Positions 1 to 35,808 of a stretch of 35,808 bases of DNA are shown here, in pieces. The stretch is taken from the NCBI RefSeq assembly GCF_030604225.1, contig NZ_JAUVWH010000011.1, positions 1-35,808 on the forward strand, written 5' to 3'. Below the pieces are notes generated by a model. The model was not told the origin of the DNA and searched no databases. It saw only the letters and a list, made by a program, of their open reading frames with translations. The position numbers were made by a program, and so were the translations under genes. The DNA comes from Geoalkalibacter sp. GTDB taxonomy: Bacteria > Desulfobacterota > Desulfuromonadia > Desulfuromonadales > Geoalkalibacteraceae. Each line of letters starts with the position of its first letter. Positions within the stretch are counted from its first letter, which is position 1.

Positions 1-185
1 AGTTGCCGCGCGCCGGCCAGGGCCGCGGCGTCGGCGGCGTTCTGCAATTCGCTGCGCGTGGCGTAGAGATAGCCGACATCCACGACCAGGGCGACCATTC
101 CGATCAAAAACATGAGCAGCACCGCCACGAGAACGGCGACGGCGCCCTTCTCCCCGACCCGATAAGGTTTAGCGGACTTATTCAT
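1..185 (-). CDS. TadG-like Flp pilus assembly protein, N-terminal part (runs off window)
   Basis: This gene starts at 185 on the minus strand and leaves the window, so only about 61 codons are visible. It begins MNKSAKPYRVGEKGA and continues into one hydrophobic segment (VLVAVLLMFLIGMVALVVDV) followed by NAADAAALAGA. That is the usual start of TadG/TadE-like proteins: an N-terminal membrane anchor followed by a domain exported to the periplasm. Its ATG overlaps the last codons of the tadE-like gene by 8 bases, so the two are translationally coupled. The role (minor pilin-like or assembly factor of the Tad machine) is inferred from family and context. The C-terminal domain that would separate TadG from other TadE/G-like proteins is not in view. 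Confidence 0.8.
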   Translation of the reverse strand, partial: MNKSAKPYRVGEKGAVAVLVAVLLMFLIGMVALVVDVGYLYATRSELQNAADAAALAGARQ

Positions 186-648
186 AGCGCATCACCGTTG
201 TCGCACTGAGAGTCAGAATATTCGACCTGGCGTCACTGGAAAAAAGCTTCCCTAGGTTCGGCAGAAGCAAGAATTGATAGGGGTAATCGACCCTGACGGA
301 CAGATAGTCCAAGGGGCCTGAGTTGGTCGCGTTGGGGCAAATTTCCGTCCCTGGGGCGTCCTTGTCCATGCTGCAGACCTTGATGACAGGCAGGGTTTCC
401 GTGCTCGAAAACGAGACCAGTTTCTGACTGATGTAAGTGTTGATCTCATTTTTTATCTGCGTTTCCGATGCTCGCGGGCTTCCCGAGACAATGCCAAACC
501 TCGCCCCTTCGCGGCTGGCGTTGGTGAGCACCTGTTTGTTGTAGAAGATGAAGCCGTACTCGACAATGCCGAACAAAATCAGTACCAGCAGCGGCAAAAC
601 CACCGCGAATTCAACGGCCGCGCCACCTTTTTCGTTCCCGAGTCTCAT
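178..648 (-). CDS. TadE-like pseudopilin of the Flp/Tad pilus
   Basis: The ORF track lists 273 aa from 999, but that extension overlaps the lipoprotein and secretin genes. The ATG at 648 has a good ribosome site (GAGGTGAAGG) and gives 156 aa starting MRLGNEKGGAAVEFAVVLPL. The Gly-x(4)-Glu-Phe pattern (GGAAVEF) ahead of a hydrophobic helix is the prepilin-peptidase site of TadE pseudopilins. Beyond the helix comes a short periplasmic region with TNASREGARFG, typical of the family. A single cysteine pair (VCSMDK, EICPNA) could form a disulfide in the periplasm. It lies between the small lipoprotein and the TadG-like gene in the pilus operon. TadE family membership is well supported; the exact role in pilus assembly is inferred. 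Confidence 0.88.
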   Translation of the reverse strand: MRLGNEKGGAAVEFAVVLPLLVLILFGIVEYGFIFYNKQVLTNASREGARFGIVSGSPRASETQIKNEINTYISQKLVSFSSTETLPVIKVCSMDKDAPGTEICPNATNSGPLDYLSVRVDYPYQFLLLPNLGKLFSSDARSNILTLSATTVMRYE

Positions 649-668
649 ACCTTCACCTCTCGGCGTTC

Positions 669-941
669 CTACTTCCCGATGATCCCCAACTGAAACACCT
701 CGCGCCGGGTCGGCTCCTTGGCGAAGGACTTGTGATAGACACCCATGGCCGGTTCGGCGTGAATGCCCTCCAACCCCTCGGGTTGTGCCTCGGCATAGGG
801 AGCGTGAGGATAGGCGATCATCTTGTCCCAGCTTTCCATCTGCGCCTTGCCGAATTCGCGATCCAGGACATAGGCCTCTTCCTTCATGGCGCAGCCCGCG
901 CCAAACGCCAGCACCAGTGCGACAACGATCAATTTCTTCAT
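669..941 (-). CDS. small lipoprotein within the tad operon
   Basis: This is a 90-aa protein with a lipoprotein signal peptide (MKKLIVVALVLAFGAGC; lipobox FGAGC, predicted lipidated Cys17). The mature part of about 74 residues is rich in charged residues and aromatics and has no domain I recognise. Its ATG overlaps the secretin stop codon (ATGA), and a ribosome site (AAGGAGA) lies inside the end of the secretin gene, so it is co-translated with the secretin. Small outer-membrane lipoproteins next to secretins often act as pilotins or gate partners, as RcpB/TadD do in other Tad systems. That role is only inference here, because no sequence similarity to those proteins was recognised. The coding call is firm: clean signal peptide, coupling and codon usage like its neighbours. 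Confidence 0.8.
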   Translation of the reverse strand: MKKLIVVALVLAFGAGCAMKEEAYVLDREFGKAQMESWDKMIAYPHAPYAEAQPEGLEGIHAEPAMGVYHKSFAKEPTRREVFQLGIIGK

Positions 942-2503
942 TGGGATGTCTCCTTCCGCGTCGCCATGGGCTGATAACCGAACGACCCCTCCAGCCCACC
1001 GCGGCGTGCCGCCGACACGGGCGGCAGAAAACCGTGGCGGCTCAGGTCCGAGGGCTGATCCGGCGCGCGCCGGCCTTCCAGGCGTCCCTCGAGATAGAAT
1101 TCAAAGGCGTTGGGTGTTTGGAAATTCTCGCCGGGAAATTTCAACTCGCCTTCCTTGACGGGCTTGACCAGATGGGGCGTCACGGCGATGAGCAGGTCGG
1201 TCTTCTGCTGCTGGTACGAAGTGCTGCGGAACAACTGCCCAAGAATCGGGATGTCGCCCAGACCCGGAACCTTTCTCACCTGCTCGCGCAGGTCGTCCTG
1301 CAGCAGGCCGGCCAGGGCCAGGGTCTGGCCGTCGTAGAGTTCGACGGTGGTGTCGAGCTTGCGCGTCGCCAGGTTGGGCACGATGAAATTGGTGCCGACG
1401 ATGCCCGCCGGAATGCTGCTGGTCGAGGCGATCTGGCTGACGCTGGGCGCCACGCGCAGGCTGATCTTGCCGTCGGCGAGCACGATGGGCGTGAAGCGCA
1501 GGGCGACGCCGAATTCCTTGAACTCGATGGAGATTTCGTTGAGTCCCGAGGACACGGGAATGGGGAACTCGCCCCCGGCGAGAAAGCTCGCCTCCTTGCC
1601 GCTCTGGGTCACCAGACGCGGCTCGGCGAGAATGCGGGCCAGGCCCTCGGTTTCAAGAAGGTTGAGGGCCAGCTTGAAGTTGTCGATTTGCACGAACATG
1701 TTGGCCGCGTTGCCGGCGAAATTGACCAACAGAGAGCTGGGGTTCTGGATCAGCCCGTCGATGGCGCCCTCAAAAATGCCCGACTGGAAAGGCGCGCTTG
1801 GAAAGTTCGCATTGATGAAGGCGTTTTCAATGGGCGTGAAAACATTACCGACCCCGAAAGCCCCCTGAAAATCGTTCCCCAGCCCTTCCAGGCCGAATCC
1901 CGCCTGCAAATCCTTACCGGAGCTGCGCGTCACCTCGGCGAACTTCACTTCGAGGAGCACCTGCTGCACGCCGCCGACGCGCAGCAGATTGGTGATGCCG
2001 CCGCCGGAAACGCCCGTGCCGGCGGCGCCGTCATCCACTTCGGCGAGGGCGGGCATGAAGGTACGCGTCAGGCGCAGCACCTGCTCCACCACCTCGGGTC
2101 CCGACACCGTGCCGCTCAGCACCACGCCGGTTTCCGAGCCGTGCACCTGGATCTCCTCGTTGGGAAACAACTGATGGATCTTTTCCTTGAGAGCAACGAG
2201 ATCCAGGGCCACCACCACGTCGAGCACCACCTTGTCGCGCCCCTCTTCCCAGAGGATCACCGTGGTGTAGCCGGGATTCTTGCCGTAGGCGTAAAGCTCG
2301 CGCGGCGAGATGATGACCACGTCGGCGATGTCGGGGTTGACCACCGAGGCGCGCTTGACCGGCGCCGCCGTGTCGATGAACCCGGTGCCGCCGATCTTGA
2401 GATTGAGGGTGCGGCGCGGCGTGCCGTCGGCCCAGGCTGGGCCCAGGCCGAGCAGCAGCACCAGGCCGAGCAGCGCGATGCGAAGAAAGAAGCGGAAATC
2501 CAT
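938..2503 (-). CDS. cpaC: Tad/Flp pilus outer-membrane secretin (CpaC/RcpA)
   Basis: This 521-aa protein has a signal peptide (cut near AWA-DG). The N-terminal pilus-secretin domain (about residues 28-95) is marked by LNLKIGGTGFIDTAAPVKRASVVNPDIADV-type sequence. A BON-like segment (IQVHGSETGVVLSGTVSG) follows, then the C-terminal secretin barrel containing VPGLGDIPILGQLFRS, the hallmark of type II/IV secretins. It forms the outer-membrane channel for the Flp pilus. The start at 2503 is supported by a GGAGGG site six bases upstream. The last roughly 45 residues (after the TPHLVKP end of the barrel) are a basic, low-complexity tail. It sits 50 bases after cpaB, and its stop overlaps the lipoprotein start. 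It is called CpaC/RcpA rather than a T2SS GspD because of the N-domain and neighbours. Confidence 0.92.
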   Translation of the reverse strand: MDFRFFLRIALLGLVLLLGLGPAWADGTPRRTLNLKIGGTGFIDTAAPVKRASVVNPDIADVVIISPRELYAYGKNPGYTTVILWEEGRDKVVLDVVVALDLVALKEKIHQLFPNEEIQVHGSETGVVLSGTVSGPEVVEQVLRLTRTFMPALAEVDDGAAGTGVSGGGITNLLRVGGVQQVLLEVKFAEVTRSSGKDLQAGFGLEGLGNDFQGAFGVGNVFTPIENAFINANFPSAPFQSGIFEGAIDGLIQNPSSLLVNFAGNAANMFVQIDNFKLALNLLETEGLARILAEPRLVTQSGKEASFLAGGEFPIPVSSGLNEISIEFKEFGVALRFTPIVLADGKISLRVAPSVSQIASTSSIPAGIVGTNFIVPNLATRKLDTTVELYDGQTLALAGLLQDDLREQVRKVPGLGDIPILGQLFRSTSYQQQKTDLLIAVTPHLVKPVKEGELKFPGENFQTPNAFEFYLEGRLEGRRAPDQPSDLSRHGFLPPVSAARRGGLEGSFGYQPMATRKETSQ

Positions 2504-2553
2504 GCCTTGCCCTCCGATAACATGAGAATGGAACGCGTTGCGCCGAACAGCCC

Positions 2554-3402
2554 TCAGATTTTTTCCTCGGATTCGACGTTCTTGAACTTGATTTCCTCGG
2601 CGTCCGAGCGCCGGATCACCTCGACGGCAAAGGGCGGCGCCTTGGGCGGCTGAGGCGCCCTGGGGCGCGGCCGATACACCTGGGCGGGGGGCGCCTCGAC
2701 CTGGGCCACTTGGGGCGCGAGCTGGGGCGCGACCTCGTCGAGGGGATTGCGCAACGCCAGCTGCACGCTGCCCTGGCTGGTCTGCAAGGCCAGCTTTTCG
2801 GCCTGCTCGGGGCTCAGCTTCAGAGTCACGGTCTTGACGACCTTGGGCTTGCCGTCCTCATTGGTGGTTTCCTGGGCGATGGCCAGCACCTCGATACGCT
2901 CCAGCAGGGTGCGCGCCTTGACGGCCTTGTTGCCCTGGTCGTCGATGGCAATGACGTCGACGTAGGTATTGGGCAGAATGAAGCCGCCCACGCCGATGAC
3001 CTCATCGACGCGGATGGCCATGGCCCGATGGCCCGGCGCGATGGCGGCCACCAGCCCGGGACCCGAACCGGGCGCGGCCAGATCGGCGGCCAGGACCGGA
3101 TGACCGGCGCGCAGCCGCGCCACGGCCACGCGCCCTTCGCAGGCGGCGACGTCGCTGAACGATCCCTGGGGCACGCCGCCCCGGGGCCAGTCCGCGAGGG
3201 TCAGGTTGGCCGCGCTCAGGGGTGTGCCCACTTCGAGATCGCGCGCGGCGATGACCACTCTGGCCGTGGGAACGGCCTCCTGCTGTATGACCGCCACCTC
3301 GGGCGGGGTCTGCCGGGACAGCCAGCGATTGGCCAGCACCACGGCGAAGAGCCCGGAAAGAATGGCCACGGACAGGGCTAGAACGGCGCCGTACTTCTTC
3401 AT
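2554..3402 (-). CDS. cpaB: Flp pilus assembly protein CpaB/RcpC
   Basis: This 282-aa protein has one N-terminal membrane segment (about residues 4-27, YGAVLALSVAILSGLFAVVL). A SAF/antifreeze-like domain follows (ARVVIAARDLEVGTPLSAANL, about 48-110). A second conserved block (GHRAMAIRVDEVIGVGGFILPNTYVDVIAI, about 123-155) is typical of CpaB/RcpC. The C-terminal tail is rich in proline and alanine (PQLAPQVAQVEAPPAQVYRPRPRAPQPPKAPP) and probably unstructured. CpaB proteins lie in the periplasm and are thought to work with the secretin at the outer membrane and peptidoglycan. The start at 3402 has a GGAGG site. It lies between the prepilin peptidase gene and the secretin gene on the same strand, so it is operonic. 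Confidence 0.92.
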   Translation of the reverse strand: MKKYGAVLALSVAILSGLFAVVLANRWLSRQTPPEVAVIQQEAVPTARVVIAARDLEVGTPLSAANLTLADWPRGGVPQGSFSDVAACEGRVAVARLRAGHPVLAADLAAPGSGPGLVAAIAPGHRAMAIRVDEVIGVGGFILPNTYVDVIAIDDQGNKAVKARTLLERIEVLAIAQETTNEDGKPKVVKTVTLKLSPEQAEKLALQTSQGSVQLALRNPLDEVAPQLAPQVAQVEAPPAQVYRPRPRAPQPPKAPPFAVEVIRRSDAEEIKFKNVESEEKI

Positions 3403-3433
3403 GGCGTGCCTCCAAAATTACGTGGGATGAAAC

Positions 3434-4042
3434 TCACAAGGATTTGAGCAGGGTAAAGATGCTGCCCCACTGCACGTAACTGAAAAAACCAAAGGCGATG
3501 GCCGAGGCGTAGGGAAAACGCAGCTTCTCCGTCGTCGCGGGCCGCAGCACCTCGACGTCCCGGGTGCCGGCGAAGGCCATCAGTGCGCGCCCCGCTCCAG
3601 CGGCCTTCTCTAAAAAATTCCGAGAAAACAGATAATGCAGAATGGAAAAGAGCCCACCGAAGAGGGCAATGTAAAGAAACACCTGCACAATGGTCACTGG
3701 CCCTAGCAGGGCGCCCAGAGCGGCAAGGGCCTTGACGTCCCCGCCGCCCATGAGATAGGGGATCAGGAGCAGGGAAAAACCGACGATACAACCGACGAGC
3801 GCTGTACCAAATCCTGCCAACCCAGCGACCCAGAGATTATAAATTGCGCCCGCCCCAAAAAGAATTAAGTTGAGAATGTTTGGTATTTTCGAGAAGAACG
3901 TGTCAATGAAACAAGCAGCTGCAAGATAATAGGCAGGGACTACCAATAAAAAAGCCGTGTTCTCTAAAGCAAGAAGCAGTGAAATGGCAACGCCTGCAAA
4001 TCCAATTAAGAGGCTAGAAAAATTAATATGCAAAATCGCCAT
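3434..4042 (-). CDS. cpaA: prepilin peptidase CpaA/TadV (family A24)
   Basis: This 202-aa protein is almost wholly membrane-embedded, with about six hydrophobic segments. The two aspartates of A24 prepilin peptidases are visible: one in AACFIDTFFSKIPN (about residue 47) and one in the GGGDVKALAALG motif (about residue 99). It lacks the N-methylase domain of PilD, which is normal for the short TadV/CpaA type. It should cleave the Flp pilin and TadE-type pseudopilins at the cytoplasmic face of the inner membrane. It begins 31 bases after the flp stop codon. The N-terminal third (about 3800-4042) is markedly AT-rich compared with the rest of the operon (see findings). Confidence 0.92.
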   Translation of the reverse strand: MAILHINFSSLLIGFAGVAISLLLALENTAFLLVVPAYYLAAACFIDTFFSKIPNILNLILFGAGAIYNLWVAGLAGFGTALVGCIVGFSLLLIPYLMGGGDVKALAALGALLGPVTIVQVFLYIALFGGLFSILHYLFSRNFLEKAAGAGRALMAFAGTRDVEVLRPATTEKLRFPYASAIAFGFFSYVQWGSIFTLLKSL

Positions 4043-4073
4043 TTCACTGCGTCCTTAGCCATGAATTTTCAGA

Positions 4074-4262
4074 CTAGCCACCTGCCGGGGGAGCGCCTGC
4101 CGGGAGCGCTTTTTCAACAGCATCAAAGGCATCATTCAATTTCGGACCGATCAAAAGAATAGTGGCAACACAAACAGCAATAATCCCAGCCACCAACACA
4201 CCATACTCAACCGCCGACGCACCTTCCTCATCCTTCCACAGTTGCTTCATTTTCTCGATCAT
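4074..4262 (-). CDS. flp: Flp-type major pilin
   Basis: The ATG at 4262 is used (62 aa), not the longer 75-aa frame of the ORF track. It is preceded by AAAGGAGAC, while the upstream extension has no ribosome site. The protein reads MIEKMKQLWKDEEG followed by ASAVEYGVLVAGIIAVCVATILLIG. That is the class IVb Flp signature: short basic leader, cleavage after Gly, Glu at +5, Tyr at +6, then a hydrophobic helix. The mature pilin would be about 48 residues, ending in a Gly/Pro/Ala-rich tail (LPAGAPPAGG). It is the filament subunit of the Tad pilus, which mediates surface adhesion. It is the second gene of the presumed sigma-54 operon, after the degenerate GGDEF gene. Confidence 0.93.
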   Translation of the reverse strand: MIEKMKQLWKDEEGASAVEYGVLVAGIIAVCVATILLIGPKLNDAFDAVEKALPAGAPPAGG

Positions 4263-4350
4263 GACAGTCTCCTTTGTCGTTTTCGGATGGAACCCCTCCA
4301 CCCCAGGTTTGTATTGGTACCCCGCAAGCCCTCCTCACGGGAACCTTGGT

Positions 4351-4812
4351 TCATGCCCCTCCGGGCAGGAATGCTGCATTTGTCATCCCGACCGCGCCGA
4401 AAACGGGATCCGTGGCGAAGGCCCGGGAGAGCAGTTGCTCGGGGGTCGTGGCGTCGTCGGGATAGACGGCCAGGCCGAGCTCAAACCGCTCGCTCTTGAT
4501 GCTGCACAGAAACAGCAGGCGCTTTCTGACGGTCCGGGCGCCGACCAGATCGGTTTCCGGCAAAAGTATCCCCACCCTCTGCACGGAGGCCTCCCAAGAG
4601 GGCAGCGCCAGGGCGTAATCGGACGTCCGCAGTTCGGCGCGGATCTCGGCGGCCATATCCACCGCGTGCAATCCGGCTATGGCCAGGCCGAACACGGAGA
4701 AAAACCGGTTGTGCCGCTCGCTGCGCTCTTTTTCGTAGGCCAACAGGTCCCGAAAATTCCAGTACCGGCAGTCCTGTCGTTCTATGGGGAATTTCCGTCG
4801 GCACGGCGGCAT
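4351..4812 (-). CDS. degenerate GGDEF-like protein, first gene of the tad operon
   Basis: This 153-aa soluble protein is recognisable as a GGDEF-type fold from its pattern. NFRDLLAYEKERSERHNRFFSVFGLAI matches the start of diguanylate cyclase domains (Tyr-Asn-x-Arg...Glu-x-x-Arg-x-x-Arg). IRAELRTSDYALAL and VGILLPETDLVGARTVRKRL match the segments flanking the active site. The GGDEF loop itself is missing and replaced by PSWEASVQRVG-type sequence, so catalysis is very unlikely. A binding or regulatory role is an inference. The ATG at 4812 lies about 44 bases after the expected transcription start of the sigma-54 promoter. An alternative ATG at 4862 lies upstream of that start site and in another frame. 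The ribosome site (CAGGTA) is weak. Confidence 0.72.
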   Translation of the reverse strand: MPPCRRKFPIERQDCRYWNFRDLLAYEKERSERHNRFFSVFGLAIAGLHAVDMAAEIRAELRTSDYALALPSWEASVQRVGILLPETDLVGARTVRKRLLFLCSIKSERFELGLAVYPDDATTPEQLLSRAFATDPVFGAVGMTNAAFLPGGA

Positions 4813-4866
4813 GGGTACCTGAAATCCATCAAGGGTTTGATCTCATCGGCGTCGGCTTTCATGAAT

Positions 4867-4882
4867 AGCAACGCCCGTGCCC
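4867..4882 (-). promoter_or_regulatory. sigma-54 promoter of the tad/flp operon
   Basis: The minus strand reads GGGCACG-GGCG-TTGCT. It matches the sigma-54 consensus TGGCACG-N4-TTGCW at every position except the first T. Expected transcription start is near 4856, upstream of the GGDEF-like gene and flp. The adjacent gene encodes a sigma-54 activator, which supports the call. Confidence 0.82.
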
Positions 4883-4981
4883 AGACGCTCCACTCCTACA
4901 AAAAATCCACAAGATATTGTTATGACTACATTTTTCGATGCGCCGCGAAATGTCTTAGCCTGGCGTTCCTGCACGACTTCT

Positions 4982-5020
4982 TGTGACAGATGACAACCCT
5001 GGCATGACAGGCGTGTCACA
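4982..5020. promoter_or_regulatory. probable enhancer (UAS) for the sigma-54 activator
   Basis: An outer inverted repeat TGTGACA ... TGTCACA (4982-4988 and 5014-5020) encloses two more TGACA half sites (4991-4995 and 5005-5009). One pair forms TGACA-N4-TGTCA. The cluster lies 100-150 bases upstream of the sigma-54 promoter, the usual distance for an enhancer-binding protein. That the PilZ-AAA+-Fis regulator at 5101-6399 binds here is inference. Confidence 0.6.
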
Positions 5021-5039
5021 GTGGGGGCGCAGCGCGGGC

Positions 5040-5072
5040 AAAAAAAAACGCCTCACTCCGAGGAGCAAGGCG
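5040..5072 (-). terminator. intrinsic terminator of the sigma-54 activator gene
   Basis: On the minus strand CGCCTTGCTC-CTCG-GAGTGAGGCG forms a hairpin (CGCCT/AGGCG outer stem, wobble pairs, CTC/GAG inner stem) followed directly by a run of T residues. It starts about 28 bases after the stop codon of the activator gene and isolates it from the tad operon downstream. Confidence 0.85.
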
Positions 5073-5100
5073 CGGCGAAATAAGACGGACTTGAGGAGAT

Positions 5101-6399
5101 TCAGGCTTGGGGCGTGGAGTGCGGCAGGGCGGCCTCGGGGTATTGCTCGAGTTTTCTGAGCAAGGTGCGGTAGGAGATCCCGAGCTGAACGGCGGCGCGG
5201 GTTCGGTTTTGACCGCACATGTCCAGGGCCTTGATGATCAGCGCCTGCTCGATGCGCGCGGTGAGGCTGGTGGTGATCTCGGGCAGGGAACTCGCGCCGA
5301 GATCGAGATCGGCGCCCAGGCCCACGGCCTGAAGGACGGCGGTCATGGCCGGCGTGGGCGGGGCGGGCGCCTCCACCGGGCCGATGAATTTACCCATCAG
5401 GGCCGTCTGCTTCATGTAATTTTCCAGCTCGCGAACGTTGCCCGGCCAGGAGTAGTTGCCGAGGATCTCGAGATCTGCGGCGCCAAGGGTCCGGCTGGGA
5501 CGCCCGAACTGCTCACCGTAGGTCGTGAGGAAATAATTGGCGAGGAGCATCAGGTCTTCCCGGCGCTCGCGCAGGGGCGGCAGGTGGATGGGCATTTCGC
5601 AGAGGCGATAGAAGAGGTCGCGGCGGAAGCTGCCCTCACGCACCGCTTGTTCCAGATCGCGGTTGGTGGTGGCGATGATGCCGGCCTTGACCGGCACGGG
5701 CTTGGAGCCGCCGACGGGGATGAACTGCTTGTCTTCCAGGACGCTTAGGAGCTTGGCCTGGAGATGGGGGTGGATTTCCGAAATCTCGTCGAGGAGGATG
5801 GTCCCCTCGCCGGCCAGACGGAAATAACCCGGCGCCGAAGCCTTGGCATCGGTGAAGGCGCCCTTTTCATGGCCAAAGAGTTCGCTTTCGAACAAGGAAT
5901 CGGGAATGCTCGGACAGTTGACGCGAATGAAGGGATGCTGCGCGCCGCGACAGACCTCATGGATCAGCTTGGCGAGAACGTTCTTCCCGGTGCCGGTTTC
6001 CCCGCGAATGAGAATATTGAGGCCGGACCGGCAGACCTGGTTGAGCAGAAACTTGATTTCGAGAATGGCGGGAGAGACGCCGACCATGGGCGGCCCGCAG
6101 AGCAGCAGGGTTTTTTCTTCCAGCTCGACGCCGAGGGTCTGGCAGCCCTGGCGCAAGGCCTTGCGACGGATGGTGCCGATGCCGAGTTCATAGGTCTTGT
6201 TCGCGCCGAAGGACAGGCTCAAGAAGAGCTGCCGGGCGGAACCCAGGTCGACCCCCTCGGGAAGCTTGAGGAGCAACCCCGCCGGACTGGCATTGAGAAG
6301 CTGGGCGGGAAAGCATTCCGCCCGGTTCTCGACAGGACTTACAAAAAGCGGCAGGCGCAAGGCCTCCCTGCGGTGGCAGCGTCGGTCATCCTGATTCAT
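5101..6399 (-). CDS. PilZ-AAA+-Fis sigma-54-dependent transcription activator
   Basis: This 432-aa regulator has three parts. Residues 1 to about 100 look like a PilZ domain: an arginine cluster RRCHRR at 6-11 and NASPAG at 36-41, which fit the RxxxR and (D/N)xSxxG c-di-GMP-binding motifs. Residues about 105-335 are the sigma-54 AAA+ core: Walker A GETGTGKN (133-140), ESELFGHEKGAFTDA with a GAFTDA variant of the GAFTGA loop (180-185), Walker B GTILLDE (199-205), and FRRDLFYRL and WPGNVRELEN. Residues about 382-420 are a Fis-type helix-turn-helix (NRTRAAVQLGISYRTLLRKL). There is no receiver domain, so control by c-di-GMP rather than phosphorylation is likely (inference). The nearby enhancer and sigma-54 promoter make the tad operon its probable target. 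Confidence 0.9.
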   Translation of the reverse strand: MNQDDRRCHRREALRLPLFVSPVENRAECFPAQLLNASPAGLLLKLPEGVDLGSARQLFLSLSFGANKTYELGIGTIRRKALRQGCQTLGVELEEKTLLLCGPPMVGVSPAILEIKFLLNQVCRSGLNILIRGETGTGKNVLAKLIHEVCRGAQHPFIRVNCPSIPDSLFESELFGHEKGAFTDAKASAPGYFRLAGEGTILLDEISEIHPHLQAKLLSVLEDKQFIPVGGSKPVPVKAGIIATTNRDLEQAVREGSFRRDLFYRLCEMPIHLPPLRERREDLMLLANYFLTTYGEQFGRPSRTLGAADLEILGNYSWPGNVRELENYMKQTALMGKFIGPVEAPAPPTPAMTAVLQAVGLGADLDLGASSLPEITTSLTARIEQALIIKALDMCGQNRTRAAVQLGISYRTLLRKLEQYPEAALPHSTPQA

Positions 6400-6452
6400 G
6401 GCAACCCCCTCGGGCCCGAACGAATGCGCTCAAGAAACACGAAGATTAGATA

Positions 6453-6482
6453 ATTCTATACTCGCCGGACCGCAAAGCGCAA
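6453..6482 (-). promoter_or_regulatory. possible sigma-70 promoter for the activator gene
   Basis: Minus strand TTGCGC (6477-6482), an 18-base spacer, and TAGAAT (6453-6458). The -35 is weak and the -10 has one mismatch. An A/T-rich dyad lies just upstream and could act as an UP element or operator. Start codon at 6399. Confidence 0.35.
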
Positions 6483-6485
6483 CTA

Positions 6486-6508
6486 AAAATTAAATTTCAC
6501 TTAATTTT
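6486..6508. promoter_or_regulatory. AT-rich dyad next to the activator promoter
   Basis: The sequence AAAATTAA-N7-TTAATTTT is a perfect inverted repeat with 8-base arms, directly upstream of the possible -35 element of the PilZ activator gene. It may be a regulator site or an IHF/UP-type element; which one cannot be told from sequence. Confidence 0.4.
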
Positions 6509-6818
6509 GACGACCTTACTTTCTTGCGTCCTCCCGGAAACCGATGCTCATTCAACAGTTTTGCCAGGGCGGAGGACTGGGGTACTCATTCCCTGGATCA
6601 ACGCAACCTGCCCACGCACATACCGCCCAAAAGTCAACTCAAAATGCAATCATATCAGGGATATACGAGGGAAAGGGACACGCTTTTCATAAAAAATAAA
6701 AAACATTATAAAATCTTTTATTAGAGCTTTTACGGATTATGTCAAAAAATTTTTGATGAACTGTAAGGCTGTCCGACACAAATTGTCGAAAAATTTTACA
6801 GTGACGTGCGTTGTTCCG
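6509..6818. other. gene-free AT-rich intergenic region
   Basis: I find no credible gene here. The small ORFs of the track lack ribosome sites and conserved patterns. GC content falls well below the flanks, especially at 6685-6800. It contains the short dyad TCAAAAAATTTTTGA (6742-6756) and the larger symmetric dyad listed separately. It separates the activator gene from the terminator of the selenoprotein gene. Confidence 0.6.
6761..6801. repeat. nested inverted repeat, operator- or hairpin-like
   Basis: CTGTAA-N7-CGACA-N5-TGTCG-N7-TTACAG: two pairs of arms share one centre at 6781, with equal 7-base gaps on each side. The symmetry looks non-random, but no T-run or gene is attached to it. Function unknown. 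Confidence 0.45.
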
Positions 6819-6848
6819 AAAAAACGGCCCGCCACCCTTGGCGAGCCG
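6819..6848 (-). terminator. intrinsic terminator of the candidate selenoprotein gene
   Basis: On the minus strand CGGCTCGCC-AAGGGT-GGCGGGCCG gives a 9-bp stem (one G-T pair) with a 6-base loop, followed by six T residues. It begins only 13 bases after the second in-frame stop (6862-6864), the distance expected if translation runs through the first UGA. Confidence 0.9.
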
Positions 6849-6861
6849 GTCTCAAATCAAT

Positions 6862-7020
6862 TCACCGATCTTTCGCATCCTCTTCCGCTTTTTTCTTGTC
6901 CCTCCCGCCGGGAGAGCAGCTGTCGGCGATTCAGGTCGACACGCCGAGGCGCGGCAGAATCCAGCGGTTGAGCACGAACCAGACGGCGAGGACACCGAGT
7001 AGAATCCAGAGGTCACCCAT
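6862..7020 (-). CDS. candidate small membrane selenoprotein (in-frame UGA read as Sec)
   Basis: This gene is absent from the ORF track. From the ATG at 7020 (ribosome site AAAGGAG, 7 bases away) the frame reads MGDLWILLGVLAVWFVLNRW, then ILPRLGVST. It meets TGA at 6931-6933 and continues IADSCSPGGRDKKKAEEDAKDR to a second TGA at 6862. Directly after the first UGA, CUCUCCC-GGC-GGGAGGG can pair. This is a 7-bp stem whose loop starts with G, 21 bases downstream of the UGA, inside the limits described for bacterial SECIS elements. Reading UGA as selenocysteine gives 52 aa: one membrane helix, then Sec30 and Cys35 (U-x4-C), a plausible redox pair, and a charged tail. It has its own promoter and terminator. 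The alternative is a 29-aa peptide ending at the first TGA. Function unknown. Confidence 0.72.
6900..6933 (-). promoter_or_regulatory. SECIS-like hairpin after the in-frame UGA
   Basis: The UGA codon is at 6933-6931. The hairpin pairs 6916-6910 (CUCUCCC) with 6906-6900 (GGGAGGG) around a GGC triloop. Stem length, distance to the UGA and a G in the first two loop positions fit the bacterial SECIS model. No poly-U follows, so it is not a terminator. Confidence 0.65.
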
Positions 7021-7046
7021 GAGCTTCTCCTTTCGCTTTTCATGCG

Positions 7047-7075
7047 AATATATCTATTTTTGCATGAACAATCAA
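7047..7075 (-). promoter_or_regulatory. sigma-70 promoter of the candidate selenoprotein gene
   Basis: Minus strand TTGATT (7070-7075), 17-base spacer, TATATT (7047-7052). The transcription start would lie near 7040, about 20 bases before the ATG. It lies just after the stop codon of the universal stress protein gene, so the small gene need not depend on the TRAP operon. Confidence 0.6.
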
Positions 7076-7103
7076 GAGCGCGGCTGACCCTTGGGGAACC
7101 TGA

Positions 7104-7535
7104 TCAGATGAGCAGCACGGGGCAGCGCACCTGATGGACGACGTAATTGGCCACGGAGCCGAACAGCACGTCGCGGATTTCGCCCATGTGGCCGCGGCCG
7201 ATGACCAGCAGCTGGAAATTCTCGCTGTTGGCGATGCGTGGAATGAGCTCGCGGGGATTGCCCAGTTCCAGGCGCGGCACCACCTGAAGACCGGCGGCGG
7301 CGAGGCGCTCCTGGGTTTTTTGCAGGAACTGCTCACCGGTGGCGCGGGCACGCTCTCGCACCATGTCCATCTGGAAATCGGGGATCATGCGGTAGGCGAG
7401 TTTGTCGATGCTCACCACGTGCAGCAGGGTCAGGGGCGGGGAAAAGCGCTCGCGGTTGGCCAGCACGTAATCCAGGGTGCGCTTGGAGGTCTCCGAATCG
7501 TCGAGGGGCAGCAGGATCTTGAGTTCCATGGACAT
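7104..7535 (-). CDS. universal stress protein (UspA family), end of TRAP operon
   Basis: This 143-aa protein is a single UspA domain. It starts MSMELKILLPLDDSETSKRTL; the second Met is an equally possible start. It ends with the nucleotide-binding pattern GRGHMGEIRDVLFGSVANYVV, which matches the ATP-binding G-x2-G-x9-G-(S/T) motif of Usp proteins. It follows the TRAP large permease gene by nine bases on the same strand, so it is almost certainly in the same operon. In Halomonas the ATP-binding Usp protein TeaD is encoded with and regulates the TeaABC TRAP transporter. A similar role as a transport regulator is therefore a reasonable inference here. Its direct partner and the transported substrate are not known. 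Confidence 0.9.
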   Translation of the reverse strand: MSMELKILLPLDDSETSKRTLDYVLANRERFSPPLTLLHVVSIDKLAYRMIPDFQMDMVRERARATGEQFLQKTQERLAAAGLQVVPRLELGNPRELIPRIANSENFQLLVIGRGHMGEIRDVLFGSVANYVVHQVRCPVLLI

Positions 7536-7544
7536 CCTCCTGAA

Positions 7545-8840
7545 TCAGCCGCCGTAGCCGTAGAACCAGCGCGGCAGCAGCAGCACGGCGTCGGGCCAGA
7601 AGGTCAGCAGCAGCAAAATCGCGAGCTGAATGAGCACGAATGGCAGCACCGCGCGCGACACGTAGAGCACGCCCTTGTCGACCATGGCGCCGGAGATGTA
7701 GAGACTCACCCCGAGGGGCGGCGTGCAGTAGCCGATGCCGAGATTGATGGTCATGAGCAGGCCGAAATGCAGGGTGTCGACGCCAAACTGCTTGAGCAGG
7801 GGCAGAAAGATGGGGGTGAGGATGAGGGTGGCGGAGATGATGTCCATGAACATGCCGATGACCAGCAAGAGCACGTTCACCGCCAACAGAAACACCCATT
7901 GGGACTGGATGTTGGACACCACGGCGTCGGCGATCTTGGTGGGAATCTGCTCGAAGGTCAGATATTCGCCGAACACCGAGGCCCCGGCGACGATCACCAG
8001 CAGGGTGGCCGAGGTCACCGCCGAGGACACCACCACCTTCTTCACGTCGCTAAATTTCATGTCGCGGTGGATCACCAACTCGACGAAGAAAGCATAGAAG
8101 CAGGCCACCACCGCCGCCTCGTTGGCGGTGAAAAAGCCCGAGTAGATCCCGCCGAAGATCAGCACCGGAAGCAGCAGGGCCCAGATGCTTTCGCGCAGCA
8201 CCGCCGCGACCTCGCGCAGGGTGGGCTTGGGCTGCGTCGGCACGCCCTGGCGGCGGCAGACCAGCCAGGCGTAGAGGGACATGGCGCCCATGATCATGAA
8301 CCCCGGAAGAAAGCCGGTGAGAAACAGGGCTTCGAGGGAGTCATTGGTGACCATGGCGTAGAGGATCATGGCGATGGACGGCGGAATGATCACGCCGAGA
8401 ATCGGCGCGGTGGTCATGACGCCGACGCTGAAGCGCTCCTGGTAGCCGTGCTGCACCAGGGCCGGAATCATGAAGCCGCCGATGGCCACCACCGTGGCCA
8501 CGGTGGAGCCGGAAATGGCGCCGAAGAAGCCGCAGGCGAGAATCCCCGCCATGGCCAGGCCGCCGGGCAGAAAGCCGACCAGCACGTTGGCGGTCTTGAC
8601 CAGTTTCTGCACGATGGTGCCGGTGGTCATGATGTTGCCGCACAGCACGAAGAACAGCACCACGATGAGGGCGAACTTGTCCATGCTGCGGTAGAGCACT
8701 TCCACCGCCACCAAGGGGTCGATGCCGGCGATGACGCTCAGGCCGAACAGCCCGGTGAAAAACAGCGCCATGAACACCGGCACGGTGGCGGCGAGACAGC
8801 CGAGAAGCAGGGCGAGGATGATGAAGTGACTGGCTTCCAT
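7545..8840 (-). CDS. dctM: TRAP transporter large permease (DctM)
   Basis: This 431-aa integral membrane protein has about 12 hydrophobic segments. It carries the DctM family patterns ACGFFGAISGSTVATVVAIGGFMIP (about residues 105-129) and APILGVIIPPSIAMILYAMVT (about 145-166). Its length is normal for the family. Together with the small DctQ subunit it forms the Na+- or H+-driven permease that takes substrate from the periplasmic DctP protein. It starts six bases after the dctQ stop and is followed after nine bases by the usp gene. The substrate cannot be predicted from the sequence; carboxylates are the most common TRAP cargo. Confidence 0.94.
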   Translation of the reverse strand: MEASHFIILALLLGCLAATVPVFMALFFTGLFGLSVIAGIDPLVAVEVLYRSMDKFALIVVLFFVLCGNIMTTGTIVQKLVKTANVLVGFLPGGLAMAGILACGFFGAISGSTVATVVAIGGFMIPALVQHGYQERFSVGVMTTAPILGVIIPPSIAMILYAMVTNDSLEALFLTGFLPGFMIMGAMSLYAWLVCRRQGVPTQPKPTLREVAAVLRESIWALLLPVLIFGGIYSGFFTANEAAVVACFYAFFVELVIHRDMKFSDVKKVVVSSAVTSATLLVIVAGASVFGEYLTFEQIPTKIADAVVSNIQSQWVFLLAVNVLLLVIGMFMDIISATLILTPIFLPLLKQFGVDTLHFGLLMTINLGIGYCTPPLGVSLYISGAMVDKGVLYVSRAVLPFVLIQLAILLLLTFWPDAVLLLPRWFYGYGG

Positions 8841-8846
8841 GGCGGC

Positions 8847-9344
8847 CTAATCCCCCGAGGGGCCTCCCTGCCAGTCTTCCACCATGACGATGAGGGTGCG
8901 GATGAACATGAGCACGCCGATCACCGGCAGCACCGCGTAGAATTTCCATTCGGGAATGCGCAGGGTGGAGGTCAGGGCGAATTCGTCGGCATGGACCATG
9001 GCGGTCATGCGCCAGCCGAGCCACACCATGAGCCCGGCGAAGAACAGCGCCGCCAGGTGGCTGAGCAGGGTCACGCCGCGCTTGAACAGGGGAAAGAGCT
9101 GCGGCAGGGCGTCGATGCGGATCAGGGAGCGGCTGCGCACCGCGGCGCTGGCGCCGACGTAGGTGGTGAAGAAGATCACCTTGCGCACCACTTCGTCGGA
9201 CCAGAACAGGTTGACGTGGGTGAACTTGCGCAGAAACACGTTGGCCAGGGCGGCGACCAGGGCCAGCATCACGGCGATGAACAGGCTCCACTCCTCGACG
9301 AAGGCGAGGGTCTTATCGATGACTCGGGCGGTTTTTTTCCACAT
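8847..9344 (-). CDS. dctQ: TRAP transporter small permease (DctQ)
   Basis: This 165-aa protein has four predicted membrane helices, starting MWKKTARVIDKTLAFVEEWSLF. The conserved pattern NVFLRKFTHVNLFWSDEVVRKVIFFTTYVGA resembles the R-(Y/F)-x-x-x...W-(S/A)-(D/E)-E signature of DctQ proteins, with WSDEV clear. DctQ and DctM together form the membrane unit of the TRAP transporter. It is encoded immediately upstream of dctM. A GC-rich hairpin flanked by T-runs separates it from dctP1 upstream. That hairpin would lower permease expression relative to the abundant binding proteins (inference). Confidence 0.92.
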   Translation of the reverse strand: MWKKTARVIDKTLAFVEEWSLFIAVMLALVAALANVFLRKFTHVNLFWSDEVVRKVIFFTTYVGASAAVRSRSLIRIDALPQLFPLFKRGVTLLSHLAALFFAGLMVWLGWRMTAMVHADEFALTSTLRIPEWKFYAVLPVIGVLMFIRTLIVMVEDWQGGPSGD

Positions 9345-9353
9345 GGTCTTCGC

Positions 9354-9390
9354 AAAAAGAGGCCGGCGCCCGGGGGCGGCCGGCCTTTTT
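9354..9390 (-). terminator. hairpin between dctP1 and dctQ (terminator or attenuator)
   Basis: On the minus strand GGCCGGC and GCCGGCC pair, with an inner GCCC/GGGC stem, followed by TCTTTTT. The plus strand also carries T residues after the stem. It sits inside the TRAP operon, so partial termination is more likely than complete termination. Confidence 0.7.
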
Positions 9391-9417
9391 CAAATAAGGG
9401 GGAAAGATCGAAAGGGC

Positions 9418-10455
9418 TTAGTCGCCCAGGGTGGTGCGAACTTTTTCCAGATAGTCGGCGCCGATGCGCTCGCCCCACTTGGCCAGCACCGGCTCGGCCT
9501 GCTTGATCAGCTGGGCGCGGTCCTCGTCGGCCAGGGGATAGAACTCGACGCCGTTGGCCTTGGCGGCGTCAATCTGCTCATCCTGCTGACGGCGGGTATT
9601 AACGCGCGAGGCGGCGCTTTCCTCCGCGATGGTTTCAAGGAGCACCTGCTGCAGCTCGGGCGGCAGGCCGTCGAACCAGCGCTTGTTCATCAGGTGCACG
9701 AAGAGACCCTGGGCGTAGTTGACCTGGGTGAAGTGCTTGGCGATGTCGAACTTCTTGGTCAGGTTGCAGACGATGGGGGTGTGGTCGAGGCCGCTGATCA
9801 CGCCGGTTTGCAGGGCTTGGGGCACGTCGGGCCAGGGCATGACGGTGAACTTCAAGCCCCAGGCGCGATAGATATCGGTATTGACCGGCGCCTCGGCGAT
9901 ACGGAAATTGACCCGCCCGGCATCGGCCAGGGTTTTGACCGGCGTGGTGGTGGCCCAGCCGTAGGGGCCGTAGCCGGTGATGTCGGTGACCATCACGCCT
10001 TGGCGCAGGGCGCTGTCGCGGAAGGGCTCCCAGAGCTCGGGAGTGGCGCGGAACTTGTCGAGCTTGTCGAAGGTATCGACCACATAGGGCAGATTGACCA
10101 CGCCCAGCTGATCGGCAAGATTGGCGGCGGCCACCGAGGAGCAGAGCATGCCCTGCACCGCGCCGAGGCGCAGTTTCTGCAGCACGTCGCGCTCGCCGCC
10201 AAGCTGCGCCAGGGGGCGGAAATCGACGTAGAGCCGGCCGTTGGAGCGCTCCCACACCTTGTCGCGGATGCGGTAGCCGACGCCGATGCCGTCGATGCCG
10301 GGATGGGACACGTTGGAGAGAATGTAGGTGTACTTGGCCCCCGAGGGATCAAAGGCCGGCCGCCAGGCCGCCAGGGGATCGTCCTGCGCTTGACCCATGG
10401 CCGGCACCTGGGCCAGCATCATCACCGCCAAAACCGCTGCTGAAAACTTTTTCAC
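9418..10455 (-). CDS. dctP: TRAP transporter substrate-binding protein DctP (copy 1)
   Basis: The track starts at a TTG at 10473. The GTG at 10455 is a better start because AAAGGAG lies nine bases upstream inside the longer frame. It gives 345 aa beginning with a signal peptide (MKKFSAAVLAVMMLAQVPAMGQA). The DctP family fold is recognisable in LAQLGGERDVLQKLRLGAV, the NFRIAEAPVNTDIYRAWG segment carrying the conserved substrate-contacting arginine, and TGVISGLDH. It captures the substrate in the periplasm. It is a close paralogue of the gene upstream, with long identical blocks such as PLAAWRPAFDPSGA and LYVDFRPLAQLGGERDVLQK. The two could bind related but different ligands, or be recent duplicates. 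Confidence 0.93.
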   Translation of the reverse strand: MKKFSAAVLAVMMLAQVPAMGQAQDDPLAAWRPAFDPSGAKYTYILSNVSHPGIDGIGVGYRIRDKVWERSNGRLYVDFRPLAQLGGERDVLQKLRLGAVQGMLCSSVAAANLADQLGVVNLPYVVDTFDKLDKFRATPELWEPFRDSALRQGVMVTDITGYGPYGWATTTPVKTLADAGRVNFRIAEAPVNTDIYRAWGLKFTVMPWPDVPQALQTGVISGLDHTPIVCNLTKKFDIAKHFTQVNYAQGLFVHLMNKRWFDGLPPELQQVLLETIAEESAASRVNTRRQQDEQIDAAKANGVEFYPLADEDRAQLIKQAEPVLAKWGERIGADYLEKVRTTLGD

Positions 10456-10526
10456 CGTCGAACTCCTTTCCAAGGTCGCCTGATTGCTGACGGAAGTGCG
10501 CCTCAGAATAAAACAAACCGCGTTTT

Positions 10527-10548
10527 AAAAAAAGCGCAATTTTTTGCG
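10527..10548 (-). terminator. terminator-like hairpin between the two dctP genes
   Basis: On the minus strand CGCAA-AAAA-TTGCG is followed by C and seven T residues, shortly after the dctP2 stop codon. The short stem (5 bp) suggests partial termination, which would make the upstream dctP copy the most strongly expressed one. Confidence 0.6.
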
Positions 10549-10556
10549 TCGCGCCC

Positions 10557-11600
10557 TCAATCCCCCAACTGGGCACGGACTTTCTCGAAATAATCGCTGC
10601 CGATGCGCTCGGACCATTTCTCATAGACCGGCGCGGCCAACTCCTTGAGGCGCTCGCGGTCGGCGGCGGGGAAGTCCACGAAGGTCACCCCGGCTTCGCG
10701 GGCGCGGGCGGTTTCCTCCTCGATCTGGATGCGGCCCAGGCGCCGGGCCTCGGCGCTTTCCTCCTGAATGGTCTCCACCAGGATCTTTTGCAGATCCTCG
10801 GGCAGCTGCTCCAGCCAGCGGCGGTTGATCATGTGGATGTAGAGGCCCTGGGCGTAGCTGAGGGGGGTGAAATAGCGCGCCACGTCGAACTTGCGGGTGA
10901 TGCTGCACACGATCAGCGTGTGATCGAGGCCGTCGATGACGCCGGTTTGCAGGGCCTGATGCACGTCGGGCCAGGGCATGACGGTGAACTTAAAACCCCA
11001 GGCGCGGTAGAGGTCGGTGTTGACCGGCGCTTCGGCGATGCGAAAGTTGACCTTGCCGGCATCGGGGAGGCTCGCCACCGGGGTGGTGGTGGCCCAGCCG
11101 TAGGGGCCGTAGCTGGTGAAATCCACCACGGTCACGCCCTGGGCGTGGGCGGCGCCGGCGAATTCGTCGAAGAGTGCGGGAGTGTTGCGGAATTTTTCGA
11201 GCTTTTCAAAGGTGTCGATGACAAAGGGCAGATTGACGATGCCCAGGCGCGGCGAGAGGTTGGCCGCCGCCACCGAGGAACACATCATGCCGTGCACCGC
11301 GCCGAGGCGCAGCTTCTGCAGCACGTCGCGCTCGCCGCCAAGCTGCGCCAGGGGGCGGAAATCGACATACAGCCGCCCTTCGGAACGCTCCCACACCTTG
11401 TCGCGAATGCGGTAGCCGACGCCGATGCCGGCGATGGCCGGGTGATCGATGTTGGACAGGAGGTAAGTGTACTGGGCACCGCTGGGATCGAAGGCGGGAC
11501 GCCAGGCGGCCAGGGGATCGTCCTGGGCCGAGGCGCAGGGAACAAGCATCACGAGGGCGACGAGCAGGGACAGACCGATGAGTGCCGCGTTTTTCAGCAT
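10557..11600 (-). CDS. dctP: TRAP transporter substrate-binding protein DctP (copy 2)
   Basis: The ATG at 11600 (MLKNAALIGLSLLVALVMLVPCASA signal peptide) has AAAGGAG seven bases upstream. The track's start six bases further up is a TTG that falls next to this ribosome site. The 347-aa protein shares long identical stretches with copy 1 (for example DDPLAAWRPAFDPSGA, YGPYGWATTTPV, FRIAEAPVNTD, KFTVMPWPDV). The C-terminal half has diverged more. This gene is first in the TRAP operon and is preceded by a good sigma-70 promoter. Two adjacent binding proteins served by one DctQM pair suggests a broadened substrate range. Substrates are unknown. Confidence 0.93.
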   Translation of the reverse strand: MLKNAALIGLSLLVALVMLVPCASAQDDPLAAWRPAFDPSGAQYTYLLSNIDHPAIAGIGVGYRIRDKVWERSEGRLYVDFRPLAQLGGERDVLQKLRLGAVHGMMCSSVAAANLSPRLGIVNLPFVIDTFEKLEKFRNTPALFDEFAGAAHAQGVTVVDFTSYGPYGWATTTPVASLPDAGKVNFRIAEAPVNTDLYRAWGFKFTVMPWPDVHQALQTGVIDGLDHTLIVCSITRKFDVARYFTPLSYAQGLYIHMINRRWLEQLPEDLQKILVETIQEESAEARRLGRIQIEEETARAREAGVTFVDFPAADRERLKELAAPVYEKWSERIGSDYFEKVRAQLGD

Positions 11601-11669
11601 GATCAACTCCTTTGCCGACAGGCGGACGAGGGGAGAAAAAAGCCGGAATCACCGCAATTTCAAGGGGAA

Positions 11670-11698
11670 AACATAATGCCGAACGCGGGCGGGGTCAA
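11670..11698 (-). promoter_or_regulatory. sigma-70 promoter of the TRAP operon
   Basis: Minus strand TTGACC (11693-11698), 17-base spacer, TATGTT (11670-11675). Expected start near 11663, giving a leader of about 60 bases before dctP2. Confidence 0.65.
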
Positions 11699-11733
11699 GG
11701 CAATTCTGACGGCAATCCCAGGGGGGCCGGGCC

Positions 11734-11761
11734 TTGCCGATGGACGAGGGGGAGCTATAGT
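11734..11761 (+). promoter_or_regulatory. sigma-70 promoter of the DUF2892 gene
   Basis: Plus strand TTGCCG (11734-11739), 16-base spacer, TATAGT (11756-11761). It stands 26 bases before the ATG and diverges from the TRAP promoter. Confidence 0.6.
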
Positions 11762-11786
11762 GTGGACTGTAACGAGGGAGGTGTCC

Positions 11787-11975
11787 ATGACGGTCAATCG
11801 CTGGTTGCGCCTGATCGCCGGGGTTTTTATCCTGCTCAGCGTGCTGCTTGCGGCAAGCCACTCGCTTTATTGGCTGTGGCTTACCGCCTTCGTCGGCCTC
11901 AACCTGGCGCAGAGCGCCATAACCGACTGGTGTCCGATGATGACCCTGCTGCGGCGTCTCGGCGTGCCCGACTGA
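11787..11975 (+). CDS. small inner-membrane protein, DUF2892 (YgaP transmembrane-like)
   Basis: The gene is the tail of a longer shadow ORF; the real start is the ATG at 11787 after GAGGGAGGTG. The 62-aa protein starts MTVNRWLRLIAGVFILLSVLL and has two membrane helices. It carries the DUF2892 pattern FVGLNLAQSAITDWCPMMTLLRRLGV, with the conserved T-x-x-CP motif. The same domain forms the membrane anchor of the rhodanese YgaP in Escherichia coli. Here it stands alone. The conserved cysteine suggests a link to sulfur or redox chemistry, but no function is established for the stand-alone form. Its stop codon abuts the stop codon of the chemoreceptor gene on the other strand (TGA/TCA). Confidence 0.85.
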   Translation: MTVNRWLRLIAGVFILLSVLLAASHSLYWLWLTAFVGLNLAQSAITDWCPMMTLLRRLGVPD

Positions 11976-13658
11976 TCAGGAACGTCGGAACTGCTCGGCC
12001 AGGCCCCGCAGGTCGTCGGTGAGGCGCTCCATCTCGCCGATGCCGCGGATGATGTCCTCGGCCTTGTCGGCGTTGCTGCGCAGACGCTTTTCGGAACGGG
12101 CGAAATGGCTCGACACACGCTGCGAGGCTTCCATCTGAAAACGCGTCGCCTCGGCGACGGCGCGCATCTGCGTCTCGCGCTCGTTGAGACTGCGGTCGAA
12201 TTCGTGGTTGGCGTGCACCTGCTCCTCCATGCCCCGCACCATCTGGTCCGAGCCGCCGCGCATTTCCGCCACGCCCTGCTGAATGCGGGTGAGGTCGTGC
12301 TGCTGCTCCTGCATGGCGCGGGTGATGGACTTGACCGCGCTGAGGCTGCCGCCGGCCTGTTCAAGCAGGGATTGGGCGCGGGCATTCTGCTCGCCGGTGA
12401 GGCGCGCGATCTGCTCGGAGGCGTCGGCGGCCTCCACGGCGCTTTCGACGATCTTGCGCAGGGCGTCGCCGGTGGAGAGAGAGAGCTTCTTGCCCGTGGC
12501 GATGCGCTTGGCCGTGGCCTCGACGGCGCCGGTCACTTCCCGGGTGTCGCCGGAGATTTTCTTGACGATGAGATGGATGTCCTGGGCGCTGGCCGTGGTG
12601 CGGTCGGCGAGATCGCGAATCTCCTCGGCCACCACGGAAAAACCCTTGCCCTCCTCGCCGGCCTTGGCGGCGATGATGGCGGCGTTGAAGGCGAGCAGTT
12701 CCGTGTCGCTGACCAGTTCCTTGATGACCTCGATGATCTTGGCCACCTCGCCGGTCTGCGCCGACAACCGCTTCATCGCCTCGGTGGCGCGGCGGCTTTC
12801 CTCCTCGATGCGCTCCATCTCCTCGATGGAACTCTTGACCACCTCCAGCCCGCTGGCGGCGTCGCGCTTGACCCGCTCCGAGGCCTCGGCGCTGGAGGAG
12901 GCACCCCAGCGGATCTTCTCCAGGGAATCGCCAATGGTGTCGAGATCGCGGGTGGTGCCTTCCACCGCCCGGATGACTTCATCGGCCTGGCGGCGCACCT
13001 TGTCCACACTGGCGGTCATCTGCTCGGCGATGCGCGAGGTCTCCTGGAACTTGGCGCGGGTACGACTCATGGCGCCGGCCATTTCTTCGAGGGAGGCCGA
13101 AAGTTCGCGGGAAATGGAGGCCTCTTCCTGGGAGCGATGGGTGAGGCTGTCGAGCTGCTCCATCACTTCGCGCTGCTTTTCCTCCATGGCGGCCACATCC
13201 TTGCTCGTGCTGAGCGCCGCGGCCAGCCCTTCGCGGGCGCGATCGGCGAGGTAGCGCCCCGACTCGGCGAAGGAGCGCAAGCGCGGCAGCAGCTCATGGA
13301 TGGTGTCGTAGGTGCCGCCCACCAGTTCCCGCACCCGCCCGACGGCCAATTCCATGGCGCGCATCAAGCCCTCGACGCTCTCCTCGGAAACCTCCATCTT
13401 GCCCGAGAGCCCTTGGAGAAGCTGCAATTGCAGGCGCAGCTGCTTTTTGAGGGTCGCGCGCACGTAAAAAAAACTCAGGGCGCCGACGACGTAGCCCATG
13501 GCCAGGCAGATCAGCCAGAAGGCCGCGGAAAACACCTCCGGGCCAAGCACCGGCCGCGCCAGGAAGGGAAAGATGACGCCGGCGCCGAGGCCGGTGAGGT
13601 GGGTGAAGAGAAAAACCTTGCGGATGTAGCTCAGATCCTGCGCGGACGAAGTGGTCAT
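11976..13658 (-). CDS. methyl-accepting chemotaxis protein without periplasmic sensor
   Basis: The ATG at 13658 gives 560 aa; the track's first codon at 13667 is a TTG. Two membrane helices (about residues 15-35 and 43-66) are joined by only about eight residues, so there is no periplasmic ligand domain. The rest is long coiled coil. The signalling tip is visible as AFNAAIIAAKAGEEGKGFSVVAEEIRDLADRTTASAQDI (about residues 330-370). It would talk to CheA/CheW in the cytoplasm and probably senses a cytoplasmic or membrane-linked signal (inference). No clear C-terminal CheR-binding pentapeptide is present (ends EQFRRS). No strong ribosome site is visible. It is convergent with the DUF2892 gene. 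Confidence 0.9.
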   Translation of the reverse strand: MTTSSAQDLSYIRKVFLFTHLTGLGAGVIFPFLARPVLGPEVFSAAFWLICLAMGYVVGALSFFYVRATLKKQLRLQLQLLQGLSGKMEVSEESVEGLMRAMELAVGRVRELVGGTYDTIHELLPRLRSFAESGRYLADRAREGLAAALSTSKDVAAMEEKQREVMEQLDSLTHRSQEEASISRELSASLEEMAGAMSRTRAKFQETSRIAEQMTASVDKVRRQADEVIRAVEGTTRDLDTIGDSLEKIRWGASSSAEASERVKRDAASGLEVVKSSIEEMERIEEESRRATEAMKRLSAQTGEVAKIIEVIKELVSDTELLAFNAAIIAAKAGEEGKGFSVVAEEIRDLADRTTASAQDIHLIVKKISGDTREVTGAVEATAKRIATGKKLSLSTGDALRKIVESAVEAADASEQIARLTGEQNARAQSLLEQAGGSLSAVKSITRAMQEQQHDLTRIQQGVAEMRGGSDQMVRGMEEQVHANHEFDRSLNERETQMRAVAEATRFQMEASQRVSSHFARSEKRLRSNADKAEDIIRGIGEMERLTDDLRGLAEQFRRS

Positions 13659-13691
13659 GGTCGGCAAACCCAGGCGAAAAGGTTGTTAGTC

Positions 13692-13706
13692 CTGATTAAT
13701 TATCAG
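13692..13706. promoter_or_regulatory. short dyad upstream of the chemoreceptor gene
   Basis: CTGATTAATTATCAG is an imperfect 15-base palindrome (six of seven pairs). It lies 34 bases upstream of the chemoreceptor start and in the divergent region shared with tatD. It may be an operator; no regulator is assigned. Confidence 0.35.
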
Positions 13707-13798
13707 ATTTTTTCTAGCATATTCAGTCGGGCAGCGCAAGAAGCAAGTGTGTTTTCGCTGCTTTTCGCCGTCCGAAAGGACGTGCTAGGATAAACCTC

Positions 13799-14587
13799 AT
13801 GAACGGCGAGGCCCTTTTCTTCGATACCCATGCCCATCTCGATTGCCCGCCCCTGGTGCAGCGCCTCGCCGGGGAGCTGGCCGCCGCGCGGGCGGCGGGA
13901 GTGGGCCGCTTCCTGGTGCCCGGCGTCGCCCCGCAGGGCTGGCAACGGCTGCTGGAAACCGTGGACAGCGTGCCCGACGCCTGGGCCGCGCCCGGCATCC
14001 ACCCCCTGGCGGCGCAGGACTGGAATTCATCCACCGTCGCCGCCCTCGCCGCCCTCCTCGATCATCCCAGGGTTGTGGCGGTGGGCGAAATCGGCCTCGA
14101 CGCCCTTCTCGACGGACCATCCCCGGCCATCCAGGAGGTCGCCCTGCGAGGCCAGTTGCGCCTGGCGCGCGAGGCCGGCCTGCCGGTGCTGATTCACTGC
14201 CGTCGGGCCCAGGGGCGACTGCTGGACATCCTCCGCGAGGAACGGGCCGGAGAGCGGGGCGGGATTCTGCATGCCTTTTCCGGCAGCATCGAGACGGCGC
14301 GTCAAGCCATGGACCTGGGCTTCGCCATCGGCTTCGGCGGCACCCTCACCTACCCCAACGCGCGCCGCGCCCCCGAAGTGCTCAAGGCCCTGCCCGCCGC
14401 ATGGGTCGTTCTGGAAACCGACGCCCCGGACATCGCGCCCCACCCCCATCGCGGCGAGGACAACCGCCCCGCCTGGCTCGCCCTGATCGCCGCCGAAGTC
14501 GCCCGCATCCGCAACTGGAGCCTGGAAGAAACCGCCCGCATCACCACGGAAAATGCCTGCCGGGTGCTGAAAATTACGCCGCCATGA
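13799..14587 (+). CDS. TatD-family metal-dependent hydrolase/deoxyribonuclease
   Basis: This 262-aa protein has the standard TatD metal-binding motifs in order: FFDTHAHLD (residues 7-15), VAVGEIGLD (about 93-101), LIHCRRA, ILHAFSGS (about 158-165) and VLETDAPD (about 202-209), then EDNRP. The family are TIM-barrel hydrolases with 3'-5' exonuclease activity in studied members, in the cytoplasm. It is slightly divergent: the GEIGLD segment lacks the usual Tyr-Tyr/His-x-D continuation and reads GLDALLDGPSP. The TGA stop lies at the edge of a palindromic repeat. It shares the direction of the downstream TcdA gene. Confidence 0.9.
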   Translation: MNGEALFFDTHAHLDCPPLVQRLAGELAAARAAGVGRFLVPGVAPQGWQRLLETVDSVPDAWAAPGIHPLAAQDWNSSTVAALAALLDHPRVVAVGEIGLDALLDGPSPAIQEVALRGQLRLAREAGLPVLIHCRRAQGRLLDILREERAGERGGILHAFSGSIETARQAMDLGFAIGFGGTLTYPNARRAPEVLKALPAAWVVLETDAPDIAPHPHRGEDNRPAWLALIAAEVARIRNWSLEETARITTENACRVLKITPP

Positions 14588-14675
14588 CTCCCTCTCCCTT
14601 CATGGGAGAGGGCTGGGGAGAGGGTGCCGCGCAAACGCCCCCCCCCTCTAAACCCTCCCACAAGGGGAGGGGAAG
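14587..14675. repeat. palindromic CCCTCTCCC repeat between tatD and tcdA
   Basis: CCCTCTCCC TTCAT GGGAGAGGG forms a strong hairpin, followed by CTGGGGAGAGGGTG. A second arm pair, CCCTCCC ... GGGGAGGGG, comes before the tcdA start region. This is a dispersed-repeat type seen in many genomes (recalled, not searched). It starts at the tatD stop codon. Confidence 0.65.
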
Positions 14676-14712
14676 ACATCCTATGACAAATAACCAAGGA
14701 CAGCACCTAACC

Positions 14713-15498
14713 ATGGACAACAAACTCGATCAACATCGCTTCTCCCGCATGGAACTGCTCGTCGGCAAGGATGGCCTGTCGCGCCTCGCCGCCGCCTCGG
14801 TGGCCGTGTTCGGCATCGGCGGGGTGGGCGGCTACGCCGCCGAGGCCCTGGCGCGCGCCGGAATCGGGCGCCTGACCCTCGTTGATTTCGACGAGATCTG
14901 CCTGACCAACGTCAACCGCCAGATTCACGCCCTCGACGGCACCATCGGCCGGCCCAAGGTTCAGGTCATGGCCGAGCGCTGCCGCGCCATCAATCCGCGC
15001 GTTTCCGTCGAGCCCCTGCAGGCCTTCTACGACGCCGCCGGCAGCGAGGATCTGCTGGGACGCGGCTACGACCAGGTGCTTGACTGCATTGACCACATCA
15101 CCGCCAAGCTGCACCTCATCCAGAGCTGTCATGAGCGCGCCCTGCCCATCATCGCCTCCATGGGCGCGGCCAACAAGCTCGATCCCACCCAGATCAAGGT
15201 CGGCGACCTGTTCCACACGCAAAAATGCCGCCTGGCGCGCATCCTGCGCAAGAACCTGCGCAAGCGCGGCATCAGCAGCGGCGTCAAGGTGGTCTATTCC
15301 ACGGAAGAATACCGCCCCCTGTCCCAGGATACGGTGGTCTGCGCCGAGAACTGCATCTGCCCCAACCGCCAGGACCAGCGCTGGAGCTGCACCGATCGGC
15401 GCGTGATCCTCGGCAGCTCGTCCTACATCCCACCGATCTTCGGCCTGACCATGGCCGGCGAGGTGATCCGCGCGCTGCTGGGCGAAGGGGTTCCGTAG
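14713..15498 (+). CDS. tcdA: tRNA threonylcarbamoyladenosine dehydratase (TcdA, ThiF/E1-like)
   Basis: The 551-aa ORF of the track is an artefact: its first half is out of frame across tatD. The real protein starts MDNKLDQHRFSRMELLVG at 14713 (261 aa); an in-frame ATG at 14683 is also possible. The ATP-binding loop VFGIGGVGGYAAEALARAGIG (about residues 33-53) is followed by the conserved TNVNRQIHA and DCIDHITAKLHL segments. The pattern and length fit TcdA, which cyclises t6A to ct6A on tRNA reading ANN codons, rather than MoeB or ThiF. A cluster of cysteines (CAENCICP) lies near residue 215. The stop codon TAG is contributed by a palindromic repeat. Confidence 0.88.
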   Translation: MDNKLDQHRFSRMELLVGKDGLSRLAAASVAVFGIGGVGGYAAEALARAGIGRLTLVDFDEICLTNVNRQIHALDGTIGRPKVQVMAERCRAINPRVSVEPLQAFYDAAGSEDLLGRGYDQVLDCIDHITAKLHLIQSCHERALPIIASMGAANKLDPTQIKVGDLFHTQKCRLARILRKNLRKRGISSGVKVVYSTEEYRPLSQDTVVCAENCICPNRQDQRWSCTDRRVILGSSSYIPPIFGLTMAGEVIRALLGEGVP

Positions 15499-15577
15499 GG
15501 GCGGACCGCGTCCGCCCTGGGCGCACGTCGGTGCGCCCCTACGACAGAAATGCCGGGCGCGGCATGCCGCACCCCTA
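15495..15577. repeat. TAGGGGCG repeat, copy 1 (full copy plus a half copy)
   Basis: The full copy at 15496-15541 consists of two hairpins, GCGGAC/GTCCGC and GCGCAC/GTGCGC, bounded by TAGGGGCG and CGCCCCTA. A half copy (GCGGCATGCCGC then ACCCCTAC) ends at 15577. The left TAG is the stop of tcdA; the right CTA is the stop of the dodecin gene on the other strand. The repeats make up essentially the whole intergenic space. Confidence 0.85.
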
Positions 15578-15793
15578 CTTGAGCTCGAAGGAGACCTTGA
15601 GGACCACTTGGTATTCGGTGACCTTGCCGTCGGGCCCCACATGGCCGCGCACCTCCTGCACCTCGAACCAGGAAATGCGCTCCAGGGACTTGCTCGCGCG
15701 GCTGACCGCAGCCTGAATGGCATCCTCGATGCTGTTGGGGGAAATGCCGATCACTTCGATTTTCTTGTAGATGCGTCCTTCTCCGTAGGTCAT
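15575..15793 (-). CDS. dodecin (flavin-binding small protein)
   Basis: This 72-aa protein reads MTYGEGRIYKKIEVIGISPNSIEDAIQAAVSRASKSLERISWFEV and ends VTEYQVVLKVSFELK. Length and the SxxSxEDA...A...A..T/S...WFEV pattern are those of dodecins, which assemble into hollow dodecamers and store or buffer flavins in the cytoplasm. The tryptophan in SWFEV corresponds to the flavin-stacking residue. The start is supported by GGGAGG seven bases upstream. A possible promoter (TTTACA, 16 bases, TAATCT) lies upstream, but the -10 is weak. The stop codon is formed by a palindromic repeat. A flavin-buffering protein fits a genome that also encodes ApbE. Confidence 0.93.
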   Translation of the reverse strand: MTYGEGRIYKKIEVIGISPNSIEDAIQAAVSRASKSLERISWFEVQEVRGHVGPDGKVTEYQVVLKVSFELK

Positions 15794-15891
15794 GGCGCGG
15801 CCTCCCGAAAATCAAGGGTTGGTGTATGTCGATAGATTATCAAGCCCCGGAGCGCTGTAAAGCATGGCGCCGGAGAATCGTCCCGTCGCGA

Positions 15892-15920
15892 TTGACAGTG
15901 CGACCGCTATCGTTTACCTT
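15892..15920 (+). promoter_or_regulatory. possible sigma-70 promoter of the ferritin-like gene
   Basis: A perfect TTGACA at 15892-15897 with a weak -10 (TACCTT) after 17 bases. Downstream, in the leader, CGGTGCC-N9-GGCACCG (15934-15956) forms a 7-bp hairpin ahead of the ribosome site. Confidence 0.4.
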
Positions 15921-15986
15921 TTTCACCTGTATACGGTGCCGACCCTTGGGGCACCGCCAAATTTCCCTTGGAGGAGGGCACCAAAA

Positions 15987-16484
15987 ATGCCGCAGGAATT
16001 CAATTTGCAGGAAGCCGTCAAAATTGCCGTGCAGACCGAAAAAGACGTCATGGATTTCTACAACCGCGCCGCCTCGATCACCAAGCACGAGCGGGGCCGC
16101 AAGGTTTTCCAGCAGCTCGCCCAGGAAGAGCGAGAGCACTGCAGCCACTTTTTCAAGATCTACACCGGCGGCGACCTCGGCACCTTCGAACAGTTCATCC
16201 AGACCCCGCCGCGCAAGGAATCGGCCATGCTCCACACCCTGGAGAAGGCCCTCGACGAGAACGTGCACGAGCGGCGCGCCATGGAAATCGCCCTCAAGGA
16301 AGAGGAAGACCTCGCCCAGAATCTCGAGCAGACCGCCGCGAACATCGTCGACCCCGCGGTGCGCGCGGTGTTCGAGCGCATGGCCAAGGAAACCCGCGAC
16401 CACTTCGCCGTGATCGAATCCGAATATGCCCACCTCATGGGCATGGTTCACGAAACCGACATCGACACCTTCGTGCGCGAGTAG
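15987..16484 (+). CDS. ferritin-like/rubrerythrin-family di-iron protein
   Basis: The ATG at 15987 follows GGAGGAGG and gives 165 aa; the longer 206-aa frame has no ribosome site. The four-helix pattern of rubrerythrin-type di-iron proteins is visible: NLQEAVKIAVQTEKDVMDFY (first Glu), QQLAQEEREHCSHFFKIY (E-x-x-H), ENVHERRAMEIALKEEEDL, and MAKETRDHFAVIESEY (E-x-x-x-H). There is no C-terminal rubredoxin domain, so it is an erythrin/ferritin-like form. A role in peroxide or iron handling in the cytoplasm is inferred from the family. It is a single-gene unit: own promoter region and a clear terminator behind it. Confidence 0.88.
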   Translation: MPQEFNLQEAVKIAVQTEKDVMDFYNRAASITKHERGRKVFQQLAQEEREHCSHFFKIYTGGDLGTFEQFIQTPPRKESAMLHTLEKALDENVHERRAMEIALKEEEDLAQNLEQTAANIVDPAVRAVFERMAKETRDHFAVIESEYAHLMGMVHETDIDTFVRE

Positions 16485-16517
16485 TTTCGCAACAGCCTCC
16501 AGCCAAGCTCGACCAAG

Positions 16518-16547
16518 GACCGGCGCTCATCCGCCGGTCTTTGCTTT
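16518..16547 (+). terminator. intrinsic terminator of the ferritin-like gene
   Basis: GACCGGCG-CTCATC-CGCCGGTC forms an 8-bp stem followed by TTTGCTTTT, 33 bases after the stop codon. Confidence 0.9.
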
Positions 16548-16581
16548 TATTCCATGCATTCCGATCATCGAGGGAGGGGAG

Positions 16582-17277
16582 ATGTCCGACACCAGCCGGC
16601 GCATCAAGGATTGGCCGCAGGCCGAACGACCACGGGAAAAACTGCTCGACCGCGGACCGGAGTCGCTGAGCGACGCCGAACTGCTCGCCCTGGTGCTGCG
16701 CACCGGCGATGCCGCCACCCGCACCAGCGCCCTGGATCATGCTCGCCTGCTGCTGGCGCGTTTCGGCGGCCTGCGCCAACTGGCGACGGCAAGCATTACC
16801 GAGCTTTGCCAGATCAAGGGCATCGGCCCGGCCAAGGCGGCGGAATTGCAGGCCGTGTTCCAGATCGCGCGGCGCTTTGCCGATGCCCGCCTGCGCCCCG
16901 GCGATCGCTTCACCAGCTCCGAGGAGGTGTTTCGCTCCTTCCACGAGCGCCTGCGCGACCACAAGCGCGAGGTCTTCTACACCCTGCTCCTCGACAGCAA
17001 GAACCGCGTGATCCGCGAAGTACCCATCTCCGAAGGCAGCCTCACCGCCAGCATCGTCCATCCCCGCGAGGTGTTCGCGCCGGTCATCCGCGAATCGGCC
17101 TCGGCGGTGCTCTTCGTCCACAACCACCCCTCGGGCGACCCCACCCCCAGCCGCGAGGACATCGAGATCACCCGCCGCCTCAAGGACGTGGGCGAGCTGG
17201 TCGGCGTGCGCGTCCTCGATCACATCGTCGTCGGCAGCGACCGCTATGTGTCCTTCGCCGATCGGGGGTTGTTGTAA
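16582..17277 (+). CDS. radC: RadC/MPN-domain protein
   Basis: The ATG at 16582 (ribosome site GGGAGGGGAG) gives 231 aa, the normal length for RadC. It begins MSDTSRRIKDWPQAERPREKLL. A helix-hairpin-helix region is present (LCQIKGIGPAKAAELQA, about residues 73-90). The metalloprotease-like MPN/JAB motif follows: VLFVHNHPSGDPTPSREDIE (about 175-195) with the H-x-H-x(10)-D zinc ligands intact. The protein is widely conserved, but its link to DNA repair has been questioned and the real role is unsettled. It stands alone between a terminator and the promoter of the DsbC-like gene. Confidence 0.94.
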   Translation: MSDTSRRIKDWPQAERPREKLLDRGPESLSDAELLALVLRTGDAATRTSALDHARLLLARFGGLRQLATASITELCQIKGIGPAKAAELQAVFQIARRFADARLRPGDRFTSSEEVFRSFHERLRDHKREVFYTLLLDSKNRVIREVPISEGSLTASIVHPREVFAPVIRESASAVLFVHNHPSGDPTPSREDIEITRRLKDVGELVGVRVLDHIVVGSDRYVSFADRGLL

Positions 17278-17296
17278 GGTCCGTGCAAGGGGGTTA

Positions 17297-17325
17297 TTGG
17301 CGAAACGCGGCAAAGCTGGTATGAT
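17297..17325 (+). promoter_or_regulatory. sigma-70 promoter of the DsbC-like gene
   Basis: TTGGCG (17297-17302), 17-base spacer, TATGAT (17320-17325). The start site would be near 17332, with a leader of about 60 bases. Confidence 0.6.
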
Positions 17326-17393
17326 GGCCACTTGCGTGTCCAAAAACCGGCGGCGCATGCCGCCCCAGACGACTCCCTCCAGGAGAGCCTTTC

Positions 17394-18131
17394 ATGAAGA
17401 ACAACCTGATTGCGCTGGTGGTCCTGCTGATCGCGGCGATGGCCGTCCCGGCCCTGGCCCAGAGTTCCAAGCGCGGCGAGGAGGGCATCAACGCCGCCGC
17501 CGCGTCCCTGAAGATGACCTTTCCCCGCCTCGAATTCGACAGCATCCACCCCACCCCCATCGACGGCATGTACGAGGTGTTGAGCGGCGACCGCATCATC
17601 TATTTCGTGCCGCGCACCCAGCACCTGATCTACGGCGAGATCTGGGACGCCCAGGGACAGAGCCTGACCCGCGCGCGCCAGGCGCAGATCATGTCCGACC
17701 GCATCAAGGACTTGCCCCTCGACAAGGCGCTGAAAATCGGCAGCGGCAAGAACATCGTCATCGAGGTCACCGATCCCGACTGCCCCTTCTGCCGCAAGGG
17801 CAGCGAGTTTCTCGGCCAGCGCGACGACGTGACGCGCTACATCTTCTTCTACCCCCTGACCCGCATCCACCCCGAAGCCGAGGGCAAGGCGCGCTACGTC
17901 TTGTCGTCGAAGAACCCGGCCGACGCCTATGAGGACGTGATGCACGGCCGCTACGACGGCCGGCCCCTGCCCGAATTCGAGGACAACAAGCAGTTGGAGG
18001 CCCACCTGGAGATCGTCAACAAGCTCGGCGTGCGCGGCACGCCCAAGTTCTGGATCAACGGCACCTATCTTTCCGGCGCCGATCTGCAGGCCATGGAGCA
18101 GCTCCTGGGTGCGCCCGCCCAGAAACAGTAA
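17394..18131 (+). CDS. periplasmic DsbC/DsbG-like thiol:disulfide interchange protein
   Basis: This 245-aa protein has a signal peptide (MKNNLIALVVLLIAAMAVPALA). The N-terminal part (about 40-120) resembles the DsbC dimerisation domain (GMYEVLSGDRIIYFVPRTQHLIYGEIWD). The thioredoxin-like domain carries the active site DPDCPFCRKG (about residues 127-136) and the cis-proline segment GTPKFWINGTYLSGAD (about 217-232). It would act as a disulfide isomerase or reductase in the periplasm. In this kind of organism that would help multi-haem cytochromes and other cysteine-rich exported proteins (inference). No dsbD is next to it. The ribosome site CAGGAGAG precedes the ATG. It has its own promoter and terminator. 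Confidence 0.9.
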   Translation: MKNNLIALVVLLIAAMAVPALAQSSKRGEEGINAAAASLKMTFPRLEFDSIHPTPIDGMYEVLSGDRIIYFVPRTQHLIYGEIWDAQGQSLTRARQAQIMSDRIKDLPLDKALKIGSGKNIVIEVTDPDCPFCRKGSEFLGQRDDVTRYIFFYPLTRIHPEAEGKARYVLSSKNPADAYEDVMHGRYDGRPLPEFEDNKQLEAHLEIVNKLGVRGTPKFWINGTYLSGADLQAMEQLLGAPAQKQ

Positions 18132-18156
18132 GCTTTTGATTTTTGACTGAAAAACG

Positions 18157-18190
18157 GCCGGAGGGGCGGTGCGCGCCCATCCGGCTTTTT
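18157..18190 (+). terminator. intrinsic terminator of the DsbC-like gene
   Basis: GCCGGA ... TCCGGC with an inner GGGCG/CGCCC stem, followed by TTTTT. An A-run on the other side makes it potentially bidirectional. Its presence excludes the upstream part of the 812-aa ORF as real coding sequence. Confidence 0.88.
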
Positions 18191-18205
18191 CGTTGCAGAG
18201 AGCCT

Positions 18206-20581
18206 ATGACGACATCCGCCACCCCGGAACTGCTCGCCCCCGCCGGCAGCCTCGAAGCCTTTTTCGCCGCCATGGAAAACGGCGCCGATGCCGTCTATTG
18301 CGGCCTGCGCGAGTTTTCGGCGCGGGCCAAGGCGAAAAATTTCACCCTTGCCGACCTGGAGCGCATGCTCAATTACGCCCAGGGGCGCGGGCGTAAGATT
18401 TACGTCACCCTCAACACCCTGGTCAAGGAGCGGGAACTGCCGCAGCTGGTGGAAACCCTGGCGGCTCTGGAGGCGCTGCGGGTCGACGGCGTGATTTTAC
18501 AGGATCTCGCCGTGTGGCGCCTGGCCCGTGGCCATTTTCCCGGCCTTGAACTGCATGCCTCGACGCAGATGACGGTGCACAATGCCGCCGGGGTACGGCA
18601 GTTGGAGCGCATGGGCTTTACCCGCGGGGTGCTGGCGCGCGAGCTGTCCCTGGAAGAAATCGCCGCCATCCGCCGCCAGACCCACCTGGAATTGGAGCAC
18701 TTCGTCCACGGCGCCCTGTGCTTCAGCTTTTCCGGCCAGTGCTATTTTTCCTCCTGGCTGGGCGGCAAGAGCGGCAATCGCGGACGCTGCGCCCAACCCT
18801 GCCGCCGCCGCTACCGCTATCACAACCAGGATGGCTACTACCTCTCGCCCAACGACCTCTCGGCCATTGACCTGCTGCCCGAACTGGCCGCGGCCGGAGT
18901 GTGCAGCCTCAAGATCGAGGGGCGCATGAAGAGCGCCGAATACGTGGCCTCGGTGGTCGCGGCCTACCGCCTGGCCCTCGATGCCCCCGAGTCGGGACGC
19001 AAGGAGGCGGTGCGCGCCGCCAAGGACAAGCTCAAGCTGTCCTTCGGTCGCCTGCCGACGCGTGGCTTTTTGACCGGACCCCAGCCCACGGATATCGCCG
19101 TCCCCTCGGTGAAAGGCTCAACCGGCCGCTTCCTCGGCGAAATCCTGGCCGCGCGTGGCGCCGACATCAGTTTCAAGACCCGCGACCGGCTGCATGTCGG
19201 CGACCGCCTGCGGGTGCAGCCCCAATCGGACCAGGCTGGCACCGCCTTCACCGTCAAGACCTTGCTGGTGGGCGGGCGGCCGGCCAAGCTCGCCCCGCCC
19301 GAGGCCCAGGTGAGTCTCCCCACGCCCTTCGCCGGGCGCTTCCGCAAGGGCGACGCGGTCTTCAAGGTGTCCTCGGAACAGGCCTTCACCCTGAGTGATG
19401 CCGCCTGCCGGCGCCGGCTGGAGGCCGCCACGCCACGCGCCGAACGCATCAACCTGGACGTCGGCCTCGGGGAGGGGCGCCTGCAGCTGCGCGGCACCTG
19501 GCAGGACCTGATCCTGGAGCGCGACTTTGCCGTGGACACCTACGCCGCCGAGAGCAATCCCCTCTCCACGGACACGCTGCGCGAGGTGTTCGGCCGCGGC
19601 GGCGAGACGGCCCTGGAGCTTGGCGAGCTTAACGCCGCCGCGCTGCCGCCGGTGGTGATCCCACCCAAGCAGCTCAAGGAAATCCGCCGCGGCTTCTATC
19701 AGGAGTTCGCCCAGCTCATCGCCCGCCGACGTCTCGACACGCGCCGCGCCCACCAGCGCGAGGCCCTCGCCGAGCTGCTGCCGGCGGGCCCGCCGGCGCC
19801 CGCCGGCAAACCCCAGCTGAGCGTACTCATCGGCGACCCGCGCGAGGCGCACCTGCTCAGCGATCCCGACGTGGAGCGCCTGCTCATCCCCCTCACCCCG
19901 CGCCTGGCGCGCGGTCTCGTCCCCGTCGCCCGCAAGCTCGCCGCGCAGCGCGGACGCATCATCTGGGATCTGCCCTTCATCCTTTTCGAGGACGACTGGC
20001 TGAGCCTCCAGGATGCGATCCGCGCTCTTCACGAGCTCGGCTTTCGCGCCTTTCGCCTCAACAATCTCGGCCACTTCGAGCTCTTCGCCGGGCTGGAAAA
20101 CCTCAACCTGCTCAGCGGCTACCGCCTGTTCTCCCTCAACACCCAGGCCCTGATCGCCTGGCGCGAACTGGGTCTGGCGGAACTCGGCCTCTACATCGAG
20201 GACGACCGCGACAACCTGACCGAGGTGCTGCGCCGCGATCCCGGCGTGCCCCTGAACCTCACGGTCCATGCCCAGGTACCGCTCATCACCTCACGCATCC
20301 GCCTCAAGGGGGTGCGCTCCGATCGCGCCCTGGTTTCCGATCGCGGGGAAAAATACGGCATCGATGAGCGCAGCGGCCTGACAGTGCTGGCGGCGGAACA
20401 GGATTTCTCCCTCCTCGGGCAGTTGCACGAGCTGCAACGCCTGGGCGCCGGGCGCTTTATCCTGGAGCTTGGCCATTGCGGGGCGTTCTCGCCGCGCGGC
20501 AAGCAGGTGCTGGCGGCGGCCAAGAGCGACCGGGCGCCGGCGGGCACCGCCAAGTTCAATTTCGAGATGGGGATGGAGTAA
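18206..20581 (+). CDS. U32-family protein with DUF3656-type extension
   Basis: The start at 18206 (MTTSATPELLAPAGSLEAFFAAM, after GCAGAGAG) is chosen over the track's start because a terminator lies between them; this gives 791 aa. The U32 core is clear: ELLAPAGSLEAF, the family signature ELEHFVHGALCFSFSGQCYFSSWLGGKSGNRGRCAQPC (about residues 160-197, with four conserved cysteines that could bind an iron-sulfur cluster), and KIEGRMKSAEYVA. The long second half matches the extended U32/DUF3656 type. Despite the 'peptidase' name, studied relatives such as RlhA and TrhP hydroxylate RNA. An RNA-modifying role (RlhA-like, 23S rRNA) is the best guess here, by family only. Confidence 0.9.
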   Translation: MTTSATPELLAPAGSLEAFFAAMENGADAVYCGLREFSARAKAKNFTLADLERMLNYAQGRGRKIYVTLNTLVKERELPQLVETLAALEALRVDGVILQDLAVWRLARGHFPGLELHASTQMTVHNAAGVRQLERMGFTRGVLARELSLEEIAAIRRQTHLELEHFVHGALCFSFSGQCYFSSWLGGKSGNRGRCAQPCRRRYRYHNQDGYYLSPNDLSAIDLLPELAAAGVCSLKIEGRMKSAEYVASVVAAYRLALDAPESGRKEAVRAAKDKLKLSFGRLPTRGFLTGPQPTDIAVPSVKGSTGRFLGEILAARGADISFKTRDRLHVGDRLRVQPQSDQAGTAFTVKTLLVGGRPAKLAPPEAQVSLPTPFAGRFRKGDAVFKVSSEQAFTLSDAACRRRLEAATPRAERINLDVGLGEGRLQLRGTWQDLILERDFAVDTYAAESNPLSTDTLREVFGRGGETALELGELNAAALPPVVIPPKQLKEIRRGFYQEFAQLIARRRLDTRRAHQREALAELLPAGPPAPAGKPQLSVLIGDPREAHLLSDPDVERLLIPLTPRLARGLVPVARKLAAQRGRIIWDLPFILFEDDWLSLQDAIRALHELGFRAFRLNNLGHFELFAGLENLNLLSGYRLFSLNTQALIAWRELGLAELGLYIEDDRDNLTEVLRRDPGVPLNLTVHAQVPLITSRIRLKGVRSDRALVSDRGEKYGIDERSGLTVLAAEQDFSLLGQLHELQRLGAGRFILELGHCGAFSPRGKQVLAAAKSDRAPAGTAKFNFEMGME

Positions 20582-20599
20582 GGCGGGGCGGCGCACCGC

Positions 20600-22198
20600 T
20601 CAGCGCAGGCCGAGCACCAGAAGGTTGACGAGGCCGATGAGAAACCCGAGCAGGGCGCCGAACAGATTGATGTACTTGAACTGCTCCTTCATGATGCCCA
20701 TGAGCAGCCCTTCGACCTTGAGCAGATCCAGGGAGTTGACCTTTTCCTCGACCATGCGCTGCACGTTGAGGGTTTCCACCAGGGGCGGCACCTCTTTTTT
20801 CAGCAGCTCGCCCAACTGACGGCACAGCCCTTCGTTCAATTCCTCGCGCACATCGGCGGGCACCCGCGCCGCGAGCCGCCCCAGGGGCTTGCGAAACAGC
20901 CATTGCTCGGATTTCTCCTCCAGCACCTGGGCCAGGATGTCGCGCGCCGCGGGGGAACGCAGGGCGGCGAGAATCCTCGCGTAAAGGGCCTCGCGAGCCT
21001 GCTCCAGGCCGCCCTCGGGCAGCGCCTTGTCGAGCAGCGTGGCGAAGGAGCGATCCTTGAGCCGCTCGATACTGCGTTCGGCCAGGCCCAGGGCGGTTTC
21101 GCTGGCGCGGCGACTGCGCACGTATTCCACCGCCTTGACGCGCACGAAGCGCCGTACCCCCGCCACCTTCTCGTAGGGCACCTTCTCCAGATAGCTCGCC
21201 AGGGGCCGGTCGAGCAGGGCCTCGACGCGGCCGCGCAGCAACTGGGCGACCTGCGCCTGGGTTTTCTCCTCCTTGAGCCAGCGGGCGATCTCGTCGCCGG
21301 CCTTGTCGAGGAACTCGGGGATGCGGGCGTAGAGTTTTTCCAGGTTGATGAAGCCGCCCAGCAATCCCGAAAGCCCCCCCAGGGAATCGAGAAAGGCCTC
21401 GATGGCCTGGCGCCCCTTGATGACGAGACGCATGCGAAAATCGGGGTCGTAGAACAGGCCGCCGAATTTTTCCAGCAGCGGCGGCACCTCCTTTTCCAGC
21501 TGAGCGACGATCACCTCGATGAGATCGGCGGGCAGCAGCTCGCGCAGGGTGGCCTGGGAGCCGACCCATTCATCGGTCTTGGCGTCGATGAACTGCTCCA
21601 CGGCGCGCGCCACTCCGGGCGAATGCAAAAAGGCGCTGATCCGCTCATCGAGATGAGTGCGCAGATGCCCGTAGCGCTCGGGCGTGAGAAAGCTCTCCAG
21701 GTCGCGGGCCAGCCAGGCATCGCTTTTGCGCTGCAACAGCTCGCGCAGCAGCCGGGCAAAGTCCTCGCTGTCGAGATAGGCGAACACCGCCTTGACCAGC
21801 TTCCAGCGCAGCAGCTCGACCAGCTCGCGAAAGCGGGCGCGAAAATCCCCCGGCACCAGCTGCTCCAGGGGGCCCAACTCCAGGTCGAGAAAACGGTCGA
21901 GCTTGTCGCCCACCGCGTCCTTGATCTCGCGGCGAAACCTCTCCTTTTCCAGGGCGCGCCCCACGTCGTCGCCGGTCAGCAGGTGGCTGCCGACCATCTC
22001 GCCCATGCGCGCCGCCAGCTCCTGGCGCTTGGCGGGAATGATCCCCGGCGTCAGGGGCACGCGCACGCCCAGAATCCGCCAGGGCCGCAGGGGGCGAAAG
22101 AGCATGCGGATGGCGATATGGTTGGTGACATAGCCGATGAAGGCGCCCAACAACGGCGGCAGCAGATAGGGCAGGTAGGGCTCAAAGCCGGCGATCAT
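20600..22198 (-). CDS. DUF445 membrane protein (YheB-like)
   Basis: This 532-aa protein starts MIAGFEPYLPYLLPPLLGAFIGYVTNHIAIRMLFRPLRP, the conserved N-terminal membrane segment and motif of DUF445 proteins. VPLTPGIIPAKRQELAARMGEMVG follows. The middle is mostly charged helices, with repeated stretches of about 100 residues ending in Arg/Leu-rich helices. The C-terminus has another membrane helix (LLGFLIGLVNLLVLGLR). The function of the family is not known. The start has GAGGA nine bases upstream. It is convergent with the U32 gene (18 bases between stops) and is transcribed alone from a good sigma-70 promoter. Confidence 0.88.
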   Translation of the reverse strand: MIAGFEPYLPYLLPPLLGAFIGYVTNHIAIRMLFRPLRPWRILGVRVPLTPGIIPAKRQELAARMGEMVGSHLLTGDDVGRALEKERFRREIKDAVGDKLDRFLDLELGPLEQLVPGDFRARFRELVELLRWKLVKAVFAYLDSEDFARLLRELLQRKSDAWLARDLESFLTPERYGHLRTHLDERISAFLHSPGVARAVEQFIDAKTDEWVGSQATLRELLPADLIEVIVAQLEKEVPPLLEKFGGLFYDPDFRMRLVIKGRQAIEAFLDSLGGLSGLLGGFINLEKLYARIPEFLDKAGDEIARWLKEEKTQAQVAQLLRGRVEALLDRPLASYLEKVPYEKVAGVRRFVRVKAVEYVRSRRASETALGLAERSIERLKDRSFATLLDKALPEGGLEQAREALYARILAALRSPAARDILAQVLEEKSEQWLFRKPLGRLAARVPADVREELNEGLCRQLGELLKKEVPPLVETLNVQRMVEEKVNSLDLLKVEGLLMGIMKEQFKYINLFGALLGFLIGLVNLLVLGLR

Positions 22199-22242
22199 CC
22201 GAAAAATATCCTCGCAATTCGCGTCCTTGTCATCAAACGGCC

Positions 22243-22271
22243 ATCATAGCGACCTTGGCGGCGCGGCACAA
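22243..22271 (-). promoter_or_regulatory. sigma-70 promoter of the DUF445 gene
   Basis: Minus strand TTGTGC (22266-22271), 17-base spacer, TATGAT (22243-22248). The start site would be near 22236, about 38 bases before the ATG. Confidence 0.6.
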
Positions 22272-22338
22272 GAGGGCGACGCCCGGCAAATATCTGCTAA
22301 AGTTTACTCAAAAAAGCCCCTCGGAAAGGATCGGCCCC

Positions 22339-22881
22339 ATGCCCGACCAGGACAGTCTTCCGCGCAAGCAGCAGTTGCGCATCCGCGACATGACCATCGA
22401 CGATCTCTCCACCGTCTTTCACCTGGGCGAGGAGATCTTCACCGCCGAATACTCGCCGAGTCTCTACCGCACCTGGGACGAGTACGAGATCACCACCCTG
22501 TTCAACAGCGACAGCGAGCTGTGCCTGGTCGCCGAGCACGAGGGACAGATCGTCGGCTTTGCCCTCGGCACGACCGTGGAAAAGCATCATTCGGCATGGA
22601 AATACGGCTATCTGGTGTGGCTGGGGGTGCGCCCCTTCATGCAGAAGCTGCGCGTCGGCGCGCGGCTGTTTCGCGAAATCAAGCGGCGCATGCGCGAGCA
22701 GGGCGTGCGCATGATCATCATCGACACCGACGCCGAAAACGAGGCGGCGATCCGCTTCTTCACCAAGCAGGGCTTCGGCAACGTGCAGGAGCACGTCTAC
22801 ATGACCCTCAACCTGGGTCGCAAGCAAAAGGGGAAAAAACGCGATGGCGCAGCTCCTGGAAAAAATCTGGCGGGCCATTGA
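22339..22881 (+). CDS. GNAT-family N-acetyltransferase
   Basis: The ATG at 22339 follows GGAAAGGATC and gives 180 aa. The GNAT fold is visible: LRIRDMTIDDLSTVFHLGEEIF, a middle strand LCLVAEHEGQIVGFALGT, the acetyl-CoA loop region VRPFMQKLRVGARLFREIKRRM (a divergent Q/R-x-x-G-x-G/A) and the C-terminal motif DTDAENEAAIRFFTKQGFGNVQEHVYM. It resembles RimI-like acetyltransferases, but the substrate cannot be told. Its 3' end overlaps the next gene by 38 bases, so the pair is translationally coupled. Confidence 0.88.
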   Translation: MPDQDSLPRKQQLRIRDMTIDDLSTVFHLGEEIFTAEYSPSLYRTWDEYEITTLFNSDSELCLVAEHEGQIVGFALGTTVEKHHSAWKYGYLVWLGVRPFMQKLRVGARLFREIKRRMREQGVRMIIIDTDAENEAAIRFFTKQGFGNVQEHVYMTLNLGRKQKGKKRDGAAPGKNLAGH

Positions 22882-23980
22882 CGCGGCGCGCCTGCGCGCG
22901 CTGCTCACGGATCTGGTGGACATCTACTCGCCGGCGGGCAAGGAAGAGGATATCCAGCTCTACCTGGAAGAGCGGCTGCACGGCGCCAATTTCGCCCTGC
23001 GCCGCCAGGAGGTGGAGGAGGAGCGCTACAACCTGATCGTGCCCCTGGGCTGGCAGGAGCCGCGTCTCTACCTGGTCGGCCACGTCGACACCATCGCCGC
23101 CTGGGATCTGGAGGACTACGGCGCCCGCGAGGAAAACGGCCTGATTCATGGCCTGGGCAGCGCCGACATGAAGGGCGGCTGCGCGGCCATGGTCGAGGCC
23201 TTTCTCGCCCTGGCGGCGGTGCTGCCGCCCGAGGAGCGCCCGCCGGTGGGCTTGTTGCTGGTGGTGGGCGAGGAGGAAAACGGCGACGGCAGCGCCGCCT
23301 TTCTCGAAACCTGCCGCCCCCCCTGGGTGGTGATCGGCGAGCCCACCGGCCTGGCGCCCTGCTTCGCCCATTACGGCTACCTGGAAGCCGGTTTCGTCAC
23401 CAGCGGGCGACGCACGCACTCATCCTTGCCCGAACTCGGCCACAACGCCGTCGAATCCATGCTGCGCGTGCTGCTGCACCTGGGCCGCGACCCGCTCTTC
23501 GAGCGCGGCAGCTCGGAGATCGCCTATTCCATCCGCGAACTGACCTCTTCGCGCGCCGGGTTCGTCGTGCCCGATCGTTGCGAAGCCTGGATCGACCTGC
23601 ATCTGCCGCCCCAGGGCGACCCGGCCGAGGTCCAGGCCGCCATCCGCGCCCGCGCCGATACCGCCGGGCAGCTCATTCCCGATCTCAACCTGGAGCTGGA
23701 ATTCAACTTCGCCGCGCGCGGTTACGATCTGGGCATGGACACGGTCCTCGCCCAAGCCCTGGCCGAGATCTACCCGCGCCTGAACCTCAGGTTCTCCGGG
23801 GACGCGTTCCGCTCCCACTCCGACGGCAACCTGTTTTTCGACGCCGGCGTCAAGCCCCTGATCCTCGGCCCCGGCGCCCTCGAGGTGGCCCACACGCCCG
23901 AGGAACACACCCCCTTCGCCCAGGTGCTGGCGGCGGCAAAAATCTACGCGGCCCTGTGCCTGCAGGCGAATTCCCTGTAG
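22844..23980 (+). CDS. M20-family metallopeptidase/deacylase (ArgE/DapE/CPG2 type)
   Basis: This 378-aa protein has the M20 motifs LYLVGHVDTI (first His and Asp ligands, about residues 75-84), GLGSADMKGG (bridging Asp, about 104-113), and VVGEEENGDGS (catalytic Glu pair, about 142-152). The dimerisation domain follows (RTHSSLPELGHNAV), then EEHTP near the C-terminus. These two-zinc hydrolases cleave N-acyl groups or small peptides. Coupling to an N-acetyltransferase gene suggests an acetylation/deacetylation pair acting on an amino-acid-like substrate, but this is inference. It overlaps the GNAT gene and starts after an AAAAGGGG site. Its stop codon TAG comes from a palindromic repeat. Confidence 0.9.
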   Translation: MAQLLEKIWRAIDAARLRALLTDLVDIYSPAGKEEDIQLYLEERLHGANFALRRQEVEEERYNLIVPLGWQEPRLYLVGHVDTIAAWDLEDYGAREENGLIHGLGSADMKGGCAAMVEAFLALAAVLPPEERPPVGLLLVVGEEENGDGSAAFLETCRPPWVVIGEPTGLAPCFAHYGYLEAGFVTSGRRTHSSLPELGHNAVESMLRVLLHLGRDPLFERGSSEIAYSIRELTSSRAGFVVPDRCEAWIDLHLPPQGDPAEVQAAIRARADTAGQLIPDLNLELEFNFAARGYDLGMDTVLAQALAEIYPRLNLRFSGDAFRSHSDGNLFFDAGVKPLILGPGALEVAHTPEEHTPFAQVLAAAKIYAALCLQANSL

Positions 23981-24097
23981 GGGCGAGGCGCTGCCTCGCC
24001 CAGGGCGACCCACCGGGTTGCCCCTACCGGGGATTTCACCCGGATTGTTGTAGGGGCGCACATCGGTGCGCCCTGGGCGGACTCGGTCCGCCCCTAC
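23978..24097. repeat. TAGGGGCG repeats, copies 2a and 2b
   Basis: Two full elements lie in tandem. 2a (23978-24027) has stems GCGAGGC/GCCTCGC and GCGACCC/GGGTTGC. 2b (24051-24097) has stems GCGCAC/GTGCGC and GCGGAC/GTCCGC and is nearly the reverse complement of copy 1. A 23-base spacer separates them. The first TAG (23978-23980) is the M20 stop and the last CTA (24094-24096) is the stop of the nucleotidyltransferase gene on the other strand. Confidence 0.88.
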
Positions 24098-25092
24098 TCC
24101 ATTTCCACCAGGGAATGGTCGCCGATGTTCATGTGGCGCGCCGCGCCGACCAGGCGCACCGACTCGCCGATGATGGAGCCGTCGAGAATCATGCTGCGCA
24201 CTTCGCTGTTGGCGTTGATGATGCTGTCGCGCACGATGCTGCCGCTGATGTGACTGCCCGCGGCGAGGCTGACATTGGGGCCGACGATGGAATCGCGCAC
24301 CGTCGCGCCGCGCTCGATGTGGACCGGCTCGATGAGCACCGCGTTACGCACCTCGCCGTGGGTGTGATGGCGGCCCTGGAGCAGGTAGCGGTTGGTTTCG
24401 AGCAGGGTTTCGGGCTTGCCGCAATCAAGCCAGGCATCGATCTCGGGGGCGCGGAATTTGAGGCCGGCGCGAATCATGTTCATGAACACCGCCGGCAGGT
24501 AGTATTCGCCCTTGACGGTTTCGCCGGCGCGGATGCTGCGCTCCAGGTGGTCCATGAAGCCGCGGCCGTCCTTGAGGTAGTAGAGCCCCACCTGGGCCAG
24601 GCGCGAGATGGGCTGGTCGGGCTTTTCCACCATGTCGACGATGAACCCCGTCTCGTCGACCACGTTGACGCCGAAGCGCTGGTAATCCTCGACTTCCTTG
24701 GAATAGATCAGTCCGTCGCAGTCGCCGCACAGCGCCCCGATGCGGTCAAGGTCGGTGACGAAGATGGTGTCGTTGAACACCACCAGCACGTCGTCGCCGG
24801 GCGCGATGCGCGGCGCGGCGAGGGACACGGCGTGGGCCGGGCCGAGGCGCTCCTTCTGCAGGGTCGCCCAGCAGTTGAGGTTGGGGAATTTCTGCTTCAT
24901 GAAGGCCATGACCTGCGGGCCGTTTTCCTCGTCGTTGATGAAGATGTATTCCTCGGCGTCGAGGGGCGCGAGGCGCTCGACGATGTGCTGGAGCACGGTC
25001 TTGCCGGCGACGTGCACCAGGGACTTGGCCTTGGTGTGGGTGTGGGGGCGCAGGCGTGTGCCCTTGCCCGCGGTGGGCAGGATGATCTTCAT
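24094..25092 (-). CDS. sugar-phosphate nucleotidyltransferase with left-handed beta-helix
   Basis: This 332-aa protein begins MKIILPTAGKGTRLRPHTHTKAKSLVHVAGK, the nucleotide-binding motif of sugar-phosphate NTP transferases (G-x-G-T-R-L-x-P...K). LVVFNDTIF (about residues 104-112) contains the metal-binding aspartate. VEKPDQP, KGEYYLP and DAWLDCGKPETLLETNRYLL follow. The last roughly 80 residues are hexapeptide repeats (AVLIEPVHIERGATVRDSIVGPNVSL...), a left-handed beta-helix. It resembles long RmlA-type glucose-1-phosphate thymidylyl- or uridylyltransferases. Whether the product is dTDP- or UDP-glucose cannot be decided, and no other sugar genes are adjacent. The ribosome site AAAGGAGG is good. 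The stop codon lies in a repeat. Confidence 0.88.
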   Translation of the reverse strand: MKIILPTAGKGTRLRPHTHTKAKSLVHVAGKTVLQHIVERLAPLDAEEYIFINDEENGPQVMAFMKQKFPNLNCWATLQKERLGPAHAVSLAAPRIAPGDDVLVVFNDTIFVTDLDRIGALCGDCDGLIYSKEVEDYQRFGVNVVDETGFIVDMVEKPDQPISRLAQVGLYYLKDGRGFMDHLERSIRAGETVKGEYYLPAVFMNMIRAGLKFRAPEIDAWLDCGKPETLLETNRYLLQGRHHTHGEVRNAVLIEPVHIERGATVRDSIVGPNVSLAAGSHISGSIVRDSIINANSEVRSMILDGSIIGESVRLVGAARHMNIGDHSLVEME

Positions 25093-25230
25093 GCCGATGT
25101 TCCTCCTTTGCTGCTTGCCATCATGAAATGAAATTGGCTAATCTTCCTTCGCCCCGACCGGGCAACCCAGACAGGATAGCACAAACACCGGCCGGCGTAA
25201 TCGGCCTTTAGGTCAGTTCGAGGAGTTCCC

Positions 25231-26094
25231 ATGAAAGACCAGCTCATTCGCATCCTCACCCGCGACGGCACCCTGCGCGGCCTGGCGGCCGTCACCACCG
25301 GCCTGGTGGAAGAATGCCGCCGCCGCCAGGATGCCGACCCCACCGCGACCCTGGCCCTGGGCCGTTTGACCACGGGGGCCGCGCTCATGGGCGGCCTGCT
25401 CAAGGGTGAGCAGCGCCTCAATCTCACCATCGAGGGCAATGGCCCCATCCAGCGCCTGAGTGCCGAAACCGACGCGCGCGGGCAGGTGCGCGCCACCATC
25501 AAGAATCCCTATCCCGCCGTGCCGCTGCGCGACGGCCGCCTCGACGTGGTGGGCGCCGTGGGCAAGGCCGGCTTTCTCCACGTCACCAAGGACCTGGGTC
25601 TGCGCGAGCCCTATCGCGGCACGGTGCAGCTGGTAAGCAGCGAAATCGGCGAGGATCTCGCCTACTATCTCACCACCTCGGAGCAGGTGCCCTCGGCGGT
25701 ATCCCTGGGCGTCTACATCGAAACCGACGGCCGGGTCGGCGCCGCCGGCGGCTTCATCCTCCAGGCCCTGCCGCCGGGCGACGAGGGTCGCATCGCCTTG
25801 CTCGAGGAGCGCCTGCGCGCCTTGCCGCCGGTCAGCAGCCTGCTGCGCGAGGGCCAGGGGCCGGCCGCCATTCTCGAACGCCTGCTCGCCGATATTCCCT
25901 TCGACGTCAAGGACAGCATCGACCTCGCCTTCCGCTGCACCTGCAACCGCCGCCAGATCCTGCGCCTGCTCGCCGGCCTCGGCGCCGAGGAGCTGGCGTC
26001 CCTGGCCCAACAGCAGGAAGAGGTGCGGGTCACCTGCGAATTCTGCAAGGAGGTCCACACCCTGACCCCCACCGAAATCCGCGCCATCCGGTAG
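25231..26094 (+). CDS. hslO: redox-regulated chaperone Hsp33
   Basis: This 287-aa protein starts MKDQLIRILTRDGTLRGLAAVTT. It has the Hsp33 patterns TTGAALMGGLLKGEQRLNL, NPYPAVPLRDGRLDVVGAVG and TSEQVPSAVSLGV. The C-terminal zinc switch is complete: CTCN (about residues 233-236) and CEFC (about 267-270), a C-x-C...C-x-x-C motif. Under oxidising stress these four cysteines form disulfides, release zinc and activate the chaperone. GAGGAGTTCCC precedes the ATG. It is divergent from the nucleotidyltransferase gene. Its TAG stop is the first triplet of a palindromic repeat. Confidence 0.95.
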   Translation: MKDQLIRILTRDGTLRGLAAVTTGLVEECRRRQDADPTATLALGRLTTGAALMGGLLKGEQRLNLTIEGNGPIQRLSAETDARGQVRATIKNPYPAVPLRDGRLDVVGAVGKAGFLHVTKDLGLREPYRGTVQLVSSEIGEDLAYYLTTSEQVPSAVSLGVYIETDGRVGAAGGFILQALPPGDEGRIALLEERLRALPPVSSLLREGQGPAAILERLLADIPFDVKDSIDLAFRCTCNRRQILRLLAGLGAEELASLAQQQEEVRVTCEFCKEVHTLTPTEIRAIR

Positions 26095-26140
26095 GGGCGC
26101 ACCGACGTGCGCCCTTGGGCGATTCATGAATCGCCCCTAC
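26092..26140. repeat. TAGGGGCG repeat, copy 3
   Basis: Stems GCGCAC-CGAC-GTGCGC and GCGATTCA/TGAATCGC are bounded by TAGGGGCG and CGCCCCTA. The TAG at 26092 is the hslO stop codon; the CTA at 26137-26139 is the stop of the OmpA-like gene on the other strand. Confidence 0.88.
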
Positions 26141-26601
26141 GGCAGCGGCCGCACCTCAAGGGGCGCGCCGTCCTCCGCCGCGACCTGCCAGTCAAGCCGC
26201 TCGGCGGAAATCCCGCGCCGGGTGAAAAACCTTTGCAGCAAACCGGCGCGCCCCTCGGCGAGGGCCAGATCATAATCCTTGCCATGCTCCGTCGCGGCAC
26301 GCACCCGCAGGCTCCAGCGATTCCCGGGATGGGCGTGCAACACCTCGGCGAGAGGATCAAGCAACTCCAGCCCGCCGGGCAGGGGCAGCACCGCCCCGGC
26401 GGCGAACAGCACCTCGCCGGGATAACCCACGCCCACCTCGCCCTCCAGGGCCTCGGCTCCGGGCAGCGCCGCCAGGGCCGGAACCAGGGTCGCCACGGGC
26501 ACCGCCAGGGGGGCGGCGGGCGCCGATGGCGCCGGCGTTGTGGTGGGCGCGGCGCAGGCGGTGAGCAGGGCGAGCAGGGCAGCAGCGATGAGTCGTTGCA
26601 T
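26137..26601 (-). CDS. small OmpA-like lipoprotein
   Basis: The ATG at 26601 has a GGAGG site and gives 154 aa; the longer ORF of the track runs through a repeat. The N-terminus MQRLIAAALLALLTACAAP is a lipoprotein signal with lipobox LTAC. After an Ala/Pro linker the second half resembles an OmpA C-terminal domain: VLFAAGAVLPLPGGLELLDPLAEVLHAHPG, then HGKDYDLALAEGRAGLLQRFFTRRGISAERL. The usual NxxLSxxRA motif appears as DLALAEGRA. A weakly conserved peptidoglycan-binding role at the outer membrane is likely (inference). The stop codon lies in repeat copy 3. Confidence 0.78.
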   Translation of the reverse strand: MQRLIAAALLALLTACAAPTTTPAPSAPAAPLAVPVATLVPALAALPGAEALEGEVGVGYPGEVLFAAGAVLPLPGGLELLDPLAEVLHAHPGNRWSLRVRAATEHGKDYDLALAEGRAGLLQRFFTRRGISAERLDWQVAAEDGAPLEVRPLP

Positions 26602-26622
26602 GTTTGGTTCCTCCGGGTGAAA

Positions 26623-26701
26623 AAGGGACTTAAGGGACACCAGGGACGCCAGGGACAAACACCGGCATCTACTGGTGTCCCTGGCGTCCCTTAGGTCCCT
26701 T
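26623..26701. repeat. AGGGAC inverted repeat at the end of the ABC gene
   Basis: The left arm AAGGGACTTAAGGGAC, continued by ACCAGGGACGCCAG, pairs with the right arm ending CTGGCGTCCCTTAGGTCCCTT. There are about three mismatches over 28 bases around a central loop. Each arm is built from repeats of (C/T)AGGGAC. The TAA stop of the ABC transporter gene (26691-26693) and its last codons lie inside the right arm. Confidence 0.8.
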
Positions 26702-28475
26702 CTGACGATTGTCCATTCTCCAAGGCCTGCAGGCGCCACAAGCGCGCGTACAACCCTTCCTTGGCCAGCAATTCACGATGCTTACCCTCTTCAACGATGC
26801 GCCCCCGGCGCAGCACCACAATGCGCTCGGCATGCACGATGGAGCGCAGGCGGTGGGCGATGAGCAGGGCGCCGCGGCCGCGCCGCGCGGCCTCCATGCC
26901 GGCGCGCACCAACTCCTCGGTCTCGGCGTCGAGGCGGCTGGTGGCCTCATCGAGAATCAGCCATTGGGGATCGGGCACCAGGGCGCGCGCCAGGCACAGC
27001 AGCTGGCGCTCGCCGGCGGAGAGGTTGCGGCCGCGCTCGCTGATGTGCGCCTCCAGGCCGCCGAGGCGCGCCACCACCCGGTCGGCGCCGGTGCGGCGCA
27101 GGATCTCTTCGAGCTCGGCGCCGTCGCGCAGACGTTCGGCGTCGAGGTTGTCATGCACGCTGCCGTCGAAGAGAAACGGCTCCTGGGATACCCAGCCGAT
27201 GCGGCGGCGCACCAGGGCCGGATCCAGGTCGCTGAGCGCCACGCCGTCCAGCAGGATGCGCCCCGCCGTCGGCTCGTAAAACCGCAGCAGCAGCCGCCCC
27301 AGGGTAGTCTTGCCGCTGCCCGTGTCACCCACCAGGGCGACCGTCGCGCCGGGGGGCAAATCGAGCTCGATGTCGTGCAGCACCGGCGCCTCGGCATCAT
27401 AGGCAAAGCTTACCCGGTCGAAGCGGATGGTGCCCGGCCCCGATGCGGCGGTGTGCTTGCCCAAAGGCTCGGCGGGATGATCGAGAAGGTTGAATATGCG
27501 CTCCAGGGAAGCGTTGCTGGCCTGGATCACCGAATACTTGGCGGAGAGATCGCGCAGCGGGGCGAAAAATTTCTGCACGTATTCGATGAAGGCGACCAGC
27601 ACGCCGAAGGACGTCACCCCGGCCAGCACCTCGCCGCCGCCTTTCCACAGGATGGCGGCGATGGCCACCGCGCCCAGGGCCTCGACCCCGGCATAGAGAC
27701 AGGCGTCCCAGTTGATGACGCGCAGGGAGGCGCTCTGGTAGTCATCCTGCAACTGGTCGAATTCCTTGAGGGTGCGCTCCTCCTGCGCGAACAGGCGCAC
27801 CTCGTCGGCGCCGGCGATGCGCTCGGCCACAAAGGCGTTGAGGCCCGCGATCCGCGCGCGCACCTGGCGATTGGCGCGGCGGATGTGATGGCGAAACAGC
27901 AGGCCGAGAAGCAGCAGCAGGGGCATGACCGCGAAGGCCACCAGGGAGAGGCGGGGATTGATCCACAGCATGACGGCGACGATGGCCGCCAGGGTGAGCA
28001 GGTCGCCCAGGGCCGAGACCACCCCGGCGCCGAAGAGTTCGCCGACGTTTTCCACATCCGAGGTCAGGCGCGTCACCAGCCGTCCCGAGGGCTGGCGGTC
28101 GAAGAACGCAACCGGCAACCGCGGCAGCCGCGCGAATCCCTCGCGGCGCAGGTCGGCCATGATGTGCTGGCCCACCCACTGCACGGCGTAGACCTGAAAG
28201 TAGGACAGCAGGCTCTCCGCGGCCAGGGCGAGGAGAAACAGCAGGGCGATGAGCCACAGCCCGGCGATTTCTCCGGGGATGATGTAATCGTCGATGGCCA
28301 GCATCAGCAGGTAGGGCTGCGCCAGCTTGGCCGCGGCCACCCCCGGCAGCAGCAGCAAGGCCGCCAGCGCCGCGCCGCGATAGGCGCCCAGGTAGCCGAC
28401 GAACCGGCGCAGCAGCGCCCAGTCCAAATGGCGCCCGCTGATTTCGTCGCTGTCGTGATGATGGCCGTGGGGCAT
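26691..28475 (-). CDS. ABC exporter half-transporter with intact catalytic site
   Basis: The ATG at 28475 is used (594 aa, MPHGHHHDSDEISGRHLDW). The ORF upstream of it translates a repeat. About six membrane helices (residues about 25-310) are followed by the ATPase domain: Walker A GDTGSGKTT, signature NLSAGERQLLCLARAL, Walker B WLILDEATSRLD with the catalytic Glu, and LIAHRLR with the switch His. The signature LSAGE deviates from LSGGQ. It pairs with the gene just upstream (10-base gap); together they form a heterodimeric type IV exporter. The N-terminal His-rich segment (HGHHHDSDE) is unusual. No good ribosome site is visible; a repeat sits where it would be. The substrate is unknown. Confidence 0.9.
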   Translation of the reverse strand: MPHGHHHDSDEISGRHLDWALLRRFVGYLGAYRGAALAALLLLPGVAAAKLAQPYLLMLAIDDYIIPGEIAGLWLIALLFLLALAAESLLSYFQVYAVQWVGQHIMADLRREGFARLPRLPVAFFDRQPSGRLVTRLTSDVENVGELFGAGVVSALGDLLTLAAIVAVMLWINPRLSLVAFAVMPLLLLLGLLFRHHIRRANRQVRARIAGLNAFVAERIAGADEVRLFAQEERTLKEFDQLQDDYQSASLRVINWDACLYAGVEALGAVAIAAILWKGGGEVLAGVTSFGVLVAFIEYVQKFFAPLRDLSAKYSVIQASNASLERIFNLLDHPAEPLGKHTAASGPGTIRFDRVSFAYDAEAPVLHDIELDLPPGATVALVGDTGSGKTTLGRLLLRFYEPTAGRILLDGVALSDLDPALVRRRIGWVSQEPFLFDGSVHDNLDAERLRDGAELEEILRRTGADRVVARLGGLEAHISERGRNLSAGERQLLCLARALVPDPQWLILDEATSRLDAETEELVRAGMEAARRGRGALLIAHRLRSIVHAERIVVLRRGRIVEEGKHRELLAKEGLYARLWRLQALENGQSSEGT

Positions 28476-28484
28476 GAAAAATCC

Positions 28485-28516
28485 GTCAGTCGTCCGTGGT
28501 CCGCGGTCCGTGGTTT
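28485..28516. repeat. CCGTGGT repeat at the ABC-ABC junction
   Basis: The stretch GTCGTCCGTGGTCCGCGG followed by TCCGTGGTT is a direct/palindromic repeat of (G)GTCCG(T/C)GGT. On the minus strand it encodes the last residues NHGPRTTDD and the TGA stop of the upstream ABC gene. It then fills the gap to the next start codon. The same peptide tail occurs at ends of unrelated proteins in other genomes (recalled, not searched). Confidence 0.7.
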
Positions 28517-30249
28517 GAATCCAATCCCGCCTCCAACTCTTCGCGCAGCTGTTCGCGCCGGTAGAGGCGGGCATAGAGGCCTTCCTGGCGCAGCAGCTCG
28601 CCGTGTCGGCCCTGCGCGACGATCCGCCCCTCATCGAGCACCAGGATGAGATCGGCGCCGGTCAGCAGGGACACCCGCCCCGACACCAGAAACACCGTGC
28701 GGCCGCGCAGCAGGGGGCGCAGCTCGGCCCACAGGGCGCGGGCGGTGAGAGCATCGAGATGGCTGAAGGGATCGTCGAGCAGCCACAGGCGCGCCTGGTG
28801 CGCCAGGGCGCGGCCGATGGCGACGCGCTGGCGCTGGCCGCCGGACAGGCTCATCCCTCCCTCGCCGACCCGGGTCTCGAAGCCCTGGGGAAAATGCGCC
28901 GCCTCGGCGCCGAGCTGCACCTGGGCGGCCAGGCGCCGCAGCTCTTCGGCACCGGTCTGGGGTGCGGCGTAGAGCAGATTGTCGCGCAGGCTGCCGGAAA
29001 ACAACCGGCCCTCCTGGGGCACCGCGGCCAGGCGCCGGCGATGAACGCGGGGGTCGAGGGCGGAGAGATCCCGCCCGTCGATGAACAGGGAGCCGGGCGG
29101 CGGGGGATAGAGGGCCGCCAGCAGACGCAGCAGGGTGCTCTTGCCGCTCGCGGCCGGGCCGGTCACCCCGATCAGCGCCCCGGCGGGAACCTCCAGGCGC
29201 AGATCCCGCAGGACGGGCTGGCTCTCATAGGCGAAGGACAGCCCGCGCAGGGACACCGCCGGCGGCTCGGTGCTCGGTGCCGTTTCCGACAGGGGCGGCG
29301 CCGGCGGCAGGGCGAGGAGCAATTGCAGGCGCTCCATGCTCGCCGTGGCGCGCTGCGCCAGGGTCAGCACCCAGCCGAGCAGCAGGGTCGGCCAGGCCAG
29401 CTGCACCAGATAGGCGTTGAAGGCGACAAAATCCCCCAGGGACAAATTGCCCGCCGCCACCTGCCGCCCACCGAAATAGAGCACCAGCAGCGTGCCCAGC
29501 GGACCCACCAGGGTCATCACCGGCAGTACCAGGGCGCGCAGCCGCGCCAGCACCAGGTTGCGACGCAGATAGTCGTCGTTGATTTCCGCGAAGCGCGCGT
29601 TGCGCCCCCCCGCCAGGCCGTAGGCGCGGATCACCGCCTGGCCGCTCACCCCCTCCTCCACCGCCTCGCTCAAGCGCCCCAGGCCTTCCTGCACCTGGGT
29701 CGAGTGGTGCAGCAGGTGACGGCTGAGCCGTTTCACCGCGAGCAGCAGCAGCGGATAGGGCAGCACCGCCACCAGGGTCAGGGTCGGCGACAGGGAGAGC
29801 ATGAGCACCAGGCTCAGCAGATAGACGATGGCCGCGTTGACGATGGTCAGCAGACCAAAGCCGACGAACATGCGCACGTTGGCCAGATCGCCGGTAAAGC
29901 GCGCCAGCAGGTCGCCGGTGCGGTGACGATCGAAGAAAAAGCCGTCCTGGTGCAGCAGCCGCGCCAGCAGGCCGCGACGCAGGGCGACTTCCAGATGCCG
30001 CGCACCGTGCAGGAAATAAAGGCGCGAGGCGATGCGCGTGGCGCCGCGCACCAGGGCGGCCAGGGCCAGCACCGTCGCCGCCCAGAGCAGATCCGCGCCG
30101 CGCCCGGCCTCCACCGCCTCGACCCCGAGCTTGAGCATCCAGGGAATGAGCATGGCGAGCAGGGTGGTGGCCAGCAGCCACAGGCTGCCCCAGGCCAGGG
30201 CGGCGCGCTGGGGCATCAGGTAGGGACGCAGGGCGGCGAGCACCCTCAT
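28486..30249 (-). CDS. ABC exporter half-transporter with degenerate ATPase site
   Basis: The ATG at 30249 overlaps the previous stop (ATGA) and gives 587 aa. Six membrane helices (about residues 15-290) precede the ATPase domain with Walker A GPAASGKST, canonical signature SLSGGQRQRVAIGRAL, Walker B LWLLDDPFSHLD and FLVSGRVSLL. The catalytic Glu is Asp (LLDD) and the switch His is replaced by Gly (SGR instead of SHR), so its own ATP site is probably non-hydrolytic. The partner gene has the opposite pattern. This matches the asymmetric heterodimers known from TM287/288 and TmrAB. The last residues (NHGPRTTDD) derive from a repeat. Confidence 0.9.
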   Translation of the reverse strand: MRVLAALRPYLMPQRAALAWGSLWLLATTLLAMLIPWMLKLGVEAVEAGRGADLLWAATVLALAALVRGATRIASRLYFLHGARHLEVALRRGLLARLLHQDGFFFDRHRTGDLLARFTGDLANVRMFVGFGLLTIVNAAIVYLLSLVLMLSLSPTLTLVAVLPYPLLLLAVKRLSRHLLHHSTQVQEGLGRLSEAVEEGVSGQAVIRAYGLAGGRNARFAEINDDYLRRNLVLARLRALVLPVMTLVGPLGTLLVLYFGGRQVAAGNLSLGDFVAFNAYLVQLAWPTLLLGWVLTLAQRATASMERLQLLLALPPAPPLSETAPSTEPPAVSLRGLSFAYESQPVLRDLRLEVPAGALIGVTGPAASGKSTLLRLLAALYPPPPGSLFIDGRDLSALDPRVHRRRLAAVPQEGRLFSGSLRDNLLYAAPQTGAEELRRLAAQVQLGAEAAHFPQGFETRVGEGGMSLSGGQRQRVAIGRALAHQARLWLLDDPFSHLDALTARALWAELRPLLRGRTVFLVSGRVSLLTGADLILVLDEGRIVAQGRHGELLRQEGLYARLYRREQLREELEAGLDSNHGPRTTDD

Positions 30250-30815
30250 GGCGGCGCGTCCTGTGCCGCCGGCCGGGCAAAGGCGCGATGACCGCGCACC
30301 GCGTCGATGAGCAGCGCGGCGGCAAAGCCGTTGAGCAGCCCCGTCGCCAGGGACAGAAGCAGGAAAAAGGGCAGCAGCAGCCACAGCCCGTCGTGGCGCA
30401 CCAACAGCAACCAGGCCACCAACAGCTGCCCGAGGGCATGGCCCACGGCGCCCAGGGCCGAGGCCCCCACCGGCCCCAGGCGCGCGCCGAACATTTCTCG
30501 CGCACCCGTCATCAGCGCCGTCGCCGCCACCGCCCCGGCCAGGGAGAGAAAAAAACCGGGGGCAAAAAGGTTGCCGAGAATCAGCGAACCGACCAGCACC
30601 CGCGCCAGGCTCAGGGTCCAGGCGGCGCGGCCGTCGAAAAGAAACAGGGCGCAGAGAGTGAGAATGTTGGCGAAGCCCAGGCGAAACCAGGGCGCCGGGG
30701 CGGGCAGGAGAAATTCCAGGGTGTGCAGGGCCACCGCTAGGGCGGTGAACAGGGCGAGGAACACGCGACGCCGGCAGCGCGCCAGTTCGACAGGATCAAT
30801 GGCTGAGGAGGTCAT
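30246..30815 (-). CDS. Gx transporter family membrane protein (PF07456 type)
   Basis: The ATG at 30815 (MTSSAIDPVELARCRRRVFLALFTALAVALHTLE) gives 189 aa with about five membrane helices. The family pattern is LEFLLPAPAPWFRLGFANILTLCALFLFDGRAAWTLSLARVLVGSLILG; the G-F-A-N-I-x-T segment is typical. These proteins are annotated as Gx transporter or 'heptaprenyl diphosphate synthase component I'. They are often encoded next to NusG-domain-II proteins and ApbE, as here. The likely role is membrane transport in a flavin- or quinone-linked electron-transfer system (inference). The gene overlaps the NusG-domain gene upstream by 20 bases and the ABC gene downstream by 4 bases. Confidence 0.85.
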   Translation of the reverse strand: MTSSAIDPVELARCRRRVFLALFTALAVALHTLEFLLPAPAPWFRLGFANILTLCALFLFDGRAAWTLSLARVLVGSLILGNLFAPGFFLSLAGAVAATALMTGAREMFGARLGPVGASALGAVGHALGQLLVAWLLLVRHDGLWLLLPFFLLLSLATGLLNGFAAALLIDAVRGHRAFARPAAQDAPP

Positions 30816-31188
30816 AGGCTGGAGATCCCTGGTCGGCGCCGCCCTCAATGCTGATGATCAGCCGGTTGGGAATACAGGCGATGAGCTCGCCGCGCCGGAA
30901 CACCCCGCCCATGCCCATGCACACCTTGTGCGGGCAGGGCGAGGAGAGGATGCGCGCCCGGCCGTCGGCGATCTCCAGCAGGGTGTCGCCCAAGGGCCCG
31001 GGCAGGGCGACGCGGCGCGCCTCGCCGAGGGGGGCGCTGAACAGCAGCCGCCCATCGCGCTCCACCAGCACCCGCGCCCCGGCCGGCTGACGCCCGAGCA
31101 CCGCGAAGGAGGCCAGCACCCCCAGCAGCAGAAGCGCGACGATGAAGCGATCCAGGACCGTCATGCGCCGCCACAGGGCCGCGATCAC
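30796..31188 (-). CDS. NusG domain II-containing membrane-anchored protein
   Basis: This 130-aa protein starts at a GTG that overlaps the ApbE stop (GTGA). One N-terminal helix (MTVLDRFIVALLLLGVLASFAVLG) anchors it. The remaining roughly 85 residues form the NusG domain II-like module: LLEIADGRARILSSPCPHKVCMGMGGVFRRGELIACIPNRLIISIEG. The SPCPHKxC motif and the CIPN motif hold three conserved cysteines. Such stand-alone modules face the outside of the inner membrane and commonly sit between ApbE and Gx transporter genes. The exact job is unknown. Confidence 0.88.
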   Translation of the reverse strand: MIAALWRRMTVLDRFIVALLLLGVLASFAVLGRQPAGARVLVERDGRLLFSAPLGEARRVALPGPLGDTLLEIADGRARILSSPCPHKVCMGMGGVFRRGELIACIPNRLIISIEGGADQGSPAYDLLSH

Positions 31189-32174
31189 CGCTTGAGCTCC
31201 GCCAGGCCCGGGGTCGCGTGGGTTGCGCCGTCGGCCGCGACGATCAGCGCCTCGACGCCGGGAAATTCGGTGAGCAGCGCCAGCCCCTTCTCGGGACCCA
31301 GCACGAACACCGCCGTGGCCAGGGCATCGGCGAGCATGGCGCTGTCCGCCACCAGGGTCACGCTCTGGCAGGCGCTGGCGGGATAGCCGCTGCGCGGGTC
31401 GAAGATGTGATGGTAGCGCCGGCCGTCCACCTCGAAAAAGCGCTCGTAATCGCCCGAGGTGACCACCGCGCGGCCGCTCAGTTCCAGGGTGGCGAGGAGC
31501 TCCTCGGCGCTGCGCGGGTGGCGAATGCCGATGCGCCAGGGCCGCGCGCCGCGGCTGCCGAGCAGGCGCAGATCGCCGCCGGCGTTGACCGAGGCCTGCT
31601 CGATACCGGCCCCCGCCAACACGGCGATGGCGCGGTCGATGGCATAGCCCTTGGCGATTCCGCCGAGATCCACCGCCAGATCGGGCCGCGCCTTGCTCAC
31701 CCAGCGGCCATCGAGGCGCAGGGCCCCGGGGCCGATCCCCTCCAGGGCGGCGGCGATCTCCGCATCATCCGGCACCCGCGGATTATCCCCTTCCAGATCC
31801 CACAGCGCCTTGAGCCGCCCCAGGGTCAGGTCAAAGGCGCCCGCGCTGCGCGCGGCGACGTCCAGGCCCAGGGCGAAGACCTCGGCGGTGTCGGGCGCCA
31901 CCTCCAGGGACTCCTCGGCGGCGGAGAGCCGCGCCACATCGCTGTCGGGACGATGGGGGCTCATCAGCGCCTCGATGCGCGCCATCTCGGCAAAGGCGGC
32001 CGTCACCGCGTCCCGTGCCGCTCGATCGCCCCGGGGCACCTGGATTTCCACCAGGGTGCCGAGCAGGATGCGGCCCTCGCGCAGCTCGGCCTCCCGGCCG
32101 CCGCGCTTGACCAGCGCCAGCGCCGCCAGCAGCACCAGCAGCAGCACGACAATGAGGGGGCGGTTCAGGGGCAA
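31185..32174 (-). CDS. apbE: ApbE FAD:protein FMN transferase
   Basis: The start is a TTG at 32174, nine bases after GAGGA and just past the rimO stop, giving 329 aa. The track's longer frame runs into rimO. An N-terminal helix (PLIVVLLLVLLAALALV) exports and anchors it. ApbE motifs are all present: MSPHRPDSDVARLS (about residues 70-83), VDLGGIAKGYAIDRA (about 170-184), VNAGGDLRLLG, VVTSGDYERFFEVDG, HHIFDPRSGYPA (about 254-265) and ADALATAVFVLG. It attaches FMN through a phosphodiester bond to Ser/Thr of extracytoplasmic flavoproteins. No FMN-binding target protein is encoded inside the window. It is coupled to the NusG-domain gene downstream. Confidence 0.92.
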   Translation of the reverse strand: MPLNRPLIVVLLLVLLAALALVKRGGREAELREGRILLGTLVEIQVPRGDRAARDAVTAAFAEMARIEALMSPHRPDSDVARLSAAEESLEVAPDTAEVFALGLDVAARSAGAFDLTLGRLKALWDLEGDNPRVPDDAEIAAALEGIGPGALRLDGRWVSKARPDLAVDLGGIAKGYAIDRAIAVLAGAGIEQASVNAGGDLRLLGSRGARPWRIGIRHPRSAEELLATLELSGRAVVTSGDYERFFEVDGRRYHHIFDPRSGYPASACQSVTLVADSAMLADALATAVFVLGPEKGLALLTEFPGVEALIVAADGATHATPGLAELKR

Positions 32175-32178
32175 GGAA

Positions 32179-33519
32179 TCAATCCTCGACGATTTCCCCG
32201 ATGAGGTCGTATTCCGAGGAATCGGTGATGCGCAGGCGCACGATCTGACCGATGTCGGCCTGGCCGGCGGTGATGTAAACCTGACCGTCCACATCGGGGG
32301 CCTGGCGCACCGAACGGCCGCGCAGCAGCAGCTCGCTCTCCTCGCTGAGTCCCTCGACCAGCACCGGTTCGATGCGCCCCACCAGGGCGCGGTTCTTGCG
32401 GAAGGAAATGCGCGCCTGGGCCTTCATCAGCCGCTTGTAGCGCTCGCTCTTGACCCGCTCGGAAATCTGTCCGGGCAGGGTGGCGGCCGCCGTGCCCTCC
32501 TCGCGGGAATAGCGGAACACGCCGAGGCGGTCGAAATGGCCCTCCTCGACGAAGCGCAGCAGCTTGTCGAACTGCTCGGGCGTCTCGCCGGGAAAGCCGA
32601 CGATGAAGGAGGTGCGCAGGGTCAACTCGGGTATGCGCGCGCGCAGCCGCGCGATGAGCTCGCGCACCTCGGCCTCGCCGACGCGCCGGTTCATGGCGCC
32701 GAGCAGCTGATCGTCGATGTGCTGCAGGGGGATGTCGAGATACTTGCAGATCTTGTCCTCGCCGGCGATGAGATCAATGAGTTCCTCGCCGACCCCGTCG
32801 GGATAGGCGTAGAGCAGGCGCAGCCAGCGCAGGCCGTCGATCTTAACCAGGCGCCGCAGCAGCTCGGGCAGGTTGGCCCCGTCGTCACGGTCGGCGCCGT
32901 AGGCGGTGATGTCCTGGGCGATGAGGTTGATCTCCGCCACGCCCTGGGCCACCATGCGCTCGGCCTCGGCCACCACCGAGTCCATGGCGCGCGAGCGCAG
33001 GGTGCCGCGCAGCTTGGGGATGATGCAGTAGGAGCAGTGATTGGCGCAGCCGTCGGCGATCTTGATGTAGGTGCTGTAGAAGGGCGAGGATTGCACGCGC
33101 GGCGTGGTGTGGTCGTAGAGAAAATCGGGCGCGCCGATGGCCTCGCGCACCTGGCCCCCGCCGAGTTTTTCATCAAGCAGGCCCGGCAGGCGCGCCGCGT
33201 CGCCGGTGCCGAGGAACAGATCGACCTCGGGCAGCTCGCTGCTCAGCTCGTCGCGGTAGCGCTGCGGCAGGCAGCCGGTCACCACCAGCAGCTTGCAGCG
33301 ACCTGACTTCTTGTGGTCGGCCACCTCGAGAATGGTGTCGACGGACTCTTCCTGGGCGTCCTGGATGAAGGAGCAGGTGTTGACGATGATAATGTCGGCG
33401 CTCGCCTCGTCGGTGACGATCTCGTAGCGTTCCGGCGGCAGATGGCCGAGCATGACCTCGGCGTCCACCAGGTTTTTCGGGCAGCCGAGGCTGACCAGAC
33501 TGACTGTGTGCTTGTTCAA
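32179..33519 (-). CDS. rimO: ribosomal protein S12 methylthiotransferase RimO
   Basis: This 446-aa protein begins at a TTG ([25 protein letters not shown]). The N-terminal UPF0004 domain carries the first cluster cysteines ([23 protein letters not shown]). The radical-SAM cluster motif follows: [15 protein letters not shown] (about residues 148-162; C-x3-C-x2-C). A C-terminal TRAM domain ends [11 protein letters not shown]. The SLGCPKN start is typical of RimO rather than MiaB. It adds a methylthio group to an aspartate of ribosomal protein S12. A weak AGGCGGA site precedes the start. It heads the run rimO-apbE-nusG II-Gx transporter. Confidence 0.95.
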
Positions 33520-33558
33520 AACGGGATCCGCCTGGTTGGGGGTTGCAGCAAGCGCCGC

Positions 33559-34044
33559 TCAGGAGCGCAGGTTGACAAACTGCAGCTCGACGTCCACGTC
33601 GGCGCCCTTGAGCGCCTGGATGACCTCCTGCAGATCGTCGATCTTCTTGCCGGTGACGCGCACCTGGTCGTCCATGATCTGCGCCTGCACCTTGAGCTTG
33701 GTGTCCTTGATCAGCTTGACGAGGTCCTTGCCCTTCTCCTTGGAAATGCCCTGCACGATGGCGATGCGCTGGCGCACCGCCATGTGCGAGGCCGGCTCCT
33801 TCTTGCCGAAGTCGAGGCATTTGGGCGAAAGGCCGCGGCGCACCAGCTTGCCTCGGAGAATCTCGACGATGGCCTGCAGCTTGTAGTCGTCGGCGGCCAG
33901 GATCAGGATGGCGTCCTTCTCCAGGCTGATCTCATTGTGGGTTCCCTTGAAGTCGAAGCGCTGCTCGACCTCCTTGATGGTCTGGTTGACGGCGTTGTCC
34001 ACTTCCTGCATGTCGACCTTGGACACGATGTCGAAACTGGGCAT
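33559..34044 (-). CDS. YajQ-family nucleotide-binding protein
   Basis: This 161-aa protein has the full-length YajQ sequence: [35 protein letters not shown] at the start, [20 protein letters not shown] in the middle and [25 protein letters not shown] near the end. Members of this family bind nucleotides; the Xanthomonas homologue binds c-di-GMP and modulates a transcription factor. It could therefore be a further c-di-GMP effector in this organism, but that is inference. A GGAGG/AAAGG site precedes the ATG. A partial TAGGGGCG repeat lies in the upstream gap, and rimO follows after 39 bases. Confidence 0.93.
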
Positions 34045-34078
34045 GAAACCTTTATCCTCCGTGATCTGTGGGGGGGGG

Positions 34079-34111
34079 CTGTGCGCCCGGGCGGACGCGG
34101 TCCGCCCCTAC
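34079..34111. repeat. TAGGGGCG repeat, partial copy 4
   Basis: The right half GGGCGGACGCGGTCCGCCCC followed by TA is identical to the corresponding half of copy 1 read in reverse. The left half is truncated (GTGCGCCC only) and preceded by a run of nine G. It lies just after the lolA stop codon (11 bases away) and upstream of yajQ. Confidence 0.75.
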
Positions 34112-34121
34112 GAGAAAAACG

Positions 34122-34907
34122 TTAAAATCCGACTTGCTCGGGGCGCACCACTTCCACGCCCGCCGGGCGGATGAACTGAAAGAGGGTGTCGGGCAGCCCG
34201 CGGTTGACGCGGATGCCGCTGAACTCGATGATCGTCGAGTTGCCGTTGGGGTCGGTCACCGTCGAGGACAGAATGGGAAACACCGTGCCGCCCGTCTCGC
34301 GCAGGCCGGGGCGCAGGTTCTGGTCGAAGGCGATCACGGCGTTCTTGTCCACCACGATCACCAGCCGCGCGATGAGCTGCGAGACGCGGCGTGGCGCGAG
34401 CTCGAGCACGTAGTTGCCGGCGGCGTCGCGGTTGGGCACCGCCCAGCGGATGGAAAAGTCGCGCGACAGATTGCCCAGGCCGGTGAGGAAGGTCACCGGG
34501 TTGTCGGGCTGGTCGCGCAGGGCCGTTTCGATATCCGATTCGATCACCTGGTTGTTCTCGGGCAGATAGACCCACAGGGTCTTGCCGTCGGAGACGATTT
34601 CCTGCTCGCTCGGCTGGCGGTATTCCCAGCGGAACTTGGCCTGGTCGGAGCGACTGCCCGGGGTGCGGTCGAACTTGAACCACACCTGGCCGCGACCACG
34701 CTGCACGCGATCCAGGGAGGCGATGCGCGATTCCTGGAAGAACTCGGCCTCGAAATCGGCGATGCCGGCCGCGCCGCGCTCGCCCTGGAAGGGCGATTCC
34801 AAGGCGCGGATCACGTCGGGCAGGCCGACTTCGACCTGCCGCGGGGAGGCGCCGCAAGTCAGGGGCAACAGCAGGGCAAACAGCACAACAAACATCAGGG
34901 TACGCAT
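34122..34907 (-). CDS. lolA: LolA-like outer-membrane lipoprotein carrier
   Basis: This 261-aa protein has a signal peptide (MRTLMFVVLFALLLPLTCGAS). The LolA fold is recognisable: DFEAEFFQESRIASLDRVQRGRGQVWFKF, KFRWEYRQPSEQEIVSDGKTLWVYLPENNQV, and ATGIVD-like strands further on. It carries lipoproteins through the periplasm to the outer membrane. It is somewhat longer than the Escherichia coli protein, with an insertion near residues 25-45 (VIRALESPFQGERGAAGI). The segment LTC at the signal end could be read as a lipobox, but a soluble chaperone is more likely. AAGGAGAAG precedes the ATG. It is followed by a partial palindromic repeat and yajQ. Confidence 0.88.
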   Translation of the reverse strand: MRTLMFVVLFALLLPLTCGASPRQVEVGLPDVIRALESPFQGERGAAGIADFEAEFFQESRIASLDRVQRGRGQVWFKFDRTPGSRSDQAKFRWEYRQPSEQEIVSDGKTLWVYLPENNQVIESDIETALRDQPDNPVTFLTGLGNLSRDFSIRWAVPNRDAAGNYVLELAPRRVSQLIARLVIVVDKNAVIAFDQNLRPGLRETGGTVFPILSSTVTDPNGNSTIIEFSGIRVNRGLPDTLFQFIRPAGVEVVRPEQVGF

Positions 34908-35021
34908 AAGGGACTTCTCCTTGTTGGCAAATCGCCGAGGATTTTAAAACGGAATGCGGTGCAAAGACGAGAATTTTTTACGGCCGCGGGCGCGCGGCCG
35001 CGACGGGAACCCGCGCGGGGG

Positions 35022-35513
35022 TCAGAGAATGCGGCATTTCTCCGCGCCGCGCAAGGATCTGACGCGCACCTCGCCGGTCTCCAAGACCAGCTCGGCGGTG
35101 CGGCCGAAATTGCCGCCCGTGTCCTCGGCCGCCAGGGGCACGCCGAGTTTCGCCAGAATCTCGCGGGCGGCCTGGGCGTTGCGCTCGCCGATCAGGTCGC
35201 CCTTGGCCAGGGCCAGGCTTTCGAACATGTTGGCGCCCCCCACCAGCTTGGCCTCCAGGTTCCTGGACGCCGCGCCCAGGGCCGGCAGCTCGGCCAGCAT
35301 GGCCGCGACGGCGCTGACCACGAACTTGCCGGGCCGTGTCTCGGCCTGCCCCGGGCGCGGCGTCGGCAGCAGGGTGTGAGCCATGGCGCCGGTGCGGGTG
35401 CGCGGATCGTACAGGGTGATGCTCAGGCAGGAACCCAGCCCGTAGGTCACCAGCACTTCCGGCGCCCGGCCGAACTTGATCTCGGCGATGCCCACCCGCA
35501 GCCGCTCGCTCAC
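35022..35513 (-). CDS. cheD: chemoreceptor glutamine deamidase CheD
   Basis: This 163-aa protein starts at a GTG that overlaps the cheC-like stop (GTGA). The catalytic motif VTYGLGSCLSITLYD (about residues 23-37, Cys in GLGSC), the histidine in GAMAHTLLP (about 43-51) and the VGGANMF segment (about 90-96) are intact. CheD deamidates glutamines on chemoreceptors and is stimulated or sequestered by CheC, which is encoded immediately upstream. It could act on receptors such as the one at 11976-13658, but many other receptors are likely in such a genome. Confidence 0.95.
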   Translation of the reverse strand: MSERLRVGIAEIKFGRAPEVLVTYGLGSCLSITLYDPRTRTGAMAHTLLPTPRPGQAETRPGKFVVSAVAAMLAELPALGAASRNLEAKLVGGANMFESLALAKGDLIGERNAQAAREILAKLGVPLAAEDTGGNFGRTAELVLETGEVRVRSLRGAEKCRIL

Positions 35514-35808
35514 GCCTGGCCTCCCAGCACGGCGAGCAGGGCCTGGAGGGAATCGGGATCGGGCAGCAAAAAGAAATGGCCTTGCATCACCCGCCCCTCG
35601 TCCTGCCGGCTATGGAACTCGGTTTCCAGCATCAGCGCCACATCCCCCGCTTGACCGAGATCGATGAGGATGGGATCGATGACCGCTCCGGCCATGTCGC
35701 AGGCCAGGGCCGGCACCGTGGGCAGCAGGCGGACCCCAAGCAGCCCGCCCAGGGCCGAGAGGTAGGCCGAGGCGAGGATGTTGCCGACTTCCTTGAGGGT
35801 GGAGACCG
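35510..35808 (-). CDS. CheC-like CheY-P phosphatase, C-terminal part (cut by window)
   Basis: The frame stays open to the right window edge, so only the last 98 or so residues are visible; the 68-aa ORF of the track begins at an internal GTG. The visible part contains STLKEVGNILASAYLSALGGLLGVRLLPTVP, which matches the CheC/FliY phosphatase motif (D/S)-x3-E-x2-N with a proline about 22 residues later. It is followed by DMAGAVIDPILIDL and a beta-strand-rich tail. CheC proteins remove phosphate from CheY-P and bind CheD. The start of the gene, and whether a second active-site copy exists, lie outside the window. It is coupled to cheD by a GTGA overlap. Confidence 0.88.
   Translation of the reverse strand, partial: VSTLKEVGNILASAYLSALGGLLGVRLLPTVPALACDMAGAVIDPILIDLGQAGDVALMLETEFHSRQDEGRVMQGHFFLLPDPDSLQALLAVLGGQA

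Follow-up and report, generated by a model that had tools for sequence, protein, structure and literature searches.

At the head of a Tad pilus operon in Geoalkalibacter sp., we found a short gene whose product is a GGDEF-derived protein that, judging from its sequence, has lost catalysis and retained all four positions of the c-di-GMP-binding I-site. The gene (4351-4812, minus strand; 153 aa) lies in a 35,808-bp stretch of contig NZ_JAUVWH010000011.1, hereafter the window, and adjoins a gene for a sigma54-dependent activator carrying a PilZ domain. Our preferred reading, which we hold to be about as likely as not, is that the protein acts on this activator as a stand-alone c-di-GMP receptor within a feedback loop.

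An orthologue with 60-61% identity to the 153-aa protein was present in another genome of the same genus (G002). Because of this orthologue and of the substitution rates between the two copies (dN 0.33 vs dS 1.08), we consider the short gene to be a real gene under purifying selection. Its restriction to one lineage and the loss of its catalytic parts could also describe a decaying gene without function, but such low dN relative to dS, an intact frame, 60% identity maintained in two species and a conserved promoter make decay highly improbable. Among 58 related genomes, only the Geoalkalibacter genome studied here and G002 harbored the gene, and a profile built from these two sequences recovered no third orthologue in the 277 genomes of the class (2/277). 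With the single 153-aa protein, neither Pfam nor NCBIfam returned a family match above cut-off, a phmmer search against the PDB yielded only a weak GGDEF match (TpbB, E = 0.13), and a scan of genome contigs gave one match, an ordinary GGDEF protein.

Profile comparisons were more informative. Using hhalign, the profile of the window and G002 pair aligned with that of 10 canonical GGDEF domains from the same genome (probability 95.9, E = 5e-9) from the helix preceding strand 1 to the last helix, and with a profile of 16 short relatives described below (probability 97.3, E = 2e-11). AlphaFold2 run on the single sequence was uninformative (pLDDT 45, no PDB match below E = 0.4). When an alignment was supplied, the mean pLDDT reached 82.4, with approximately 91-98 over residues 21-130, and the best PDB matches of the model were the GGDEF proteins 4yme, 7e6g, 5m3c and 6khu, followed by PelD. 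Since the 35 rows of this alignment, taken from viral contigs, were themselves GGDEF domains, the model supports the fold and does not constitute independent proof of it. By profile homology and predicted fold, the 153-aa protein belongs to the GGDEF superfamily, as had been proposed from recognizable flanking segments; with that alignment, structure prediction returned a GGDEF fold and no unrelated one.

The catalytic apparatus is absent. With PleD numbering fixed by matching a PleD fragment to the PDB, the metal-binding residue D327 aligned with an alanine, while N335 and D344 fell within a deletion that removes helix alpha-1, which binds metal and GTP. As originally predicted, PSWEASVQRVG (residues 71-81; codons 4570-4602, minus strand) replaces the catalytic GG(D/E)EF hairpin in the PleD alignment. 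The replacement hairpin is about five residues longer than in PleD, and its strands span residues 66-70 and 77-85 in the AlphaFold2 model. Without the loop, the metal-binding aspartates or alpha-1, the protein does not have the features of an active diguanylate cyclase, and the view that it is catalytically dead stands. The original prediction did not extend to the deletion of alpha-1, which reduces this protein further than canonical dead GGDEF domains, nor to the intact I-site positions.

These positions are R30 (codon 4723-4725), equivalent to the secondary I-site arginine R313 of PleD, R62-T-S-D65 (codons 4618-4629), equivalent to the primary RxxD I-site (R359 and D362), and R98 (codon 4519-4521), equivalent to R390, all encoded on the minus strand and assigned from the PleD alignment. 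An RxxD motif alone is insufficient, and arginines of the R313 and R390 types complete the I-site (PMC3838380). In PelD, changing any RxxD residue or the third arginine abolished c-di-GMP binding (PMC7112168), and GGDEF domains combining a degenerate A-site with an intact I-site, such as SgmT and PopA, are receptors (PMC3509222). At the sequence level, a dead A-site together with R30, R62, D65 and R98 places the window protein with PopA, PelD and SgmT.

A third relative of 149 aa (G438; L150) was then added to the profile, and 15 further short open frames appeared as the top-scoring matches. The resulting set comprised 18 short proteins, namely those of the window and G002 and 16 additional ones (L156, L182-L196). 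Sixteen of the 18 matched PF00990 directly, the exceptions being the proteins of the window and G002. Each of the 16 additional genes immediately follows a sigma54 activator gene transcribed in the same direction, and the two frames overlap in L187 and L191. A sigma54 activator was found within 1.5 kb at 13 of 13 short loci vs 4 of 100 other GGDEF loci. At most of the additional loci, genes for exopolysaccharide export come next; a check of those in L188 and L192 gave matches to Poly_export, Wzz and XrtA/PEP-CTERM-type export families. The adjacent activators at the exopolysaccharide loci lack a receiver domain, and that of L188 has no sensor domain, since its AAA+ domain starts at residue 10. 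Sigma54 sites were observed approximately 1.0-1.2 kb upstream of the short gene at many of these loci, i.e., near the start of the activator gene, and between the activator and the short gene in L156. Although identity to the other short proteins was only 20-27%, the window protein shares their characteristics: a stand-alone protein (approximately 150-177 aa), no A-site, a full I-site and an adjoining sigma54 activator. Three other candidates from the class, retrieved with the exopolysaccharide profile (L228-L230), were rejected as they are canonical or truncated GGDEF genes.

D327, D344 and the GGDEF loop were absent from all 18 short proteins, while RxxD and the R98-type arginine were invariant among them. 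All four I-site residues were found in 17 of the 18 (15/16 outside the window and G002) vs 51 of 94 other GGDEF domains (Fisher p = 0.0011) or 9 of 24 GGDEF domains of the same genome (p = 2.6e-4), p-values that ignore relatedness and concern proteins gathered with profiles containing these very residues. The two RxxD residues among the four discriminate poorly, since that motif alone occurred in 89-90 of the approximately 95 canonical GGDEF domains analyzed here. The R313- and R390-type arginines were kept in 66/94 and 61/94 of the other GGDEF domains, respectively; as both positions vary in active domains, folding does not appear to require them. This variability bears on the idea that the protein is a GGDEF relic working as a ligand-free adaptor or anti-activator, its I-site residues being kept for folding or protein contacts. 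In some known systems, sensorless sigma54 activators are indeed held by partner proteins, for instance PspF by PspA, and the window pair sits on a very long branch (3.0 changes per column in a tree of all alignment columns). Yet, the counterparts of all four c-di-GMP-binding residues of PleD have survived despite the low identity to the other short proteins, and we consider a ligand-free role improbable.

The same all-column tree placed the 18 short proteins on one side of a branch (87/96). When the degenerate columns were removed, they formed two groups, with the window pair apart from the other short proteins. The pilus and exopolysaccharide versions may thus share a common descent or may have arisen by convergence. 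Joint inheritance of the activator and the short protein from an exopolysaccharide module was unsupported by the activator tree, in which the window activator stood apart from the exopolysaccharide activators.

In the window, the neighboring gene (5101-6399, minus strand) codes for a PilZ-AAA+-Fis-type activator (Sigma54_activat, 1.3e-58; HTH_8), and its G002 counterpart (L113:10090-11418, minus strand) is 75% identical. The PilZ domain, which the original prediction had attributed to this activator, covers residues 5-98. It scored 28.9 bits in G002, above the Pfam cut-off of 22.5, which bears out the attribution, and 20.6 bits in the window, 1.9 bits below. Both activators have GAFTDA in place of the GAFTGA motif. 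NorR with this change (G266D) is no longer repressed by its sensor domain (PMC2941729), but natural GAFTDA activators exist, such as DVU2106 (PMC4641369).

Behind the stop codon of the activator gene, a strong intrinsic terminator (5048-5073, minus strand; 11-bp stem followed by T8), a palindrome, a sigma54 site, the short gene and flp follow in this order. The palindrome TGACAGGCGTGTCA (5005-5018) is the single TGACAN4TGTCA of the window and a candidate upstream activating sequence for the activator; it is also single in the G002 locus (L113:9997-10010), where the surrounding block is conserved. The candidate -24/-12 promoter GGGCACGGGCGTTGCT (4867-4882, minus strand) is the only match to the sigma54 consensus TGGCACNNNNNTTGCW with one mismatch or fewer in the 35.8 kb, and is conserved in G002 (L113:9859-9874). 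The two elements keep a similar spacing there in an otherwise diverged region. The interval between the short gene and flp showed no terminator, and the window gave no Rfam match to a c-di-GMP riboswitch, which would have been another route of control. Given the terminator, palindrome and sigma54 site upstream, the short gene would be the first gene of a sigma54 unit, in agreement with its earlier description as promoter-proximal, and from this layout the adjacent PilZ activator very likely drives the unit. Downstream on the minus strand are the genes for the Flp pilin (4074-4301; Flp_Fap, 9.5e-11), for which alignment with G002 indicates a conserved start probably at the ATG at 4262, an A24 prepilin peptidase (3434-4042; Peptidase_A24, 1.6e-12), RcpC/CpaB (2554-3402; RcpC, 2.1e-30) and a Tad secretin of the RcpA/CpaC type (938-2503; Secretin, 1.6e-46; T2SS-T3SS_pil_N).

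Such a position, first in the operon and directly before flp, also raises the prospect of a c-di-GMP receptor for the pilus machine itself, for example for the Tad assembly ATPase or a regulator, as PelD is for Pel synthesis. PelD is among the structural matches and acts post-translationally on a polysaccharide machine (PMC7112168). Tad loci were traced across the order with RcpC as the marker. Among 136 genomes, 40 had a Tad locus, and only the window genome and G002 had the short gene; of 37 Tad loci inspected, only that of G002 showed the short gene and the activator, which makes the pair a lineage-specific addition to a Tad operon. The original prediction had raised the question of whether the short protein always accompanies flp, and had named its absence beside flp in relatives as evidence against it. 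It is absent there, and a general Tad subunit was accordingly rejected. A sigma54 site just upstream of flp was present in only 3 of 31 compared Tad loci (L128, L129, L132), one of them a perfect site, TGGCACTTATATTGC; the short gene and the PilZ activator were absent from the stretch inspected at these three loci. Since flp is usually found without the short gene, the protein is more likely to work with the activator than with the pilus machine. Furthermore, the occurrence of short relatives at exopolysaccharide loci indicates that the constant partner is the sigma54 activator and not the exported structure. Taken with the finding that no other genome of the order with a Tad locus has the gene, this makes a receptor for the pilus machine unlikely. 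The protein had been suggested to be a partner of either the activator or the pilus machine, and it is the activator that the data favor, while a general companionship with flp did not hold, being limited to two genomes.

A nucleotide-sensing partner for the activator, as had also been suggested, fits the dead A-site, the full I-site, a promoter that looks like the activator's target and the association with sigma54 activators. If the 153-aa protein is such a receptor, a c-di-GMP dimer could glue two copies together in the manner of the PleD I-site, with R62, D65 and R98 contributed by one copy and R30 by the second. The liganded, or the unliganded, form would then contact the activator and tune its ATPase activity or oligomerization, so that c-di-GMP would be read twice, in cis by the PilZ domain and in trans by the receptor. 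As the receptor would be made from the activator's own target promoter, the feedback loop would be closed: the activator would control the receptor along with the Flp pilus genes, and the receptor would in turn act on the activator, with either sign of feedback being compatible with the scheme. Where the activator of an exopolysaccharide locus lacks a sensor domain of its own, the obvious candidate for that function is the short GGDEF-like protein. The argument from adjacency is weaker at the Tad locus because the activator there has its own PilZ domain and is a separate transcription unit. A broader reading, which we advance only tentatively and with some doubt, is that of a recurrent two-gene module in which a sigma54 activator, often sensorless, is accompanied by a stand-alone dead GGDEF domain as a detachable c-di-GMP sensor. 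This module would be plugged before operons for surface structures, exopolysaccharide in many genomes and the Tad pilus here.

There are precedents both for dead GGDEF receptors and for sigma54 activators under c-di-GMP control. PelD of Pseudomonas aeruginosa and Bacillus cereus resembles the window protein in its dead GGDEF fold, its RxxD motif and third arginine and its place among the top PDB matches. However, PelD is membrane-bound, contains a GAF domain and acts on the Pel machine, whereas the window protein consists of one soluble-looking domain (153 aa) and is encoded next to a sigma54 activator. PopA and SgmT likewise kept the I-site after losing the A-site (PMC3509222), but they are multi-domain proteins with a role in localization and have no companion sigma54 activator gene. 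FleQ and BerB provide examples of c-di-GMP control of sigma54 activators for surface structures; in both, the activator itself senses the ligand, while here a separate GGDEF-derived protein would be combined with a PilZ domain on the activator. The XrtA/PEP-CTERM loci with PrsK/PrsR are also sigma54-linked exopolysaccharide loci, and short GGDEF genes occur near XrtA-type export genes, but PrsR is a response regulator and the activators adjoining the short genes have no receiver domain. The 2006 description of XrtA/PEP-CTERM exopolysaccharide loci did not mention GGDEF proteins (PMC1569441). In the open-access literature searched, we found no description of a stand-alone minimal GGDEF protein that accompanies a sigma54 activator. 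A recognizable sensor domain is missing from many sigma54 activators. If the proposal is correct, a small and easily missed GGDEF-derived neighbor would provide them in trans with an input from c-di-GMP, and the way in which many environmental bacteria regulate their exopolysaccharide and Tad pilus operons would become directly testable.

Other genes in these regions also caught our attention. In L188 (10509-11390, minus strand), and as similar ORFs in L183, L186, L187, L191 and L195, we observed genes whose products, approximately 280-335 aa long, combine a receiver domain with a region matching GGDEF weakly; at these exopolysaccharide loci, two GGDEF-derived proteins would thus flank the activators. 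In G438, the second gene upstream of the activator and short gene codes for a PilZ protein (L156:6318-6680, plus strand; Pfam 1.8e-9), bringing PilZ and a short protein again near one activator. On contig C153 (L233:5906-8317, minus strand), the window genome also encodes a receiver-GAF-GGDEF protein in which the A-site is degenerate (AAGDDF) while RxxD and the third arginine are retained; similar frames recur across the class. Finally, two adjacent paralogous genes of the window (9418-10473 and 10557-11606, minus strand) code for secreted-looking proteins, which we take to resemble TRAP solute-binding proteins, and membrane transporter genes (7545-9344, minus strand) adjoin this pair.
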